Shown one piece after another: positions 1 to 64,000 of a stretch of 64,000 nt of DNA. The stretch is taken from assembly GCA_023151185.1 (NCBI GenBank), contig JAKLJL010000006.1, positions 124,001-188,000 of the forward strand, written 5' to 3'. Source of the stretch: Bacteroidota bacterium. Its GTDB lineage: Bacteria; Bacteroidota; JABWAT01. Position 1 is the first letter of the stretch. Each line of letters starts with the position of its first letter. Below the pieces are notes generated by a model that was given only the letters and a program-made list of their open reading frames with translations, was not told the origin of the DNA and searched no databases. The position numbers and the translations under genes are program-made.

Positions 1-852
1 CTGGCCAACCTGTTGTCTTCCTGTTTTTTCAGGAATCAGTTTGAACTGCACAGCAACGTTATCGGGGTTCTGCCCGACCGGTCACGGCCGTTTCACATCC
101 GGGAGCGGATTACCCGTGACATGCTGCTGTCCCAGACGGACCTGGATCTGGGGAATCACATGCTTGGGAACTTCCGGTATCACCACGATGCCCAATGGAA
201 ATCTCTGGTCCTCTCGGCCAATTTTGTGGAGTACATTCCCATGGACCGGGCTACTCATGGCATTAACCGCATTACTTCACGGGTGAAGGCTGAGGAGGAA
301 ATCTGGAATAAGGTAACGGATGAACTGTTTCAGATTGATAAAGTCCTCAGGCGGGATAAGCAGCTCAGGCAGTACAGCAAGTACATCAAGGATGTGTTTG
401 GTGTGAAAATTGTCTGTGAGACCAAGGAAGACTGCCAGGCTGTTCACCAGGTTCTTGAGCAGGACCGTCTGATTCAGCTATCCTGGCTGGCACGGTCCCG
501 GAATTTTGGTGAAAAAGTCACCCCGGTGGAATTTGTTGAAACCAAGGATTACCTGTTCTGCCCGCCGGAGCGGAAGAAAAAGACCGGCTGGGAAGCCCTG
601 AAAAGTGTTGTCAGATGGCAGGGACATACTTTTGAAATCCAGTTTCAGCCGTTGGTGAATTATTATCTGGAACTGGATCACATGTCTGAGCCATCGCACC
701 AGTCCTTCAAACTGAACCGGGATCAGGTTCGCCAGGAACTCAGCAGGTCCATCCCCTATTACGGATTTTACCGCAGCCTGCTGAAAATGATTTTCCTGAA
801 CCGGGAAATGTCCTTCGAAGTCGACTCCGTCCGGGTTGAAATCACAGAATAA
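1..852 (+). CDS. RelA/SpoT-like nucleotidyltransferase-domain protein (5' partial)
   Basis: The reading frame is open from the first base of the window, so the N-terminus lies outside it; the TTG at 13 is only the first possible internal start. The middle resembles a (p)ppGpp synthetase fold. SRVKAEEEIWNKV matches the synthetase R-x-K...SIxxKM segment, IKDVFGVKIV matches the D-x-x-G-x-R-I/V strand, and GWEALK...FEIQFQ matches the GYxSLH...EIQIR block, followed by ...ELDHMSEPSHQSFK where the family has ...E..H..YK. The usual Tyr of GYxSLH is Trp, and the final Arg of EIQIR is missing. No HD hydrolase, TGS or ACT domain is visible. It could be a divergent small alarmone synthetase or an inactive relative. 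The fold is inferred from motif order only. Confidence 0.55.
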   Translation: MANLLSSCFFRNQFELHSNVIGVLPDRSRPFHIRERITRDMLLSQTDLDLGNHMLGNFRYHHDAQWKSLVLSANFVEYIPMDRATHGINRITSRVKAEEEIWNKVTDELFQIDKVLRRDKQLRQYSKYIKDVFGVKIVCETKEDCQAVHQVLEQDRLIQLSWLARSRNFGEKVTPVEFVETKDYLFCPPERKKKTGWEALKSVVRWQGHTFEIQFQPLVNYYLELDHMSEPSHQSFKLNRDQVRQELSRSIPYYGFYRSLLKMIFLNREMSFEVDSVRVEITE

Positions 853-1003
853 CAACCCTCACCGGTTTTGGGTCAGTTATTTGCCGGTCATCGAGCGACG
901 AACAAAGTGAATCGCATCGGGCCCGAAATCTAATGACCTTTAACGAAGCCCCCGGACTCTGGTCCAACCGGAAGGTGCTTTACCGCAGGCCAAACCACTC
1001 CCC

Positions 1004-1032
1004 TAAAAATAAAAAAGGGGCCTCACGGCCCC
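1004..1032 (-). terminator. Rho-independent terminator of the lipoprotein operon
   Basis: A perfect 6-bp GC stem (GGGGCC/GGCCCC) with a four-base loop. On the minus strand it is followed by TTTTTTATTTTT. It lies just past the stop of the last lipoprotein gene and fits as the end of that operon. Confidence 0.85.
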
Positions 1033-1059
1033 ACTGATTCACACCCTGACCGGCAGAGT

Positions 1060-2049
1060 TTATTTCCACCGGGCAGTAATCTGGCGGGCTAAGGAAACTC
1101 CCGCCTGGCGGTAAGATTCCTCCTCGGATAGACCTGCAGATTTCACCGTTCCTGAAAGCTTCTCCAGCGGGGTCTTATTCCCGTCCAGAATATAATACTC
1201 ATAACTCAGCCGGGTGAAATAGTCCGGCCGGATGAAGTCCTCACCCTGCGTCCGTACCTGAACCATCAGGTAAAATTGCGGATTACCATTTTCGCCGAAA
1301 CGCAGTTCAGTGGCAGTTTTCTTCAGTTCATCCCGGAAGGCACCGGTGGTCATGTTCTGTTTCTTCACCTTCGTGGAATCCTTAAACTGAATCTCAACCA
1401 TGAAAGCCACATTCTGCCGGAAGGCATTTAATTCCTTTTCCAGATCCGCCAGATCCGAAAGCCCTGTAGACTGATTCAGAACCGAGAGATACTGATCCAG
1501 TTGCCGGATACGGGCTGCTTTTTTATCTGCACCGGCCGAAAACTTCAGCATGGCAATGGGCAGGCTACGGGCCTGTTCAAACTGGCTTTTATAGGCATCC
1601 AGTTCACGGGTGATGATTTCGGTCAGGTAAAGTCCAAATGCCGGTTTGTCCAGAATTGCCCGGGCATACCAGGTTCCGTCCTGCTGATACGTTTCTGCGA
1701 CGGTCACATAGCTGAGCTGGTTAGCCGAGGTAATGAAGATATCTTCCGAAATCCGGTCGGTTCGTTCTGAAGAAGTTCCAGCTCCGGAATTGGTTTCCTT
1801 ATACGCCGTACTCTGGCTCGACCGGGTTTTGATGTTGGTCTGGAAGAAATATCCCAGTTCCCTGACGGCCCGTTCCTTGGCTTTATCGATCGTGGCCCCT
1901 GTCCCGACAGCAGCGGCAAAGGCCATATCATCCAGGCCGGCCTGCGGTTTATTCAGCCAGTCGGGCGGACCGGCAACTTCTTTGGAAGAACTGCATCCTG
2001 CCAGCATCAGCAGGAAAAGGAGTCCGGATGGGAGGAGAAGGTTTTTCAT
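1060..2049 (-). CDS. LPP20-family lipoprotein (third gene of trio)
   Basis: About 329 residues. A signal peptide with lipobox (LMLAGC, Cys19) predicts an outer-membrane or periplasmic lipoprotein. After the lipobox comes PDWLNKP...AGLDDMAFAAAVG, typical of LPP20-like lipoproteins, and this segment is clearly related to PDWVNKGAGAFDDENVLYGVG in the first gene of the same operon, so the two look like diverged paralogues. The C-terminal half carries no domain I recognise. The chosen start gives a 4-bp ATGA overlap with the preceding gene; a second ATG nine bases upstream (2058), close to an AGGA, is an alternative. The function is unknown; LPP20-like and LpoB-like proteins are often found near cell-envelope machinery. 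Confidence 0.75.
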   Translation of the reverse strand: MKNLLLPSGLLFLLMLAGCSSSKEVAGPPDWLNKPQAGLDDMAFAAAVGTGATIDKAKERAVRELGYFFQTNIKTRSSQSTAYKETNSGAGTSSERTDRISEDIFITSANQLSYVTVAETYQQDGTWYARAILDKPAFGLYLTEIITRELDAYKSQFEQARSLPIAMLKFSAGADKKAARIRQLDQYLSVLNQSTGLSDLADLEKELNAFRQNVAFMVEIQFKDSTKVKKQNMTTGAFRDELKKTATELRFGENGNPQFYLMVQVRTQGEDFIRPDYFTRLSYEYYILDGNKTPLEKLSGTVKSAGLSEEESYRQAGVSLARQITARWK

Positions 2050-2663
2050 AACTGCCATTTATCCTGATCAATGAATTTTTTGATTTTTTTCTGACCCTGC
2101 CAGATGATTTCGCCGGATTCAATATTGACAGCTTCCAGATCGACCTGGTAAAAAATGACCCTCTGGTTGTCATACTGGTCGATAATTGAGGAAATCTGGC
2201 CTTGCAGCATGACATCTGCACCGGTTTCGGCGGCCATTTGCTTCACGGTTTCTTCCCGGGCAAATTGCTGTTGTTCCCTGCGTTCATCCCGCAGTTCTTC
2301 CTTCTGGGGTTTTGATGCAACGAATTTTGCCTTCTGCGAGTTGATCACAGCCCGCTGGATGTCTTTGATGAAAATGCTGACGTCGATATGCTCAGCCGTT
2401 TTGTTCTTGATCGTCCCGACGGTGATGACGGGCTTGGTCCCGCCGGCAAAGTCCTGGTTTTCGAGCCAGGCTGAATTCAGGGCATCAGTTAGCAAATCTT
2501 CGGCGACCAAACGGGAATCGGTGTCATTCCACTTTCCGCTCAGATCAATCTGTTTGTCGCTTTCGACCCGGCTGACTGACCGTTTGGCTTGTTCTGTCGA
2601 GGTACAGCCCGCAGCCAGAAGTCCGGCTGCAAGTCCTGTAATCAGAAGGGATTTTGTGTTCAT
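2046..2663 (-). CDS. LpoB-like (penicillin-binding-protein activator family) lipoprotein
   Basis: About 205 residues with a lipoprotein signal (LLAAGC, Cys20). The body follows the LpoB/YcfM pattern: KPVITVGTIKNKTAEHIDVS, then an SQKAKFVA segment, a charged helix, GADVMLQGQISSI and a final WQGQKKIKKF strand. In enterobacteria LpoB is an outer-membrane lipoprotein that stimulates PBP1b. Related proteins in other phyla, including FlgO/CsgG-like ones, are less defined, so the PBP role is only a family-level hint. The start at 2663 is preceded by AGGAG at six bases, which is better than the ATGs further upstream. It sits between two LPP20-like genes and is clearly cotranscribed with them. Confidence 0.78.
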   Translation of the reverse strand: MNTKSLLITGLAAGLLAAGCTSTEQAKRSVSRVESDKQIDLSGKWNDTDSRLVAEDLLTDALNSAWLENQDFAGGTKPVITVGTIKNKTAEHIDVSIFIKDIQRAVINSQKAKFVASKPQKEELRDERREQQQFAREETVKQMAAETGADVMLQGQISSIIDQYDNQRVIFYQVDLEAVNIESGEIIWQGQKKIKKFIDQDKWQL

Positions 2664-2681
2664 ACTCATCTCCTGGAGCAC

Positions 2682-3224
2682 TTATTTAGTTTTGGATTCC
2701 AATTCGTTGAACAGTTCCTGCATTTTGTTTTTCATATCCGCCCGGACTTCAGGATCCAGTTCATTCTGCTGATCAATGGCTTCGTGGATGTTTTCAAGTT
2801 CCACTTTGGCCAGGGCATACATAACCCGGGCATCCGGGTCGTAGTAAAAGTCGACGACTGAGACTCCGACCAGACTCTTGTTCACGATATTTTCGGTAAC
2901 ATTCGAGTAGACGTCGGTTGTCGTTCCCTTTTTACCCGAAGTGGACGTCGTGTAATTTTTTGAGAGTGACTTAATTTTGACCGCCAGTTGTGAGGCTATT
3001 TCAGCCTTGGCACGGTCACTGGCCTGCATTCTTGAGGCGGACCGGTCGGCGACGGAGGAGGATCCGACACCGTACAGGACGTTTTCATCGTCGAAGGCAC
3101 CGGCGCCTTTGTTCACCCAGTCGGGGGCATCACTTCGTTGTGAAATCTGGGTTTCTTTAGCCGGGCCGCAGCCGTTCAGGAGGGACAATCCTGTCAGGGA
3201 GAAAAGAATCAGGAGCTTTTTCAT
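2682..3224 (-). CDS. LPP20-family lipoprotein (first gene of trio)
   Basis: 180 residues. A lipobox (LLNGC, Cys19) follows a short signal peptide. PDWVNKGAGAFDDENVLYGVG, then SASRMQASDRAKAEIASQLAVKIKS, is the standard LPP20 pattern, in which a helix rich in Ala and Lys follows a G-x-G strand. A second strand region ends in YYDPDARVMYALAKVE, also typical of the family. GAGG lies upstream of the ATG. It is the first gene of the lipoprotein trio and its stop is 18 bases from the next start. The molecular role of LPP20 proteins is not established. Confidence 0.8.
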   Translation of the reverse strand: MKKLLILFSLTGLSLLNGCGPAKETQISQRSDAPDWVNKGAGAFDDENVLYGVGSSSVADRSASRMQASDRAKAEIASQLAVKIKSLSKNYTTSTSGKKGTTTDVYSNVTENIVNKSLVGVSVVDFYYDPDARVMYALAKVELENIHEAIDQQNELDPEVRADMKNKMQELFNELESKTK

Positions 3225-3333
3225 ATTAACCTCACGTTCTGTTGGTTGGACGTTTGGCTGTCTTCTACGGGAGGACCGTTAAAAGGTTGCCGTTCAGGAT
3301 GAATTTCGGGCGGGGACCGAGTATTTTTGATCT

Positions 3334-3966
3334 ATGGCACAGTCTTATATTATTACCGGTACCACGACCGGTATCGGAAAAACAGTGGCATCTGCCCTGC
3401 TCGTGGCGGCATTGAAGGCCCGGTACTGGAAACCGGTTCAGTCAGGACTCGAAGAAGAAACTGACTCAGAATTCGTCAGGCGGGTAACCGGATGCCCGGC
3501 AGAAGATATTTTACCTGAACAGTACCGGCTTCAGTTTCCGGCTTCACCGCACCTTTCCGCCGAACGGGAAGGAGTGGAAATCCGGCCTGAAACGGTCCGC
3601 CTTCCTGAGCCTGATCACCGGCCTCTGATTGTGGAAGGGGCCGGCGGACTGCTGGTTCCCTGGACCCGGTCGTATTTTCAGGCAGACTGGTTCCGGTCTG
3701 CCGGCCTGCCGGTGATCGTGGTGGCATCAACCCAACTGGGCACCATCAACCATACCCTGCTTACGCTGGAAGGTCTGCGGTCTAGGGGGATTCCCGTTCA
3801 TTCGGTGATTCTGAACGGGCCTGAGCATGCAGATAACCGCCGGGTAATCACCGAATCCGGAAAAGTTTTGATTTCCGGGTGGATTCCTCCCGTCACCGGA
3901 CCGGTTACCCGGGAGGTGCTGATTTTCATATTTTCTGACCATTTTAATTCTGAGTTATTCCGATGA
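3334..3966 (+). CDS. bioD: ATP-dependent dethiobiotin synthetase
   Basis: 210 residues, close to the family's usual 220-230. It carboxylates and cyclises 7,8-diaminononanoate to dethiobiotin using CO2 and ATP in the cytoplasm. The P-loop GTTTGIGKT (residues 9-17, Lys16), the KPVQSG substrate loop, and VEGAGGLLVPW are the three BioD signatures. Its stop overlaps the bioA start (ATGA), so translation is coupled with the preceding step of the pathway. No bioB, bioF or bioC lies in the window. I looked for a BirA-type inverted repeat upstream and did not find a convincing one. Confidence 0.93.
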   Translation: MAQSYIITGTTTGIGKTVASALLVAALKARYWKPVQSGLEEETDSEFVRRVTGCPAEDILPEQYRLQFPASPHLSAEREGVEIRPETVRLPEPDHRPLIVEGAGGLLVPWTRSYFQADWFRSAGLPVIVVASTQLGTINHTLLTLEGLRSRGIPVHSVILNGPEHADNRRVITESGKVLISGWIPPVTGPVTREVLIFIFSDHFNSELFR

Positions 3967-5282
3967 GTTCCTGGATAGAATCCGGCCGGAAGCATGTCTG
4001 GCATCCTTTTACCCAAATGAAAACTGCCCCCGAACCGCTGCCGGTTGTCAGCGGGAAAGATGAACTTCTTGTTCTGGCGGACGGACGGCAGGTGATTGAT
4101 GCGGTTTCGTCCTGGTGGGTGACGCTTCACGGTCATGCTAATCCGGTTATTGCTGAGGCTATTGCCCGTCAGGCAGCAACTCTTGAACAGGTTATTTTTG
4201 CCGGGTTCATCCATGAGCCGGCAGCGGTTTTAAGTGAACGGCTTTCGGGACATTGGGGCGGACATCTGACCCGGTCTTTTTTTTCGGATGACGGCAGTAC
4301 GGCAGTGGAAGTGGCGATTAAACTGTCGGTTCAATACCGGCAGAATACCGGTGAACCTCACCGGACGCAGGTTATTGCGCTGGATCACGCCTATCATGGC
4401 GATACCCTGGGGGCCATGTCGGTGGGGGAACGGTCAGCGTTTACCGCTCCATTTCAAAAGCTGATGTTTGATGTCATCCGGATGCCGTCTCCGGTAGCCG
4501 CTTCCGGTCCGACTACCGCGGAACACCGGCAGATTGCCATGGAAACGCTGGTTTCCTATCTGGAGTATCATCATAATGAAGTTACCGCATTGATTGTGGA
4601 ACCGCTGGTTCACGGCGCTTCAGGAATGCTGATGTGGGCGCCCGGGGCACTTCGGGAAATCAGGGACGTAACGGCCCGGTATGGAATTCACTTGATTGCC
4701 GATGAGATCATGACCGGTTTTTACCGGACAGGTGAACTTTTTGCCTGCCGCCATGAGCAGGTTATGCCGGATATTACCTGTCTGTCGAAGGGACTAACGG
4801 GCGGATTTCTTCCCCTGTCGGTGACGATGTGTACCGAGGAGATTTATGAAGCGTTTCTGAGTGATGACCGGATGAAAACCTTTTTTCACGGACATTCTTA
4901 CACCGCAAATCCGATTGCCTGTGCAGCGGCTTTAGCCTCACTTGATCTGCTTGAAACGGAAGAGACCAGAAGAAAGGTGAAGGGCATCGAAGAGGTGCAC
5001 CGGTCGTTTTTACCGGCCTATCAGGCACAACCTGGGGTGGCAGATGTGCGGGTGACGGGGACAATCTTTGCGGTTGAGTTTGCAGAGGCAACCCCGGGTT
5101 ATTTTTCGGGGCTGGGCCCGAAACTGTACCAATTTTATCTGAGTGAAGGAGTTTTGTTGCGGCCGTTGGGAAATGTGGTTTACATTCTGCCGCCCTACTG
5201 CATCAGCCGGGAAAATCTGGAAAAAGTTCACCGCCTGATTCTGAAATCCCTTGAGTGGGTTCGTGAAGGAAATGCCCGGTGA
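3963..5282 (+). CDS. bioA: Adenosylmethionine-8-amino-7-oxononanoate aminotransferase
   Basis: 439 residues, normal for BioA. It transfers the amino group of S-adenosylmethionine to KAPA to give diaminononanoate, the substrate of the BioD encoded just upstream. Signatures are HVWHPFTQM at the N-terminus, SSWWVTLHGH, DEIMTGFYRTG for the PLP-binding aspartate, and CLSKGLTGG with the Schiff-base lysine at 276. SSWW with HPFTQ separates it from other class III aminotransferases such as ornithine or GABA enzymes. The start overlaps the bioD stop by 4 bp. Confidence 0.94.
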   Translation: MSSWIESGRKHVWHPFTQMKTAPEPLPVVSGKDELLVLADGRQVIDAVSSWWVTLHGHANPVIAEAIARQAATLEQVIFAGFIHEPAAVLSERLSGHWGGHLTRSFFSDDGSTAVEVAIKLSVQYRQNTGEPHRTQVIALDHAYHGDTLGAMSVGERSAFTAPFQKLMFDVIRMPSPVAASGPTTAEHRQIAMETLVSYLEYHHNEVTALIVEPLVHGASGMLMWAPGALREIRDVTARYGIHLIADEIMTGFYRTGELFACRHEQVMPDITCLSKGLTGGFLPLSVTMCTEEIYEAFLSDDRMKTFFHGHSYTANPIACAAALASLDLLETEETRRKVKGIEEVHRSFLPAYQAQPGVADVRVTGTIFAVEFAEATPGYFSGLGPKLYQFYLSEGVLLRPLGNVVYILPPYCISRENLEKVHRLILKSLEWVREGNAR

Positions 5283-5324
5283 GCTGGGTGCATTTGGAGG
5301 GCACGCATAAAAAGTTCGGGGAAG

Positions 5325-5669
5325 TTAACAGGAATAGGTTCTGAAGCCCACATATCTCCCCGAAGGATTAAGAAATTTGCAGTTTAGGTGTGCCACCAGA
5401 TTGACAGGGTTTTTTAGAAAGAAAACCCCACTCCCATCGGGAACCTTGGCCCCTGAGCCTGCCGAAGGGCAGGGTACGGTGATTTCTTTTGATATCCAAC
5501 CCTCCCCAATTCGACCCACCTTGATCGTCACTCGGTAACCGGGCGTGGTTTTGAAAATCCTGATTTCCGCCTCCCGACTATTTTCTCCTTCAGCAACCAG
5601 ATTTATACCCCCAATCCAATAACGGAATGGCATTTCCAGCCGGACTGGTTGACCGGTGTTTTTTGTCAT
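5325..5669 (-). CDS. Doubtful small ORF in the bioA-kinase gap
   Basis: A 114-codon frame covers most of a 440-base stretch with no convincing gene. The N-terminal part ([23 protein letters not shown]) looks protein-like, but I recognise no family. The C-terminal half runs through a small hairpin at 5458-5473 (CCTGCC-GAAG-GGCAGG) preceded by CCCTGAG, and could be repeat DNA read as protein. Its start lies 54 bases before the start of the kinase on the opposite strand. I regard it as possible but unproven; the same stretch must also hold the kinase promoter. Confidence 0.25.
5458..5473. repeat. Short GC hairpin within CCCTGAG-type sequence
   Basis: A 6-bp perfect stem (CCTGCC/GGCAGG) closes on GAAG, within CCTGAGCCTGCCGAAGG. 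It has no T tract, so it is not a good terminator. It resembles dispersed intergenic repeat cores seen in many bacterial genomes, but only one copy is visible here. Confidence 0.35.
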
Positions 5670-5722
5670 CCTCTGGATTTTCAGATTTCCATTTCAGACA
5701 TTTAGTCAACAATCTCATCATT

Positions 5723-8233
5723 ATGATCTTTTTCCGGCAATTCTTCCTTTTTCTGGCTTTGGGTGCAGTTCTGTTCCCACTTCCTGAGAGCCATGCGGCG
5801 GCACAGCAGGATTCCGTTTTGTCTCAGTTCGGAATTAAAACTGCAGACAGTTCTGCCGTCCGGATTATCAATTCCCAGGCCTGGTCCCTGAGAAGCTCAA
5901 ATCCGAACTTATCCATTTTTTATGCCAGAAAGGCCCTTGAAATTGCCCGTGAACTTAAATTTACCCGGGGAACGGCAGTTTCGCATAACTACATCGGAAT
6001 TGCCTTCCGAAACAAGGAAAACTACCCGAAAGCACTGGAAAACTTTCTGGAAGCACTTAAACTTGCCGAAGCAGATTCGATCACGTCCGAAATCGGATAT
6101 GCCAATAACAACATCGGTGAGATTTATAAGATCCAGGACGATTACGACAAGGCAATTGCCTATATCCGAAAAGCAATGGCCGTTTTCCTGAAGGATGGCA
6201 ATTCGGTCGGTCTGGCCTATTCTGCTGTTCGGCTGGGTGAAGTTTACCATGAAATGAAACAGTATGATGAAGCCCTTACCTATTATCAGAAAAGCATCGA
6301 AATCCGGCAAAAACTGAATGATCAGCGGAATCTGGGGGTCAGTCTGAACCGGAAAGGGGAGTTGCTTTCAGAGGAAGGTAAATTTGAGGATGCACTGAAA
6401 ACCCTCGACTGGGCCATAAAAATCCGGACAGATATCGGAGACCAGGGCGGTTTGGCTGAATCTTACTGCAGCAAAGCGGTGGTCTTTCAGAACCAGGGGA
6501 AAATCAGACTGGCTATCGAAAATGCAGAAACCGGGCTGGATATTGCACGGAATTATGGTTCCCTTGCGTGGATACGGCGGGCTACCGAAATTCTCCATCA
6601 GTGTTATTTTATTCAGGGAAATTATCCGAAAGCCTATGATCATCTGCTGATCAATTCAAAAATCAGGGATTCAGTTTTTCACCGTGAACGGACGATCCGG
6701 ATTCAGACCCTTGTCGAGAATTTTGAAGAGGAAAAACAAAAATCCCGCATCGATTTGCTGCTGAAGGATAAGGCGCTGAATGAAACGGAAATCAAACGGC
6801 AGCGGCTGGTGGTTATTTTTGTTGTCATCGGGCTGGGACTGACCCTGCTGGTTCTGGCTGTTCTGATCAGAACCAACAGTAACCGGCGGAAGACCAACAA
6901 ACTCCTTCAGCTTAAGAACGAGGAAATCCAGCGGCAGAATAATGAAATTGAGCTTCAGGCAAAATCTCTGCGGGATGCTAACCAGCAGGTTCAGCTTGTT
7001 AACCGGCAGTTGCAGGTGTACAATGAAAACCTGCTGAAGGAAATTGCCGAAAAGGAAAAAACCGAGTTGCTCCTGATTCAGGCAAAAAACACAGCCGAAC
7101 AGGCCACCAAAGCCAAATCAAGATTCCTGTCGGTCATGAGCCATGAAATCAGGACACCGATGAATGCCATTATCGGGATGAGCCACCTGCTGATCCGGGA
7201 GAACCCGAGACCTGATCAGCTTGAAAACCTGAATGTGCTGAAATTTTCGGCAGAAAACCTGATGGCTTTGCTGAATGATATCCTCGATTTCTCGAAGATT
7301 GAAGAGAATAAAATAGAACTGGAACGGGTCCCGTTTAACATCCGGGATCTGGGCCGGAATCTGATCAACTCCTTCATTCCCAGGGCAGCAGAGAAAAACC
7401 TGGCCCTCTCACTTCAACTGGATGAAAGTCTTCCGGATGGCCTGGTCGGAGATCCGGTCCGGCTGGGTCAGGTGGTGGGAAACCTGATCAGCAATGCCAT
7501 CAAATTCACCTCAGAGGGAACAGTAACCTTTGCTGTCAGAACAATTGGTAAAACAACTTCCACGGCAACAATTGAACTATCTGTAGAAGATACCGGAATC
7601 GGAATTGAGAAAAGCAAACTCAATTCTATTTTTGAGACCTTCACCCAGGCCAGTTCATCCATAACCCGGGAGTTTGGCGGTACCGGTCTTGGTCTGGCCA
7701 TCGTCCGCCGGCTGGTCATGCAGATGGGAAGTCAGGTTCAGGTAAGCAGTACACCCGGCAAGGGCTCCCGGTTTGCATTCGAACTGAAGCTTCCTCTGGC
7801 CGATCTGGACCTGGTTATGCAGGTGAAGGCGGTTACCGAAGAAGTGGGTGATCTGAAACGGGCCCGGATTCTTCTGGTCGAAGACAACAACCTGAATATT
7901 AAAATCGCCACCAAGTTTCTGACCCGTTGGAATGCCGATTACCAGATTGCCGAAAATGGGCTTATTGCCGTCGGGAAAATGAAAAAGGAACACTTTGATC
8001 TGATTCTGATGGATCTTCAGATGCCGGTTATGGACGGCTATGAAGCAACAACCCAGATCCGGCAGTTCAACTCTTCCATTCCGGTTATTGCCCTCACGGC
8101 TGAAGCCTCCTCGGGCAGCAAAGAACTGGTAACGGTTCATGGGATGAACGATTTCGTCACCAAACCCTTCAACCCCGAAGATTTATACCGCAAGCTGGTC
8201 AACTGGCTCCGGAATTCCGGATTTCAGGTCTGA
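5723..8233 (+). CDS. TPR-containing hybrid sensor histidine kinase/response regulator
   Basis: About 836 residues from the ATG that begins a clear signal peptide ([16 protein letters not shown]); the frame extends 96 bases further upstream, but those codons lack any such feature. Order of parts: signal peptide; about six TPR-like repeats (roughly 55-330) in the periplasm; a membrane helix near 362-382; a coiled coil to about 455; HisKA with [10 protein letters not shown] (His474); an HATPase with the N box [12 protein letters not shown] near 584 and DTGIGI and GGTGLGL boxes; then a receiver domain from about 713 with LVEDNN, phospho-acceptor Asp764 in [10 protein letters not shown], and TKPF. 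No output domain follows the receiver, so signal probably passes to another protein. It stands alone, with no adjacent regulator gene. Confidence 0.92.
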
Positions 8234-8325
8234 TTCCTCCCCGCCTATTCGTTTCTTCTTCCGGTTCGGAATTTATTTTCCCGATTCGTAATTTTATGTA
8301 AATAACGAACTTACAGGATACTTAA

Positions 8326-10950
8326 ATGACTGTTGAAGAAAAACTGGACCGGATTTTACCCTTTGTTACCAATCCGGGTCGGTATATCGGGGGGGAGGCG
8401 AATCAGGTCAGGAAGGATCCTGAAACTGTTCTGGCATCCATGGCTCTGGTTTTCCCGGATGTGTATGAAATCGGGATGTCGCACAACGGAACCAAAGTTC
8501 TTTATCATCTGATTAACCGGGAACCTGATCTTGCGGCAGAACGGTCTTTTGCCCCCTGGAAGGACATGGCTGAAAAGCTGAAAGAAACCGGCCTTCCTCT
8601 GTACACCCTTGAAAGCTACCGCCCGGTCAGCAGTTTTTCGGCGATCGGAATTTCGCTTCAAACCGAACTGAATTTCACCAATGTCCCGTTTGTGCTTGAA
8701 CTTTCGGGAGTGCCGGCCTTTTCAAAGGACCGGAGTGAATCTGATCCGTTTGTCATTGGCGGTGGCCCCTGCATGGCGAATCCGGAACCCGTTGCCGCGT
8801 TTTATGATCTGTTTGTCATTGGTGATGGCGAAATACTGGCGGTTCAGATCCTGAGGATCATCGGGGATGGACGAAAAAAAGGACTTTCCCGGCGGATTAT
8901 TCTGGAGAATCTTTCTGCACTGCAGGGGGTTTATGTTCCCGTTTTACTGGAGATGACCCGGAATTCACGGGGAGAATGGGTCCCGGAAGCCGATTTTGCA
9001 AAGGGTAGTTTTACCGGATCGAAGGGGATCCGGCGGCATTGGGTCGAGGTTCTGAACCGGAACGACTATCCCGTAAAAAATGTCGTCCCCAATATGAATC
9101 TGATTCATGACCGGTTTTCGGTAGAAGTGATGCGGGGATGCACCCAGGGATGCCGGTTTTGCCAGGCCGGATACTGGTACCGCCCGAACCGGGAACTGGC
9201 CGCCGATGATGTGATTGATCTTGCCCGTGAAGGACTTGCTGCAACCGGTGAACGGACCATCGGCCTGCTGAGCCTGTCGACAGCCGATTACGGTCAGGCA
9301 GAAGCAGTAACCAATTATCTTCTGCAGGATGACGGATTTGAGGGAGTCGATCTGTCTCTTCCTTCTCTAAGGGCTAACAGTTACGGTCAAAGTCTGGCAC
9401 AAAAAGTCGGGGCCATGAGCAACTCGCACAGTGCTACTTTTGCCCCTGAAACCGGTTCTGAACGCCTTAGGAAAATTATCAATAAAACCATCTCGGACCA
9501 GGATATGTATGAGGCTGCCGAGGGGGTATTTAAAAATGGCTATCATAACATTAAGCTGTACACCATGGTCGGACTTCCGGATGAGAATCTGGAGGATATG
9601 AAGGCTTTTTGCGGGCTGATTGAAGGGTTAGTCAGGATCGGAAAGAAATATAGTCCCTGGAATACCGTCCATCCGAACATCGGGATCTTTGTTCCGAAAC
9701 CGTTTACCCCCTTTCAGTGGGTCGGTTTTATGGAACGGGAAAAGGTCATGTCGCACATTCAGTTTGTGCGTGATTATTTCAGGGGAAACAAAAATGTGAA
9801 AATCACCTGGTCAGACTGGGAACTGGCCCATGTTGAGGCTTTTTACAGCCGGGGAGACCGGTCATTGGCACCCATGATTTATGAAGCCTACCGGAAAGGA
9901 CTGATATTTGAATCCTTTTCAGAAGGGTTTCAGTACACAGGCTGGCAGGAACTGTGGGAGCAGTTTGGCTGGTCTCCTGCATCTGCTTTCGAAAACCGGG
10001 ATCTGGAAGCGGTATTTCCCTGGGATTTTATTCATGCCGGGACCTCGAAAAGTTACCTGAAAGCCGAGTACAAAAAAGCGTTCACGGTTACAGCCGATCC
10101 CGTTCCCGATTGCAAGTGGGGTGACTGCCAGCATTGCGGGATTCCGGGAAATTACGAAGACATCAAACTGTCGGGTTCTCCTGCAAGGCACATCGCCGGG
10201 AATCTGAGCTTTGAGGAGGTTAAAAAACTGGTTGAAGACCGGAAGAAAAAGCAGCATGAGATCCGGCATTACCAGATTCACTTCCGCAAAACCCGGCTTG
10301 CAAAATATCTGGCCCATCATGTTACCATCGAAATTTTTGAGAAGGCTTTACGCCGTCTGAAAATCCGGTTTCATTACACCCAGGGCTTTAATCAAAGGCC
10401 GGTGATTAAAAATATGGGGGCTCTGCCGCTGGGTATGGAATCGCATTCCGAAGTATTTCTGATTCAGCTCAGGCAGGATCTGGCTGGTGATCTTCAGGCC
10501 TGGGCAGACCGGTTTTCGGAAATCCTGCCGGATGGACTGGATGTTATTGCAATCAGGGAACTGGGTAATTCCAGGATGCCGGTCATTACTTCGGCAGATT
10601 ACCGGGTTGCGGCAGAACTGCCGGGTTGCCCGGATCCGGAATTTCTGGTGAGGATGTATCAGGAAGGGTTTGGTGAGCTAACCGTTGTCAACCGGGAAAA
10701 GAGTCTCCGGGTTGGTGACGTCATTGAAAAAATCTGGGTTGAAGCAGGAAATTTATCTCTGCGGGTCCGGGCCAATTCATCCGGCGCAACGGTGAGTCCG
10801 TATGTTCTGGTGGCAGGTCTAACCGGTTGCAGTGTGGACCAGATCCGGGTATTGCCGGTTATTAAACAGTCCGTTGTGATGGAGGACTATCAGCCAAAGA
10901 GGAAAAAACTGCCGGAAACGGTCGGGCCCTCTCCGGCAGAAGCATCGTGA
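8326..10950 (+). CDS. Radical SAM protein (TIGR03960-type) fused to a DUF2344 domain
   Basis: 874 residues. The N-terminal 250 residues look like the B12-binding-type region of this family. The radical SAM core has Cys272, Cys276 and Cys279 in RGCTQGCRFCQAG, which would bind the [4Fe-4S] cluster that cleaves SAM. A second Cys group, C596-x4-C601-x2-C604 (CKWGDCQHC), lies before the C-terminal domain. That domain starts near 646 with IRHYQIHFRKTRLAKYLAHH and GFNQRPVIKNMGALPLG, typical of DUF2344. The two parts are separate genes in some clostridia, often near RNase G, and fused in others. The substrate is not known to me. It ends directly against the convergent downstream gene with no spacer. 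Confidence 0.88.
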   Translation: MTVEEKLDRILPFVTNPGRYIGGEANQVRKDPETVLASMALVFPDVYEIGMSHNGTKVLYHLINREPDLAAERSFAPWKDMAEKLKETGLPLYTLESYRPVSSFSAIGISLQTELNFTNVPFVLELSGVPAFSKDRSESDPFVIGGGPCMANPEPVAAFYDLFVIGDGEILAVQILRIIGDGRKKGLSRRIILENLSALQGVYVPVLLEMTRNSRGEWVPEADFAKGSFTGSKGIRRHWVEVLNRNDYPVKNVVPNMNLIHDRFSVEVMRGCTQGCRFCQAGYWYRPNRELAADDVIDLAREGLAATGERTIGLLSLSTADYGQAEAVTNYLLQDDGFEGVDLSLPSLRANSYGQSLAQKVGAMSNSHSATFAPETGSERLRKIINKTISDQDMYEAAEGVFKNGYHNIKLYTMVGLPDENLEDMKAFCGLIEGLVRIGKKYSPWNTVHPNIGIFVPKPFTPFQWVGFMEREKVMSHIQFVRDYFRGNKNVKITWSDWELAHVEAFYSRGDRSLAPMIYEAYRKGLIFESFSEGFQYTGWQELWEQFGWSPASAFENRDLEAVFPWDFIHAGTSKSYLKAEYKKAFTVTADPVPDCKWGDCQHCGIPGNYEDIKLSGSPARHIAGNLSFEEVKKLVEDRKKKQHEIRHYQIHFRKTRLAKYLAHHVTIEIFEKALRRLKIRFHYTQGFNQRPVIKNMGALPLGMESHSEVFLIQLRQDLAGDLQAWADRFSEILPDGLDVIAIRELGNSRMPVITSADYRVAAELPGCPDPEFLVRMYQEGFGELTVVNREKSLRVGDVIEKIWVEAGNLSLRVRANSSGATVSPYVLVAGLTGCSVDQIRVLPVIKQSVVMEDYQPKRKKLPETVGPSPAEAS

Positions 10951-13203
10951 TCAGGTCGTAAACAGGTACTGGAATTTCAGGAAAAACTGACGGGAATCCT
11001 GCTGGTACACTTCTTTTGCCGGGTTGTATCCGTGATTGCTGGATGCCCCGATGTAGAAGACACTGAACGGATTCAATTTGTAACTGACCAGAGGTTCAAC
11101 CGAAACTACATCATCAAACTCGTTATACTGGAGCAAGACCCGGGCAGAAAGTTCTCTTGAAAACTGGTATTTCGTCCGCAGGAGGAACACATAACCTGCA
11201 TAGTAGGCGTTTCCGCCATCCTGAAACAACTCAGCATAATCCAGGCCGGGTTCTATCACAATCTGATCTGTTGGTTTAATGGAGAGGAACACTCCGTAAT
11301 TGGCGCCATCGCCGACGGATGGATTTGACCTGCTTCTTCTGATAAACCTTCCGAATTCAGAGTAAATACTTCCTGAAAAATATTGTGAGAACGAAGAATT
11401 GAGGTTAAACTGCCAGCGGTTTTTCTGACCGAACCAGGTATCAGCCCACCGTTCATTGTTCAGCATATATTCAGCACGGAAATTCGTCTGGGCCGTAAAA
11501 TCAAAGTTGATGAAAAACGAAAGCCACTCATCCTTCAGGACACCGTCCAGATTATAAACCTGACCCGTGATGAACCCGGGCCCGATCTGATTGATCAGGT
11601 CATTTTCAGGGTAAAAGTTATACCGGTTCCAGAAGTACCATTGGTGGTAGTCATTCCGGTCAATGAATCCGTTATCAGCACGGAACCCACTCCCGGCATA
11701 GAGATACTGGGTCTCGAAATTGTAAGTTTTCGTATACCGGCTGAAATTCCCGATAAAGCCAATCCCTTCAAATTTCTCGCCGTTAAAAAGCACATCGTGC
11801 TTTCCGTCAAATAGGACGGATGGATAGTCGTTTACCGGTGTCATCAGGGTATCATTGGGTTCCTGTGTTTTGCTGAAAAGGCCCTGGGCCTGAAGGGTAT
11901 AATACTCCCAGAATCTGTATGAACCGTCAAGCCCGGTAACCAGATTATATCCGTCTGCCTCGTTCAGCCGGGTGGTCACCAGAGCACCGAAGTATTTACC
12001 ATCATCAAAGGCATATTTACCTCTTAGAATATGGGAAAAACTGGTTGTACCTGCCGCAAACAGGGTCCTTTCTTCGGTCGGTATCATGTACGGTGTCTGG
12101 GCATCTTTTGCAGTCAGGTAGACAAAATTCAGTTTTCCGCTTCGGCCGGTTAGTTTGGCAGTGAAATCCGGGTCGTTAATGCTACGGGTATAAATCACGG
12201 ATCCCGGCGAGGAAAACAAATCACTGCCTTCCTGGAAAAATGGCCGCCGTTCAGGGAAATTCAGTGCAAAGTTGGTATTGACGTCAATTTGCTCAGCATC
12301 CGACTCAATCTGGCTGAAATCCGGATTCACAGAAACTTCGGCGGTAAGTTCAGGGGTTGCCATATATTTGACACTGAATCCGGCAGATCCCTTAACTCCA
12401 TCATTTTCAAAAGCGCCGTTTTCATTTCTGGCGCCTGCCTGGTTCCCGATAAAATAGGGAAGCACTTCAACGGCACTGGGCCGGTTGATGTTTTTAATTC
12501 CCCGCAGTGTCCCGAACTGGCAGGGAAAGCAGGGATTGTCGCGGTCAATGGCTGCCCAGCTATACCGGTTACGGCTGTCGGCTTTGTGATCCCGCCAGAT
12601 GGTTGCCCGCCAGACCTGTTCCTCTGCATCGGGGAACCGCAGGCTGCTGAAGGGTATCGCCAGTTCAACCTGGTATCCATTTCCGGTTATGAGACCTTCT
12701 GAGTAGTAGATGAAATCTGCACCTGCATCTTCATTGTTGGTTGTTGCGACCAGATCGCCCTGAACACCCAACGGATTCACGAAAAATTCATAATACCAGC
12801 TTGAATTCCCGTAAGTATCAATCAGAATTCCCATGTAATCATCCGAAAATATTTCATCCCGGTCACGAAGAGTGGCTCTGAGTTGGTCCGGGTCACCCTC
12901 GGCGATGAAGGCTATGTACAGATTTTTCTCGTCATACATCAGCCGGGCTTCGGTGTGAACGGGTGGTTTTACCAGATTTTTAGGCCAGTTTTCGGTGAAA
13001 TTGGTTGCTTCGGCAGCCAGTTTCCAGGCTGGTTCGTCCAGATTGCCGTCGATGGTGACCGGTGACGAAATGGCTGGCAGGAAAAGGACTGGCTGAACGG
13101 AAGGGGTAAAGGTTTCTGGGGTGCCCTCCGGCGGATTCCCCGGCTGAAATGAGTCAGAAAGAAAAGATGTAAAAAGTAAAAGACCCGCCAGTGCTGTAAG
13201 CAT
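10951..13203 (-). CDS. DUF5916 outer-membrane protein with CBM9-like N-terminal domain
   Basis: 750 residues with an N-terminal hydrophobic leader. Residues of about 48-240 (TIDGNLDEPAWKLAAEATNF, then LYDEKNLYIAF and YYEFFVNPLGVQGD) form the CBM9-like domain seen in DUF5916 proteins. The remainder is rich in alternating aromatic strands (YFGALVTTRL, FWEYYTLQAQG, FFLKFQYLFTT) and ends in an aromatic residue pattern, which predicts a C-terminal beta-barrel in the outer membrane. Annotation databases sometimes label such proteins as hydrolases, but no catalytic motif is visible. A GGGGGG run lies before the ATG. Its stop abuts the stop of the radical SAM gene. Confidence 0.85.
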   Translation of the reverse strand: MLTALAGLLLFTSFLSDSFQPGNPPEGTPETFTPSVQPVLFLPAISSPVTIDGNLDEPAWKLAAEATNFTENWPKNLVKPPVHTEARLMYDEKNLYIAFIAEGDPDQLRATLRDRDEIFSDDYMGILIDTYGNSSWYYEFFVNPLGVQGDLVATTNNEDAGADFIYYSEGLITGNGYQVELAIPFSSLRFPDAEEQVWRATIWRDHKADSRNRYSWAAIDRDNPCFPCQFGTLRGIKNINRPSAVEVLPYFIGNQAGARNENGAFENDGVKGSAGFSVKYMATPELTAEVSVNPDFSQIESDAEQIDVNTNFALNFPERRPFFQEGSDLFSSPGSVIYTRSINDPDFTAKLTGRSGKLNFVYLTAKDAQTPYMIPTEERTLFAAGTTSFSHILRGKYAFDDGKYFGALVTTRLNEADGYNLVTGLDGSYRFWEYYTLQAQGLFSKTQEPNDTLMTPVNDYPSVLFDGKHDVLFNGEKFEGIGFIGNFSRYTKTYNFETQYLYAGSGFRADNGFIDRNDYHQWYFWNRYNFYPENDLINQIGPGFITGQVYNLDGVLKDEWLSFFINFDFTAQTNFRAEYMLNNERWADTWFGQKNRWQFNLNSSFSQYFSGSIYSEFGRFIRRSRSNPSVGDGANYGVFLSIKPTDQIVIEPGLDYAELFQDGGNAYYAGYVFLLRTKYQFSRELSARVLLQYNEFDDVVSVEPLVSYKLNPFSVFYIGASSNHGYNPAKEVYQQDSRQFFLKFQYLFTT

Positions 13204-13340
13204 TCATTCCCCCCGATTTTTTCCGCTGCAAGGCGGGGCTTACGCAGGAAGTCCTGTATAGTTTCATAAAAGACAATCTAATCTGAAATTAACGTTTTTA
13301 TTTGAGAATTTTTGGTAACTTTTCTTTCGGAAAAAGGGCT

Positions 13341-13358
13341 GTTTAAACCGGTTTAAAC
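13341..13358. promoter_or_regulatory. Perfect 18-bp palindrome upstream of the hox operon
   Basis: GTTTAAACCGGTTTAAAC reads identically on both strands and lies 126 bases before the hoxE start, between divergent genes. The length and symmetry fit an operator for a dimeric regulator. There is no T tract, so it is not a terminator. Which regulator binds cannot be told from the sequence. Confidence 0.5.
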
Positions 13359-13484
13359 CACTATTCCTGACCAGAACAGATGTTTACGCTGTAAGACCGG
13401 ACTTTCAGAGAATTTTGTTTCTGCCGGAATCAGCCCGGACCCTGCCAGACCAGTTCGTTTAACCATGACAGAAAAGGAGGCCGC

Positions 13485-13979
13485 ATGCCCGCCTATCCCG
13501 TCAAAATTCAACCGCCATCAGACGATAAACGTTGGGGGTTGGTAATGGCTACCATGAAACGGCACGGATACCAGTCGAATGCCGTTATCGAAACCCTTCA
13601 TACCGTTCAGGAATCATTCGGATTCCTCGAGGATGATTCTCTCCGGTTTGTTTCAAAAGCGTTGAATGTTCCGCTGAGCAAAGTGTACGGAGTCGCCACT
13701 TTCTATCACTTCTTTACACTGAAACCCCAGGGCAAACATACCTGTGTCGTCTGCATGGGAACTGCCTGCTATGTAAAAGGTGCCGGTGAAATTATGGAAG
13801 CCATCTCACAGAAATACCACGTTCACCCGGGTGAAACAACTGAGAACGGGAATTTATCTCTGGTGACCGCCCGGTGCATCGGTGCCTGCGGACTGGCACC
13901 TGCCGGTGTTTTTGATGGTGAAGTCAGCGGAAAGCTGACCCCTGCCGATACTCTGACCAAACTTGCGAAATGGGAGTAA
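13485..13979 (+). CDS. hoxE: Bidirectional [NiFe] hydrogenase diaphorase subunit HoxE (NuoE-like)
   Basis: 164 residues. It belongs to the 24-kDa NuoE family and carries one [2Fe-2S] cluster through Cys90, Cys95, Cys131 and Cys135 (CMGTAC...RCIGAC). It passes electrons between the flavin subunit HoxF and the hydrogenase module in the cytoplasm. The gene is first in the hox operon, and a strong AAGGAGG site lies upstream of the ATG. The NuoE family also occurs in complex I and formate dehydrogenases; the hoxF-U-Y-H genes that follow decide the assignment. Confidence 0.93.
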
Positions 13980-13982
13980 GCC

Positions 13983-15587
13983 ATGACACTGGAAGAATTA
14001 CAGGAAATTAAGGCCGGTGAGGAACTGGCTAAGAGTCAGAAAAAGAAATCTCTCCATGTTTGTGTGGCAGCCGGTTGTATGTCGCAAAATGCAGACGGGG
14101 TGGTGAAAGCCCTTCAGGAAAAGCTCCGGGAAAAGAACCTGGAAAAAGAGGTCGAAGTAAAGGGAGTCGGCTGCATGGGACTTTGTGCAGCAGGCCCGCT
14201 GGTTTCGGTTGAACCCGATAACCGGATGTTTCAGGAAATCAGTCCGGCAAATGCGCATCTGGTAACCGATAATCTGGAAATAGGGAAGAGAACGACCAAT
14301 GATCTTCCATCCGATTCTCCGTTTTTTACCCGTCAGGTTAAAATCGTAACTGAAAACTGCGGTGTGATCAACCCTGAGAAAATTGAGGAGTATATTGCTG
14401 CAGATGGGTATCTGGCACTTTATGCGGTCCTTCATGACATGGAGCCGGCCGAAGTTGTCCAGAATATGATTAAGTCAGGGCTTAGGGGACGTGGCGGCGG
14501 CGGTTACCCGACCGGATTGAAATGGTCGACCGTATCGAAGGCAGCCGGCCAGAAAAAATATGTGATCTGCAATGCTGATGAAGGGGACCCAGGGGCCTTT
14601 ATGGACCGGTCAGTTCTGGAATCTGACCCGCACAGAATCCTTGAAGGAATGGCCATTGCCGCCTATGCAATTGGAGCTGATGAAGGGTTTATTTACGTCA
14701 GGGCAGAATATCCGCTGGCCATTTCCAGACTGAAAACTGCCATTAAACAGGCAGAACGGAAAGGGGTGCTGGGCAGCACAATTTTTGGAACAACCTTTAA
14801 CTTCTCGGTTTCCATCCGGCTGGGGGCTGGGGCCTTTGTCTGCGGTGAAGAAACTGCACTTATAGCTTCAATCGAGGGAGGACGGGGTACGCCAAGACCC
14901 AGACCACCCTATCCGGCCGAGTCGGGCCTTTGGGGAAAACCAACCCTGATCAACAATGTTGAAACGTTTGCCAATGTGGCCCCGATTATTCGGAAAGGAG
15001 CCGAGTGGTATTCATCTATCGGGACTGAAAGCAGCAAGGGAACCAAGGTTTTCGCCCTTGCCGGCCAGGTGGTCAATACCGGCCTGATCGAAGTTCCGAT
15101 GGGAATGTCACTCCGTGAAATCATCTTCGAAATTGGTGGTGGGATACCTGGCGGAAGAAAATTCAAAGCGGTTCAGACCGGTGGCCCCTCCGGCGGGTGC
15201 ATTCCCGAAGAGTTTCTTGACATCCGGGTGGACTATGAATCCCTGACGAAACTCGGTTCCATTATGGGGTCGGGTGGAATGATTGTCATGGATGAAAACT
15301 CGAATATGGTGGATGTTGCCCGGTATTTCATGGAGTTCTGCATGTCAGAATCCTGCGGGAAATGTGTTCCCTGCCGGGTCGGGACTGCCCAGATTTATGA
15401 TCTGCTGACCCGTTTTGCAGAAAAGCAGGCAACTGAGTCTGATCTGGTTCTTCTTGAAGAACTCTGCGACGTGGTTAAAAATACCAGCCTCTGCGGTCTG
15501 GGACAATCAGCCCCGAACCCCGTTCTGAGTACCCTGAAATATTTCAGGCATGAGTACCTCGAGCGGATTCAGGCAGAAGTCATTTAA
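13983..15587 (+). CDS. hoxF: Bidirectional [NiFe] hydrogenase NAD(H)-binding subunit HoxF (NuoF-like)
   Basis: 534 residues, typical for HoxF, which has an extra N-terminal thioredoxin-like domain. That domain shows Cys27, Cys32, Cys64 and Cys68 for a [2Fe-2S] cluster. The glycine-rich NADH/FMN site [13 protein letters not shown] lies near 166-178, with the FMN-linked [14 protein letters not shown]. The C-terminal SLBB and [4Fe-4S] region holds Cys458, Cys461, Cys464 and Cys504 (ESCGKCVPC...SLCGLG). It oxidises or reduces NAD(H) and feeds HoxE/HoxU. It is 3 bases from hoxE and 12 from hoxU. Confidence 0.95.
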
Positions 15588-15599
15588 GGAGAGTGAGCT

Positions 15600-16325
15600 A
15601 TGCCAGTTAACGGACAAATCAAAATCGTGACTCTGAAAGTCAACGGGAAGGATGTTTCTGCCCGTGCCGACCAGACCATTCTTCAGGTCTGCCGGGAGAA
15701 TGAGGTTTTTATCCCGACCCTCTGCCACCTCGAAGGATTATCAAATATCGGGGCTTGCCGGCTGTGCATGGTTGAGGTTGCCGGCCAGAAAAAACTGTTG
15801 CCGGCCTGCACCACCACGGTGAATGAAGGAATGGAAATCACGACGACCACTGACCGGCTAGGACATTATCGCCGGATGATTCTGGAACTGATCTTTTCGG
15901 AACGGAATCACACCTGTTCAGTCTGCGTGTCGAATAATTACTGCGAACTGCAGTTTCTTTCCCAAAAACTCGGAATCGATCACATCCGGGTTCCGTACCG
16001 GTTTCCGAAATTCAACGTGGATGCAAGCCATCCGTACTTTGTTCTTGACCATAACCGGTGCATTCTTTGTACCCGGTGCGTGCGGGTTTGTGATGAAATT
16101 GAAGGGGCCCATGTTTGGGACGTTTCAGGACGAGGAATTCAGGCCAGAGTGATTACCGAACTGAATCAGCCCTGGGGTTCTGCCGAAACCTGTACCCAAT
16201 GCGGAAAATGTGTCAATGTCTGTCCGGTCGGTGCCCTCAGCGATAAAGGCCGGTCGGTTGCAGAGAATAAAAAACGATCCGAATTTCTGCCATATTTAAC
16301 CCAGCGCCGGAGAGAAAAAATATGA
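15600..16325 (+). CDS. hoxU: Bidirectional [NiFe] hydrogenase diaphorase subunit HoxU (NuoG N-terminal-like)
   Basis: 241 residues, matching HoxU rather than the longer NuoG. An N-terminal plant-type [2Fe-2S] ferredoxin domain has Cys42, Cys53, Cys56 and Cys70. A His-Cys3 [4Fe-4S] site follows (HTCSVCVSNNYC), then two [4Fe-4S] ferredoxin motifs (CILCTRCVRVC and CTQCGKCVNVC). The subunit wires HoxF to the hydrogenase small subunit. GGAGAG precedes the ATG, and the stop overlaps the hoxY start by four bases. Confidence 0.94.
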   Translation: MPVNGQIKIVTLKVNGKDVSARADQTILQVCRENEVFIPTLCHLEGLSNIGACRLCMVEVAGQKKLLPACTTTVNEGMEITTTTDRLGHYRRMILELIFSERNHTCSVCVSNNYCELQFLSQKLGIDHIRVPYRFPKFNVDASHPYFVLDHNRCILCTRCVRVCDEIEGAHVWDVSGRGIQARVITELNQPWGSAETCTQCGKCVNVCPVGALSDKGRSVAENKKRSEFLPYLTQRRREKI

Positions 16326-16855
16326 AAGCCAAAATTGCCACAACCTGGCTGGATGGATGTTCCGGCTGCCACATGAGTTTTCTGGATATGGATGAACGGA
16401 TTCTGGCGATTGCAGACCGGATCGAACTGGTTTACAGTCCGCTGGTGGATTTTAAAACTTTTCCGGATCAGGTGGATGTGACCATTGTCGAAGGTGCCGT
16501 GGCTTCGGTGGATGATCTGAACAAGATCAAAAAAATCAGAAAACATACCCGGTTTCTGGTGGCTTTGGGAGATTGTGCCATAAACGCCAACGTTCCCTCC
16601 ATGCGGAACCCGATCCCGGTCGAACAGATCATCAACCGGGCCTATGTCGAAAACGCCGTTATCCATGATGAACTGCCAAAGCATCCGGCTCTGCCTGATC
16701 TGCTTGCCCGGGTAATGCCGGTCCATGAAGTGGTTAAAGTGGATGTGTTCATCCCGGGTTGCCCGCCTTCGAATGACACCATTTTTTATGCTGTCGCCGA
16801 ACTGCTCGACGGACGGATTCCTGATCTGACTGACAAAACCCGGTTTGGGGCATAA
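16322..16855 (+). CDS. hoxY: Bidirectional [NiFe] hydrogenase small subunit HoxY
   Basis: 177 residues with no Tat signal, so the enzyme is cytoplasmic. WLDGCSGCHMSFLDMDE (Cys13, Cys16), GDCAINANVPSMRNP and IPGCPPSNDT supply the ligands of the proximal [4Fe-4S] cluster. Its length and single-cluster layout match HoxY and group 3d enzymes, not the uptake-type small subunits, which are longer and have two extra clusters. AAGGAGG for hoxH overlaps its 3' end. Confidence 0.94.
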   Translation: MKAKIATTWLDGCSGCHMSFLDMDERILAIADRIELVYSPLVDFKTFPDQVDVTIVEGAVASVDDLNKIKKIRKHTRFLVALGDCAINANVPSMRNPIPVEQIINRAYVENAVIHDELPKHPALPDLLARVMPVHEVVKVDVFIPGCPPSNDTIFYAVAELLDGRIPDLTDKTRFGA

Positions 16856-16864
16856 GGAGGATAT

Positions 16865-18286
16865 ATGCCAAAAACAATTACGATTGATCCCGTTACCCGA
16901 ATTGAAGGCCACGCCCGAATTACCATTTATGTGGATGATGACGGTCAGATTTCGGATGCCCAGTTCCATGTAACCCAGCTCAGAGGATTTGAAAAACTAT
17001 CCGAAGGGCGGCCGTTTACTGAAATGCCATCCCTGATGGCAAGAATCTGCGGTATCTGTCCGGTCTCGCACCTGATGGCCTCGGCCAAAGCCTGTGACAA
17101 CCTGATGGCAGTTAAGGTCCCGGTCACAGGTCACAACCTGCGCAAAGTCATGAATATGGCTCAGATCATCCAGTCTCATGCGCTTAGCTTCTTCCACCTG
17201 TCCTCGCCGGATATTCTGATGGGGATGGATGCAGATCCGGCCGTGAGAAACATTCTGGGTGTTGCCGGAAAAAATCCCGGACTGGCAAAAGACGGAATCC
17301 GTCTGCGGCAGATCGGTCAGCAAATGATCGAACTCCTTGGCGGTAAACGGATCCATCCTGCCTGGGTTGTCCCCGGCGGAGTGAATGCCCCGCTTTCAGC
17401 AGAACACCGGGCAGACATGCTCCGGGTAATGCCCGAAATCAAGGAAATCGTCCGCCGTGCGCTGAATTGGTACCATCCCATGATGAAGCAGTACCATGAA
17501 GAAATTGCAGTCTTTGCCAACTTTCCGACTCTGTTCATGGGTTTGGTTAATGAAAAGGGTGAAGTAGAGTATTATGACGGAACCCTCCGGTTTATGGATT
17601 CTGCGGGAAATATCGTGGCAGACGGAATCAATCCTTCTGAGTACGACACCCACATCGGTGAAAAGGTCGAGGCTTACAGCTATCTGAAATCTGTATTTTA
17701 CAAACCGATGGGATATCCGGGCGGAATTTACCGGGTCGGTCCGCTGGCAAGACTGAATATTGCCCGTTCCTGCGGGACTCCGTTGGCAGATGAGGAATTG
17801 CAGGGGTTCCGTTCTCTGCAGAAGGGGCCGGTTTCGAGTTCTTTCCATTACCATTATGCCCGGCTGATCGAGATTCTGAATTGTGCAGAACGGGTAGAAG
17901 ATATCCTGAAAGATGACGACTGCATGAACACGCACGTCAGGGCTATTGCAAACCCGAACAGCTTCGAAGGCGTTGGTGTTTCTGAAGCCCCACGGGGAAC
18001 CCTGATCCATCACTACCGCATTGATGAGAATGGTCTGATCAAATGGGCAAACCTGATTATCGCAACCGGTCACAATAACCTGGCGATGAACCGGGGTGTT
18101 CTGCAGGTTGCCCGTCATTATCTTGACGGATTGAACCCAAAAGAGGGGATGCTGAACCGCATTGAAGCAGTCATCAGAACCTTTGATCCATGTCTCAGTT
18201 GCTCGACTCATGCAGTTGGCCAAATGCCGATGCAGGTCGAAATCACAGGACCTGGCGGGCAGGTTCTCAAAACACTATCCCGTTAA
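16865..18286 (+). CDS. hoxH: Bidirectional [NiFe] hydrogenase large subunit HoxH
   Basis: 473 residues. The Ni-Fe site is bound by the L1 motif RICGICPVSH (Cys62, Cys65) and the C-terminal L2 motif DPCLSCSTH (Cys443, Cys446, His449). Twenty-four residues follow His449 and would be removed by the HoxW protease encoded next, after nickel insertion. Together with HoxEFUY it forms a reversible H2:NAD+ oxidoreductase (group 3d). No hypABCDEF assembly genes lie in the window, so they must be encoded elsewhere if the enzyme is active. Confidence 0.95.
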   Translation: MPKTITIDPVTRIEGHARITIYVDDDGQISDAQFHVTQLRGFEKLSEGRPFTEMPSLMARICGICPVSHLMASAKACDNLMAVKVPVTGHNLRKVMNMAQIIQSHALSFFHLSSPDILMGMDADPAVRNILGVAGKNPGLAKDGIRLRQIGQQMIELLGGKRIHPAWVVPGGVNAPLSAEHRADMLRVMPEIKEIVRRALNWYHPMMKQYHEEIAVFANFPTLFMGLVNEKGEVEYYDGTLRFMDSAGNIVADGINPSEYDTHIGEKVEAYSYLKSVFYKPMGYPGGIYRVGPLARLNIARSCGTPLADEELQGFRSLQKGPVSSSFHYHYARLIEILNCAERVEDILKDDDCMNTHVRAIANPNSFEGVGVSEAPRGTLIHHYRIDENGLIKWANLIIATGHNNLAMNRGVLQVARHYLDGLNPKEGMLNRIEAVIRTFDPCLSCSTHAVGQMPMQVEITGPGGQVLKTLSR

Positions 18287-18345
18287 TCTTCCTCCGTCTG
18301 ATGCATTCCGGGTTTATCCTGGGGTGCATCGGATTTTTAACCGGT

Positions 18346-18783
18346 ATGAAAACTCTTGTTGTCGGCATTGGGAACCCGCTCAGGCGGGATGACGGATTGG
18401 GCTGGCTGCTTGCTGATGCGATCCGGATGAAAAATCCGGCAAATGTCGAAGTCAGGCATGAACTTCAGCTTTTACCCGAACTTGCAGCAGAGGTGTCACG
18501 GTTTGACCGGGTTTTTCTGCTGGATGCAGCCGTTGGTCTGGAACCGGATGATTTCCGGCGTTTTGACCTGGTGGTTGATCCGGTTTCGTCGCATCGGGTT
18601 CATGACTTTCCTGTCAGGGATCTGCTTGACCTGATGAAGATTTTAAATCCTGATTGGACTCCTCAACTTTATCTTCTTGCAGTTGCCGGGCAGGATTTTT
18701 CTGTTGGTGAAGGGCTGTCAGAAACCTGTTCAGGGATGCTGCCTGTCTGGCAAGAAAAAGCCCTGCAGGAAATCTTGCACTGA
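18346..18783 (+). CDS. hoxW: Hydrogenase maturation protease (HoxW-like)
   Basis: About 145 residues from the ATG of MKTLVVGIGNPLRRDDGLG, which is the canonical start of the HycI/HoxW peptidase family. The GNPLRRDDG segment holds the acidic nickel-sensing residues. A Ni-binding histidine lies later near SSHRVHDFPVRDLL. It would clip the C-terminal tail of HoxH. The frame reaches further upstream, including an ATG at 18301, but those codons do not fit the family and no ribosome site supports them. It lies 59 bases after hoxH and is the last gene of the operon. Confidence 0.88.
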   Translation: MKTLVVGIGNPLRRDDGLGWLLADAIRMKNPANVEVRHELQLLPELAAEVSRFDRVFLLDAAVGLEPDDFRRFDLVVDPVSSHRVHDFPVRDLLDLMKILNPDWTPQLYLLAVAGQDFSVGEGLSETCSGMLPVWQEKALQEILH

Positions 18784-18874
18784 TCCCGGGCTCCACCCTT
18801 TTTGATTTTTGCTGAAATTCCTTTCATATTAGAACGGCTCTACCTTTTTAGTTTTTCTATACAGGATCGGGATC

Positions 18875-19531
18875 ATGAAACGATATGGTTTTCTTTTGGT
18901 TTTTTTAATGGTTTTAACTGAGGGGTTTGCCCAATCACCTCAGGGATTTCAGGTCTATACCTCTGCCGGTCAGTTTCGGGTGGATACGGGTACCGAAATC
19001 TGGAAGCCTGACTGGACGGCTGGAATTGCAGCTCCCGTTTGGACCCAGGATCCCTGGATGCTCCAGATTGCAGGTGAATACCGGTGGATGGATTACTTCG
19101 GAACAGGGCCTGAACCCCCCGCACCTTTTTATCGGGTAATAACTATAGATTCAGATCCAGGACACGAAGCAGCACTGGCACTCCGGCTTTCAAGGTCTCT
19201 CGGTATCTGGCAGGAGGTTCGGTTTCAGGCTTCAGCACAGGCCGGTTTGTATTCACTTTGGTTGTCAGAGGTAAAGGTAAAATATGAAGATCTGACCACC
19301 AGGCTAATGCCACCATTTGAGCCTGTTTCAACAGTTTCCATTCCTGAAATCAGAACAGGCGGACTGCAGTTTTCAGTCGGGGCGGGAGTATTTTATCCGG
19401 TCTGGAACGGAGTGGGCTTTACAGCAGAAACCCGCTGTGTTGCTCTTTCGGGGCAGAACTGGCTTTCAGAAAAAAATGCCTCCTCTGAGACTCAGTTCCG
19501 GATAGAGTTTAATCTGGGCCTTGCCTTTTAA
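18875..19531 (+). CDS. Secreted or outer-membrane beta-barrel-like protein, unknown family
   Basis: 218 residues. A clear signal peptide ends at GFAQ (cleavage near residue 20). The rest alternates polar and aromatic or aliphatic residues (GFQVYTSAGQFRVDTG, LALRLSRSLGIWQEVRFQASAQAG, GLQFSVGAGVFYPVWNGVGFTAETR) and ends in FNLGLAF, whose terminal Phe is typical of outer-membrane barrels. I do not recognise a named family. It sits after hoxW and has its own strong terminator, so it is probably a separate unit. Confidence 0.65.
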   Translation: MKRYGFLLVFLMVLTEGFAQSPQGFQVYTSAGQFRVDTGTEIWKPDWTAGIAAPVWTQDPWMLQIAGEYRWMDYFGTGPEPPAPFYRVITIDSDPGHEAALALRLSRSLGIWQEVRFQASAQAGLYSLWLSEVKVKYEDLTTRLMPPFEPVSTVSIPEIRTGGLQFSVGAGVFYPVWNGVGFTAETRCVALSGQNWLSEKNASSETQFRIEFNLGLAF

Positions 19532-19566
19532 CACAAAAAGCCGGGAACTTCCCGGCTTTTTGTGTT
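19530..19566 (+). terminator. Strong bidirectional-looking terminator
   Basis: A perfect 16-bp stem (AACACAAAAAGCCGGG with its complement) and a 5-base loop, ending in CTTTTTGTGTT. It begins inside the stop codon of the preceding gene and marks the edge where the AT-rich island starts. Confidence 0.92.
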
Positions 19567-19806
19567 AATTCGGACACAAGACCTGGCTGATTTTTAAACA
19601 ACACTGAATTCCAACATTTGAAATTAGACCAAGAATACAGGGTGGTTGGGAAGGTCGTGTACGTGGCCCGGAGGATAAAGGTATGATGTTTGAAAAAAAG
19701 AATTAGAAATGGCTTATTATATTTGTTTTAGGAACAAATGTTGTGGATTTGTTGTCTATAATGTAAATTTGTTGCTACTATCCTATAAGTATATTCGAGA
19801 AAAACC

Positions 19807-20031
19807 ATGCATGAAATAATGGAAATCAGAACGGATTTCTTATTTTCGACCCCTAATTTTTTAGAAGGCGCTGGTAATGTTATCAACCTTGCTGGCAATT
19901 ATCATGAATACGCAGTGTCAGAAACTGGTGATGAAGCTGATAAAAAAGCTATTAGAAACGATTTTTTTGTAATCGGAAAAGATTTGTTCAACGCCATGAT
20001 GATTTTTAAAAATCAACATATTGAAAAGTAG
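19807..20031 (+). CDS. Small conserved-type protein upstream of DUF2335 gene
   Basis: 74 residues, soluble and acidic, with no membrane helix. From memory, the core pattern SFLxGxxxxxxLxGxxxxYxxSxxxxEADxxAIRxDxxxxGxDL recurs in unnamed small proteins of about 70-80 residues in other phyla; here it reads FLEGAGNVINLAGNYHEYAVSETGDEADKKAIRNDFFVIGKDL. Its TAG stop lies 2 bases before the GTG start of the DUF2335 gene, so the two are almost certainly cotranscribed. Base composition is AT-rich, unlike the hox region. No function is known to me. Confidence 0.6.
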   Translation: MHEIMEIRTDFLFSTPNFLEGAGNVINLAGNYHEYAVSETGDEADKKAIRNDFFVIGKDLFNAMMIFKNQHIEK

Positions 20032-20033
20032 TA

Positions 20034-20540
20034 GTGAGTAATTTAGAAAAAAAAACAAGTGAGAGTGATTTTGTTTCATCTGAAGCAAATGAAATTCTTA
20101 AAGAGATAGATCCTAAATTACTTCAAGGTATTCCAGAGACTAAACGAAAAGACCTTGTAAAGGCTATTGTAGTGTCTGTTCAAAAAGTTACAAGTGGCCC
20201 CCTTCCAAACCCTGATGACCTTGTCCGCTATAATGAAATAATCCCAAATGGTGCTGATCGAATAATGAAGATGGCTGAGACTCAATTGAGTCACAGGATA
20301 AAACAAGAAAACAAGGTAATATCAAGTCAGGTTGGTCAAAGTTATTTGGGTCAGATTTTTGCTTTCGTAATTGGAACTACAACAATCCTTTCCGGTGCCT
20401 ATTGTATTCTGAGTGGTTATGAGTTTGCCGGGAGTTTTCTTGGTACCGCCGGACTTCTTGGTTTGGTGACTGCGTTTATTCAGGGCAGACAAAAAAATCG
20501 TCAAAATATTGAGTCCAAAAACCCATCCAATAGACGCTGA
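20034..20540 (+). CDS. DUF2335 family membrane protein
   Basis: 168 residues starting at GTG. The centre (SGPLPNPDDLVRYNEIIPNGADRIMKMAETQLSHRIKQE) is the DUF2335 signature. Two hydrophobic segments follow, about residues 105-122 and 126-145, then a basic tail, which predicts a two-helix inner-membrane protein with a cytoplasmic N-terminus. The family has no established role that I know of. Arginine codons here are CGA, CGC, CGT, AGA and AGG and never CGG, which differs strongly from the backbone. It is paired with the small upstream gene. Confidence 0.8.
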   Translation: MSNLEKKTSESDFVSSEANEILKEIDPKLLQGIPETKRKDLVKAIVVSVQKVTSGPLPNPDDLVRYNEIIPNGADRIMKMAETQLSHRIKQENKVISSQVGQSYLGQIFAFVIGTTTILSGAYCILSGYEFAGSFLGTAGLLGLVTAFIQGRQKNRQNIESKNPSNRR

Positions 20541-20651
20541 TTTCTAATTTTCCCACAATTTATCTACACCATTACTGAACACATTAACAGTAGGCCTCCC
20601 TTTCTTAACTTCACTTCCCCCGACAGGAAACCTTAACATAGTGGAGTAAGA

Positions 20652-20951
20652 ATGAAAGATCCCCAAATCTTTGCAATTGTTCTGGATGCAGATTCCCCCA
20701 ATCTGGACCTGGTGAAGGGAGACACTGTTGTCTTCAAGGTCAGTAATCAGTTTGCCTTCGGTGAGCTGGTTTTAGTTAAATCAGACCTCGGGCCGGTTGT
20801 AGTTAGTTTCCATGCCAAGCTGCAACAGGAAATTCTCGGTAAAGTTGTCCAGGTCAATCGAAGTGTTTGGCGACGTCCCCACAAGCTGGTCCTTCGTGAA
20901 TTTGGAAATACTCAAGCTGAGTCAACCCGGATCCCATCCCTCGCGTCTTAA
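20652..20951 (+). CDS. Stand-alone S24/LexA C-terminal-like domain, probably not catalytic
   Basis: 99 residues. The order DADSPNLDLVKGDTVVF - GELVLVK - GPVVVSFH - ILGKVVQVNR parallels the LexA/S24 peptidase fold (D-S-M-P...GD-V, G-D/E-L-V-L-V, V-K-R, ILG-V-V-V-R). Ser15 sits where the catalytic serine would be, but the catalytic lysine of the VKR strand is replaced by Ser-Phe-His. There is no N-terminal HTH. It may be a remnant of a phage-type repressor or an adapted partner domain. GGAG lies before the ATG. The match is by pattern only. Confidence 0.5.
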   Translation: MKDPQIFAIVLDADSPNLDLVKGDTVVFKVSNQFAFGELVLVKSDLGPVVVSFHAKLQQEILGKVVQVNRSVWRRPHKLVLREFGNTQAESTRIPSLAS

Positions 20952-20958
20952 CCTCAGC

Positions 20959-20994
20959 CCGGTGAATCTCCTCCAAGGTTCACCGGTTTTATTT
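20959..20994 (+). terminator. Rho-independent terminator
   Basis: An 8-bp perfect stem (CCGGTGAA/TTCACCGG) with a 12-base loop, followed by TTTTATTT. It ends the unit containing the S24-like gene. Confidence 0.88.
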
Positions 20995-21223
20995 CTTCCC
21001 GAATTTAACTTCGAATATTTTCCTTTAGCTGTGTAATAAAAACATAGCCTCGTATTAGTGAGCAACTTAATTTGCGCGCAGTTCTAACTGTTTAAGCAAT
21101 GAACCCGTAACTTGATGATTAAAAAAATGACATAAAATTACATTAATTAATATGAAAAAAGGAATAAATAACTTAATATTGTAACTCTGTCCCGAAAATA
21201 ATACTCTTAAAATAGGAGAACCA

Positions 21224-23998
21224 ATGTTTAAATTTAGCTTTGTTTTTTTTCTAACAATTTTTGTTAGCTTCAATTTATTTGCACAAGATCCAATAATGCC
21301 ACAATTTCAAAATGAGACACATTGGCTCGATCCTGGGGTAATTCTTGATAAATCAAATGTGGTCGTTGGTGAGTTTAACGGTGATGGTTGCGATGATGTT
21401 TTAATTTTGAATCCAATAACTAATGAGTGGTCTGCATATTATTCAAATGGTTTAAACGGTTTTAAAAGTGCAGTAGTCCTTTCTGGAGTCAATCAACCAA
21501 AGTATCAAGGTGTTTTAGTGGGTGACTTTAATGGTGATGGGGTTGATGATAAAATCGCACAGAAAAAAGGTACTGCAACTGATTTATCAGGTGGTTGGTG
21601 GGTGAACTTTTCGATTAGAAATGATAAAGGATTTAATTTTAACTTTAATAATCCAAGTGGAATTAATCAACGAGTCGTTGCCAATCCGTCATTGACAAAT
21701 ATTTATGGAAATGAAACAAATTTCTCCCTTAATTTGACGGGTGATTTTAATGGTGATGGAGGATCGGACCTTCTATATTGCCCACCAAGTGGAGTTTCCT
21801 CAGGAAGTTGGTATTTAATTTCGAATAAATATGTTGATGGAACAACTGGGACTTTTAACTCCCCACCGAGACTCGTTGCCACTGGACAAACACCGAGGTC
21901 AGGCGTTTTTGTTGCAGATCTTAATAATGATGGTTTTGATGATAAAATAACATATGTTCATTCAGGTACAAATGCTGGATGGTACCTTGCAAAATGGGAT
22001 AATGAATTATTGAAGTTTTCCAATGAAGTAAAAATAAGTAGCAATATAGTAATGGATCCAAACAAGGTGTTTGTTAAAGATTTTAATGGTGATGGATATG
22101 CTGACATTTTATCGTTCAAAGAGAATGGAACTGAAAAATATTGGCAGTTAATGGTAAATAATTTTACAACAGGAACTGAAAGGTTTTGGCTTCCTTGGGA
22201 TAGGGGCCCAGGTCAGGGTTGGAATGACGGTGTGTGGATTGGTGATTTTAACGGCGATGGATTTATGGATAAGGTAACTTTGGCAAATTCTAATGATCCT
22301 TATTGGCGTGGTTTTTGGGTGACCTTAAATAGTAATCCATCACCTAAACAGGTTTGCCTTTATTTTGAGACAATTAAGTTTCACTTTATTGACGACACTG
22401 GTCTATTAAATGATAATTGGATTGGTCAAGTTGATCCTCAAAAAACACCAGTAATCGGATGGGCACCGGAGATACCAACAACCACAGGATACTATAATTC
22501 TCAAAACGAAAATGTCTTATTAACCCAAATGAAAGTTATAAAAAAATTGGGAGTGGATTTTATTGCAACCGACGTAACGAATTGGTTTACACCAGATCAT
22601 GACTGGATGGGGGAAAGCGGGATTGGTGGACTTAATTCCTTTTACACAAATCCAAAATATTACACGAGTCGTGAAAAGGGAATTGGTTTTGATACTCCAG
22701 GATCAAAAGGTGCACTTTATACCGCAAAAGTATTACGGGATAATAGTGCAACTCTGAATTTAAAGTTTGCATTCATGTTTGGGGCTGAACGATGGGGACC
22801 GTCCTCTTTTGCATGGTATGATTCGCAAAATGATCCAAAAGCACCAACGGGATCCAGTTGGTGGACGAATTGGAATGATCAGGATTTGCGTTATAATAAT
22901 CTTATTAATTATGTTCGGGGTGAATTTATTTCAGATGCGAACTATTCTCAAATATATTATAAACACCTTGGAAAACCTTTGGTTCTTGAATACTTAGACA
23001 TGGGGCGTGATTTACCAGCATACAATTCCTGGGTTTCAAATAGTTCTGCAAGTATGAGAAAAAGAATTAAGTTGAATGATTTCACCCAAAGGGATGTTAT
23101 TTCATGGGGTGTAACTTATGGTTTGGTCGATGATTGGAATGTGTATACAAACAATTATTTATCTGGTCATGTTAATCGGGGAATTGATGTTCCAGGGCAA
23201 TTACAAAGAAAATCCTGGGGCTGGGGAGGAGGTGCCAAAGATATAGATGCCAATGCAAATACTCCCATTCCAGTAAATGCAGAAGTAATGTCAATAATGC
23301 CTGGATATAATAAATGGAATACCACTGAAGGATTACAAGTTGAACGACAGAATGGCGATTTTTATAGAAAACAATGGGAGCAGGTCCTTAAGAATGACCC
23401 CAAACTTGTTACAATTTGTGCGTTCAATGAGTGGAGTGAAGAATCGGCGATTGAAGGCTGTGTTGGTGAAAACGGTTGGAAGGACAGACACGGCACAGAC
23501 TGTTATGACTGGTACCTACAGATGACCCAAAAATACATCTATTTGTTTAAGTATGGTCAAATTCCAAACGATACTTACTTTACTGTAAATCGAAACACCT
23601 CGAAAATTTACTATAAAAATACTGTTGGGAACATAGTGGTCATTTCAAATTTTCCACATTTAAGAGCAGATATTAGTATTCCCAGCGAATGGTTGAATAA
23701 AAATGGGATTATCCTTGGACCTCCTCCAACATTAAAAAATATTTCCAAAAATAGTGCATATCCAAATCCTTTCAACCCTGAAACAACTATTAGTTTTGAA
23801 CTTTTTGCCCAAGAAAAGGTTAAGGTTATTATTTATAACATCATGGGTCAGGAGGTTGCAACATTGTTTAATGGAATGCTTCAACAAGGTAAAAATGAAG
23901 TGAGATTTGATGGTTCAAAATTAAGCTCAGGTGTTTATTTTTATAAGATAATTGCCGGAAATCATTCTTTGAGTCAAAAAATCATTCTTCTTAAGTAA
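21224..23998 (+). CDS. Secreted FG-GAP repeat protein with GH99/GH71-like domain and T9SS-type sorting domain
   Basis: 924 residues. A signal peptide ends at FAQ (about 21). Six calcium-type FG-GAP/VCBS motifs (GEFNGDG, GDFNGDG and similar) occur near residues 50, 100, 173, 231, 284 and 340, consistent with a beta-propeller. Residues of about 375-790 resemble GH99/GH71-type glycosidases, with GWAPEIPTTTGYY, FIATDVTNW, WGVTYGLVDDWN and FNEWSEESAIEG (from 734, Glu736). The last 80 residues (YPNPFNPETTISFEL...GVYFYKIIAG) are a type IX secretion sorting domain. A secreted polysaccharide-active enzyme is likely; the substrate is unknown. Composition is AT-rich. AGGAG precedes the start. Confidence 0.75.
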   Translation: MFKFSFVFFLTIFVSFNLFAQDPIMPQFQNETHWLDPGVILDKSNVVVGEFNGDGCDDVLILNPITNEWSAYYSNGLNGFKSAVVLSGVNQPKYQGVLVGDFNGDGVDDKIAQKKGTATDLSGGWWVNFSIRNDKGFNFNFNNPSGINQRVVANPSLTNIYGNETNFSLNLTGDFNGDGGSDLLYCPPSGVSSGSWYLISNKYVDGTTGTFNSPPRLVATGQTPRSGVFVADLNNDGFDDKITYVHSGTNAGWYLAKWDNELLKFSNEVKISSNIVMDPNKVFVKDFNGDGYADILSFKENGTEKYWQLMVNNFTTGTERFWLPWDRGPGQGWNDGVWIGDFNGDGFMDKVTLANSNDPYWRGFWVTLNSNPSPKQVCLYFETIKFHFIDDTGLLNDNWIGQVDPQKTPVIGWAPEIPTTTGYYNSQNENVLLTQMKVIKKLGVDFIATDVTNWFTPDHDWMGESGIGGLNSFYTNPKYYTSREKGIGFDTPGSKGALYTAKVLRDNSATLNLKFAFMFGAERWGPSSFAWYDSQNDPKAPTGSSWWTNWNDQDLRYNNLINYVRGEFISDANYSQIYYKHLGKPLVLEYLDMGRDLPAYNSWVSNSSASMRKRIKLNDFTQRDVISWGVTYGLVDDWNVYTNNYLSGHVNRGIDVPGQLQRKSWGWGGGAKDIDANANTPIPVNAEVMSIMPGYNKWNTTEGLQVERQNGDFYRKQWEQVLKNDPKLVTICAFNEWSEESAIEGCVGENGWKDRHGTDCYDWYLQMTQKYIYLFKYGQIPNDTYFTVNRNTSKIYYKNTVGNIVVISNFPHLRADISIPSEWLNKNGIILGPPPTLKNISKNSAYPNPFNPETTISFELFAQEKVKVIIYNIMGQEVATLFNGMLQQGKNEVRFDGSKLSSGVYFYKIIAGNHSLSQKIILLK

Positions 23999-24000
23999 CT

Positions 24001-24039
24001 TAAAAAACGAAAAGGCCCGCATTTCTGCGAGCCTTTTCG
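24001..24039 (-). terminator. Terminator downstream of ssrA (usable from both strands)
   Basis: A long imperfect hairpin: CGAAAAGGC/GCCTTTTCG with an inner CGCA/TGCG. On the minus strand it is followed by GTTTTTTA, ending ssrA transcription. On the plus strand a T-rich stretch follows, so it may also end the upstream secreted-protein gene. Confidence 0.85.
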
Positions 24040-24112
24040 TATCTTTTCAGATAAAATTGACACTTATACTGACACCTACTTGTCGTAAGTTCAATAAAAA
24101 CAAGCATCATTG
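24003..24112. repeat. Direct repeat copy A: ssrA 3' flank
   Basis: This 110-base stretch matches copy B (25511-25620) at roughly four of five positions by eye, including GACACCTACT and TAAGTTCAATAAAAACAAG. Each copy contains a terminator hairpin and ends exactly at the 3' end of a stable RNA gene on the minus strand. Confidence 0.8.
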
Positions 24113-24458
24113 TGGAGGTGGCGGGACTTGAACCCGCGTCCGGAAAGGTACCCATCAAGACATCTACGTGTGTAGGAGGTGTTTAAGTGTCAGATTTTCC
24201 CCGGACAGCTCCAACCGCTGAAAATCCCATCTCCTGATCTTATCTCACTGTACGGAGCGGGCAGTGAGAGCAGTCCGCCAAAATGACGCTGTTAAAATCC
24301 CGGCAGACAGAAGACCGTAACAGCGCGCTGCTTTTAATTAAGCTGCGTAAGCGTAGTTGTTTTCAGCATTTAAGCTGTACCGTCTTTTTTAAGAGCGTTT
24401 CGGTGAACTCTACACGCTTTCCTGACCAATACTCAACCCGTCGAAACCTGTCACCCCC
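24113..24458 (-). ncRNA. ssrA: Transfer-messenger RNA (tmRNA)
   Basis: A one-piece tmRNA of 346 nt. Its 5' end GGGGGTG pairs with CACCTCC at the 3' end with one G-U, and TTCGACGGG near the 5' end is the standard D-like region. The 3' T arm GCGGG-TTCAAGT-CCCGC is intact. The tag frame (24338-24367 on the minus strand) reads AENNYAYAA then TAA-TTAA. CCA is not encoded. It rescues ribosomes stalled on broken mRNA and tags their products for proteolysis. The 5' end is only two bases past the stop of the preceding gene, so its promoter lies in that coding region or it is processed from a longer transcript. Confidence 0.95.
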
Positions 24459-24460
24459 GT

Positions 24461-25360
24461 TTAATTTTCGTTCAATGCTGCTGTAAACAGCTCATTCAGT
24501 TCCCCTGCAATTTTAACCACCCGTTTCAGGGTTTTCGCAGGCACATCCGTTGTGCGGGTAATGACCATCAGAAGAAGATCATTCTCAAGGTGATGAACAA
24601 TCATAAGCCCGTTTTTGAATTCACTGGTTGCTGTCGAAATACCACCGCCGTTCAGTTTGCCCATCAGCCTGGTATGATAACGGATCAGGTCGGATATTTG
24701 ACGGCTGAAAGCCGCATTATTCAGTTTCTGGTTACTGACCAGTTCAATAATCCGGGCAGAACTTTCAAGCAGACAAACTGTTTCGGCGCCATCAAGTTCA
24801 ATAATTGAATAAAGAACCTCCCGCAGATTTTTTACCTTTACCTTCAGGTGATGGGTTGTCTGCGAAGTTCTGGTTCCGTTTTCACCCTCCCTCATTTCCG
24901 GAACAGGTACCGGTGCTGGTATCCGTCTGCTCATCCCATCAATTTCGGCTAGTTTTTTCTCAAGATCTTCATTCTTGTAAACATCGGCCAGGATTTTCCG
25001 GAGGATTTCGATCATCCCTCTCAACCGGTTGATTGAGCATTTCGGATCGAGTTTAATGCACATGTTCAGAGTGCAATAACCCAGGGGTTCTTTACATCCG
25101 GCACGGTACTGATAATTCGTTGTCGGCTCAAACCGGGAAATAATATCCGACCGGGTTAAATGAAGATTCCGCCTGGCGGATTCCTCCATGATAGCATCCC
25201 ACAGGTACTCCTGAACCTCCTTCAGTTGAAGCGGATTGTAAACCGACATCTCGGAAAGGAAATCCTGTGGTTTTTTAACAAGATATCTGAGACGGGCCTT
25301 TTGCAGATCTTCGACCTGGTTTCCGGCAGGCGTCTGATAGTCATCAACAAGAAAAGCCAT
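24461..25360 (-). CDS. Orphan protein with four-cysteine cluster and Roadblock/LC7-like C-terminal domain
   Basis: About 299 residues from the ATG preceded by GAGGG; a TTG further upstream would add a hydrophobic but unconvincing stretch. Residues of about 89-108 hold four cysteines spaced C-x6-C-x4-C-x6-C (CKEPLGYC...CIKLDPKC), suggesting zinc or Fe-S binding. A Pro-rich linker (PAPVPVPE) follows. The last 110 residues (LREVLYSIIELDGAETVCLLES...LMIVHHLENDLLLMVITRT) follow the alternating pattern of Roadblock/LC7 domains, often partners of small GTPases. I do not recognise a named family for the whole protein. It lies between tRNA-Ser and ssrA on the same strand. Confidence 0.55.
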   Translation of the reverse strand: MAFLVDDYQTPAGNQVEDLQKARLRYLVKKPQDFLSEMSVYNPLQLKEVQEYLWDAIMEESARRNLHLTRSDIISRFEPTTNYQYRAGCKEPLGYCTLNMCIKLDPKCSINRLRGMIEILRKILADVYKNEDLEKKLAEIDGMSRRIPAPVPVPEMREGENGTRTSQTTHHLKVKVKNLREVLYSIIELDGAETVCLLESSARIIELVSNQKLNNAAFSRQISDLIRYHTRLMGKLNGGGISTATSEFKNGLMIVHHLENDLLLMVITRTTDVPAKTLKRVVKIAGELNELFTAALNEN

Positions 25361-25510
25361 AACCCTCTGTTTTTTGGCTAAAATAAGGTGAAACAACCTC
25401 AGACACAACAAAATGAGAAGGTGTTTTGTTTCCTGCAAAAATCCTGCTGGCTCATTTTGTAACTTGCTGATAACCCATCCACCGGGGGAAGAAAGTGGAG
25501 GAAATGAGAG

Positions 25511-25543
25511 AAAACAAAAAAGGCCCGCATGCTTGCGAGCCTT
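25511..25543 (-). terminator. Terminator downstream of tRNA-Ser(GCT)
   Basis: A hairpin AAGGC-C-CGCA-TGCT-TGCG-A-GCCTT. On the minus strand it is followed by TTTTTGTTTT. It is the counterpart of the ssrA terminator and lies inside repeat copy B. Confidence 0.82.
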
Positions 25544-25620
25544 CTTGTACCTTTCTCAGGAAATTTGACACCCGTTCTGACACCTACTATTCGTAAGTTC
25601 AATAAAAACAAGTGTCTTTG
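25511..25620. repeat. Direct repeat copy B: tRNA-Ser 3' flank
   Basis: This matches copy A (24003-24112) in the same orientation. The two copies bracket a 1.4-kb segment that carries ssrA and the Cys/Roadblock gene. The copy ends exactly at the discriminator base of tRNA-Ser(GCT). Confidence 0.8.
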
Positions 25621-25711
25621 CGGAGGGAGAGAGATTCGAACTCTCGGTAGCGCTTTACAACACTACGACGGTTTAGCAAACCGTTGCCTTAAGCCTCTCG
25701 GCCATCCCTCC
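25621..25711 (-). tRNA. tRNA-Ser (anticodon GCT)
   Basis: A 91-nt class II tRNA. The acceptor stem GGAGGGA/TCCCTCC, the anticodon stem-loop CGGTT-TGCTAAA-CCG with anticodon GCT, a long variable arm and the T arm GAGAG-TTCGAAT-CTCTC are all present, with a G discriminator. CCA is not encoded. It reads AGC and AGT. Confidence 0.95.
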
Positions 25712-25839
25712 AAATTACAAAAACCTGTTGCCTGAATCAGTCAGCCGACTGTCATCCCTCTATCCACCATTTTAAGAAGAGAAATTCAGCAGCCAGTAAA
25801 AAACAACCTTCAGACTGCAAAAAAAGTATTAACCAGATG

Positions 25840-25922
25840 CGGAGAGCCGGGGACTCGAACCCCGAAGTGATCACTCACGGCGGTTTTCAAGACCGCTGCC
25901 TTACCAATTAGACTAGCTCTCC
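25840..25922 (-). tRNA. tRNA-Ser (anticodon TGA)
   Basis: An 83-nt tRNA. The acceptor GGAGAGC pairs with GCTCTCC, the anticodon loop CTTGAAA sits on stem GCGGT/ACCGC giving anticodon TGA, and a variable arm (GTGA/TCAC) precedes the T arm GGGG-TTCGAGT-CCCC. The G discriminator fits serine identity. CCA is not encoded. It follows atpG on the same strand by about 70 bases. Confidence 0.93.
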
Positions 25923-25992
25923 GAGATGTGATGAGCAAAACTCAAAACAGGAGTGCAAAAATACACCTGCCCAGCAAGTTTGTCAATCAAAA

Positions 25993-26886
25993 TCAGGAAG
26001 ATTTGCTCAGAGATTCCGCTCCGGAAATAATCTCCAGAATTTCTTTTGTAATGGCCGCCTGACGAACCCTGTTGTAGTTCAAAGTCAGGGTTCTTAGCAG
26101 TTCCTTGGCGTTTTCGGTTGCTGCATCCATAGCCGACATACGGGCTCCCTGTTCGGCTGCAAAAGATTCGAGAAGAGACTGCCAAACCTGCTGAAGCAGG
26201 TACATCGGGATCAGCTTTTGAATGATCTGTACAGGATCCGGCTCAAAAATATAATCAGCCAGAATTCCAGATTTCTCTTCCTGTGTTTCAGTTAACTGGA
26301 GAACTGGAAGTAATTGGTGAACAGCAAGCCGCGGTGTCATTACGTTTTTAAATTCATTCGAGATCAGGACGATACGGTCAAATGTTCCGGCAAGGTATCC
26401 CGAAGACAAATGGTACTGAATGGATTTTGCTTCTGACATGGACAGGTGCCCAAAAACCCCTGGTTTGGCCAGACTGACTTTATAGCCCCGTTTTTTAAAG
26501 AACTCTGAGCCAACCCGCCCGATGGTGATCAGATGAAGGTTCCCCGATTGATGCCAGGGTGCGAGTTCACCGTTGATAAGCCTGACTGCATTTTTGATGA
26601 GGTTCGAATTGAAGGATCCGCAAAGTCCGCGGTCTGCCGTGATTACAACCAGTGCAACCGATTTGATTTCGGCCCGTGGTTTTACCAGTGGATGTTCCTG
26701 AACCCGTTCATCCTGTACCAGATCAGCCAGTAAGGCTTTGATTTTTGCCGAATAAGGTCTCGAGGCCAGCATTGATTCCTGTGCTCTGCGCAGTTTGGCA
26801 GCAGCAACCATTTTCATAGCCTTGGTAATCTGCTGGGTATTTTTAACCCCTTTGATCCTTGACCGGATGTCCCGTAATGTTGCCAT
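25993..26886 (-). CDS. atpG: F-type ATP synthase subunit gamma
   Basis: 297 residues. The N-terminal helix MATLRDIRSRIKGVKNTQQITKAMKMVAAAKLRRAQ and the C-terminal RMSAMDAATENAKELL...NRVRQAAITKEILEIISGA form the coiled-coil rotor shaft that turns inside the alpha3-beta3 head. It is the last gene of the operon. The usual atpD and atpC (beta, epsilon) do not follow; two serine tRNAs do. A 12-base gap separates it from atpA. Confidence 0.96.
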   Translation of the reverse strand: MATLRDIRSRIKGVKNTQQITKAMKMVAAAKLRRAQESMLASRPYSAKIKALLADLVQDERVQEHPLVKPRAEIKSVALVVITADRGLCGSFNSNLIKNAVRLINGELAPWHQSGNLHLITIGRVGSEFFKKRGYKVSLAKPGVFGHLSMSEAKSIQYHLSSGYLAGTFDRIVLISNEFKNVMTPRLAVHQLLPVLQLTETQEEKSGILADYIFEPDPVQIIQKLIPMYLLQQVWQSLLESFAAEQGARMSAMDAATENAKELLRTLTLNYNRVRQAAITKEILEIISGAESLSKSS

Positions 26887-26898
26887 ATTTGTCCGGTA

Positions 26899-28470
26899 TT
26901 ATTTCAGTTTTCTTTTAAATCCGTCAATGAATTCTTTGGCGAACTTCTTAAGATCGCCAGAAATCTGATCGGTCAGGGCTCCTTTTTTCAAACCAGCCAG
27001 AAGTTCAGCATGGTTCAGTTCAAGGAATTCGATAAACTCAGCTTCGAATTGTTTCAGGGCCTTAACAGGAAGTTCATCGAGTAATCCCTGAGTAGCAACG
27101 AAAATGATGGAAATTTGCTTTTCAACTGCCATCGGGACAAACTGATCCTGTTTCAGAATCTCAACCAGACGTTCACCCCGCCGCAACTGGGCCTGGGTTG
27201 CGGCATCCAGATCAGAACCAAATTTTGCGAAAGCTGCAAGTTCTCGGAACTGGGAAAGATCAAGACGGAGCGTTCCGGCAACCTTCTTCATCCCTTTTGT
27301 CTGCGCAGAACCCCCAACCCGGCTAACTGAAATCCCGGTGTTGATTGCCGGCCTTACACCCGAGTTAAACAGGTTAGACTCAAGGAAAATCTGTCCGTCA
27401 GTAATAGAAATAACGTTGGTTGGGATATAGGCAGAAACGTCACCGGCCTGAGTTTCAATCACCGGAAGTGCAGTCAATGAACCGCCGCCTTTAACCTTAT
27501 CCTTCAGTTCCGGCGGGAGGTCATTCATGGTTTTAACCAATTCATCATTTTCAATAACTTTTGCAGCTCGTTCCAGTAACCGGGAGTGGAGGTAAAAAAC
27601 GTCTCCGGGGTACGCCTCGCGGCCGGGAGGTCTTCTTAAAAGCAGGGAAACCTGACGGTAGGCAACCGCGTGTTTGGAAAGGTCATCATAAATACATAAA
27701 ACGTGGCGTCCGGTATCTCTGAAATATTCACCGATTGTAACACCTGCATACGGCGCAAGGAATGTAAGCGGTGCCGGGTCAGAAGCGGAAGATGAAATCA
27801 CAATAGTGTACTCCATTGCGCCGTTTTCCTGAAGTGTCGAAACGATATCGGCAACGGTTGAGGCCTTCTGCCCAATGGCAACGTAAATGCAAATTACGTT
27901 TTGACCCTTCTGGTTAATGATTGTATCGAGTGCAACAGCGGTTTTACCGGTCTGTCTGTCTCCGATAATCAACTCACGCTGACCACGACCGATCGGTATC
28001 ATGGCATCAATTGCCTTAATCCCGGTCTGGAGAGGTTCCTTTACCGGCTGACGGTAAATAACACCGGGAGCCTTCCGCTCAATCGGCATTCTGACAACCC
28101 CTTTTACAGGTCCCCGGCCATCAAGCGGTTCTCCCAGCGGATTTAAAACCCGCCCGATCATTTCTTCACCAACCAGCAGGGATGATATGGTTTTGGTTCT
28201 TTTTACCAGGTCGCCTTCTTTTACTTTTTCAGAGTCAGCGAAAATAACGACCCCAACGTTGTCTTCCTCCAGGTTCAGTACCATACCGGTTACTCCGTTC
28301 TGGAATTCAACCAGTTCGCCGGCCATGACCTTTCTGAGGCCATAAACACGGGCAATACCGTCACCGACCTGGAGAACCTTGCCGGTATCATAAATGTCTA
28401 CCCGGGTTTCGGTCCGGGAAAGTTCGTCCTTCAATATGGCAGATATTTCGTCTGGTCTTACTTCAGCCAT
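26899..28470 (-). CDS. atpA: F-type ATP synthase subunit alpha
   Basis: About 523 residues. It is the non-catalytic nucleotide-binding subunit of the F1 head. The Walker [10 protein letters not shown], the [12 protein letters not shown] block and the [26 protein letters not shown] segment are diagnostic. The start [13 protein letters not shown] is chosen over a GTG nine bases upstream because AAGGTG is better placed and the family begins this way. The gene lies between atpH and atpG. Confidence 0.96.
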
Positions 28471-28498
28471 TGGGCACACCTTATCTATAGGTTAAAAT

Positions 28499-29032
28499 TT
28501 ATTTTAAAAGGTTTTTTCTGATCAGGTCAAGCCTGTGTGTGATACTGGTATTGTAGACCGTATCACCGATCCGCAGAACCATTCCGCCTTTGATTTCAGG
28601 ATTGAGGTGTTTCGTCAGAATCACATTCTTTCCCGTCAGTTTATTTATTTCGGTCATGAGCCGTTTTTCCTGTTCGGGGCTCAGATCAATTGCTGTTGTT
28701 ACCGCAGCTCGGGCAATTCCGTTTTTTTCGTCGGATAAGGCAAAGAACTGGGTGATAATTTCGGGAAGCTGGTGTTCACGCTTTTTCTCAATGATCATAC
28801 CGATAAACCGGCTGGTCAGTGGATTCAGGGTAGGGAAGGCTTTCCCGAAAACAGCTTTTTTTTCTTCGTTTGAAACCAACGGGTTGCTGATCAGTGAAAA
28901 AAGTCCCGAATGCGGTTTCAGAAACTCTGACATCCGGCTGAAATCGGTTTCTACCGATACAAGGGAACCCGACTCTCCGGCTGCCTGAAAAAGGGCACCT
29001 GAATATCTTCTGGCAATTGAATACTGACTCAT
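28499..29032 (-). CDS. atpH: F-type ATP synthase subunit delta
   Basis: 177 residues, the usual length. SIARRYSGALFQAA at the N-terminus and GGMVLRIGDTVYNTSITHRLDLIRKNLLK at the C-terminus are family signatures. It connects the F1 head to the peripheral stalk formed by AtpF. Neighbours atpF and atpA are 9 and 28 bases away. Confidence 0.93.
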   Translation of the reverse strand: MSQYSIARRYSGALFQAAGESGSLVSVETDFSRMSEFLKPHSGLFSLISNPLVSNEEKKAVFGKAFPTLNPLTSRFIGMIIEKKREHQLPEIITQFFALSDEKNGIARAAVTTAIDLSPEQEKRLMTEINKLTGKNVILTKHLNPEIKGGMVLRIGDTVYNTSITHRLDLIRKNLLK

Positions 29033-29041
29033 AGGGTTCGG

Positions 29042-29563
29042 TTAGTTTTTGGACAGATGATCAAGTGACTGGTTGATCAGAGTCCGGTTTTTATCTGTAT
29101 CCAAATTGGCTTCAATCACCTTTTCAGAAACAGCCAGGATGATGCCGACCATTTCCTGACGGAGTTCGGTCACCATGGCTGCCCGTTCCCGTTCAATTTC
29201 GGCTTTGGCATTTTCGATCAGTTTATCCGCTTCTTCCTTTGTTTTGTGAAGAGTATCGGCCTTGATCTTTTCGGATGTATCACGGGCAGAACGGACAATA
29301 ATATCAGCCTTTTCGGTAGCCTCGGCAACGATCTGGTCGAACTTGGCCATAATTCTTGCAGCCTCTTTATTCGACTCCTCGGCCTTTTTGAAGGAATCTT
29401 CAATCCGCGACTGACGTTCTTCCAAAGCAGTGATAATGGGTTTCCATGCAAATTTCTGCAGGATAAACACCAGAAGAACAAAAGTTACAAAAACCCAGAA
29501 AATTGTTCCGGTATGCGGGTCAAGTAATCCGCCGGAAAGGAGAAAAAAGGCAAAAAGGCTCAT
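29042..29563 (-). CDS. atpF: F-type ATP synthase subunit b
   Basis: 173 residues. One N-terminal membrane helix (FWVFVTFVLLVFILQKFAW) is followed by a long charged coiled coil (ALEERQSRIEDSFKKAEESNKEAARIM...), which forms the peripheral stalk. A single b gene is present, with no b' duplicate, so the stalk is a homodimer. Confidence 0.94.
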   Translation of the reverse strand: MSLFAFFLLSGGLLDPHTGTIFWVFVTFVLLVFILQKFAWKPIITALEERQSRIEDSFKKAEESNKEAARIMAKFDQIVAEATEKADIIVRSARDTSEKIKADTLHKTKEEADKLIENAKAEIERERAAMVTELRQEMVGIILAVSEKVIEANLDTDKNRTLINQSLDHLSKN

Positions 29564-29653
29564 AAAATCCCTGTTTGAGCTGATTGTTCAGAAAAAAGTG
29601 AAACCCGGTCAGGTGCTGACCAGGTTTTTGATCTACTTCTGCCGATATCTGAC

Positions 29654-29890
29654 TTATTTCGTCAGAACGAGCAGGAACCCGATCACTTCTGCGATCAGTG
29701 CAACCCCTTCAATCAGAGCCGCAAAAAGAATTGCAGTTCCTCTGAAGTCACCGGCCATTTCTGGCTGACGGGCGCTGGACTCAATGGCAGAAGCTGCCAG
29801 TTTCCCGATACCGATACCGGCACCGATTGCAGCAAGACCACCGCCGACTCCAGCTCCAAGATAGGCGCCAAGTGATGCTAAACCTTCCAT
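29654..29890 (-). CDS. atpE: F-type ATP synthase subunit c
   Basis: 78 residues forming a two-helix hairpin. GAGVGGGLAAIGAGIGIGKLAASAIESSARQPE gives the first helix and the polar loop, and the ion-binding Glu61 lies in AALIEGVALIAEV. The residue after the Glu is Gly rather than the Ser or Thr of Na+-binding rings, which favours proton coupling. It forms the membrane rotor ring. Confidence 0.95.
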   Translation of the reverse strand: MEGLASLGAYLGAGVGGGLAAIGAGIGIGKLAASAIESSARQPEMAGDFRGTAILFAALIEGVALIAEVIGFLLVLTK

Positions 29891-29925
29891 AAAAAACCTC
29901 CGTTGGTAAAAGATTAGTGTTTAAG

Positions 29926-30840
29926 TTAATGATGTTCTTCTTCGATGGCCATTCCGATAAAAACGCCTGACAGAAGGGTGAAAACATAAGCCTGTATCAA
30001 ACAGACCAGAATTTCAAGCAGATAAATAAACAAGGCAAGCGGAACAGACAGAACGGCTACAAAATAGCTTTCAAGAATAAAAATCAGCCCGATAAAGGTG
30101 AGAATTACCAGGTGGCCTCCGGTCATATTGGCAAACAGACGGACGGCGAGGGCAAATGGCTTAGTAAAAATTCCCAGAATTTCCACCGGGATCATAATGG
30201 GATAAAGTCCGATAGGCACATGCGGAAGGAAAATATGTTTCCAGTAGGCTTTCCCCGAGAAAAGATGAACAACAAGAAAGGTTGTCAGGGCCAAAGCTGC
30301 TGTAACGTTGATGTTTCCGGTAATGGACGACCCGTAAGGCAACAGGCCCATGTAGTTCGAAACCAGCGTAAAAGTAAAAGCAGTTAGCAGATACGGCAGG
30401 AATTTCCGGTACTTTTTTTCACCGATCATCGGGCGGGCAACATCATCCCGGATAAATTCAGTCATGATTTCAATCAGGTTCTGGATCCCGTTGGGAACAA
30501 AGGCACCGGACCTGTTTTTCCGGTAGGTACTGGCGGCCAGCAGCACAACAATGAGAATCAGAAGTGAATTGAAAGCAAGAAAAACCGAGTGTTTGGTTGG
30601 TGAGAGGTCGAGGGAGAATCCGCCGATCTGTACAGGTTCCCATTTGGGCAGGGTAATGGTGCCAAAAGGTTCAAAGTCAATCTGGTCGCCGTCCACAATG
30701 TGATGAATAATAAAGTCTGCTTTGTTTTCCTTTTTTCCGGCGTCTCCGGCATGAACTGAATCGGCCGGTTCAGATGCAAAAGCAGCCAGATTTGCCATTG
30801 GTGACAGAGCCAGTGTAAAAGCCAGTAAAAACCTGATCAT
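29926..30840 (-). CDS. atpB: F-type ATP synthase subunit a
   Basis: 304 residues, longer than the E. coli protein because of about 80 extra N-terminal residues that begin with a signal-peptide-like leader (LLAFTLALSPMANLAAFASE). Several membrane helices follow. The essential Arg234 lies in PFALAVRLFANMTGGH, and the C-terminus LIQAYVFTLLSGVFIGMAIEEEHH matches the family. Such leaders are known from Bacteroidota and Chlorobi relatives. Its start overlaps the atpI stop by 4 bp. Confidence 0.95.
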   Translation of the reverse strand: MIRFLLAFTLALSPMANLAAFASEPADSVHAGDAGKKENKADFIIHHIVDGDQIDFEPFGTITLPKWEPVQIGGFSLDLSPTKHSVFLAFNSLLILIVVLLAASTYRKNRSGAFVPNGIQNLIEIMTEFIRDDVARPMIGEKKYRKFLPYLLTAFTFTLVSNYMGLLPYGSSITGNINVTAALALTTFLVVHLFSGKAYWKHIFLPHVPIGLYPIMIPVEILGIFTKPFALAVRLFANMTGGHLVILTFIGLIFILESYFVAVLSVPLALFIYLLEILVCLIQAYVFTLLSGVFIGMAIEEEHH

Positions 30841-31226
30841 GATTCAGCCTGAATTTTGATTTTGGACTTCCGGTATAAAAAGCCGGTTTCCAGAACAGTA
30901 AAAAAGAGATAAAAAATTACCAGCCCGACTGCGAGTTCCTTCAGGTTCGCCTTTCCACCCAGATGAGCACCAACCAGAATAACAGCCAGAAGAAAGATTT
31001 TTGCCAGCATCAGAACGGTAATTCCATGCATGAGCAGTTTAACCGATTTCTTCATCAGCCGGGAAAGAAGGAAGAAGCTTCCGCCTGAAAAGAAAAACCA
31101 GAACAGCCCGCTGAAAATCAATTCAGCAGAAAGCCGGTTCAGAAAAAAAAGAACAGTTCCGGGTACAATCAGCAACAGAAGGGAAGAAACGAAATAAAGC
31201 AGATTTATCTGTCTTTCCCGAACCAT
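30837..31226 (-). CDS. atpI: AtpI-like small membrane protein
   Basis: 129 residues with four predicted membrane helices and basic loops (LMKKSVKLL). Position directly before atpB and after atpZ, together with the four-helix layout, fits the ATP synthase I-like family, which is thought to assist c-ring assembly or Mg2+ supply. The sequence match itself is weak, so the name rests mainly on context. It overlaps atpZ by 22 bp and atpB by 4 bp. Confidence 0.65.
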   Translation of the reverse strand: MVRERQINLLYFVSSLLLLIVPGTVLFFLNRLSAELIFSGLFWFFFSGGSFFLLSRLMKKSVKLLMHGITVLMLAKIFLLAVILVGAHLGGKANLKELAVGLVIFYLFFTVLETGFLYRKSKIKIQAES

Positions 31227-31447
31227 TGAGAGATTGTCCTTTTAACCCCGGCATAACTGGTGTACAGTCCAGCAATGAACCCGGTTATTGTAAATACATA
31301 AAAACTATCAAAGTACTGATCAGCAAGGTATCCCAGAAGCCCTAAAACGAACAACCCGAGTACAATCTGGCTTGAAATTTCCCAGTAAAAACCCAGGTCA
31401 CGTGCCAGGCTGCTTTTGGGCTTATCCGTCTTTTTTGGTTCCGTCAT
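31205..31447 (-). CDS. atpZ: AtpZ-like F0F1-ATPase accessory subunit
   Basis: 80 residues. A charged N-terminus is followed by two membrane helices (ISSQIVLGLFVLGLLGYLADQYF and FYVFTITGFIAGLYTSYAGV), which matches the AtpZ/ATPase_gene1 family found at the head of ATP synthase operons. It overlaps bactofilin by 26 bp and atpI by 22 bp, so the genes are translated from one message. Confidence 0.82.
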   Translation of the reverse strand: MTEPKKTDKPKSSLARDLGFYWEISSQIVLGLFVLGLLGYLADQYFDSFYVFTITGFIAGLYTSYAGVKRTISQWFGKDR

Positions 31448-31799
31448 GACCAGGGGTTCCCTGAGTCATCAGACAGGTTCCGTCAAAAACGGCGCCTTCT
31501 TCGATGATCAGCTTTTTGGTAAACAATTCTCCGGAAAACCGGCTGGTGGACTCCAGTACGGTTCGTTCAGAAACAACGGCTTTCCCTTTGAAATTACCGC
31601 CGGAAACCAAACTCTTGGAAGATACCGTTCCGTCAATGGTTCCGGTTGATCCAACTACCAATCCGCCTTCGGCAATCAGATTCCCGTTCAGGGTTCCGTC
31701 GATCCGGATACTGCCTTTACTGGTGATTTTACCTTCGATAACGGTACTGACGTTGATCAGATTGATGTCTGAAGCGTAACCGGTATTTTTTGACGACAT
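31422..31799 (-). CDS. Bactofilin
   Basis: 125 residues. A beta-helix core of alternating short hydrophobic positions (VIEGKITSKGSIRIDGTLNGNLIAEGGLVVGSTGTIDGTV) is the hallmark of bactofilins, which polymerise into filaments at the membrane without nucleotide. Bactofilin genes commonly neighbour M23 peptidases, as here, and localise them for cell-shape control. The gene lies between an M23 peptidase and the ATP synthase genes and overlaps atpZ. Confidence 0.92.
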   Translation of the reverse strand: MSSKNTGYASDINLINVSTVIEGKITSKGSIRIDGTLNGNLIAEGGLVVGSTGTIDGTVSSKSLVSGGNFKGKAVVSERTVLESTSRFSGELFTKKLIIEEGAVFDGTCLMTQGTPGHDGTKKDG

Positions 31800-31803
31800 A
31801 GTG

Positions 31804-32745
31804 TTAATTCCGGACTTGAAAATAATCGACCGGGTTCAGACTGTTGCCCTTATGCCACAGTTCGACATGAAGGTGAGGGCCGGTTGTCAGCTCTCCGCTG
31901 TTCCCTGATAATGCAATGGCTTCACCTGTTGTTACCTGCTGGTTTTCTTTAACCAGAGAGGCACTCAGATGTTTGTAAACTGAGATAAATTCATTGGCAT
32001 GCTGGATGATCACGGTATAACCTGATTCAAAGGTCCAGTCAACAAAAATAATTTTTCCTGAGGACATGGCCGAAACCGGTGTTCCTTTTTTAACCGCGAT
32101 ATCGGCGCCGAAGTGACTGATAACCGGTTGGACACCGCGTGTCAGAATTCCTTTAACAGGAGAAACTCCTGAAAACGGAGCGGCCGAAAAACCTGTTCCC
32201 TGACCTTCTTCAAAAGTTCCGGCAGAAAAATCAACCGACGACATGGCTTCACCAGTGCTGGGGTCTCCTTCGCCGGCACCCAGATCGGGGTGCTCCTCAT
32301 CAACTCCCCCGGCCTCTGACCCCAATGCTCTGTTTTTTGTTACCAGGTCAGGAAAACTTTGCCCGATCACACCTTCTGGTCCGGGCTTGATATCCCGCAG
32401 AGTCGTATCCAGAGTATCCGGCTTCATCAGTTCCCGGAATTGGGAAAAGTAGTCCGTCCGCGATTTGACAAGGTTTTTCAGGGAATCTATTCTAAGCTTG
32501 TTCAGGGTTACATCTCTGGCATATGTCTGCTGATCGACCACACCGGGTGCCAGTTTGATCAGTGGCGTATACAGGGTGAGAGCTGCCCCGATTCCTGCAA
32601 AAAGTAAAAGAACAATACCCGCAACAACCCAAAAAACACCCGGTTTCAGGCTGATTTCAAATGGCCGCTTTGCGACCTTCGAGGTGTTGTAAACGATGAT
32701 CTGATAATCAGACTGGCGTTTTTTTGGCGGTTGAAATTGCGACAT
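31804..32745 (-). CDS. M23-family membrane-anchored peptidase
   Basis: 313 residues. A cytoplasmic N-terminus, one membrane helix (about 38-58), a long linker, and a C-terminal M23 metallopeptidase domain. Zinc ligands are His211 and Asp215 (HFGAD) and His293 of GPHLHVEL (with His291), and His259 lies in the YKHL strand. All catalytic positions are present, unlike inactive LytM regulators. It is expected to cut peptidoglycan cross-links in the periplasm. It is paired with bactofilin four bases downstream, which may place it at specific cell sites. Confidence 0.9.
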   Translation of the reverse strand: MSQFQPPKKRQSDYQIIVYNTSKVAKRPFEISLKPGVFWVVAGIVLLLFAGIGAALTLYTPLIKLAPGVVDQQTYARDVTLNKLRIDSLKNLVKSRTDYFSQFRELMKPDTLDTTLRDIKPGPEGVIGQSFPDLVTKNRALGSEAGGVDEEHPDLGAGEGDPSTGEAMSSVDFSAGTFEEGQGTGFSAAPFSGVSPVKGILTRGVQPVISHFGADIAVKKGTPVSAMSSGKIIFVDWTFESGYTVIIQHANEFISVYKHLSASLVKENQQVTTGEAIALSGNSGELTTGPHLHVELWHKGNSLNPVDYFQVRN

Positions 32746-32832
32746 TCAGTTTTTTCAGAGATCCACAAGATAGATTTAATCCAAAAAAAAGTCAATTTGG
32801 ATGACCGGAAGAAACGGACCTGAAACCTCTCT

Positions 32833-34170
32833 TTAAAGCATCCAGTTGACAGTAACAACCGGGAGCTGAGCAGTGTTTTCCGGATTTTGGTATTTACGGA
32901 TCATACCGGCAATTAAGAGATTCTCGGGAAAAATCCGGATGTCGGGTCCGGTTTGTGCTGTTTCTTCGTCATGGGCAATCCTTTTTCCGGCAAAATACCC
33001 GGCCCAGGTGCCACCTGCAAGGCAAATTCCGATTGTTTTCGGCTCTTCGATCAGCATAAAGGCACCAAGTCCCAGCAGCATTCCGCCATAGATAAACCGT
33101 TTGGCAAGCCTGACCTCACCGGCAGTGAAGTTTTGATTGCGGTTGTTGAGAACTCCGCCATAAAACCCAAGAACACTTGCGGTACCCAGCGTCCCTGCCA
33201 GAATCCTTTGGTCTGTGCTGCCAACTGCTGAGTGGATTCCCATCACAGTCAGAACTGATGCGAGATGGAAGTCTTCGACCAGCATGGCATCGGGCAGAGA
33301 AAGTGAATACCGGTCAAAACCAAAGAGATTGGGCGCCCACCACCGGGCAGACAGGCTGGTGGCGACACCAAGCCCGGCTAAAATCTGCATGGAACTCTGG
33401 TTGTCATTCGAGAAAACCCGCCCGAAGGTTAACGGCCAAAATAAAGAATAGAGCTCAGTTTTTACTGTCAGAAACTCGGTCAAAGGCCGGATTTCAGGCT
33501 GACTAAACCGTTGAAAGGAATAAAACCCATGAACAATTCCACCAACCGATCCCAGTGTGAGTGCCGCATCCATATTATCTGCTGCAACCCCGGTCATTAG
33601 CCCCTGGGCTATACCCGAAAGATGTCCTTCGATACTGCCGGAAACATTTGCCCTTGTCAGCCGTGAGTTTTTTGCGGTCTGATTCACCAGAAAGTAACTT
33701 CCGCCTGAAAGCAGAAAATAAAGCCCGGGATTATCTGCTTCCAGAACACCGTAAGGAACTGCCCAGGCATGAAAGGAAGAGACGTATCCGACATGGCCAA
33801 GGGTAAAATCAAATTTCAAATCTGACCGGCTTTCCTGAGCAACCGGCCCTGATTGGTTTGCCGTAAGGAGTAAAAGTGAGTCAGTTTGTGCGACCAGACT
33901 CCGGTATTCCTGCCAGCTAAGCTGGTCCCGGAACCTCAGGTTGTCTGTCTCTTTGCGAACCAACCACTCCCTGGAAACGCTGCTGTCCGGATTCAGAAAC
34001 AGGACCATGGAAGTGAACCTGATTCCGGGTCCGATCCAAACAGAGGAAATGGACTGGTCCTCAGTCAGAATCCAGATAACCGGATCAGAACTGAACGGAA
34101 GCTGTTGTTGGGGCTGGGCATGGCCCATAACCGGAAGCAATACGATCCAGAGACAAATAAATGACTTCAT
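32833..34170 (-). CDS. Secreted or envelope protein of unknown family
   Basis: About 445 residues. The start at MKSFICLWIVLLPVMGHAQ gives a clean signal peptide; an ATG eight codons upstream is less suitable. The first half has beta-type strands. The second half (about 170-410) holds several glycine- and alanine-rich hydrophobic stretches (HLSGIAQGLMTGVAADNMDAALTLGSVGGIVHGF, GGMLLGLGAFMLIEE, GGTWAGYFAGKRIAHD) that resemble glycine-zipper membrane segments. I recognise no named family. It is divergent from dnaK. Confidence 0.6.
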   Translation of the reverse strand: MKSFICLWIVLLPVMGHAQPQQQLPFSSDPVIWILTEDQSISSVWIGPGIRFTSMVLFLNPDSSVSREWLVRKETDNLRFRDQLSWQEYRSLVAQTDSLLLLTANQSGPVAQESRSDLKFDFTLGHVGYVSSFHAWAVPYGVLEADNPGLYFLLSGGSYFLVNQTAKNSRLTRANVSGSIEGHLSGIAQGLMTGVAADNMDAALTLGSVGGIVHGFYSFQRFSQPEIRPLTEFLTVKTELYSLFWPLTFGRVFSNDNQSSMQILAGLGVATSLSARWWAPNLFGFDRYSLSLPDAMLVEDFHLASVLTVMGIHSAVGSTDQRILAGTLGTASVLGFYGGVLNNRNQNFTAGEVRLAKRFIYGGMLLGLGAFMLIEEPKTIGICLAGGTWAGYFAGKRIAHDEETAQTGPDIRIFPENLLIAGMIRKYQNPENTAQLPVVTVNWML

Positions 34171-34439
34171 AACCCCGATCCTTCTGTTGATCAAACGAAA
34201 ATAGGAAAAATCAGGCTGACATAATCCGGCCGGTCAGAAATTTTGTCAGGAAAAATAAGGAAACCGCACCAGTTTTCTGTCAGTCAACAGGGAGAAAACA
34301 GGGGAAAATTTCCTGAACCTGTCATTCACGTAAAAAAAACAGCCGGATCATGAATAAAAAAAATTGGCACAGGGTTTGTTTGCCACCCCCTCCGAGTCTA
34401 ACTGTCAGTATGAAAAATATCATAAGTGTAAGGATTTAA

Positions 34440-36356
<1,917 letters not shown>

Positions 36357-36369
36357 CTTGACCTTCAAC

Positions 36370-36400
36370 TTAAAAAACCCGGAAATTTCCGGGTTTTTTT
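36370..36400. terminator. Bidirectional terminator between dnaK and the M14 gene
   Basis: A palindromic stem AAAAAACCCGGAAA/TTTCCGGGTTTTTT with T tracts on both strands. It ends two convergent genes, the M14 gene's stop codon lying just beyond it. Confidence 0.93.
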
Positions 36401-38803
36401 TTACCTGATCAGAAGTAACCGGGCTGAAAAAAGGTCGTTCCCTGCCTGAATTTTTAGAAAATAGAGTCCGGATGATAAGCCATCAGCCAGGATCGGGAGT
36501 TCAGTTTTTCCCTGCCGTCCGGCGATTCCTTCCCTGCTTCTGACCCTTCGCCCCTCGAGATTATAGAGTTCCCAGTTAATCTGCCTGTCTTGCGGAAGGT
36601 TCAGGATTACTCTGGTTTCCGGATTAAACGGGTTGGGATAAACGCTGACCAGTTCTGCTTTTTTGGGGATTTCTGTTTCATCCACAGAAACCGGTTCACC
36701 CTGCAGAAAAGAGACGATTCTGGCATCATCCAGATACCATCCATCAAACTGGGTATAATTATCAGAAACAAACAAAAACCTGAGCCAGATCAGGGTATCG
36801 GGCCATTCAGACAGGTCAACGGACTCTTTAACCCAGTCCCGCTGAAACCCATCGTAATACGGTTCACCAGCTACCTGAGGGTCAAATCCTGATCCTGGGG
36901 ACGTCAGCTTTCCGGAAAGCGGAGTCCAGATAATTTTATCCGGCGAGGCCAGAACCTGACCAAAATCCCAGTCAGCTTCAATTTCGAAACGGGTTCTGAA
37001 CTGAAGTTCCAAACCGGATTTATCAACCGGCAAAGAAACCGGGTTTTTCAGGGTAACCGACCGGTTCGCATTATTGGGGTAAAGTCCTGCCGGACTTTCA
37101 TGAATGGCATAGGGAGCACTGAATGGATTCTGGGAAGTTTGCTTCCAGCCGGCAGAAACACTCCAATAGCCAAGAGTCTGATCAAATGAATCTGAAAAGT
37201 AAACTCTGGGAATGCCAGTTAACTCAACCGGTGAATTCATCCTCAGTGTTTCACCGTTCAGAGAAAAAACCAGCGAAACGGACAGACTGTCACCCGAATG
37301 TGCCGATTCAGGGATTGTAAACGGAATAACCACCGTTTCTGAACTGTCTGGATCCAGTTCAGGCAGTTGGGCAGCCTGTATATTCTGGGTTAGAGTTCCG
37401 GATTTTAAAACCGGAATACCCTGCAGAGCCCGGAGTGAACCCCCGCCGATATTTCTGATTTTGAAAATTGCGCTGGCTTCTTCTCCGGCTGAGAAATATC
37501 CGTCACCCGAAGATTCTTTTAAAACGGACAATTCAACATAAGGAAATCCATCGGGTAGTTTAAGCGCATAAAAATTCATTTCCATGCAGGCCTCAGCCAA
37601 CGGAATTATCCGGTTTGGCAATGGCCAGAAGCCATCCTCATTGGTTCCCACTTCAGGCGTAAGGGCAAAAACAGGTGGCTTGGAGTTCTTTTCGCCGTAC
37701 ATCCAGTCATCAGAATCCCCGTTGGTGAGGTATCCCACAGTCTGATCGCTGGTTCCTGCAAGAAATCCGTTGGCCCTGGTCATGACCTGGCTCATCAGAT
37801 CAAATCTTACAGAATCGGGGGTTAAGTGTGACCGTTTATATCCCCAGGGATAAATCAGGAGGTTTCCGTAACTGTGGTAGTTGAGTGCCAGATAAAAGTT
37901 GCGGGTATTGCAAAAATCCCGGATTACCTGGGTTTCAGGTTCAGAAAAGGCTGAAGTGCCCCGGTAAACATTGGTTGACGGATCCGGGCTTGATCCTTCA
38001 TCATCATATCCCCACCCGACTCCATAATTCCGGTTTAAATCGATTCCATAGGTAAAATCCTCATTCAGCCTCCGGTTCTTGCGCCACATTCCGCCACCAC
38101 CCGGCTGACTGGTTTCATTGTAAACGTATCCATCCGGATTGACTACCGGAATAAAGTAAATCTCTCTGGAATCAACAAGTTGCCGGATTCCGGGGTTTTT
38201 GTCATAATTTTCGACGAGGTACAGAAGGAAATACAGAGCAGAGGTCATTCCCTGCGGTTCCCGGGCATGATGAAGGGCCGTAAAAAGGATTTCCGGTTCG
38301 TTTTCATCTGTTTCGGGGTGATCAGAAAGTTTCCAGACCAGAATATCCCGGTTTTCATAGCTTTTCCCGGCCGTAAAACCCTTGGTCAGAAGATCCGGGT
38401 GTGCCCGGGCCATTGAATCCAGAAGGGAAGTCACTTCTGCCAAAGTCAGGTATCCACCCATAGATCCGAATTTGAAGGAGGTGACCCGGCTGGAGTCCAG
38501 AGCTTTCGCCAGAAAAGGCTGGTTTTTTTTCAGGGCAAGGTGATACTCTGCTTCCCAGTTTTCTGAGATAATCCTGTGGGGAACACCAGAGGTTTTCAGT
38601 CGGGATGTTTCAAGCGGATCGAGGTAAAGCCGAAGCCCGGAATTTCCGTCAATACGAACTTTTACCGGATGGTCACCGGTTAATCCCAACCGGTTCAGTG
38701 TCACAAAATCAGCGGCAGACTGCGGGAAAATATCGACCACCCGGGTTTGGGACCAGCCTGTCTGGGTAAGGAAGCAAAAAATAAAAAAGGGAAGTAATTT
38801 CAC
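36401..38803 (-). CDS. Secreted M14-family zinc carboxypeptidase with T9SS-type sorting domain
   Basis: 800 residues. A signal peptide ends near GWSQ. The M14 domain has zinc ligands His179 and Glu182 (HHAREP) and His310 (NYHSYGN), with catalytic Glu384 (TPEVG). VVNPDGYVY and WRKNRR are further M14 markers. A beta-sandwich region follows, then a C-terminal sorting domain (YPNPFNPETRVILNL...GLYFLKIQAG). It removes C-terminal residues from peptides outside the cell. The stop lies beside the dnaK terminator. Confidence 0.92.
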   Translation of the reverse strand: MKLLPFFIFCFLTQTGWSQTRVVDIFPQSAADFVTLNRLGLTGDHPVKVRIDGNSGLRLYLDPLETSRLKTSGVPHRIISENWEAEYHLALKKNQPFLAKALDSSRVTSFKFGSMGGYLTLAEVTSLLDSMARAHPDLLTKGFTAGKSYENRDILVWKLSDHPETDENEPEILFTALHHAREPQGMTSALYFLLYLVENYDKNPGIRQLVDSREIYFIPVVNPDGYVYNETSQPGGGGMWRKNRRLNEDFTYGIDLNRNYGVGWGYDDEGSSPDPSTNVYRGTSAFSEPETQVIRDFCNTRNFYLALNYHSYGNLLIYPWGYKRSHLTPDSVRFDLMSQVMTRANGFLAGTSDQTVGYLTNGDSDDWMYGEKNSKPPVFALTPEVGTNEDGFWPLPNRIIPLAEACMEMNFYALKLPDGFPYVELSVLKESSGDGYFSAGEEASAIFKIRNIGGGSLRALQGIPVLKSGTLTQNIQAAQLPELDPDSSETVVIPFTIPESAHSGDSLSVSLVFSLNGETLRMNSPVELTGIPRVYFSDSFDQTLGYWSVSAGWKQTSQNPFSAPYAIHESPAGLYPNNANRSVTLKNPVSLPVDKSGLELQFRTRFEIEADWDFGQVLASPDKIIWTPLSGKLTSPGSGFDPQVAGEPYYDGFQRDWVKESVDLSEWPDTLIWLRFLFVSDNYTQFDGWYLDDARIVSFLQGEPVSVDETEIPKKAELVSVYPNPFNPETRVILNLPQDRQINWELYNLEGRRVRSREGIAGRQGKTELPILADGLSSGLYFLKIQAGNDLFSARLLLIR

Positions 38804-39012
38804 CGGAGACCTCTGATTATTATCCTGAAAGATAAAAACCGGGAGCCAAAATGCCTATCCGGGGTGAAAAAACTGACAAAAACTGTGAACCGGGTCAGAT
38901 AATTCTGCCGAAATCAACGGGAATCCGGAAAAAATTTCCATTCTTTTGCTCAATCCGTCATAAAAAATTCCGGCACAATGCTTGAATGCGATTCCGGAAA
39001 AAGGAGAGAAAC

Positions 39013-41664
39013 ATGAATCTTGAAAAACTGACTGAGAAAGTACAGGAAGCCCTGCAAACTGCGATTCAGATTGCTGGCACCCTGAACCATCAGGTCATCG
39101 AACCTGAACACATTTATCTTGGATTTGTTGCAGAGCCCGAAGGAGTTTTTTCATCAATGCTGAATAAACTCACAGGGTCAGCAGGGCAGTTGACCGACCG
39201 GGTCAGGGCGGCTGCAGATCAATTTCCGAAGGTTACAGGCAGTTCAGTGCAGCAGCCTTACCTGAGTCAGAATTCTGCGGCACTTTTCGACCGGGCGCAA
39301 AAGTTGGCCCAGGATCTGAAGGATGAATTTATTTCGTCTGAACATGTTTTACTTGCAATGACAGAATGCAAAACGCCGGTGGGTGAAGCATTGCGGCAAT
39401 TCGGTGTTACCAATTCGGGAATTCTGCAGGCTTTAAAGGAAATCCGGGGAAATCACCGGGTAACAGACAAACAGGCAGAAAGTAAATACCAGTCTCTTCA
39501 GAAATATGCCCGAGATCTTACCGAACTTGCAAAAAAGGGAAAGCTGGATCCGGTTATCGGGCGTGATGATGAAATACGGAGGGTCTTGCAGATCCTGAGC
39601 CGGCGGACCAAAAACAATCCGGTTCTGATCGGTGAGCCCGGTGTCGGTAAAACAGCCGTTGCGGAAGGCCTTGCCCAGCGGATTGTTGCAGGTGACATTC
39701 CTGAGGGATTAAAGGACAAGCGGGTTTTTGCCCTCGATATGGGTGCCTTGATAGCCGGTGCAAAATTCAGAGGAGAATTTGAAGACCGGCTGAAGGCAGT
39801 TGTTAAGGAAATTGTTGATTCTGAAGGCGAGTTCATCCTCTTTATTGATGAAATCCACACCCTTGTCGGTGCCGGGGCAGCAGAAGGTGCAATGGATGCT
39901 GCAAATATTCTGAAGCCAGCACTGGCCAGGGGTGAACTTCGGGCGATCGGGGCCACGACACTTGATGAATACCGGAAACATATCGAAAAAGATGCAGCTC
40001 TCGAAAGGCGGTTTCAGACAGTTCTGATTGGGGAACCCGGAATAGAGGATGCCATTTCAATTTTGCGGGGGCTTAAGGAAAAGTATGAAGTCCATCATGG
40101 TGTCAGGATTACTGACTCAGCCCTCATAGCCGCCGTTGAACTTTCTGACCGGTACATTTCTGACCGGTTTCTACCGGATAAGGCTATTGATCTGATGGAT
40201 GAGGCGGCCTCCAGGCTGCGAATGGAAATTGATTCCATGCCCGAAGAACTGGATGTAATTGAACGCCAGATCCGCCAGCTTGAAATTGAGCAGGAGGGTA
40301 TTAAACGGGAAAAGGATTCAGCAAATGATTCCAAACTGGATCAGATCAGGAAAGAACTTGCAAGCCTTTCAGAAGAACGGACAGGGCTTAAAGCACACTG
40401 GCTGAAGGAAAAAGAAGTGATTCAAACCTTAAGGGAGCTGAAATCGGCAGTTGACACGGCAAAAACCCAGGCCGAATTGTATGAACGCCAGGGGGATTAT
40501 GGTAAAGTGGCCGAGATCAGGTACGGCACAATCGTCAGTCTTGAAAAAACCATCCAGGAAACCAACCGGAATCTGGCCCTTCTTCAGACCGACAGAAAAA
40601 TGCTGAAGGAAGAAGTTGAGGCAGAGGATATTGCTGAAATTGTTGCCAAATGGACAGGAATTCCGGTTAGCCGGATGCTTGAATCTGAACGGATTAAACT
40701 GGTTGAAATGGAAAATAGACTGGCAACCCGGCTGGTTGGGCAGAAAGAAGCGATAGAAGCGGTATCCTCTGCCGTCAGACGGTCTCGTGCCGGGCTCCAG
40801 GATGAAAACCGTCCGATCGGATCTTTCATTTTTCTTGGGACAACCGGGGTTGGTAAAACCGAACTTGCTAAAGCTGTTGCTGAATTCATGTTTGACGATG
40901 ATCAGGCTTTGATCAGGATCGATATGAGTGAGTATATGGAAAAACATTCCGTTTCACGCTTGATCGGGGCCCCTCCGGGTTATGTTGGCTATGATGAAGG
41001 CGGGCAATTGACCGAAGCGGTACGGCGGAAACCATATTCAGTAATTCTGCTTGATGAAATTGAAAAAGCCCATCAGGATGTATTTAATGTCCTTCTTCAG
41101 GTTCTGGATGACGGACGGCTGACTGATAACCAGGGAAGAACCGTCAATTTTAAAAATACCATCGTGATTATGACCAGCAATCTGGGATCCCACATGATTC
41201 AGGAAGAACTTGCAAGCCTGACCGGACAAAACCGCCAGATCATTCTGGAAGACCTGAAGGAAAAACTGAACAGGCTTTTACGGCAAACTCTCCGGCCTGA
41301 GTTTTTAAACCGGGTCGATGAAATCATTGTTTTCCATCCGCTGAACAGGGAGGAAGTGGCAGAAATTGTTACCCTTCAGTTTAACCGGATTAAAGCACTT
41401 GCAGAAAAAAACGGTATTTACCTTTCACTGTCATCTGAAGCCAAATCTGCACTTGCAGAATCTGGATATGACCCGCAGTACGGTGCCAGACCGTTGAAAC
41501 GGCTCCTTCAGAAAGTACTTGTCAATCCGCTTTCAGAGCATATCCTGTCAGGACGGATCAAACCCGGAGACTCTCTCGAAATTATCAGGACCCAGCAGGG
41601 AACCTTTGAATTCGGACGGGTCGAATATGAGAAAAAGGAGAAAACCCAGGCAACTGAAAATTAG
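39013..41664 (+). CDS. clpB: ATP-dependent disaggregase ClpB
   Basis: About 883 residues. An N-terminal Clp-N domain, AAA-1 with GEPGVGKTA, a coiled-coil M domain ([20 protein letters not shown]...), and AAA-2 with [13 protein letters not shown] and [13 protein letters not shown]. The M domain separates ClpB from ClpA/ClpC. It resolves aggregates with DnaK, encoded about 3 kb upstream. The start at [14 protein letters not shown] has AAGGAGAG before it; an ATG nine codons upstream has no such site. Confidence 0.96.
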
Positions 41665-41745
41665 AAGTTGAGTCAGGCTATTGATATTTAGTCTGATTAA
41701 TGACTACCTTTCCAATTGGATTCAGTAAATTTGAAAGGAGAAAAA

Positions 41746-42144
41746 ATGGAAAATATCAATATCTGGGCAGTTCTTGTTTCATCGGTTGCAGGTTTTGGAC
41801 TGGGAGCCGTCTGGTACACGCCTGTTCTGTTCGGGAATGTCTGGATGAAGGAAACCGGCATGACCACAGAAAAGGCAAAAACAGCGAATACTGCAGTTGT
41901 CATGGGCGGAGGGTTTTTGTTGACCCTGTTTGCAGCATTCAATCTGGCAATGTTTTTTGGAGGTCAGATTGATCTGAACGGCGGAATTCTCTACGGGTTT
42001 CTAACCGGTATTGGGTTTGTTGCCCCCTGCCTGGGAATTCTGACTCTATTTGAAATGACATCCGGGAAATTGTTTCTGATCAATGCCGGGTATTTTACTG
42101 TAATGTTTACGATCATGGGTGCAATTCTCGGTGCCTGGCATTGA
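41746..42144 (+). CDS. DUF1761 family membrane protein
   Basis: 132 residues with four membrane helices. WAVLVSSVAGFGLGAVWYTPVLFGNVWMKETG is the DUF1761 signature. AAAGGAGAAAA precedes the chosen ATG. The family is small and uncharacterised. The gene stands alone between clpB and a convergent panE-like gene, sharing a terminator with the latter. Confidence 0.85.
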   Translation: MENINIWAVLVSSVAGFGLGAVWYTPVLFGNVWMKETGMTTEKAKTANTAVVMGGGFLLTLFAAFNLAMFFGGQIDLNGGILYGFLTGIGFVAPCLGILTLFEMTSGKLFLINAGYFTVMFTIMGAILGAWH

Positions 42145-42147
42145 ACA

Positions 42148-42187
42148 TGTTTTTTACCGGCGGATTATTGATCTGCCGGTTTTTTAT
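42148..42187. terminator. Bidirectional terminator
   Basis: ACCGGCGGAT/ATCTGCCGGT with a 5-base loop, T tracts on both sides. It separates DUF1761 from the convergent reductase gene and overlaps the latter's stop. Confidence 0.85.
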
Positions 42188-43094
42188 TCAATTCCCGGTA
42201 ATATGCCTCTGATACCGGAACCGGAACCTTCAGCCGGGAGGCTATCTGAATAAATGAACCGAGGTAAGCTTCGAGTTCATGTTTTCTCCCGGCAGAGTAA
42301 TCCCGCTGAAAGGAAGTTGTTGCAGAAAAGGGAGAATTCCGGGCAATCCCGAATGATTTTTGAAGAGCTGATTCCGGAAACTGAATCCCGGTATCCTTGG
42401 CAACACATTCAATTTCTTCCATGATCGAAATAAAGGCTTCAGTCGTTTTGGGGTTTTCCAAAACTTGCCCGATAGTTAAATTATGAGCAGCAGTAACGGC
42501 ACTTAATGCCCCGATGAATTGAAATTTAAGCCATTTGTACCGGGTTGGGTGGTCGGTAAGTACGACAGAAATTCCGGCAGCAGAAAGGTAGGATTCAATG
42601 GGTTTCAATGGTTCCACTGACTCATTCTCAACTCCAAAAATCAGTTTCTGAACCGCACCCTGGCGCCGTATAACCCCGGGTTTTTCAATCTCCGAAATCA
42701 CGTAAACCAATCCGTCACAACTGGTCCCCGGCAATTTTGCAGCCCTCAGTAAGTCAGTGTTTCCAAGTCCGTTCTGAAGCGGGATCAGAACCGATTTTTC
42801 GTGGCAGATACTGTTTAGTGCAGGGAGGATCTCGGGCAGGTGATAATTTTTTACCGCAAGAAGGATCAAATCAGCTTTCCCTGCTGAACCAGGATCGGGA
42901 ACAACCCTGAGGGGAGAAATGATTCTGGAACCTTCATCCGTTTTCAGGATGAGTCCGTTTTCTGACATAGCCTTACCGTGTTCGCCTCTGGCTATAAAAA
43001 CGACTTCCTCACCCGGGGTATTTGAATAGGCTTCCGCCAGAATCCCGCCAAAAAATCCGCCAACTCCGCCAGCACCAACAATTACAGTTTTCAT
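42165..43094 (-). CDS. panE: 2-dehydropantoate 2-reductase family protein
   Basis: About 309 residues. It would reduce ketopantoate to pantoate with NADPH in pantothenate synthesis. The N-terminal Rossmann motif VIVGAGGVGGFFGG and the KNYH lysine segment (LLAVKNYHLPEIL) match ApbA/PanE, as does the C-terminal helical domain with SFQRDYSAGRKHELE. Many paralogues of this family act on other oxo acids, so panE is a family-level name. The start has GGTGGA nearby; an upstream ATG is less likely. Confidence 0.82.
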   Translation of the reverse strand: MKTVIVGAGGVGGFFGGILAEAYSNTPGEEVVFIARGEHGKAMSENGLILKTDEGSRIISPLRVVPDPGSAGKADLILLAVKNYHLPEILPALNSICHEKSVLIPLQNGLGNTDLLRAAKLPGTSCDGLVYVISEIEKPGVIRRQGAVQKLIFGVENESVEPLKPIESYLSAAGISVVLTDHPTRYKWLKFQFIGALSAVTAAHNLTIGQVLENPKTTEAFISIMEEIECVAKDTGIQFPESALQKSFGIARNSPFSATTSFQRDYSAGRKHELEAYLGSFIQIASRLKVPVPVSEAYYRELNKKPADQ

Positions 43095-43263
43095 TTTTCC
43101 ACCCGGTTTAAAAGTGTAAGTTACCCCCTTCGGCATCCAATTTCAATGTGATTCCGGCAGAATTCAAAACCGGGTACAAACCGGAATCCTTCTTGTTTTA
43201 TTCTTAACCAGCAACCAAATTGAAGGTGTGCCGTAGGATGGCGTTTCTTAAAAGGAGAAAAGA

Positions 43264-46212
43264 ATGAAAAAATGGCTCGTTCCGGTTTTAATTTCCCTGG
43301 TGCTGCCACTGATAGCAGCAGCACAGAAAAACCCCTATTTCCAGCAAACTGCCGGGTATAAAATTCAGGCAGAATTATTTCCTGAGACCAAGTTGCTCAA
43401 GGGACAACTCGAGTTTACCTATACCAACAATTCACCCGATGTCCTGCCGGAAATTTGGTTTCACCTGTACCCGAATGCGTTTAAAGACGAAACCACACCC
43501 TTTGCAAAACAAATGGTTCAAATGAAACGGTGGGATTTTTCACTCAGCAAACCTGAGGAAAAAGGCTGGATGACGGCTGAATTTTCACAAAACGGATCTG
43601 TTCTGGCAACAGAATTTAAAAAAGATGCGATTGATGAAATCAAAGTGACTCTTCAAAAACCGTTAAACCCGGGCGAAACTGTACAGCTTTCGGTTTCCTT
43701 TGAAACCCGGTTCCCCAAGGTATTCAGCCGGATCGGGTATGAAAAGAATAATTTTTCCGGAACCCAATGGTATCCGAAAGTCGTGGTTTACGACGGGAAA
43801 GGATGGCATCCGGATTCGTACCTCGATTACGGCGAGTTTTACGGAGAGTATGGGTCCTGGGATGTAACCCTTACCCTGCCTAAACGGTTTGTAATTGATG
43901 CAACCGGAATCCTGTATCAGTCACCGCATGAAGCAGCTTTCATGGATTCCCTTGCATCCGTTCTTGACGGGTATTATGCAATTCAGGGAGCAGAGGCAAA
44001 AAAGGAATTTCGGACTAAATTTCTTGAAGAGGTTGAAAAAAACCGGGATTTCTCCGCCAAAAAAACTGTCAGATATAAGGCCGAAAATGTTCAGGACTTT
44101 GCCTGGTTTGCCAGTGAAAGTTTTCTGGTAAGAAAAGAAACCGGCGTTGATCAGGTTGTGAGTTATGCCTTGATCCAGCCCGACAACTGGGATGGCTGGA
44201 AGGATGCTGCCCGGTATGCGGTCGATGCTGTGAAGTATTACAGTTCCTGGGTAGGAGCCTACCCACACCCCAAAGCCTCTGTTGTTGACGGGTCTCTGCA
44301 GGCCGGTGGCGGAATGGAGTACCCGATGATTACGGTAATCAGTATGGAAAATGTAAAGGGGATGGTCTTATTGGATCAGGTGGTGACTCATGAGGTTGGC
44401 CATAACTTTTTCCAGGGAATCATCGGAAGCAATGAACGGGCCCATGGCTGGATGGATGAAGGAATTAATTCTTTTTATGAAATCCGGACACTGAATGCCA
44501 AATACGGGAAAGAGAGGTCCTTTATTTCAGATCCTGATTCTCTGGGCTGGGGCGGGATGGAAGACTTTTTTAGGCCGGTTGGATCGTCTGAGCTCTATAC
44601 CTGGCTTCTTCATGGGCTCATGTGGCGGGATCTCGATCAAACCAATAATGTTCCCGCACAGGAACATATATGGAACGGAAATGCGACCATTACCTATTAT
44701 AAAACGGCAATGATGATGTTTGCATTGAAGTATTATCTGGGCGATGACCGTTTCGACCGGGCGATGCAGTCTTACTTCAGCAAATGGAAATTTAAGCATC
44801 CGTACCCCGAGGATTTTTACTCGGCGATTTCAGAATCAGCCGGTGAAGATCTGAACTGGTTTTTTGAACAGTGGAACAATACCCGGAAGGTAAATGATTT
44901 CGTCATCTCTGAAATAACAACTGAAAAAACACCTGAAGGCTTTAAAACCACTATTCTGCCGGAAAATAAAGGGGAGATGGTCACTGCTGTACCGGTTTTT
45001 CTGATTCTGGAAAACGGAGATACCCTTATCGGGAAGTGGGATCCGAAAAAAAGTGAGTCAGTTTCTTTCTCTCACCAGGCAGAAGTTAAAAAAGCCGGAA
45101 TCAACCTCACTAACGAGATTTATGAACTTGACTATACCAATAATTCCGGATGGCCCGAGTATAAATTCAATTTTCTGTTCGGAATTCCGGCATTAACCGG
45201 CTATGATGTGAATCTGTTCCCTGTCGTGTCTTATGAAAGCAGGAAAGATCATTTTCAACTGGGCGGCGGATTTTATTCCGGAAACCCGATTCAGGGAAAA
45301 AACCTCCAGTTCGGAACGGTTTATTATGGAATCAGTTCAGATTCCTGGGGCTACAGATACCATTATAAAAACCGGATTCCCCGGTTCCTGTTAAGCTATG
45401 TTGACTACGGATTTACTCTTTTTGATCAGGAAGGATTTAAACGTCAGGAAATTTATACCCGGGTAGTTCACAACCACCGGTTTTACTCCTCTTCGGCAGA
45501 GCTTTCTGCGGCAAGGCTGACGACGTATAATCTGGATTATATGAACAAGGCTGTTTACCAGAAGGCGGCATATACCGTTTTAGGGCTGAAACTGAAAGCT
45601 GCCAATTCATCACGGGAATATGCCTCGAACTGGCAGGGAACAGCTTCAAAATCAGTGAAAGTGAAGGACTCAGACTTCGATTTTACCAGGTTGGAATCTG
45701 CCTTTTATTACCGGTATAATTTCAGCCCTGAATGGAAGCTGTCTTTCCGGAATTACTTTGGTGTCCTGACCGGGACCGTGCCTGTTCAGGAGCATATTTT
45801 TGCCGGCGGAACAGCGGATCCCGGACGATACCAGATCGGGTTGCCCAGATCAGGCGGTTTTGGTGTGCTGGCTGGTTTTTCTGATGGCACCGGGATGGAT
45901 ATGACTGGGTACGGCACCAGTGGCAAATCAGCCATATTGAAGGGAAAGGCCGGATGGTCCAACAAAGTGAGCCTGCAGGTTCCGGGTAACTTTGTTCTTT
46001 TTGCCGATGCCGGAAATGTCTATAAAAACCTGGATTCTTTTGATGCCGGGGATTTGATTTATGATGCCGGAATCGGGTTTAAAATAGGTCCCCTTCAGCT
46101 ATCCGTCCCCTTTTGGGTTTCCGATCCGTTCGAAGGAGAGAAGAACACAGAGTTCAGAGCCCACCTAACCCTGAATCTTGTGAATGAAATTCTTTCGCCG
46201 TTTGTCGATTAA
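43264..46212 (+). CDS. Secreted M1-family metallopeptidase with extended C-terminal region
   Basis: 982 residues. A signal peptide ends at IAAAQ. The M1-type N-terminal beta domain leads to the gluzincin motif HEVGHNFF (His376, Glu377, His380) and the third ligand Glu399 (WMDEGINSFYE). The GGGMEYPMIT segment is the exopeptidase-type GAMEN equivalent, here altered to GGMEY. After about 650 the sequence becomes rich in aromatic strands and ends in a barrel-like pattern, so the protein may be anchored in the outer membrane. AAAGGAG precedes the start. Confidence 0.88.
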   Translation: MKKWLVPVLISLVLPLIAAAQKNPYFQQTAGYKIQAELFPETKLLKGQLEFTYTNNSPDVLPEIWFHLYPNAFKDETTPFAKQMVQMKRWDFSLSKPEEKGWMTAEFSQNGSVLATEFKKDAIDEIKVTLQKPLNPGETVQLSVSFETRFPKVFSRIGYEKNNFSGTQWYPKVVVYDGKGWHPDSYLDYGEFYGEYGSWDVTLTLPKRFVIDATGILYQSPHEAAFMDSLASVLDGYYAIQGAEAKKEFRTKFLEEVEKNRDFSAKKTVRYKAENVQDFAWFASESFLVRKETGVDQVVSYALIQPDNWDGWKDAARYAVDAVKYYSSWVGAYPHPKASVVDGSLQAGGGMEYPMITVISMENVKGMVLLDQVVTHEVGHNFFQGIIGSNERAHGWMDEGINSFYEIRTLNAKYGKERSFISDPDSLGWGGMEDFFRPVGSSELYTWLLHGLMWRDLDQTNNVPAQEHIWNGNATITYYKTAMMMFALKYYLGDDRFDRAMQSYFSKWKFKHPYPEDFYSAISESAGEDLNWFFEQWNNTRKVNDFVISEITTEKTPEGFKTTILPENKGEMVTAVPVFLILENGDTLIGKWDPKKSESVSFSHQAEVKKAGINLTNEIYELDYTNNSGWPEYKFNFLFGIPALTGYDVNLFPVVSYESRKDHFQLGGGFYSGNPIQGKNLQFGTVYYGISSDSWGYRYHYKNRIPRFLLSYVDYGFTLFDQEGFKRQEIYTRVVHNHRFYSSSAELSAARLTTYNLDYMNKAVYQKAAYTVLGLKLKAANSSREYASNWQGTASKSVKVKDSDFDFTRLESAFYYRYNFSPEWKLSFRNYFGVLTGTVPVQEHIFAGGTADPGRYQIGLPRSGGFGVLAGFSDGTGMDMTGYGTSGKSAILKGKAGWSNKVSLQVPGNFVLFADAGNVYKNLDSFDAGDLIYDAGIGFKIGPLQLSVPFWVSDPFEGEKNTEFRAHLTLNLVNEILSPFVD

Positions 46213-46220
46213 TTGCCAGA

Positions 46221-46253
46221 AACCGGCCCGTTGGTGTGCCCTGCGGGCCGGTT
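46221..46253. terminator. Terminator hairpin between convergent genes
   Basis: A perfect 10-bp stem (AACCGGCCCG/CGGGCCGGTT) with a 13-base loop. T tracts are short, but its place between two stops supports a terminator. Confidence 0.7.
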
Positions 46254-46258
46254 ACTTG

Positions 46259-47287
46259 TTAAAGAGGCAGGTTTACAAACCGTTTTTCTTTTGCACTCAG
46301 ATAAATTGCTTCAATCAGTTCAAGTGACTTTCTTCCTTCCCGCCCGTCAGTATTGGGGTCATGACCTCTGAGAAGTGCATCGGCAACATTTTTATAATAG
46401 CCCAAATGACCGAATCCGTAGACAGATTCGACTTTGTAGGATGAAGTTTCAACAGCCTTATCATCATCGTCATAACTGTCAAATTCCCAATGACGGATAT
46501 CATTCACAGCAATTCCACCGATCCGGACCGTTCCCTTTTCACCCATGACTGTGATGGAGCCTTCGAGGTTTTTAGGGTAAGTCAGCATCGTTACATTCAT
46601 TGTTCCTATTGCTCCATTCCGGTATCTGAATACGGCTGCACCGGTATCTTCAGCCTCTATTTTTCTGGCAAGTGTTCCTGTCATGGCGCTGACAGATTCA
46701 ACAGGTCCAATGAGCCAGGAAAGCAGATCAACGTAGTGGCTTGCCTGATTTAAAAATGCCCCCCCATCAAACTCCCAGGTTCCGCGCCATTTTGCCGCAT
46801 CGTAATAAGACTGCGGCCTTGTCCAGAATACATTGACCTCAACCATAAAAATTTTACCGAATCTGTTTTTGTCTATGGCCTTTTTAAGCAATTGGATGGT
46901 TGAATTCAGCCGGTTTTGCTTGACAACAAACAGGCGGACACCGGCCTGGTCACAGGCTTTGATCAGTTCATCAGCATCCTTCAGTTTGGTTGCCATTGGT
47001 TTTTCTGACAGGACATGAAAACCTTTCCGGGCTGCCAGTACTCCCTGGCGGGCATGAAGCCCGGATGGTGTACACAGTACAACCAGATCCGGATGCTCGT
47101 TTTCAAGCAGGGTTTCATAATTCAGGTATCCTTTGGCGCCGGTAAGCTGAACGGCTTTTTCCAGATTTTCCTGAACTGTATCACACACAGAAGTGATGGT
47201 ATAGTCCTGTTTCAGGTTTAGAAGAGCTTCAAAATGTTTCTCGGAAATTCTTCCGCAGCCAACAAGAGCAACAGAAATGGATTTCAT
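46259..47287 (-). CDS. Gfo/Idh/MocA-family sugar oxidoreductase
   Basis: 342 residues. The N-terminal NAD-binding VALVGCGRISEKH and the EKPMATKLKDADELI segment with its conserved lysine mark the family. The C-terminal half resembles WbpB-type UDP-sugar 3-dehydrogenases, which act in surface polysaccharide pathways. It is the last gene of the glycan operon; its start overlaps the upstream GT4 stop by 4 bp. The substrate is inferred from context only. Confidence 0.85.
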   Translation of the reverse strand: MKSISVALVGCGRISEKHFEALLNLKQDYTITSVCDTVQENLEKAVQLTGAKGYLNYETLLENEHPDLVVLCTPSGLHARQGVLAARKGFHVLSEKPMATKLKDADELIKACDQAGVRLFVVKQNRLNSTIQLLKKAIDKNRFGKIFMVEVNVFWTRPQSYYDAAKWRGTWEFDGGAFLNQASHYVDLLSWLIGPVESVSAMTGTLARKIEAEDTGAAVFRYRNGAIGTMNVTMLTYPKNLEGSITVMGEKGTVRIGGIAVNDIRHWEFDSYDDDDKAVETSSYKVESVYGFGHLGYYKNVADALLRGHDPNTDGREGRKSLELIEAIYLSAKEKRFVNLPL

Positions 47288-48579
47288 GGTTTGGTCCTGG
47301 TTGAGTCGATTGAATGGGTCAGAACGCCGGCAAGCTGCCGGGTAAGATTTTTTCTGGTAAAGGCTTCAATTCCGGTTTTACCACCCGGCGTTTTCATAAG
47401 GTCTTCCGGATTGGTTTCTGCTAGCCGGTGAGCATTTCCGGCCTGATTCAGCAAACTCCAGGCATCTCCCGGAATCGGCCCTGAGAATAAAATCGGGCAG
47501 CCGGTACTGAGATATTCAAATAATTTTCCGGTTAGAACATGTGTGTTTCCAGGTTCCTGATTAATGACCAGTAAAAGAGCATGGCAGGAAAATAATTCTT
47601 CCAGCGCCCGGTCATGCGGTAAATAGCCAAGAAGACGGGTGTTGGCTTCAAGTCCGTTTTCCCTGATCAGGGATAAAACTGAACCATCTTCACTTCCGGC
47701 AAATTTAAGTTCAAGGCGGGTTTTTAATTCCGGGTTGTCTGTTAACCATCTCCTGATCGTCCCGAATACTTCTGCCCAGTTTTTAACAGGATACATATTT
47801 CCGATGTACCCAATCACCAGTTTATCAGGTGGCGGTTGAAGTGTTCCTGCCGGTAAGTCCTCTTCATCATATCCGTTTGGGATAATCGTAACCGGCCGGG
47901 TGGTAATCCGTGAAAAATCAGTTTTCATAGACTCTGAGACAACCACAATGTCGGTGGCTGTTTGCAGGACTTTTCTTTCGAGCCGGTGATGGAGGCGGTC
48001 TGCCGGCAGGGTTAGTCTTAATTTCTGGTAGTAATCGATTCCTGTCCAGGGATCTCTGAAGTCGGCAACCCAGGCACATCCCGTTTTTTTAGAAATTGCC
48101 ATGGCCGTCAGATGAACACTGTGAGGGGGGCCGGAACTGAAGATGACCGGAATTTTTTCTTTTTTAACCAAACGGATGCCTTCCGGTACTGCCGTGAACC
48201 GCCAAAGAACCCGGGCATCGGGAACGAACAGATTCCCCCTGATCCAGACCGAAAGTTTTTCTTTCCAGGATTCTTTAGAGGACGACCCTTTTTTTACAAA
48301 GGCAACACCGGTTTTTTCTGATTTTTTCATGCCGGTGAACAACTTATAACCGGCGTAGGGCTCGGGGATAAAGGTCCGGTTGATGACGGTTCCGGGAGGG
48401 ATATCCTTTTCCAGAGATGGATCTTCGGCCGGAAACTCACCGTTTTTAACCGTCAGAATAAATGGTCTGAAACCGAATTGGGGCAGAAATTTACAAAATT
48501 TCAAAACACGCTGAACACCCGGTCCACCTGCCGGCGGGAAGTAATAACTGATCAGCAGAACTGGTACAGGGTCAGACAT
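47284..48579 (-). CDS. Glycosyltransferase family 4 (WbuB-like)
   Basis: 431 residues. The N-terminal SYYFPPAGGPGVQRVLKFCKFLP and the C-terminal KLFEYLSTGCPILFSG with the preceding nucleotide-sugar pocket fit GT4 (GT-B fold). It would add a sugar to a lipid-linked or polymer acceptor at the inner membrane. The gene overlaps both the YfhO gene (8 bp) and the oxidoreductase (4 bp). Confidence 0.87.
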   Translation of the reverse strand: MSDPVPVLLISYYFPPAGGPGVQRVLKFCKFLPQFGFRPFILTVKNGEFPAEDPSLEKDIPPGTVINRTFIPEPYAGYKLFTGMKKSEKTGVAFVKKGSSSKESWKEKLSVWIRGNLFVPDARVLWRFTAVPEGIRLVKKEKIPVIFSSGPPHSVHLTAMAISKKTGCAWVADFRDPWTGIDYYQKLRLTLPADRLHHRLERKVLQTATDIVVVSESMKTDFSRITTRPVTIIPNGYDEEDLPAGTLQPPPDKLVIGYIGNMYPVKNWAEVFGTIRRWLTDNPELKTRLELKFAGSEDGSVLSLIRENGLEANTRLLGYLPHDRALEELFSCHALLLVINQEPGNTHVLTGKLFEYLSTGCPILFSGPIPGDAWSLLNQAGNAHRLAETNPEDLMKTPGGKTGIEAFTRKNLTRQLAGVLTHSIDSTRTKP

Positions 48580-51031
48580 TTTTCCTGTTTCTGATTAAAA
48601 TGACCAGAGCAGAAAGCACCAGCCCATATAATAAAATAGAACCGGTGTAACTCATTGTCAGAGAAGCCGGAACCATTTCAGGCTTGAATTCCAGGGCCAC
48701 AGAGTGGGTTCCAGCCGGAACAGTAATTCCTCTGAATGCCACATTTGCTTCATAAACCGGCGTTTCAGTGCCGTCAACGTAGGCCTTCCAGCCGGCGGGA
48801 TAATATATTTCTGACAGGAAGAGAAATCCGGATTCCTTTGAAGATGTTTTCAGCTCAATTTTATGCAGATCTGAGCTGACTTCGGTAACAGTTGCAAGAG
48901 AATCAAAACCAACTGCTTCTGGAAGGGATACATTCAGGTAAGTTACTTTTTTAGGATCCCACCCGGGTGTGTTCAGTTTGTCAATCCGGGTTTGGAGATC
49001 CCCGATGGTTTCTGTTTTTTCTGTGAAAAAATATTTTCCACGGTATCCGGTAAATTCCATTGCTGTCTGGCGGGATTCATCATCAATGAAGGCAGGCAGA
49101 AGCGGGCCGATCTGCTGATTCAGAGGCTGGGGAATGACCAGATACTTAATCCCGAACGCTTGCAGGATTCCCCAGTTAAACGGCAGTTGGGGGTCAGTTC
49201 CCTTGTAAAGGCACTGGTCGTAGATATTTTGAAAATTGGCCAGTTTGGCACCGTGGTATCCGCCAATAGACTGGTGGTAGTAATTAAACCGGGTACTTTG
49301 GAACAGGTTCCCGACCGGGAGAATCCGGAAATCGGATTTATCATTCAGGAGAAACTGATCAAGCCCGGATTCTGCGAATGAGGATTCGTAGGTTTTTTTT
49401 GATTTTAATTCTTCAAGGTACTGGCGGTTGTAAGCCCAAAGATCCGTCAGGATAAGAAGAAGCAGTAAAAATGCAAGCAGGTTTTCACGTATTTTTCCGT
49501 AGGCTGTTCCTATCAGTAAACCCATTGCAAGCAGATTAAAAATGAGGAATTTCCATACTGAAGCAGAACTTAATTCAGCCCGTTGCTGCTTCAGATAGTC
49601 AATTGTTTGAGCATCATATTGTGCGGTTTCGCCTGGTTTCAGAAAGGAAAGGGAACCTGAAGCAAAAAGAAGAAGGAGTCCGAAAGCGAAAACTCCGCCA
49701 AAAACCAGCCAAACCTTTTTCATATAAGCGGCAGGGCCACCTTTTTTCGAGGTTTCTTCAATAAATCCCCGTACCCCGATAACGGCAAGAACCGGAATCG
49801 TCAGGCTTAAAATGACCAATATCATAGAGGGGGTTCTGAACTTATTGAAAAACGGGAAATAAGTCATCATCAGGTTGGCCAGCACCTGAAAATTGCTTCC
49901 CATTGAAAGAACCCAGGTTATCAGGGAGATCACCCAAAGAGAAAGGGTTAGGCGATCCAGGGGGCGGGTAAAAGTCAGGGCGGCCAGCAGCAGCAGGATT
50001 GCCCCGAGGTATTGCGGGCCTTCTGTAAACGGCATCTGCCACCAGTAAAACGGTGAATGTCCGCCAAAGTAGTTCGCAGCAAAAAAGGTAACCGATTCAA
50101 CCCAGTCAAAAGACCATGAAAGCGCATAATCTGCCGAAAGACCAGCAGATCCTGAGGCTAACGTTCCAGCCCGGATGGTAAACTTTGAGTATTCGTAATT
50201 TACCAGATACGGGAAGGCAATAGAAAGACCGGCAAGAAGAAATGCACCAGCAATGAGTATTCCGCCAAGTGACAGAGTTTTCCAGTTTTTTGCCTTGATC
50301 AGATCGAACAGCCATAAAATTCCGGGTACGGCGAGCGCCAATAAAGTATAATAGGTAATCTGCGGATGGCTTGCACGAAGCTGGAGGGAAAGAATCAGGG
50401 CAAAAAAGGCAGCCGATTTCCAGTTGATTGTTTTCAGCAGGTAGTTAAAACTCAGAAACATCCAGGGAATAAAGGCAATTGCCTGGAATTTTGTATTGTG
50501 GCCAACCTTCAGAATTATAATGAAGTAGGTCGAAAGCATGAAGGCAATTGCAGCAAAGGCGGCCAGATAGGAATTGGTTGTAAAAGTTCTTGCATATAAA
50601 AAGGCACCGATTCCCATAAAAATCAGATATGTGGCCCTCCAGTCAATAAGGAGGCTGACCAAACTTAACCCCCAGGAATCAAGCCCCGGAACGGGATTCG
50701 GGAGACTGATCATGTAACCGGGCATTCCGCCAAACACATTCGGGTTCCAGAGTGCCATTTCGCCGGTTGTTTTCACATAATCCATTAACACTCTGGCGGT
50801 TCCCAGCCATTGCTGGGTATCTGATGCAGGGAAGGTTTTTCCCTCAAACACCAGTGGAAAAAGGAAGATTAACGGAGTCAGAATGATAATGGCGATCGAA
50901 ATCCAGAAATGAAAATCAATTCCGGAAGCACTTTGGCTTGAAGCTGATAGAGGCGCAACCGGAGTTGTTTTTACTTGTTTTGGCGTTGTTTTCACGGGCA
51001 TTTTCCTGTCGATTTCAGGGTTTTGTTGCAT
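48572..51031 (-). CDS. YfhO-family polytopic membrane protein
   Basis: 819 residues with about a dozen membrane helices and a C-terminal soluble domain. FPASDTQQWLGTARVLMDYVKTTGEMALWNPNVFGGMPGYM is the YfhO family's periplasmic loop, and PAGWKAYVDGTETPVYEANVAFRGITVPAGTH is its C-terminal motif. Members are thought to act as GT-C-type transferases that modify teichoic acids or surface glycans; the role here is unproven. It overlaps the methyltransferase gene. Confidence 0.87.
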   Translation of the reverse strand: MQQNPEIDRKMPVKTTPKQVKTTPVAPLSASSQSASGIDFHFWISIAIIILTPLIFLFPLVFEGKTFPASDTQQWLGTARVLMDYVKTTGEMALWNPNVFGGMPGYMISLPNPVPGLDSWGLSLVSLLIDWRATYLIFMGIGAFLYARTFTTNSYLAAFAAIAFMLSTYFIIILKVGHNTKFQAIAFIPWMFLSFNYLLKTINWKSAAFFALILSLQLRASHPQITYYTLLALAVPGILWLFDLIKAKNWKTLSLGGILIAGAFLLAGLSIAFPYLVNYEYSKFTIRAGTLASGSAGLSADYALSWSFDWVESVTFFAANYFGGHSPFYWWQMPFTEGPQYLGAILLLLAALTFTRPLDRLTLSLWVISLITWVLSMGSNFQVLANLMMTYFPFFNKFRTPSMILVILSLTIPVLAVIGVRGFIEETSKKGGPAAYMKKVWLVFGGVFAFGLLLLFASGSLSFLKPGETAQYDAQTIDYLKQQRAELSSASVWKFLIFNLLAMGLLIGTAYGKIRENLLAFLLLLLILTDLWAYNRQYLEELKSKKTYESSFAESGLDQFLLNDKSDFRILPVGNLFQSTRFNYYHQSIGGYHGAKLANFQNIYDQCLYKGTDPQLPFNWGILQAFGIKYLVIPQPLNQQIGPLLPAFIDDESRQTAMEFTGYRGKYFFTEKTETIGDLQTRIDKLNTPGWDPKKVTYLNVSLPEAVGFDSLATVTEVSSDLHKIELKTSSKESGFLFLSEIYYPAGWKAYVDGTETPVYEANVAFRGITVPAGTHSVALEFKPEMVPASLTMSYTGSILLYGLVLSALVILIRNRKNV

Positions 51032-51821
51032 GAACCAGGAGTCCGGTTCCAGTTTTCCACCGGATTGCAGTATCCATCTGGTGCAATATAAGGATCGGGA
51101 TGAAGGTAATCAGGTAATAGACCGGAAGGAGAAGAATAAGACCCATCCAGATGTTGAGGATCAGAATCGGGTATTTAATAGCCAGTTTCCAGCTGATTTT
51201 CCCAAAGGTGCCATAGGTGAACCGGATGGAGTCTACCCGGAATCCGGCGGTTTCAAGTTTTTCTCTCATATCTTCGGGTGAATACCCATCACGGGCATGC
51301 TCCTCAATAAATCCGGTTCCGTGCTCATCGTGGTCATGGTCGGATCCGCCCTGGTCGCTGGGTGTCGAAATCAGCACCTGTCCCCCTTTTTTAAGGGAAG
51401 TATAAAAGTTGGCAAGTACTTTACGGTCTTCTTCAATGTGTTCCATTACATCCACACAAAGAATAAAATCGTAACTGTCCGGCGAGGTGAACTTAGTCAG
51501 ATCAGCCTTGCTGACGGTAACCGGCAAATTCAGTTTCCGGGTGAATTCGCTAAATGACCTGATGTGATCTTCGTTCAGATCAACCGCATCCAGTTGGGCT
51601 GTCGGCTGGTTAATCGCCATAAAGTAAGAATACTGGCCGAATCCCATTCCAGCATCCAGAATTCGACGGGGTTTAAGCTGCGGGAAAATGGATCTGATGG
51701 CTCTTCTGATGTACCATTCCCTCAGAAATAAAGTCCGTAAAACATTGAAAAACAGAATTTTAAGTGGCGGTGAGTTTTTCAAAAAGGCAGAAAGACGAAG
51801 TTTAATCGGGTCGTATTTCAT
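51015..51821 (-). CDS. Class I SAM-dependent methyltransferase
   Basis: 268 residues. RRILDAGMGFGQYSYFMA (motif I), AVDLNEDH (post-I Asp) and FILCVDVMEHIEED are the methyltransferase 11/25-type signatures. A C-terminal hydrophobic pair (ILNIWMGLILLLPVYYLITFIPILIL) may anchor it in the membrane. Its place between a GT2 and YfhO suggests a sugar or lipid-linked glycan substrate. This is inference. Confidence 0.83.
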   Translation of the reverse strand: MKYDPIKLRLSAFLKNSPPLKILFFNVLRTLFLREWYIRRAIRSIFPQLKPRRILDAGMGFGQYSYFMAINQPTAQLDAVDLNEDHIRSFSEFTRKLNLPVTVSKADLTKFTSPDSYDFILCVDVMEHIEEDRKVLANFYTSLKKGGQVLISTPSDQGGSDHDHDEHGTGFIEEHARDGYSPEDMREKLETAGFRVDSIRFTYGTFGKISWKLAIKYPILILNIWMGLILLLPVYYLITFIPILILHQMDTAIRWKTGTGLLVHATKP

Positions 51822-51825
51822 AAGA

Positions 51826-52761
51826 TCATAGATTGAGTTTGGTTCTGATTGAATAAGAATCAGACCGTGAGTACATTTTTGTGATCATCTCGCCGATAAA
51901 TCCGGTAGACATAAACTGGATTCCCAGAATCATCAGCAGCATTCCGAGAAAAAGAATCGGGCGTTTGGATATGGCAATTTCTCCCTGAAGCCATCCGATG
52001 GTCAGCCAGAGATTGATCCCCAGTCCGCCGGCAAGAAACAGAGATCCCAGTCCGCCAAAAAAGTGCAGCGGCCGTCTCATATACCGGGAAATAAACAAAA
52101 CTGTCGCCAGATCGAGGAATCCCTTTAAAAAACGATCCATTCCGAATTTGGATTTTCCAAATTTTCTTGGATGATGGATGACCGGTAATTCAGTAACCTT
52201 AAAACCGGATAGATGGGCCAGTGCAGGAATATACCGGTGCAGTTCACCATAAACATGTACATCTTTGACCACTTCATTGCGGTAAATTTTGAATCCGCAG
52301 TTAAAATCATGCAGCCGGAGACCGACTAACTTTCCGGTAACGTAATTGAAAAGCTTGCTGGGAAGGGTTTTTGAAACCGGATCATGGCGGATTTTCTTCC
52401 AGCCGGAAACGAGGTCCCAATTTTCAGAAGTGAGTTTGTTTACCAGATTGGGGATCTCATACGGATCGTCCTGAAGATCAGCATCCATAGTAATCACGAA
52501 TTCACCCTGTGCTTCACTGAAACCGACTGCAAGCGCAGCACTTTTGCCATAATTTTTCCTGAACCGGATCACCTTTACATTCTCGTGGTCGGAAGCAAGG
52601 CGGGAAAGTATCTGCCAGCTTTTGTCAGTACTTCCGTCATCAATGAACAGGATTTCATAACCTAGGTCTGCTTTCGTGCAGGACTCATGAATCTGGTCTC
52701 TGAGAATCCCCAGAGAGTCTTCCTCGTTGAAAAGGGGGATAACGATGGTCAGCTTTGCCAT
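51826..52761 (-). CDS. Glycosyltransferase family 2, dolichyl/undecaprenyl-phosphate type
   Basis: 311 residues. The GT-A fold starts VVIPLFNEEDSLG-like (IVIPLFNEEDSLG), with DDGSTDKSW and the metal-binding DADLQDDP. Two C-terminal membrane helices (about 230-290) match the DPM1/GtrB/ArnC class that makes polyprenyl-phosphate sugars. It is first in the glycan group and would supply activated sugar to YfhO-like transferases. Confidence 0.9.
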   Translation of the reverse strand: MAKLTIVIPLFNEEDSLGILRDQIHESCTKADLGYEILFIDDGSTDKSWQILSRLASDHENVKVIRFRKNYGKSAALAVGFSEAQGEFVITMDADLQDDPYEIPNLVNKLTSENWDLVSGWKKIRHDPVSKTLPSKLFNYVTGKLVGLRLHDFNCGFKIYRNEVVKDVHVYGELHRYIPALAHLSGFKVTELPVIHHPRKFGKSKFGMDRFLKGFLDLATVLFISRYMRRPLHFFGGLGSLFLAGGLGINLWLTIGWLQGEIAISKRPILFLGMLLMILGIQFMSTGFIGEMITKMYSRSDSYSIRTKLNL

Positions 52762-52826
52762 CGGGTAAAATCTCCTGTTTAGTAAACAGATATAAACCTG
52801 TAAGTTACGAAAAATAAACTGTTATG

Positions 52827-53591
52827 TCACTTCAGGAAGAGATGATCCGGGTAAGAGACTTGGGTCAGATTCAGTCCGTGTGCTTTTGCAGCCGGCCCGG
52901 AAGAAGACCGGGTGGAGTTCAAAAACAGATTTTCAAAATCCACCGGACTCATTCCATGCCGCATCGCATGGAGCTGGGCTCCGGTAAGTGCTCTGACCAT
53001 GCCGTAAAGAAACCGGTTTGCCGTGATCCGGAACCTGAAACGGGAGTCTTCCCGGTGCCACCCGGCAGAAAGAATTTTGCAGACTTTTGTTTCTGATTCG
53101 TCGCCTGCTTTGCAGAATGAACTGAAATCGGATTGCTTCAGAATACAACCGGCATACTCATCAAGAAGTGAAAAGTGAACCGGCCAGGGATAAAACCATT
53201 CCTGGTGACGGTTTAGAGGTGAGGGAAGGGAGTTGAGTGTATACTCGTACGTTCTTGACAGGGCCGAAAAGCGGGCATGAAAACCGGAAGTAACCGCAAA
53301 TCCCTCCAATACCGCCACCGGTTCATTCCCCAGTATTCCATTGATTTTGTGGACCCAGCGGTACAGGTCAAGTTCAGTTTCAAAATCAGCATGGAACCAC
53401 TGACCCGAGGCATGTACCCCTGTATCCGTTCGCCCTGCACCCGAAATATGACTTGTAAATTCTGGATTTGCTACCCGGATTGCGGCTTCAAGAATGCCCT
53501 GTACTGTTTTTTTTGCCTTTTCGGGAGGCTGTATCTGCCATCCATTGAACGCACTTCCGTCATATTCAGTACGGAAAGCATACCGGAAAGC
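52827..53591 (-). CDS. truA: tRNA pseudouridine synthase A
   Basis: About 255 residues. It converts uridines 38-40 of the anticodon stem-loop to pseudouridine. The nucleophile Asp57 lies in GAGRTDTGVHASGQ, and FRTEYDGSAFNGWQ at the start is diagnostic. The chosen start puts it four bases after the previous gene; longer starts would run into that gene and lack family support. Confidence 0.93.
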   Translation of the reverse strand, partial: AFRYAFRTEYDGSAFNGWQIQPPEKAKKTVQGILEAAIRVANPEFTSHISGAGRTDTGVHASGQWFHADFETELDLYRWVHKINGILGNEPVAVLEGFAVTSGFHARFSALSRTYEYTLNSLPSPLNRHQEWFYPWPVHFSLLDEYAGCILKQSDFSSFCKAGDESETKVCKILSAGWHREDSRFRFRITANRFLYGMVRALTGAQLHAMRHGMSPVDFENLFLNSTRSSSGPAAKAHGLNLTQVSYPDHLFLK

Positions 53592-53595
53592 CATT

Positions 53596-54270
53596 TCAGA
53601 AATGGTAGTTGTAACTGACCAGAATTCCATTTCCCCACCGGCCGGAAACCGGATCAACCGGCGAAGCCCAGAGGGAAGCCGGTGAATCTGGTGAATTCAT
53701 CCCGGTTGATTCCTTATCGCCGGTTTTAATCAGTCTGAGAACATTAAAGGCTGAAACTGCATGATTGATGAACACTGCGCCGACCACAAACGGGACTGCA
53801 GATCCGGCCAGATCAGCCTTCCGGCGTTTTTCCCGGTAGGTGAACCGGTCTGATTCAGAGTTCCATTGCCAGTAAAAGTCGGGGTTATTATCCGGAAAGG
53901 CGGCCTCAATATTCCGGTCCCGGCGCATGGCAAGGTTATAATCGAAAATTGAATTATAAGCTCCCATTGCCAAAACCAATTCCCGTGAAGTTTCTTTCCC
54001 GGTATAACCGGCCTTGTTCTCTGCATAGTTGAGGGCATTATTCAGAAGCGAGTTTGAATAATAATCCAGGGAGTAAACCCCAACAAGTAGAACAGCTTCT
54101 GTTGTCAGGAAATATTTCAGGTAACCGGTGTTACCCATTTGATATTCCCCCAAACCCGGGATGGCCAGTGAATACAGAATATATTTATACGATTTGGGAT
54201 TTTCGGCTGGCTGTGCTGTAGCAGCCACGGAAAAAAAGGCAAAAAAAAGCAGTGAAAAAAGGTGTTTCAT
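53596..54270 (-). CDS. DUF5683-like membrane protein
   Basis: 224 residues. A signal peptide ends at ATAQ. SLAIPGLGEYQMGNTGYLKYF is the conserved PG-x-G-x-Y/Q-x-G-type motif of DUF5683-like proteins, and two hydrophobic segments follow (AVLLVGVYSLDYYS and AGSAVPFVVGAVFINHAVSAFNVL). No activity is known to me. It overlaps the ccmF stop by 4 bp, so it is transcribed with the ccm genes. Confidence 0.65.
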   Translation of the reverse strand: MKHLFSLLFFAFFSVAATAQPAENPKSYKYILYSLAIPGLGEYQMGNTGYLKYFLTTEAVLLVGVYSLDYYSNSLLNNALNYAENKAGYTGKETSRELVLAMGAYNSIFDYNLAMRRDRNIEAAFPDNNPDFYWQWNSESDRFTYREKRRKADLAGSAVPFVVGAVFINHAVSAFNVLRLIKTGDKESTGMNSPDSPASLWASPVDPVSGRWGNGILVSYNYHF

Positions 54271-56519
54271 AGATCAGTGTGTTGTGTTTTAACTCTTCTG
54301 AAGATGGAAAGTGAAAATCCGGTCAATGTGACGAAGGTACCCAGCCAAACCAGTCCGATAAACGGTTTAACAGAGGCTTCAATAATAAGGCTTTCGGGTT
54401 TAGGGTTCAAGGCCATTAGATCTGCCCCTTCAACCAAAATCGTAATCAGCCCGTTAGAGGCATCAATGGATTTAACCAGCAGCCGAACCCCGGAGGGTGA
54501 CTCACCCGGGGTTGACCTGGGGTTACGGTCTGCACCAATTGCATAAACCGCCGAGACAGAATCTTCTTTTCCGTTTTTACTGACCAGGAAATCCAGGCGG
54601 ATTTTGATATCGTCCGGATTCATTGACAGGGGGACAAACCGGGAAAACGTGATTTTCAGGTCTCCAACCTGTTTCGATTCCAGTTTTTTAAACTGAATTT
54701 CGTTCGAATTGGCCGGTGTATCCTGTTTTTCGATGGTCACAGGTTCTATGTAAAGATCATAGGCAGGTCTTACCAGAATATCCGGGATTTTCATCCAGGC
54801 CTGAGAGTAAGTGCTGAAATACATAATAGGGAGGAGTTCGGAAACTGAACCATCCTTTTCAGCAAGAATTTTAAAGGCATCCCTTCCGTCACGTTCAGCA
54901 GGTCCCTGATAAGTCAGGTCATAGCCGAAAACGGAAACTTTTGTTCCCAAAGGCAGGACATATCCCTGAGATTCGTCATATTTTCCCGAAGAAATAAATC
55001 CCAGGAGGAGAAAGGCAATTCCAATGTGGGCCAGTGCCCCGCCTGCAAGCCGGGCATTTCCACGGATAATCCTGACGAGGACCTGAACATTTGCAAAAAA
55101 AGCAAAAAATGCAGCAAAGCCCAAAACTGCCATTCCGGCATCCCGGGCGCCTGAAAAGATTATGATCCCGGTTGAAAGAACAGAAAGTGTGACGGGCAGA
55201 ATCAAATTGGAAACCAGTACCTTATATCCGGTTTTGGAAAACCAAAGAAGTTGCCCTAGGCCGATCAGAAGGGCAAGCACAACCGCCATCGGAAGTGCCA
55301 AAGTATTAAATCCGGTGGCATCGAGTGTGATCGGTTTTCCCCAAAGTTGCGAAAAAACTGGCAGGGAAGTGCCAATGATGGTTGCAATTGCCAACAGAGT
55401 GAGAACCAGGGCTCCGGCAATCATTGCAAATTCCCTGGAATAGATTTCTTTGGTATAAGCCGGTGCAGGCATCCGTTTCCACCGGTAAATCATCATGATC
55501 AACCCCATACCAGCGAAGGTCAGGATAAAAAGCAGGAGCTGGTTATAAAGCCCAAGGCTTGAAAAGGAATGAACAGAAAAATCTGCAAGGACACCGCTCC
55601 GGGTAAGAAACGTCGAGTATACCACCATGATGAACGCAAAAAGAGCCGTGAAAATGGTAAAACGTTTAAGAGTTCCGGTCTTTCGTTGAACCAGCATGGT
55701 GTGGATGCACGCAACCGTTGCAAGCCAGGGTACCAGTGACCCGTTTTCAACCGGGTCCCAGGCCCAATAACCTCCCCATCCCAGAGTTTCATAGGCCCAA
55801 TAACCTCCCAGCATGATTCCGGTTCCTAAAGCAAGGGCAGACCAGATTGTCCAGGGCAAAGCCGGCCGGATCCAATCGTCATATTTTTCACGCCACAACG
55901 CAGCAAAGGCGAAGGAAAACGGGACCAGGGCCGAAGCAAATCCAATAAATAAAACCGGTGGGTGGATGGTCATCCAGTAGTTTTGAAGAAGTGGATTTAA
56001 ACCCCGCCCATCCGGTGGGATAAAACCATCGGGAACCTGTCCGGGAAATGCCTCATAAATGGTTTTAAACGGGCTCGATCCAATGGTAAGATCGCCAACA
56101 TGAATTCCGGAAATCATCGAGATCAGAAAAGTATTGGCAAGGGCAAATGAGACCATAACATAAGGCTCATACTCCTTTGACGATTGCATGACCAGTAGCC
56201 CAATAATACTCAGAAGAAAGATCCAAAGAATAAAGGATCCTTCCTGACCTGCCCAGAAAGTAGAAACCAGGTATTTTACCGGCAAATCAATTGAACTGTA
56301 GGAATAGACATAATTATACTGAAACTGATGGGTGGTTAAAAGGTAAATCAGGATTGCAAAGACGGCCGAAATCAGAACGGTTCCGGCTGCAAAGGAAACC
56401 CGGGAAACTGCAAGCCACTCAGCGGCTGACTCTTCTTTTTTGCGGGTTGTTATGAAATAACCCAAACCCGACAAGGCGAATGAGACCAGAGAAAACAGGA
56501 CAATGCTTTTATAGATCAT
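54267..56519 (-). CDS. ccmF: Cytochrome c maturation heme lyase CcmF
   Basis: 750 residues with about a dozen membrane helices. The WWD domain WGGYWAWDPVENGSLVPWL and flanking conserved histidines match CcmF/NrfE. It moves heme from CcmE to apocytochrome c in the periplasm. The C-terminal third is a large periplasmic domain. The partner genes ccmH and ccmI are missing here. Confidence 0.95.
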   Translation of the reverse strand: MIYKSIVLFSLVSFALSGLGYFITTRKKEESAAEWLAVSRVSFAAGTVLISAVFAILIYLLTTHQFQYNYVYSYSSIDLPVKYLVSTFWAGQEGSFILWIFLLSIIGLLVMQSSKEYEPYVMVSFALANTFLISMISGIHVGDLTIGSSPFKTIYEAFPGQVPDGFIPPDGRGLNPLLQNYWMTIHPPVLFIGFASALVPFSFAFAALWREKYDDWIRPALPWTIWSALALGTGIMLGGYWAYETLGWGGYWAWDPVENGSLVPWLATVACIHTMLVQRKTGTLKRFTIFTALFAFIMVVYSTFLTRSGVLADFSVHSFSSLGLYNQLLLFILTFAGMGLIMMIYRWKRMPAPAYTKEIYSREFAMIAGALVLTLLAIATIIGTSLPVFSQLWGKPITLDATGFNTLALPMAVVLALLIGLGQLLWFSKTGYKVLVSNLILPVTLSVLSTGIIIFSGARDAGMAVLGFAAFFAFFANVQVLVRIIRGNARLAGGALAHIGIAFLLLGFISSGKYDESQGYVLPLGTKVSVFGYDLTYQGPAERDGRDAFKILAEKDGSVSELLPIMYFSTYSQAWMKIPDILVRPAYDLYIEPVTIEKQDTPANSNEIQFKKLESKQVGDLKITFSRFVPLSMNPDDIKIRLDFLVSKNGKEDSVSAVYAIGADRNPRSTPGESPSGVRLLVKSIDASNGLITILVEGADLMALNPKPESLIIEASVKPFIGLVWLGTFVTLTGFSLSIFRRVKTQHTDL

Positions 56520-56536
56520 AGATAGTTAACCGATTT

Positions 56537-56929
56537 TCAGGACTGAAATTTTTTACCATCAGCCTGCTCGGACTGATATTTTGAAGGACATTTAACCAGG
56601 ATCCGGTCAGAGTTGAATTCTCCGTTTTCAAAACTTCCTTTCACTACCACAGAAGTCGCATGTTCAAAGTTATTTGGCTTAGCCCCATGAAACGTAACCC
56701 GGCGGGTCTCACCTGATTCATCTGTCAGCCAGAAAATAAACGTGTTTTGTTCGGCCGAATAAAAATTTTCTTTCGACTGATCCCAGACACCTTTAATCTG
56801 GACCGCACCCCATGCGGTTTCCGCTCCTTTGAAATTGGTGTAGGGATTTACATTTTCCCTGAAGGCGAAAATTCCGTAAACCGTAAAGGCCAGGATGAAC
56901 AGTCCGCCTGCCAAAAGCTTTTTATTCAT
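56537..56929 (-). CDS. ccmE: Cytochrome c maturation heme chaperone CcmE, Cys-type
   Basis: About 130 residues. One N-terminal membrane anchor and an OB-fold domain (KGAETAWGAVQIKGVW, VVVKGSFENGEF). The heme-binding motif is C114-P-S-K-Y118 (ILVKCPSKY) rather than the common H-x-x-x-Y. Cys-x-x-x-Tyr CcmE proteins are known from archaea and Desulfovibrio, where heme is linked through the cysteine and CcmH is usually lacking. The start overlaps ccmD by eight bases. Confidence 0.92.
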   Translation of the reverse strand: MNKKLLAGGLFILAFTVYGIFAFRENVNPYTNFKGAETAWGAVQIKGVWDQSKENFYSAEQNTFIFWLTDESGETRRVTFHGAKPNNFEHATSVVVKGSFENGEFNSDRILVKCPSKYQSEQADGKKFQS

Positions 56930-57044
56930 GAGATTCTTTTCCTTCGTTCTCAAGTTCACTAACCCTGGCTTCGAGCCTTTTCAGATAAAAAAACAAAGAA
57001 GCCCAGATAATGCCAAGTATTCCGGCTACAAGATAGATTTCCAT
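56922..57044 (-). CDS. ccmD: CcmD-like small membrane protein
   Basis: 40 residues, missed by usual length cut-offs. A single membrane helix (YLVAGILGIIWASLFFYL) is followed by KRLEARVSELENEGKESHE. This layout, a short helix then a charged tail with a KRLE-type segment, and the position between ccmC and ccmE identify it as CcmD, which helps release heme-loaded CcmE from CcmC and the CcmAB ATPase. Confidence 0.82.
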   Translation of the reverse strand: MEIYLVAGILGIIWASLFFYLKRLEARVSELENEGKESHE

Positions 57045-57059
57045 TTTAGACCCTTATTT

Positions 57060-57728
57060 TCAAAATTTGGATTTTAGAATCAGAAGCCGTGTTCTGATTG
57101 TGTAAAGCCAGTAGGCGAGCATACAAAAACCAAGAACAGACGAATACAGCATAACCCGGATCAGCAGATTGATACCGGTAAAAACCGGATTGTTTGCACC
57201 TCCGTCCTCGGGCGCACCCGGGTGAAGCCCCGGCAGCAACCTTGGAAGGATAAAAACCAGAAACGGCATCATCACGAAGGCAAACAGATTATAGGCTGCT
57301 CCAAGAAGTGCCCGTTTTTGCGGATCATCTACTGAAAGTCGGAGGACAAAGTAGGCTCCGTAAACAAATAACAGACCAAGAAACAGAGTTTGCTTTGGGT
57401 CCCAGTTCCAGAAGACCCCCCAGGTATAATCAGCCCAGACGGCACCGGTCACAATCGTGGTAATTCCAAACAGCATCCCGACAGAAGCAGCACTTTCAGC
57501 CTTCATATCAAACCGGAGATCCCGTTTTCTCAGGTACTGAAAACTATTCCAGAAACTGAAACATAAAATAAATACCATGGCAAACGACTGGGGAACATGA
57601 AAATAAATATTCCGGGCTGTTTCCTTCAGAATCGGGATGTAAGGTATCGGGAGCAGCATTCCTGAAATGACAATCAAAAAAATCCAGATGCCGGTGAACC
57701 ATTGAAAAGCAGATGAAACAGGTTTCAT
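57060..57728 (-). CDS. ccmC: Heme exporter/heme handling protein CcmC
   Basis: 222 residues with six membrane helices. The WWD motif WGVFWNWDPKQTLFLGLLFVYGAY and the conserved His in IYFHVPQSFAM are the heme-contacting elements. It loads heme onto CcmE. It lies two bases after ccmB and 15 bases before ccmD. Confidence 0.94.
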   Translation of the reverse strand: MKPVSSAFQWFTGIWIFLIVISGMLLPIPYIPILKETARNIYFHVPQSFAMVFILCFSFWNSFQYLRKRDLRFDMKAESAASVGMLFGITTIVTGAVWADYTWGVFWNWDPKQTLFLGLLFVYGAYFVLRLSVDDPQKRALLGAAYNLFAFVMMPFLVFILPRLLPGLHPGAPEDGGANNPVFTGINLLIRVMLYSSVLGFCMLAYWLYTIRTRLLILKSKF

Positions 57729-57730
57729 AC

Positions 57731-58399
57731 TCAGTCCCAGATAAAATCAAAAAGTATCAAAGAAGCGGTTAGGGTAATACCGATGTAAGCAATCAGCACA
57801 GAGAATGGTTCCCAAAGCAACCCTCCCGGATTTTCAAGTGTACATTTATGCGTCCAGGAAACTAAAGTCATGATCAGCGGAATAATCAGTGGGAATGACA
57901 GAACAGGAAATAGGGCACCTTTGCTGTCGGCCTGGGCCACCAGAGAAGCTAGAAATGTTGTACAGGAGGCCAATGCCGTAGCGCCAAGGAAAAAGCCGGA
58001 AATCAGGAAAAACCAGTTTACCCCGGGCGGGTCAAAGAAAAATACAAAAACCAGAGTCAAAACCAGGATAATTCCGTTTGACAGAAGAAAATTGAAAAGA
58101 AATTTGGCCAGAAAAATCTGAGAAGGTTTGGCCAGTTGCCTCAAAAAGTCGGCAGTACCCTGGTCCGTCTCAGCCACAAAGGTTCTTGACAGCCCATACA
58201 TGGCCGAAAAGAACAAGCTCAGCCACATGAGTCCAAAAAATACCGGAGGACTCAGTTTTACATACCCGACTGAAAAGGCAATAAGGGCAACAGAAACAAG
58301 AACAAACATCAGAAGCCCGTTGATGGCAACCCGGCTTCTGAATTCAACCCTGAATTCTTTTTCTGTCAGGATCCAAACCGGATTAAAAAATGATTTCAT
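57731..58399 (-). CDS. ccmB: Heme exporter permease CcmB
   Basis: 222 residues with six membrane helices. The N-terminal WILTEKEFRVEFRSR and SRTFVAETDQGTADFLRQLAKPSQIFLAK are the CcmB signature. It is the membrane half of the CcmAB ABC transporter that releases CcmE from CcmC. The ATPase ccmA, normally just upstream, is absent; a divergent gene sits there instead. Confidence 0.93.
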   Translation of the reverse strand: MKSFFNPVWILTEKEFRVEFRSRVAINGLLMFVLVSVALIAFSVGYVKLSPPVFFGLMWLSLFFSAMYGLSRTFVAETDQGTADFLRQLAKPSQIFLAKFLFNFLLSNGIILVLTLVFVFFFDPPGVNWFFLISGFFLGATALASCTTFLASLVAQADSKGALFPVLSFPLIIPLIMTLVSWTHKCTLENPGGLLWEPFSVLIAYIGITLTASLILFDFIWD

Positions 58400-58542
58400 T
58401 GTACAAAAATACCATGCGGGTCCGGGATGTCCAATCCCAAGGCATTAAACCCTTATTAGGGACTTATTTGTCGGTAAATAATGGGTTTTCCTGCCGGGTC
58501 ATTTTCTTCACTGCGAGGATTTTTTTACCTTTAAATTACCTT

Positions 58543-59832
58543 ATGGAGGTGTCTATTCCTGAAACAACCTATCAGGTGATCATTATCGGTGCCGGTGCTG
58601 CAGGTTTAATGGCAGCAATTTCAGCCTTGTCGGCCGGGGGACGCCGGATTCTTTTACTTGATACTTCAGAAAACCCGGGCGGGAAAATCAGAATGTCGGG
58701 TGGGGGAAGGTGCAATATCACCAATTCCAATCTGGACCTGAACCAGTACAGGGGTGAATCCGTCCATGCCATTAAAAAAGTGATTCTTGGATTTCCGCCT
58801 GAGAAAGTAATGGCGTTTTTTGAATCGGCAGGGGTGCGGACCAAAATTGAAACACCCTGGAACAAGGTTTTTCCGGTGTCCGACTCTGCAGAAACTGTTT
58901 TAAAAGCTCTGCTCCGTGGTTTGAAAAGGGAGGAAATCACTTTTCGCTTCCCCGAGAAAGTCGAGGCTTTTTTTATGGAGGAGGCTGGCTGGGTTGTCCG
59001 GACCAACCGGGGCCGGTATTGTTCAAAATCTGTCCTTCTGGCACCAGGAGGCTTTTCCTACCCCCACACCGGAAGTGATGGTAAACTTTGGGGCTGCCTG
59101 AGCCAATTGGGGATCACGATCCAGCAGCCGAAACCAGCCCTTACTCCGTTAAAAACCCGGGAATCGGATTTACATGATCTGGCAGGCCTGACTGTTTGGG
59201 TTAAAACAACGATCCGGGACAAGGGAAAAATTGTCTTTTCGGAAAAAAACTCCTTATTGCTGACACATGATGGATTCAGCGGTCCGGCAGCAATGAATGT
59301 CAGTGAATGGTTTTCTGATTCGGCTCCTGATCAGGCGACTCTTGAAATTCAATGGATTCCGGATCAGAATGAAACCGGAATCCGGAATTGGTTGCTCGGG
59401 GAAATAGCTGCATCTCCTTCAAAAAAAATGCCTTCCGTGCTGAAAACTGTTTTGCCGGAACGGCTTGCCATGGTATTTTGCAGGATGGCTGGAATCGGGG
59501 AGGTTTCTCTGAATCAGATCGGTAAACCGAGACTTTCTGGGCTGATAAAATTGCTGACAGCATTTACCCCGGATATAACCGGAACCGGAGGGTTTAAAAA
59601 AGCAGAAGTCACCTCCGGCGGTATCCGTTTTTCTGAGCTGAACCTTTCAACTCTTGAAGTCAGCCGGTTTCCAGGGTTATTTGCGGCCGGGGAAATTATC
59701 AATGTTCATGGTATTATAGGCGGATATAATTTTCAATGGGCCTGGAGCAGCGGATGGCTGGCCGGGCTGTCATCAATTAAAAGGAGCCAAAATGGCGGAT
59801 CAGAATTACAGCGCCGTAAAATCGACAGTTAA
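58543..59832 (+). CDS. HI0933/YhiN-family flavoprotein
   Basis: About 429 residues. The FAD-binding VIIIGAGAAGLMAA starts near residue 12; GGRCNITNSN, LAPGGFSYPHTGSDG and the C-terminal GEIINVHGIIGGYNFQWAWSSGWLAG complete the HI0933 (BaiN-like) signature. These are uncharacterised FAD-dependent oxidoreductases. Codons before the chosen ATG do not fit the family. The gene is divergent from ccmB with about 140 bases between. Confidence 0.9.
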   Translation: MEVSIPETTYQVIIIGAGAAGLMAAISALSAGGRRILLLDTSENPGGKIRMSGGGRCNITNSNLDLNQYRGESVHAIKKVILGFPPEKVMAFFESAGVRTKIETPWNKVFPVSDSAETVLKALLRGLKREEITFRFPEKVEAFFMEEAGWVVRTNRGRYCSKSVLLAPGGFSYPHTGSDGKLWGCLSQLGITIQQPKPALTPLKTRESDLHDLAGLTVWVKTTIRDKGKIVFSEKNSLLLTHDGFSGPAAMNVSEWFSDSAPDQATLEIQWIPDQNETGIRNWLLGEIAASPSKKMPSVLKTVLPERLAMVFCRMAGIGEVSLNQIGKPRLSGLIKLLTAFTPDITGTGGFKKAEVTSGGIRFSELNLSTLEVSRFPGLFAAGEIINVHGIIGGYNFQWAWSSGWLAGLSSIKRSQNGGSELQRRKIDS

Positions 59833-59989
59833 AAGCGGAATTGGGTTCGGCAGTGCGCTGGCAATTACAATTTCATGGTCGGTAAACAAATCGGTTTTCT
59901 GGGCAATTCTTCACGGACTTTTCAGTTGGCTTTATGTTCTTTATTACCTGTTGGACAGCAACGGCTGGATTGGGATCGCGACAAAATGA
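59792..59989 (+). CDS. Small membrane protein
   Basis: 65 residues. AAAGGAG lies six bases before the ATG, which is strong support. One or two hydrophobic stretches (GSALAITISWSV, FWAILHGLFSWLYVLYYLL) predict a small inner-membrane protein. It overlaps the flavoprotein gene by 41 bp and the next gene by 4 bp (ATGA). I recognise no family. Confidence 0.75.
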   Translation: MADQNYSAVKSTVKSGIGFGSALAITISWSVNKSVFWAILHGLFSWLYVLYYLLDSNGWIGIATK

Positions 59990-60369
59990 AAAAGAAAACC
60001 GGACGGGCAGTTAGTCAGGCCGATTTTTTTGAAAAGGTTTACCGGGTAGTTGCAGAAATTCCGCCTGGAAGGGTTTGCAGTTATGGGCTTATTGCCGAAT
60101 TTCTTGGAGCCAAATCTTCAGCCAGACTCGTCGGCTATGCAATGAATGGTGTTGGCGACCGCGATGAGATTCCAGCACACCGGGTAGTTAACCGGGCAGG
60201 GCTTTTAACCGGAAAATTTCATTTTGGTCACCCGGACACTATGAAAAACCGGTTGGTGGCCGAAGGTGTCGGATTCCTGAACGACGATCAGGTTGATTTC
60301 AGGAAGTATGTCTGGGATCCGATGGCAGAGCTGCCGTCTGCCTTCAGAATGCAGCTTGTCAGAGGATAA
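59986..60369 (+). CDS. Alkyltransferase-like protein (ATL), MGMT family without the acceptor cysteine
   Basis: 127 residues. PPGRVCSYGLIAEFLG is the MGMT/ATL DNA-binding helix. The active-site PCHRV of the DNA alkyltransferase is P63-A-H-R-V, so the reactive cysteine is replaced by alanine. ATL proteins bind alkylated bases and direct them to nucleotide excision repair without repair by themselves. The usual ATL residue is Trp; Ala is less common. The start overlaps the previous stop. Confidence 0.9.
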   Translation: MKKKTGRAVSQADFFEKVYRVVAEIPPGRVCSYGLIAEFLGAKSSARLVGYAMNGVGDRDEIPAHRVVNRAGLLTGKFHFGHPDTMKNRLVAEGVGFLNDDQVDFRKYVWDPMAELPSAFRMQLVRG

Positions 60370-60898
60370 TTCCCACTCCTGCTGTCAGGAATATCCACCT
60401 GGGATGGGTGAGAACAATTCCGCGGTAGACCAACGGTGTGCTTATTGTAATCTGTCCGTTAAAATAAAGTCGGCTGAAGGGGGCATAATACAGTTCAGAA
60501 CTCAGGCTCAGTGCAGGCTGAAGTATTGAATGTTTCCTTGCTGTATCGCCGGTTTTAATCAGTTCATATATTCCTAAACCGCCACCGGCAAGCATACCGG
60601 TGTTTCGAGTGAGTTTGAAATGGTTATAGACCTGAATATTAACTCCGTTATTTCCAAAATAGTAGGAATTCGGATCAACCCCGTTACTGAGCCTCTGATC
60701 GGTTGTTTCCCACCGGTGGTAGTTCATTCCCAAAACCCATTCAGGTGAAATGTCCAACCGCAGGCAGCCTCCATAAGACCCGGTTAGCCCATGCTGGTCA
60801 ATATAAGAGGAGCCACCGTTAAATTCGACAGAAAACGGCTGCCCGGATCCCAGAAAAGGGAACAGAACAAAAATTGAAAAAATAAGGCCATTGATCAT
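60359..60898 (-). CDS. Signal-peptide protein with barrel-like pattern
   Basis: 179 residues. A signal peptide ends near GSGQ. Repeated strand pairs (CLRLDISPEWVLGMNYHRWE, GGGLGIYELIKTG, ALSLSSELYYAPFSRLYFNGQI) and a final RWIFLTAGVGIIL suggest a small outer-membrane barrel. It overlaps the ATL gene tail-to-tail by 11 bp and sits three bases after metG. The family is not recognised. Confidence 0.65.
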   Translation of the reverse strand: MINGLIFSIFVLFPFLGSGQPFSVEFNGGSSYIDQHGLTGSYGGCLRLDISPEWVLGMNYHRWETTDQRLSNGVDPNSYYFGNNGVNIQVYNHFKLTRNTGMLAGGGLGIYELIKTGDTARKHSILQPALSLSSELYYAPFSRLYFNGQITISTPLVYRGIVLTHPRWIFLTAGVGIIL

Positions 60899-60901
60899 AG
60901 A

Positions 60902-62950
60902 TTACCTGATAATTGTTCCTGGAGGAATTGAGTCCGGAAGAAAAACCGGAATGAGTTTCCCGTCTTTTGATTCGCCGGCAAGGACCATTCCTTTCGATTC
61001 TTCGCCTTTAATTTTTCTGGGTGCAAGATTGGCCACAAGAACAACTGTTCTTCCGGTCAGCTCTTCAGGCGTGATATGCTGCTGAAGTCCTGCCAGGACC
61101 TGCCGTTCTTCCACACCGAGTGAAACCCGTAATTTTAATAATTTATCTGTTCCTTTGAAAACCTCTGCCTGAATAATTTTTGCTGCCCGTAAATCAGTCA
61201 ATCCAAAAGAGTCAATTGAAATTTCAGGGTGAATAGCTTCTGCCTGATAAGCTTCTGTGACAACCGGGTCAGGTTTGAGCAGTTTCTCAACCTGCCGCGA
61301 AATGGTTTCATCTTCAATTTTGGTAAACAGGATTTCAGGTGGATTCAGGGCAGCCCCTTCTTTTAACCCGAAATAGGATGCATCTGTCCACGATGGCAGT
61401 TCTTCCTGCCGGCATTTCAGTAGCCTGAAGATTTCGCCCGATGTGCCAGGGATAACTGGCAGGAAGAGAATAGCCAGTGACCGGCAGATCTGAAGGCAGA
61501 CATGGATAGTCGCTGCACACTTTTCCGGATCTGAAACCCGGGTCTTCCAGGGTTCGGCGTCATTGAAAAACTTATTTGCCAACCTGGCAACGGCCATTGT
61601 TTCCTGAACCGCTTCCCTGAAATGGTAGGTTTCATATAATTTCCCGATTTTCTCGGGAGCCTCACTCAGATATTTCTGAATCTGAAGATCTTCGGCAGAT
61701 GGATTGTTAAAAACAGGAACCTTCCCGTCAAAATATTTATGGGCAAAGGTCAGTGTCCTGTTGACAAAATTACCAAGAATATCGGCAAGTTCATTGTTGT
61801 GCCTGGCCTGAAATTCCTTCCAGGAAAAGTCACTGTCCTTTGATTCCGGTAAGGTGCAGGCCAGTGAATATCTAAGGCTGTCGGGTTTGAATTCCTGGAG
61901 ATATTCATGCAGCCAAACGGCGTAGTTTCTGGAGGTTGAGAGTTTTTTACCTTCAATATTCAGGAATTCATTTGCCGGGACGTTATCCGGCAGGACGAAT
62001 TCACCATGTGCCATCAGCATGGCGGGGAAGACGATTGCGTGGAAAACAATGTTATCTTTTCCGATAAAATGGACCAGTTTCGTGTCCTGCCTGAACCAGT
62101 AATCCTTCCATTTATCGGGATTTCCCTGTTTTTCGGCCCACTCCTTGGTTGATGAAATGTACCCGATCGGGGCATCAAACCAAACATACAATACTTTCCC
62201 TGCAGCATCGGGTAAGGGAACATTGACCCCCCATTTCAGGTCCCGGGTAACAGCCCGGTCTTCCAACCCTTCTTTGAACCAGCCCTCACAATAATTAACT
62301 ACATTATCTTTCCAATCCGATTTTGACCGGATCCAGGTTTGAAGTTGGTCCTGAAATTTTCCAAGCGGCAGGTACCAATGGCGGGTTTCCCTGATAACCG
62401 GCGAGTTGCCACAGATCTTGCATTTTGGTTCTACAAGGTCAGTTTGATTCAGGTAGGAGCCGCAAGCCTCACATTGGTCGCCCCGGGCCCCCTCCGAGCC
62501 GCATTTCGGGCATTTACCTTCAACATACCGGTCGGCCAGAAACATGGAATCATGCTCGCAGAATAACTGCTGTTCTGTTTTTTCGTTCAGGATCCCTTTT
62601 GAATTCAGAACTGTGAAAAAATCCTGTGAAGTCTTGTGATGAACCGGCAAACTGGTCCTGGAATAATTATCAAAATCAATCCCGAATTCAGAAAAAGCAT
62701 TTTTCATCATGAGATGATACCGGTCCACGATGTCCTGAGGCGAAACCCCTTCCTGATCAGCTTTTATTGTGATCGGAACCCCGTGTTCATCAGAACCGCA
62801 GATAAACAGGATATCCCGTTTTTTTAACCGTTGATATTTGACATATAAGTCAGCCGGCAGGTAAGCTCCCGCCATGTGACCGATATGGACCGGACCGTTG
62901 GCATAGGGAAGTGCAGCGGTGACTAGAATTCGTTTAAATTGATCTGCCAT
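60902..62950 (-). CDS. metG: Methionine-tRNA ligase
   Basis: About 682 residues, dimeric MetG type. The HIGH motif is VHIGH (residues 21-25); the zinc knuckles CPKCGSEG and CEACG...CKICG lie near 146-178; the KMSKS loop is KLSTS. A C-terminal OB-fold tRNA-binding domain (about 575-682) carries DLRAAKIIQAEVFKGTDKLLKLRV. The chosen ATG begins MADQFKRILVTAALPYANG; an upstream ATG is less likely. Confidence 0.96.
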   Translation of the reverse strand: MADQFKRILVTAALPYANGPVHIGHMAGAYLPADLYVKYQRLKKRDILFICGSDEHGVPITIKADQEGVSPQDIVDRYHLMMKNAFSEFGIDFDNYSRTSLPVHHKTSQDFFTVLNSKGILNEKTEQQLFCEHDSMFLADRYVEGKCPKCGSEGARGDQCEACGSYLNQTDLVEPKCKICGNSPVIRETRHWYLPLGKFQDQLQTWIRSKSDWKDNVVNYCEGWFKEGLEDRAVTRDLKWGVNVPLPDAAGKVLYVWFDAPIGYISSTKEWAEKQGNPDKWKDYWFRQDTKLVHFIGKDNIVFHAIVFPAMLMAHGEFVLPDNVPANEFLNIEGKKLSTSRNYAVWLHEYLQEFKPDSLRYSLACTLPESKDSDFSWKEFQARHNNELADILGNFVNRTLTFAHKYFDGKVPVFNNPSAEDLQIQKYLSEAPEKIGKLYETYHFREAVQETMAVARLANKFFNDAEPWKTRVSDPEKCAATIHVCLQICRSLAILFLPVIPGTSGEIFRLLKCRQEELPSWTDASYFGLKEGAALNPPEILFTKIEDETISRQVEKLLKPDPVVTEAYQAEAIHPEISIDSFGLTDLRAAKIIQAEVFKGTDKLLKLRVSLGVEERQVLAGLQQHITPEELTGRTVVLVANLAPRKIKGEESKGMVLAGESKDGKLIPVFLPDSIPPGTIIR

Positions 62951-63023
62951 AGGGAACTCAATAATAAAGTCTGCAAAAATACCGAAAGTCCGGTGGTTAT
63001 ACAATTCCCGGCGGGCAGATAGC

Positions 63024-63054
63024 GGTCACCTGAAACACCTTGTTTCAGGTGACC
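63024..63054. terminator. Perfect 13-bp hairpin upstream of metG
   Basis: GGTCACCTGAAAC/GTTTCAGGTGACC with a 5-base loop ACCTT. No clear T tract follows on either strand. It lies between the stop of the last gene and the metG start on the same strand, so it may be a weak terminator, a processing site or an attenuator. Confidence 0.55.
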
Positions 63055-63063
63055 TGGTATTGA

Positions 63064-64000
63064 TCAGGGAAGGAGGCCAGTATCAGGAAGAAAGGCAAAC
63101 TGACTGTCATTGAAGAATAAATAGCTGAATCCGAAATTTACCCGGATGTCATCTTGAAAATGAGAGTTCAGGTTCAAGTATTGGAACCGGTTCGATCCAT
63201 GTTGAGTGAGGTAGGAAAGTGAGGCAGTGACGGTGAACTGGTCTTCAATAAAATACCTTCCGCTTAATGCAGCAAGGTTTGAAAACGCATAACTTTTTTC
63301 CTGATATGAAAGGGGGGCCATGTTGGTGTGGGTGTAGGAAAGAATATCGTCTGCTGATACAATAACCCGGTCGGTCAGTTCATAGAGCAGTTGGCCGGAA
63401 GCCTTTGATCGGTACTGCTGATTGTAGGGATCCAGGTGGCTTAAACTGAATCCGGCAGATGTTTCAGCCGAAATGTACCAGCCGGTTTCAAGATTCAGTG
63501 ATCCGGCGGCGGTAATTTTTACCTTTGGTCCTATTAAAAATGTTTCTGTTTTAGAACTTGCCTTGTTTGTCAGATTACTTGTGCGGTAAAATGTGGAATA
63601 ATAGCCTGATTGAATCCCGCCAAGGATCAGGAAGCCTTCATATCGGGTGATTCGGGGTTCCCGGAGGGCATCCATGACGTATTCTTCCTGAAAGGATGAA
63701 AGTTTGGACCCAACTATTTCACCCAGTTGTGCATCAATTGCAGACTTGAGGTATTTGTAACTTAAAGCATGAACCTGACCATAGAAATTGCTTTCCTGTA
63801 GAAGCTGGGCAAGGGTTAGAAGTTTCTGGTCATCGAGGTTAGAAAGAATGGCTCCGGTTTGTTTTAATCGGTCATTGAGTCTGATTGCCTGAATGAGTGG
63901 CGTTATCACCCGCAACCTGCCAGAACCGAGATAAATTGTCAAATCCGAATGAAAGGAATTTGCCATCTGGAATTCATCAGATAAATTGCCTGACGAATTT
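63064..64000 (-). CDS. Unrecognised protein with barrel-like C-terminus (5' partial)
   Basis: The frame stays open to the right edge of the window, so the N-terminus is missing; the ATG at 63966 may be internal. The visible 312 codons start with a helical part (LIQAIRLNDRLKQTGAILSNLDDQKLLTLAQLLQES). From about residue 115 of the visible ATG frame, alternating strands predominate (VTASLSYLTQHGSNRFQYLNLNSHF, VNFGFSYLFFNDSQFAFL), which resembles an outer-membrane barrel. No family is recognised. Confidence 0.6.
   Translation of the reverse strand, partial: NSSGNLSDEFQMANSFHSDLTIYLGSGRLRVITPLIQAIRLNDRLKQTGAILSNLDDQKLLTLAQLLQESNFYGQVHALSYKYLKSAIDAQLGEIVGSKLSSFQEEYVMDALREPRITRYEGFLILGGIQSGYYSTFYRTSNLTNKASSKTETFLIGPKVKITAAGSLNLETGWYISAETSAGFSLSHLDPYNQQYRSKASGQLLYELTDRVIVSADDILSYTHTNMAPLSYQEKSYAFSNLAALSGRYFIEDQFTVTASLSYLTQHGSNRFQYLNLNSHFQDDIRVNFGFSYLFFNDSQFAFLPDTGLLP

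What the first reader, a model, noticed from the sequence alone, without database searches (positions are those of the whole stretch)
19807..20540. Paired small ORF and DUF2335 membrane protein: candidate two-gene system
A 74-residue soluble protein and a two-helix membrane protein are separated by two bases inside an acquired island. The small protein has a recurring pattern (FLxG...Y...EADxxAIRxDxxxxGxDL). A small soluble partner coupled to a small membrane protein is a layout also seen in toxin-antitoxin and abortive-infection modules. No such role has been assigned to DUF2335 that I know of.
Basis: inference. Interest (0 to 1): 0.6.

Follow-up and report, generated by a model that had tools for sequence, protein, structure and literature searches.

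The report
Universal two-gene DUF2335 membrane module
A tiny soluble protein and a two-helix membrane protein that nobody has studied are encoded side by side here and in nearly every other bacterium and virus of bacteria that carries the membrane protein, which makes them a real two-part system, most likely a membrane-acting toxin or phage-defence switch with its controller, although its activity has not been tested.

Summary
In detail: a 74-aa ORF (19807-20031) and a DUF2335 gene (20034-20540, GTG start), two bases apart, lie in a low-GC segment next to ssrA that two congeners lack.

The pairing is near-universal. A profile of the small protein finds it directly upstream, same strand, in 139 of 150 DUF2335 loci from about 20 phyla and phages. 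It hits nowhere else in those loci. A profile from seven seeds, tested on 110 held-out loci (1.04 Mb), found it adjacent in 91 and elsewhere never. A fresh test scored 6/6. No Pfam, NCBIfam or PADLOC model covers the small protein, and it is often unannotated.

Most genes of the pair overlap. In phages the pair sits beside lysis genes, the integrase or tailspike genes, as lysogenic-conversion genes do. The small gene sometimes survives where DUF2335 is broken or lost; DUF2335 lacks the small gene only in one divergent lineage. In one genome the small domain is fused to a Panacea/SocA-like (sub-threshold) antitoxin-type domain.

Best reading: an antitoxin/sensor plus membrane-effector module, working like RexAB or membrane-acting type II TA systems. 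Pairing is shown; physical interaction, toxicity and phage defence are inferred. Flanking genes show no clear defence-island signal.

The parts
19807..20031 (+). Small partner, 74 aa, soluble, family undescribed; consensus FLxGxGSvlnLxG...(E)AD..AL..DW..VG.DI..A; proposed antitoxin/sensor
   Evidence: coordinates; profile hit E 8e-25 (L001); no Pfam/PADLOC/NCBIfam match; only phrog_26284 at E 0.068; family alignment
20034..20540 (+). DUF2335 membrane protein, 168 aa, GTG start, proposed membrane effector
   Evidence: PF10097 58.6 bits; phrog_3996 (membrane protein, 'moron' category) E 8.6e-34
20205..20354 (+). PF10097 core (residues 58-107), cytosolic motif GPLPxPxxLxxYxxIxPxGAxRIxxMAExQxxHRxxxE, ending just before the first membrane span
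   Evidence: alignment
20355..20480 (+). Two predicted transmembrane helices (residues 108-126 and 131-149)
   Evidence: hydropathy (1.92 and 1.78); model of the relative L078 shows a long helix and a hairpin helix in the matching region, mean pLDDT mostly above 90 there
19541..24111 (.). Low-GC acquired segment holding the pair, between the terminator of the upstream gene and the 3' end of ssrA; left edge approximate
   Evidence: GC; tmRNA; pair absent between the same flanks in two congeners

Best explanation
The pair is an obligate, mobile two-gene module. The small soluble protein is the controller (antitoxin and/or sensor) of DUF2335, a small inner-membrane protein with a conserved cytosolic arm and a two-helix hairpin. 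In the resting state the co-translated small protein binds the arm and keeps the hairpin assembly inactive. When it is removed or altered, for example during infection by another phage, DUF2335 assemblies permeabilise or depolarise the membrane and stop growth or abort the infection. Shown: the pairing, gene order, overlap, membrane topology by hydropathy, mobility and asymmetric loss. Inferred: binding, toxicity, trigger, phage defence.
For: Pairing: 139 of 150 loci have the partner directly upstream on the same strand, 126 of them at E<1e-3; no hit elsewhere below E 0.1. Held-out test: 91 of 110 loci, none elsewhere in 1.04 Mb. Fresh phage/plasmid test: 6 of 6. A blind partner scan of IMG/VR returned one locus, and it carries DUF2335 next to the partner. 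Translational coupling: median gap -8 bases, 79 of 126 overlap. Temperate-phage positions: after holin/lysin in Lactococcus, Streptococcus and Staphylococcus phages (integrase close downstream in the last), beside the integrase in MD8, beside tailspike/tail-protein genes in enterobacterial prophages. Patchiness: 22 of 296 genomes of the phylum, and phylum labels are scattered on the DUF2335 tree (29 changes against a minimum of 19). Asymmetric loss: partner kept with in-frame stops in DUF2335 (L010/L140, L096, L085) or with DUF2335 gone (G238:C3; an E. coli O121 remnant), while intact DUF2335 without partner occurs only in one divergent lineage. Fusion of the partner domain behind a SocA/Panacea-like domain in G214, upstream of DUF2335. 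Precedent: in multidomain Panacea antitoxins the other domain neutralises the toxin and Panacea is proposed as a sensor, and several Panacea toxins with C-terminal membrane helices depolarise membranes (PMC8832971, PMC10440598).
Against: No toxicity, binding or phage data exist in the sources searched. The partner has no recognisable DNA-binding domain, unlike many type II antitoxins. PADLOC has no model for either protein and only a minority of flanking genes match defence models (DarT twice, other families once). The Panacea-like match is below Pfam's cutoff (15.5 against 25.7 bits), rests on a single fusion, and the fold of that fusion was predicted poorly (pLDDT 57). The model of the read-through tandem has pTM 0.46, so it shows no interface. 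A set of divergent DUF2335 genes in family f35 (L016, L018, L020, L021, L024) lacks a visible partner. Some partner remnants without DUF2335 are themselves truncated (G005, G257).
Confidence: 0.5

Rival explanations
1. RexAB-like two-component exclusion: neither protein is toxic alone; the small protein senses a superinfecting phage and opens the DUF2335 channel, so it is an activator and not an antitoxin.
For: Soluble plus small membrane protein expressed from a prophage is the layout of lambda RexAB, Sbash gp30/gp31, CarolAnn gp44/gp43 and Butters gp30/gp31; CarolAnn gp43 or gp44 alone is not toxic (PMC7542560, PMC6426606). Positions in temperate phages.
Against: Those membrane partners have four spans, DUF2335 has two; no sequence relation was tested. 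Persistence of the partner beside broken DUF2335 fits an antitoxin somewhat better.
Confidence: 0.2
2. Superinfection exclusion at entry: the pair forms a stable membrane complex that blocks DNA injection or a receptor, without killing the cell; the small protein is a structural subunit.
For: Lysogenic-conversion positions and the PHROG 'moron, auxiliary metabolic gene and host takeover' category; small membrane proteins often act this way (general knowledge).
Against: Many carriers are chromosomal loci without visible prophage genes; conservation across some 20 phyla is broad for an entry block, which is usually phage-group specific.
Confidence: 0.14
3. Lysis-timing or other phage house function (antiholin-like regulator) spread into genomes by prophages.
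For: The pair follows holin and lysin in Lactococcus, Streptococcus and Staphylococcus phages and lies near a glucosaminidase gene in five viral contigs.
Against: In most cellular loci neighbours are unrelated housekeeping genes; the window pair lies in a segment with no lysis gene.
Confidence: 0.06
4. Accessory membrane-stress or envelope complex with no role in phage conflict.
For: No direct evidence for conflict; one paper lists a DUF2335 gene among Dickeya genes whose mutants changed maceration (PMC8809351).
Against: Patchy presence (7% of sampled genomes of the phylum), phages and plasmids as carriers, scattered phylogeny.
Confidence: 0.1

Closest known systems
DUF2335 / PF10097 and phrog_3996
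   Same: The membrane protein is a member by score (58.6 bits; E 8.6e-34).
   Different: Those entries describe one protein of unknown function; neither records the obligate small partner.
Lambda RexAB and the RexAB-like pairs of Sbash, CarolAnn and Butters
   Same: Two adjacent genes, soluble sensor plus small membrane protein, carried by prophages.
   Different: Membrane partners there have four spans and the soluble partners resemble DUF4747; here two spans and a 65-80 aa partner with another motif.
Panacea (PanAT) toxin-antitoxin systems with membrane toxins
   Same: Antitoxin-first order; toxins with a charged N-terminal region and C-terminal membrane helices; one partner domain fused to a Panacea-like domain.
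   Different: The window's partner has no Panacea domain; no toxin or antitoxin activity is known; whether published PanT toxins include DUF2335 could not be checked (supplements not available).
RosmerTA (RmrT/RmrA)
   Same: Two genes, a membrane-depolarising toxin, phage-encoded.
   Different: The antitoxin there is an ImmA/IrrE-type protease; not present in this pair (one Leptospira plasmid has such a gene downstream of DUF2335, L035).

Membership tests
DUF2335 (PF10097) | Profile match above the gathering score | tested here: met
   58.6 bits against 25
New small-partner family (this work) | Profile match and position directly upstream of DUF2335 | tested here: met
   Window partner hit as L001, E 8e-25; held-out test 91/110 adjacent, 0 elsewhere
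Type II toxin-antitoxin system | Two adjacent, often overlapping genes, small antitoxin first | tested here: met
   median gap -8, 79 of 126 overlap; window gap +2
Type II toxin-antitoxin system | Toxin does not persist without its antitoxin | tested here: inconclusive
   Partner near-universal; several loci keep the partner with broken or lost DUF2335; five loci of one divergent lineage lack a visible partner
Type II toxin-antitoxin system | Toxin inhibits growth; antitoxin binds and neutralises it | not testable with these tools
   Needs expression and binding assays
RexAB-like exclusion systems | Four-span membrane protein and DUF4747-like soluble protein | tested here: not met
   Two spans; no Pfam match in the partner
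Panacea (PanAT) systems | Antitoxin carries a Panacea (PF13274) domain | tested here: not met
   No match in the window's partner; only one relative has a sub-threshold match (E 0.034)
Known defence systems in PADLOC 2023 | Match to a PADLOC model | tested here: not met
   Only a chance-level Cas10 match, E 0.0024

The most novel reading that the evidence does not exclude
The pair founds a new, very widespread class of membrane-acting toxin-antitoxin/anti-phage module: the small family is a new kind of antitoxin or infection sensor without DNA-binding domain that gates a two-helix DUF2335 pore, present in some 20 bacterial phyla and many temperate phages and overlooked because the small gene is often unannotated.
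Probability: 0.4. Interest if true: 0.8.

Novelty: new variant of a known kind. Interest (0 to 1): 0.58.

Why it matters
DUF2335 is a widespread protein of unknown function carried by phages, plasmids and bacteria from about 20 phyla; only two papers in the library of 5.4 million name it, neither assigns it a function, and one is a misprint. An obligate, usually unannotated partner turns an orphan membrane protein into a testable two-gene system and explains why expressing DUF2335 alone could mislead. If the pair is a membrane TA or defence module it would be among the widely distributed uncharacterised ones, and E. coli prophages carry a copy that can be tested at once.

Tried and rejected
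Function by family search: no model for the partner in Pfam, NCBIfam or PADLOC; weak phrog_26284 at E 0.068. Solved structures: nothing meaningful for partner or DUF2335. Fold search of the tandem model: no PDB match below E 2; in BFVD only two significant hits, unnamed there. Interface prediction: the in-frame read-through of a relative's two ORFs gave good local confidence but pTM 0.46, and the helix 41-106 runs through the artificial junction, so no interface is claimed. Panacea-partner fusion fold: pLDDT 57, discarded. Defence-island enrichment: 138 flanking genes scanned, few hits; no distal control was run. att repeats around the window segment: none convincing. 'DUF2335 phospholipase' in PMC6267618 is rejected as a misprint: its text says DUF2235. 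Alignments A3 and A5 held sequences I had composed myself (consensus-like, not real); they were used in no search and replaced by A4 and A6.

Full report
What is there. The window encodes a 74-residue protein at 19807-20031 and a 168-residue protein at 20034-20540, both on the plus strand, separated by two bases. The second is a DUF2335 protein (PF10097, 58.6 bits) and matches phrog_3996, a phage 'moron' membrane protein. It has two hydrophobic spans; the small protein has none. The small protein matches no Pfam, NCBIfam or PADLOC model.

Where it lies. GC is 0.31-0.40 over most of 19500-24000, against about 0.46-0.52 on either side. The segment ends at the 3' end of the tmRNA gene, 24112-24458 on the minus strand, a classical type of integration point for islands (general knowledge). 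In two genomes of the same genus the [NiFe] hydrogenase genes and the tmRNA, tRNA-Ser and ATP-synthase block are in the same order, with no DUF2335 pair between them. DUF2335 is absent from both congeners and from the family relative sampled. The insertion reading is well supported, but no integrase or att repeat was found.

Is the pair real? I collected 150 DUF2335 loci: own-phylum genomes, phages and plasmids, IMG/VR and GTDB genomes (350 relatives found, 80 kept). A few are duplicates of one genome. A profile started from eight upstream ORFs and iterated found the partner directly upstream on the same strand in 139 loci (126 at E<1e-3, 133 at E<0.1), with no hit elsewhere in those loci below E 0.1. 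In a held-out test a profile from seven seeds, applied to 110 other loci (1.04 Mb), found it adjacent in 91 and elsewhere in none. Six further phage and plasmid loci, fetched afterwards, all had it at E 1.7e-5 or better. Of the 11 loci without a hit, two are cut near the contig start (L123, L126), four show a weakly similar small ORF in the same place by eye (L013, L017, L027, L028), and five belong to divergent DUF2335 genes of one family, f35 (L016, L018, L020, L021, L024; L017's candidate overlaps DUF2335). In the reverse direction, a partner search of 296 genomes gave mostly places next to DUF2335, one of them next to a DUF2335 too divergent for the Pfam model (G084); the exceptions are truncated or solitary copies (G005, G257, G238:C3) and one likely chance hit (G040). 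A partner scan of IMG/VR returned a single locus, and it carries DUF2335. The partner is often unannotated, as in Klebsiella phage BUCT711 and an Enterobacter plasmid.

Anatomy. The partner is 65-80 residues in most loci, with two conserved blocks: FLxGxGSvlnLxG and (E)AD..AL..DW..VG.DI..A. D45, D52 and G57 are invariant in a diverse set, and the position of F53 is W in nearly all others. DUF2335 has a variable N-terminus, the core GPLPxPxxLxxYxxIxPxGAxRIxxMAExQxxHRxxxE and then the hairpin. Using the likeliest start codons, the genes overlap in 79 of 126 loci (median gap -8). A model of a relative's tandem, made by reading through the one stop between its two in-frame ORFs, is all-helical with mean pLDDT 84.6 but pTM 0.46. 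It supports the helical hairpin and says nothing about an interface. No solved fold matches.

Context. In phages the pair lies where lysogenic-conversion genes lie: after holin/lysin in Lactococcus, Streptococcus and Staphylococcus phages, beside the integrase in Pseudomonas phage MD8 and Staphylococcus phage IME-SA4, and beside tailspike or tail-protein genes in enterobacterial phages and prophages. Across loci, integrases recur near the pair (10 loci) and phage repressor-type S24 peptidases in six. DUF2335 occurs in 22 of 296 sampled genomes of the phylum. On a tree of 81 DUF2335 proteins phylum labels need 29 changes against a minimum of 19, consistent with transfer although not proof. Among 138 nearest flanking genes, PADLOC matches were few (DarT twice, others once) and Pfam showed four integrases among mostly housekeeping genes.

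Clues to roles. First, asymmetry: the partner persists beside DUF2335 genes broken by in-frame stops (L010/L140, L096, L085), alone before a DNA methyltransferase in G238:C3, and as a remnant in E. coli O121 where DUF2335 is gone. The opposite state, intact DUF2335 without partner, is seen only in the divergent f35 set, although the collection was made with DUF2335 as bait and should have favoured it. Second, in G214 the partner domain (E 7.6e-15 to its profile) is fused to the C-terminus of a domain that weakly matches SocA_Panacea (E 0.034, below cutoff; hhalign E 0.0018, probability 15%), upstream of and overlapping DUF2335. In published multidomain Panacea antitoxins the added domain neutralises the toxin while Panacea is proposed as a sensor, and several Panacea toxins with membrane helices depolarise cells (PMC8832971, PMC10440598). 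This points to the small protein as the neutralising or sensing partner, but it is one case below threshold.

Mechanism. I therefore favour a controller-plus-membrane-effector module: the small protein binds the cytosolic arm of DUF2335 and holds it inactive, and loss or alteration of the small protein lets DUF2335 hairpins disturb the membrane. Pairing is shown beyond doubt; binding, toxicity, trigger and phage defence are inferred. The chief rival is a RexAB-like pair in which the small protein activates the membrane partner; known examples are two-gene prophage systems with a soluble and a four-span membrane protein (PMC7542560, PMC6426606).

Novelty. Only two papers in the library name DUF2335. 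One is a misprint for DUF2235; the other lists a gene without function. The small family and its obligate pairing appear undescribed in the sources held. As a system it is a new variant of a known kind, membrane-acting two-gene TA or exclusion modules, until an assay shows otherwise.

Noticed in passing
window 24112-24458: The low-GC segment ends at the 3' end of the tmRNA (ssrA) gene, a typical island integration point, but no integrase or att repeat was found.
   Followed up: partly
window 21224-23998: Same segment: a 924-aa secreted protein with FG-GAP repeats, a weak glycosyl hydrolase 99 match and a Por secretion tail.
   Followed up: no
window 20652-20951: A 99-aa ORF after the pair with no Pfam or NCBIfam match; by eye it recalls an S24/LexA-type C-terminal domain.
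   Followed up: no
L192 4650-5327 (G214:C38): Partner domain fused behind a sub-threshold SocA/Panacea-like domain, overlapping a DUF2335 gene; distant relatives of that N-terminal domain are fused to DUF488.
   Followed up: partly
L152 8917-9078, L029 4602-4760, L203 3057-3218, L151 6215-6355: Enterobacterial copies are followed by a third small ORF, often annotated 'transmembrane anchored protein', which remains in E. coli O121 where DUF2335 is lost.
   Followed up: no
L016, L018, L020, L021, L024: One family (f35) has divergent DUF2335-like genes without a visible partner; the partner may be lost or replaced there.
   Followed up: partly
L168 (G238:C3): A solitary partner is followed directly by a DNA cytosine methyltransferase instead of DUF2335.
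   Followed up: no
L069 1592-2119 and 3860-4504: A viral contig carries two DUF2335 copies, each with a partner.
   Followed up: no
PMC6267618 Table 1: 'DUF2335 (phospholipase)' is a misprint for DUF2235, which the paper's text uses; it could mislead annotation of DUF2335.
   Followed up: yes
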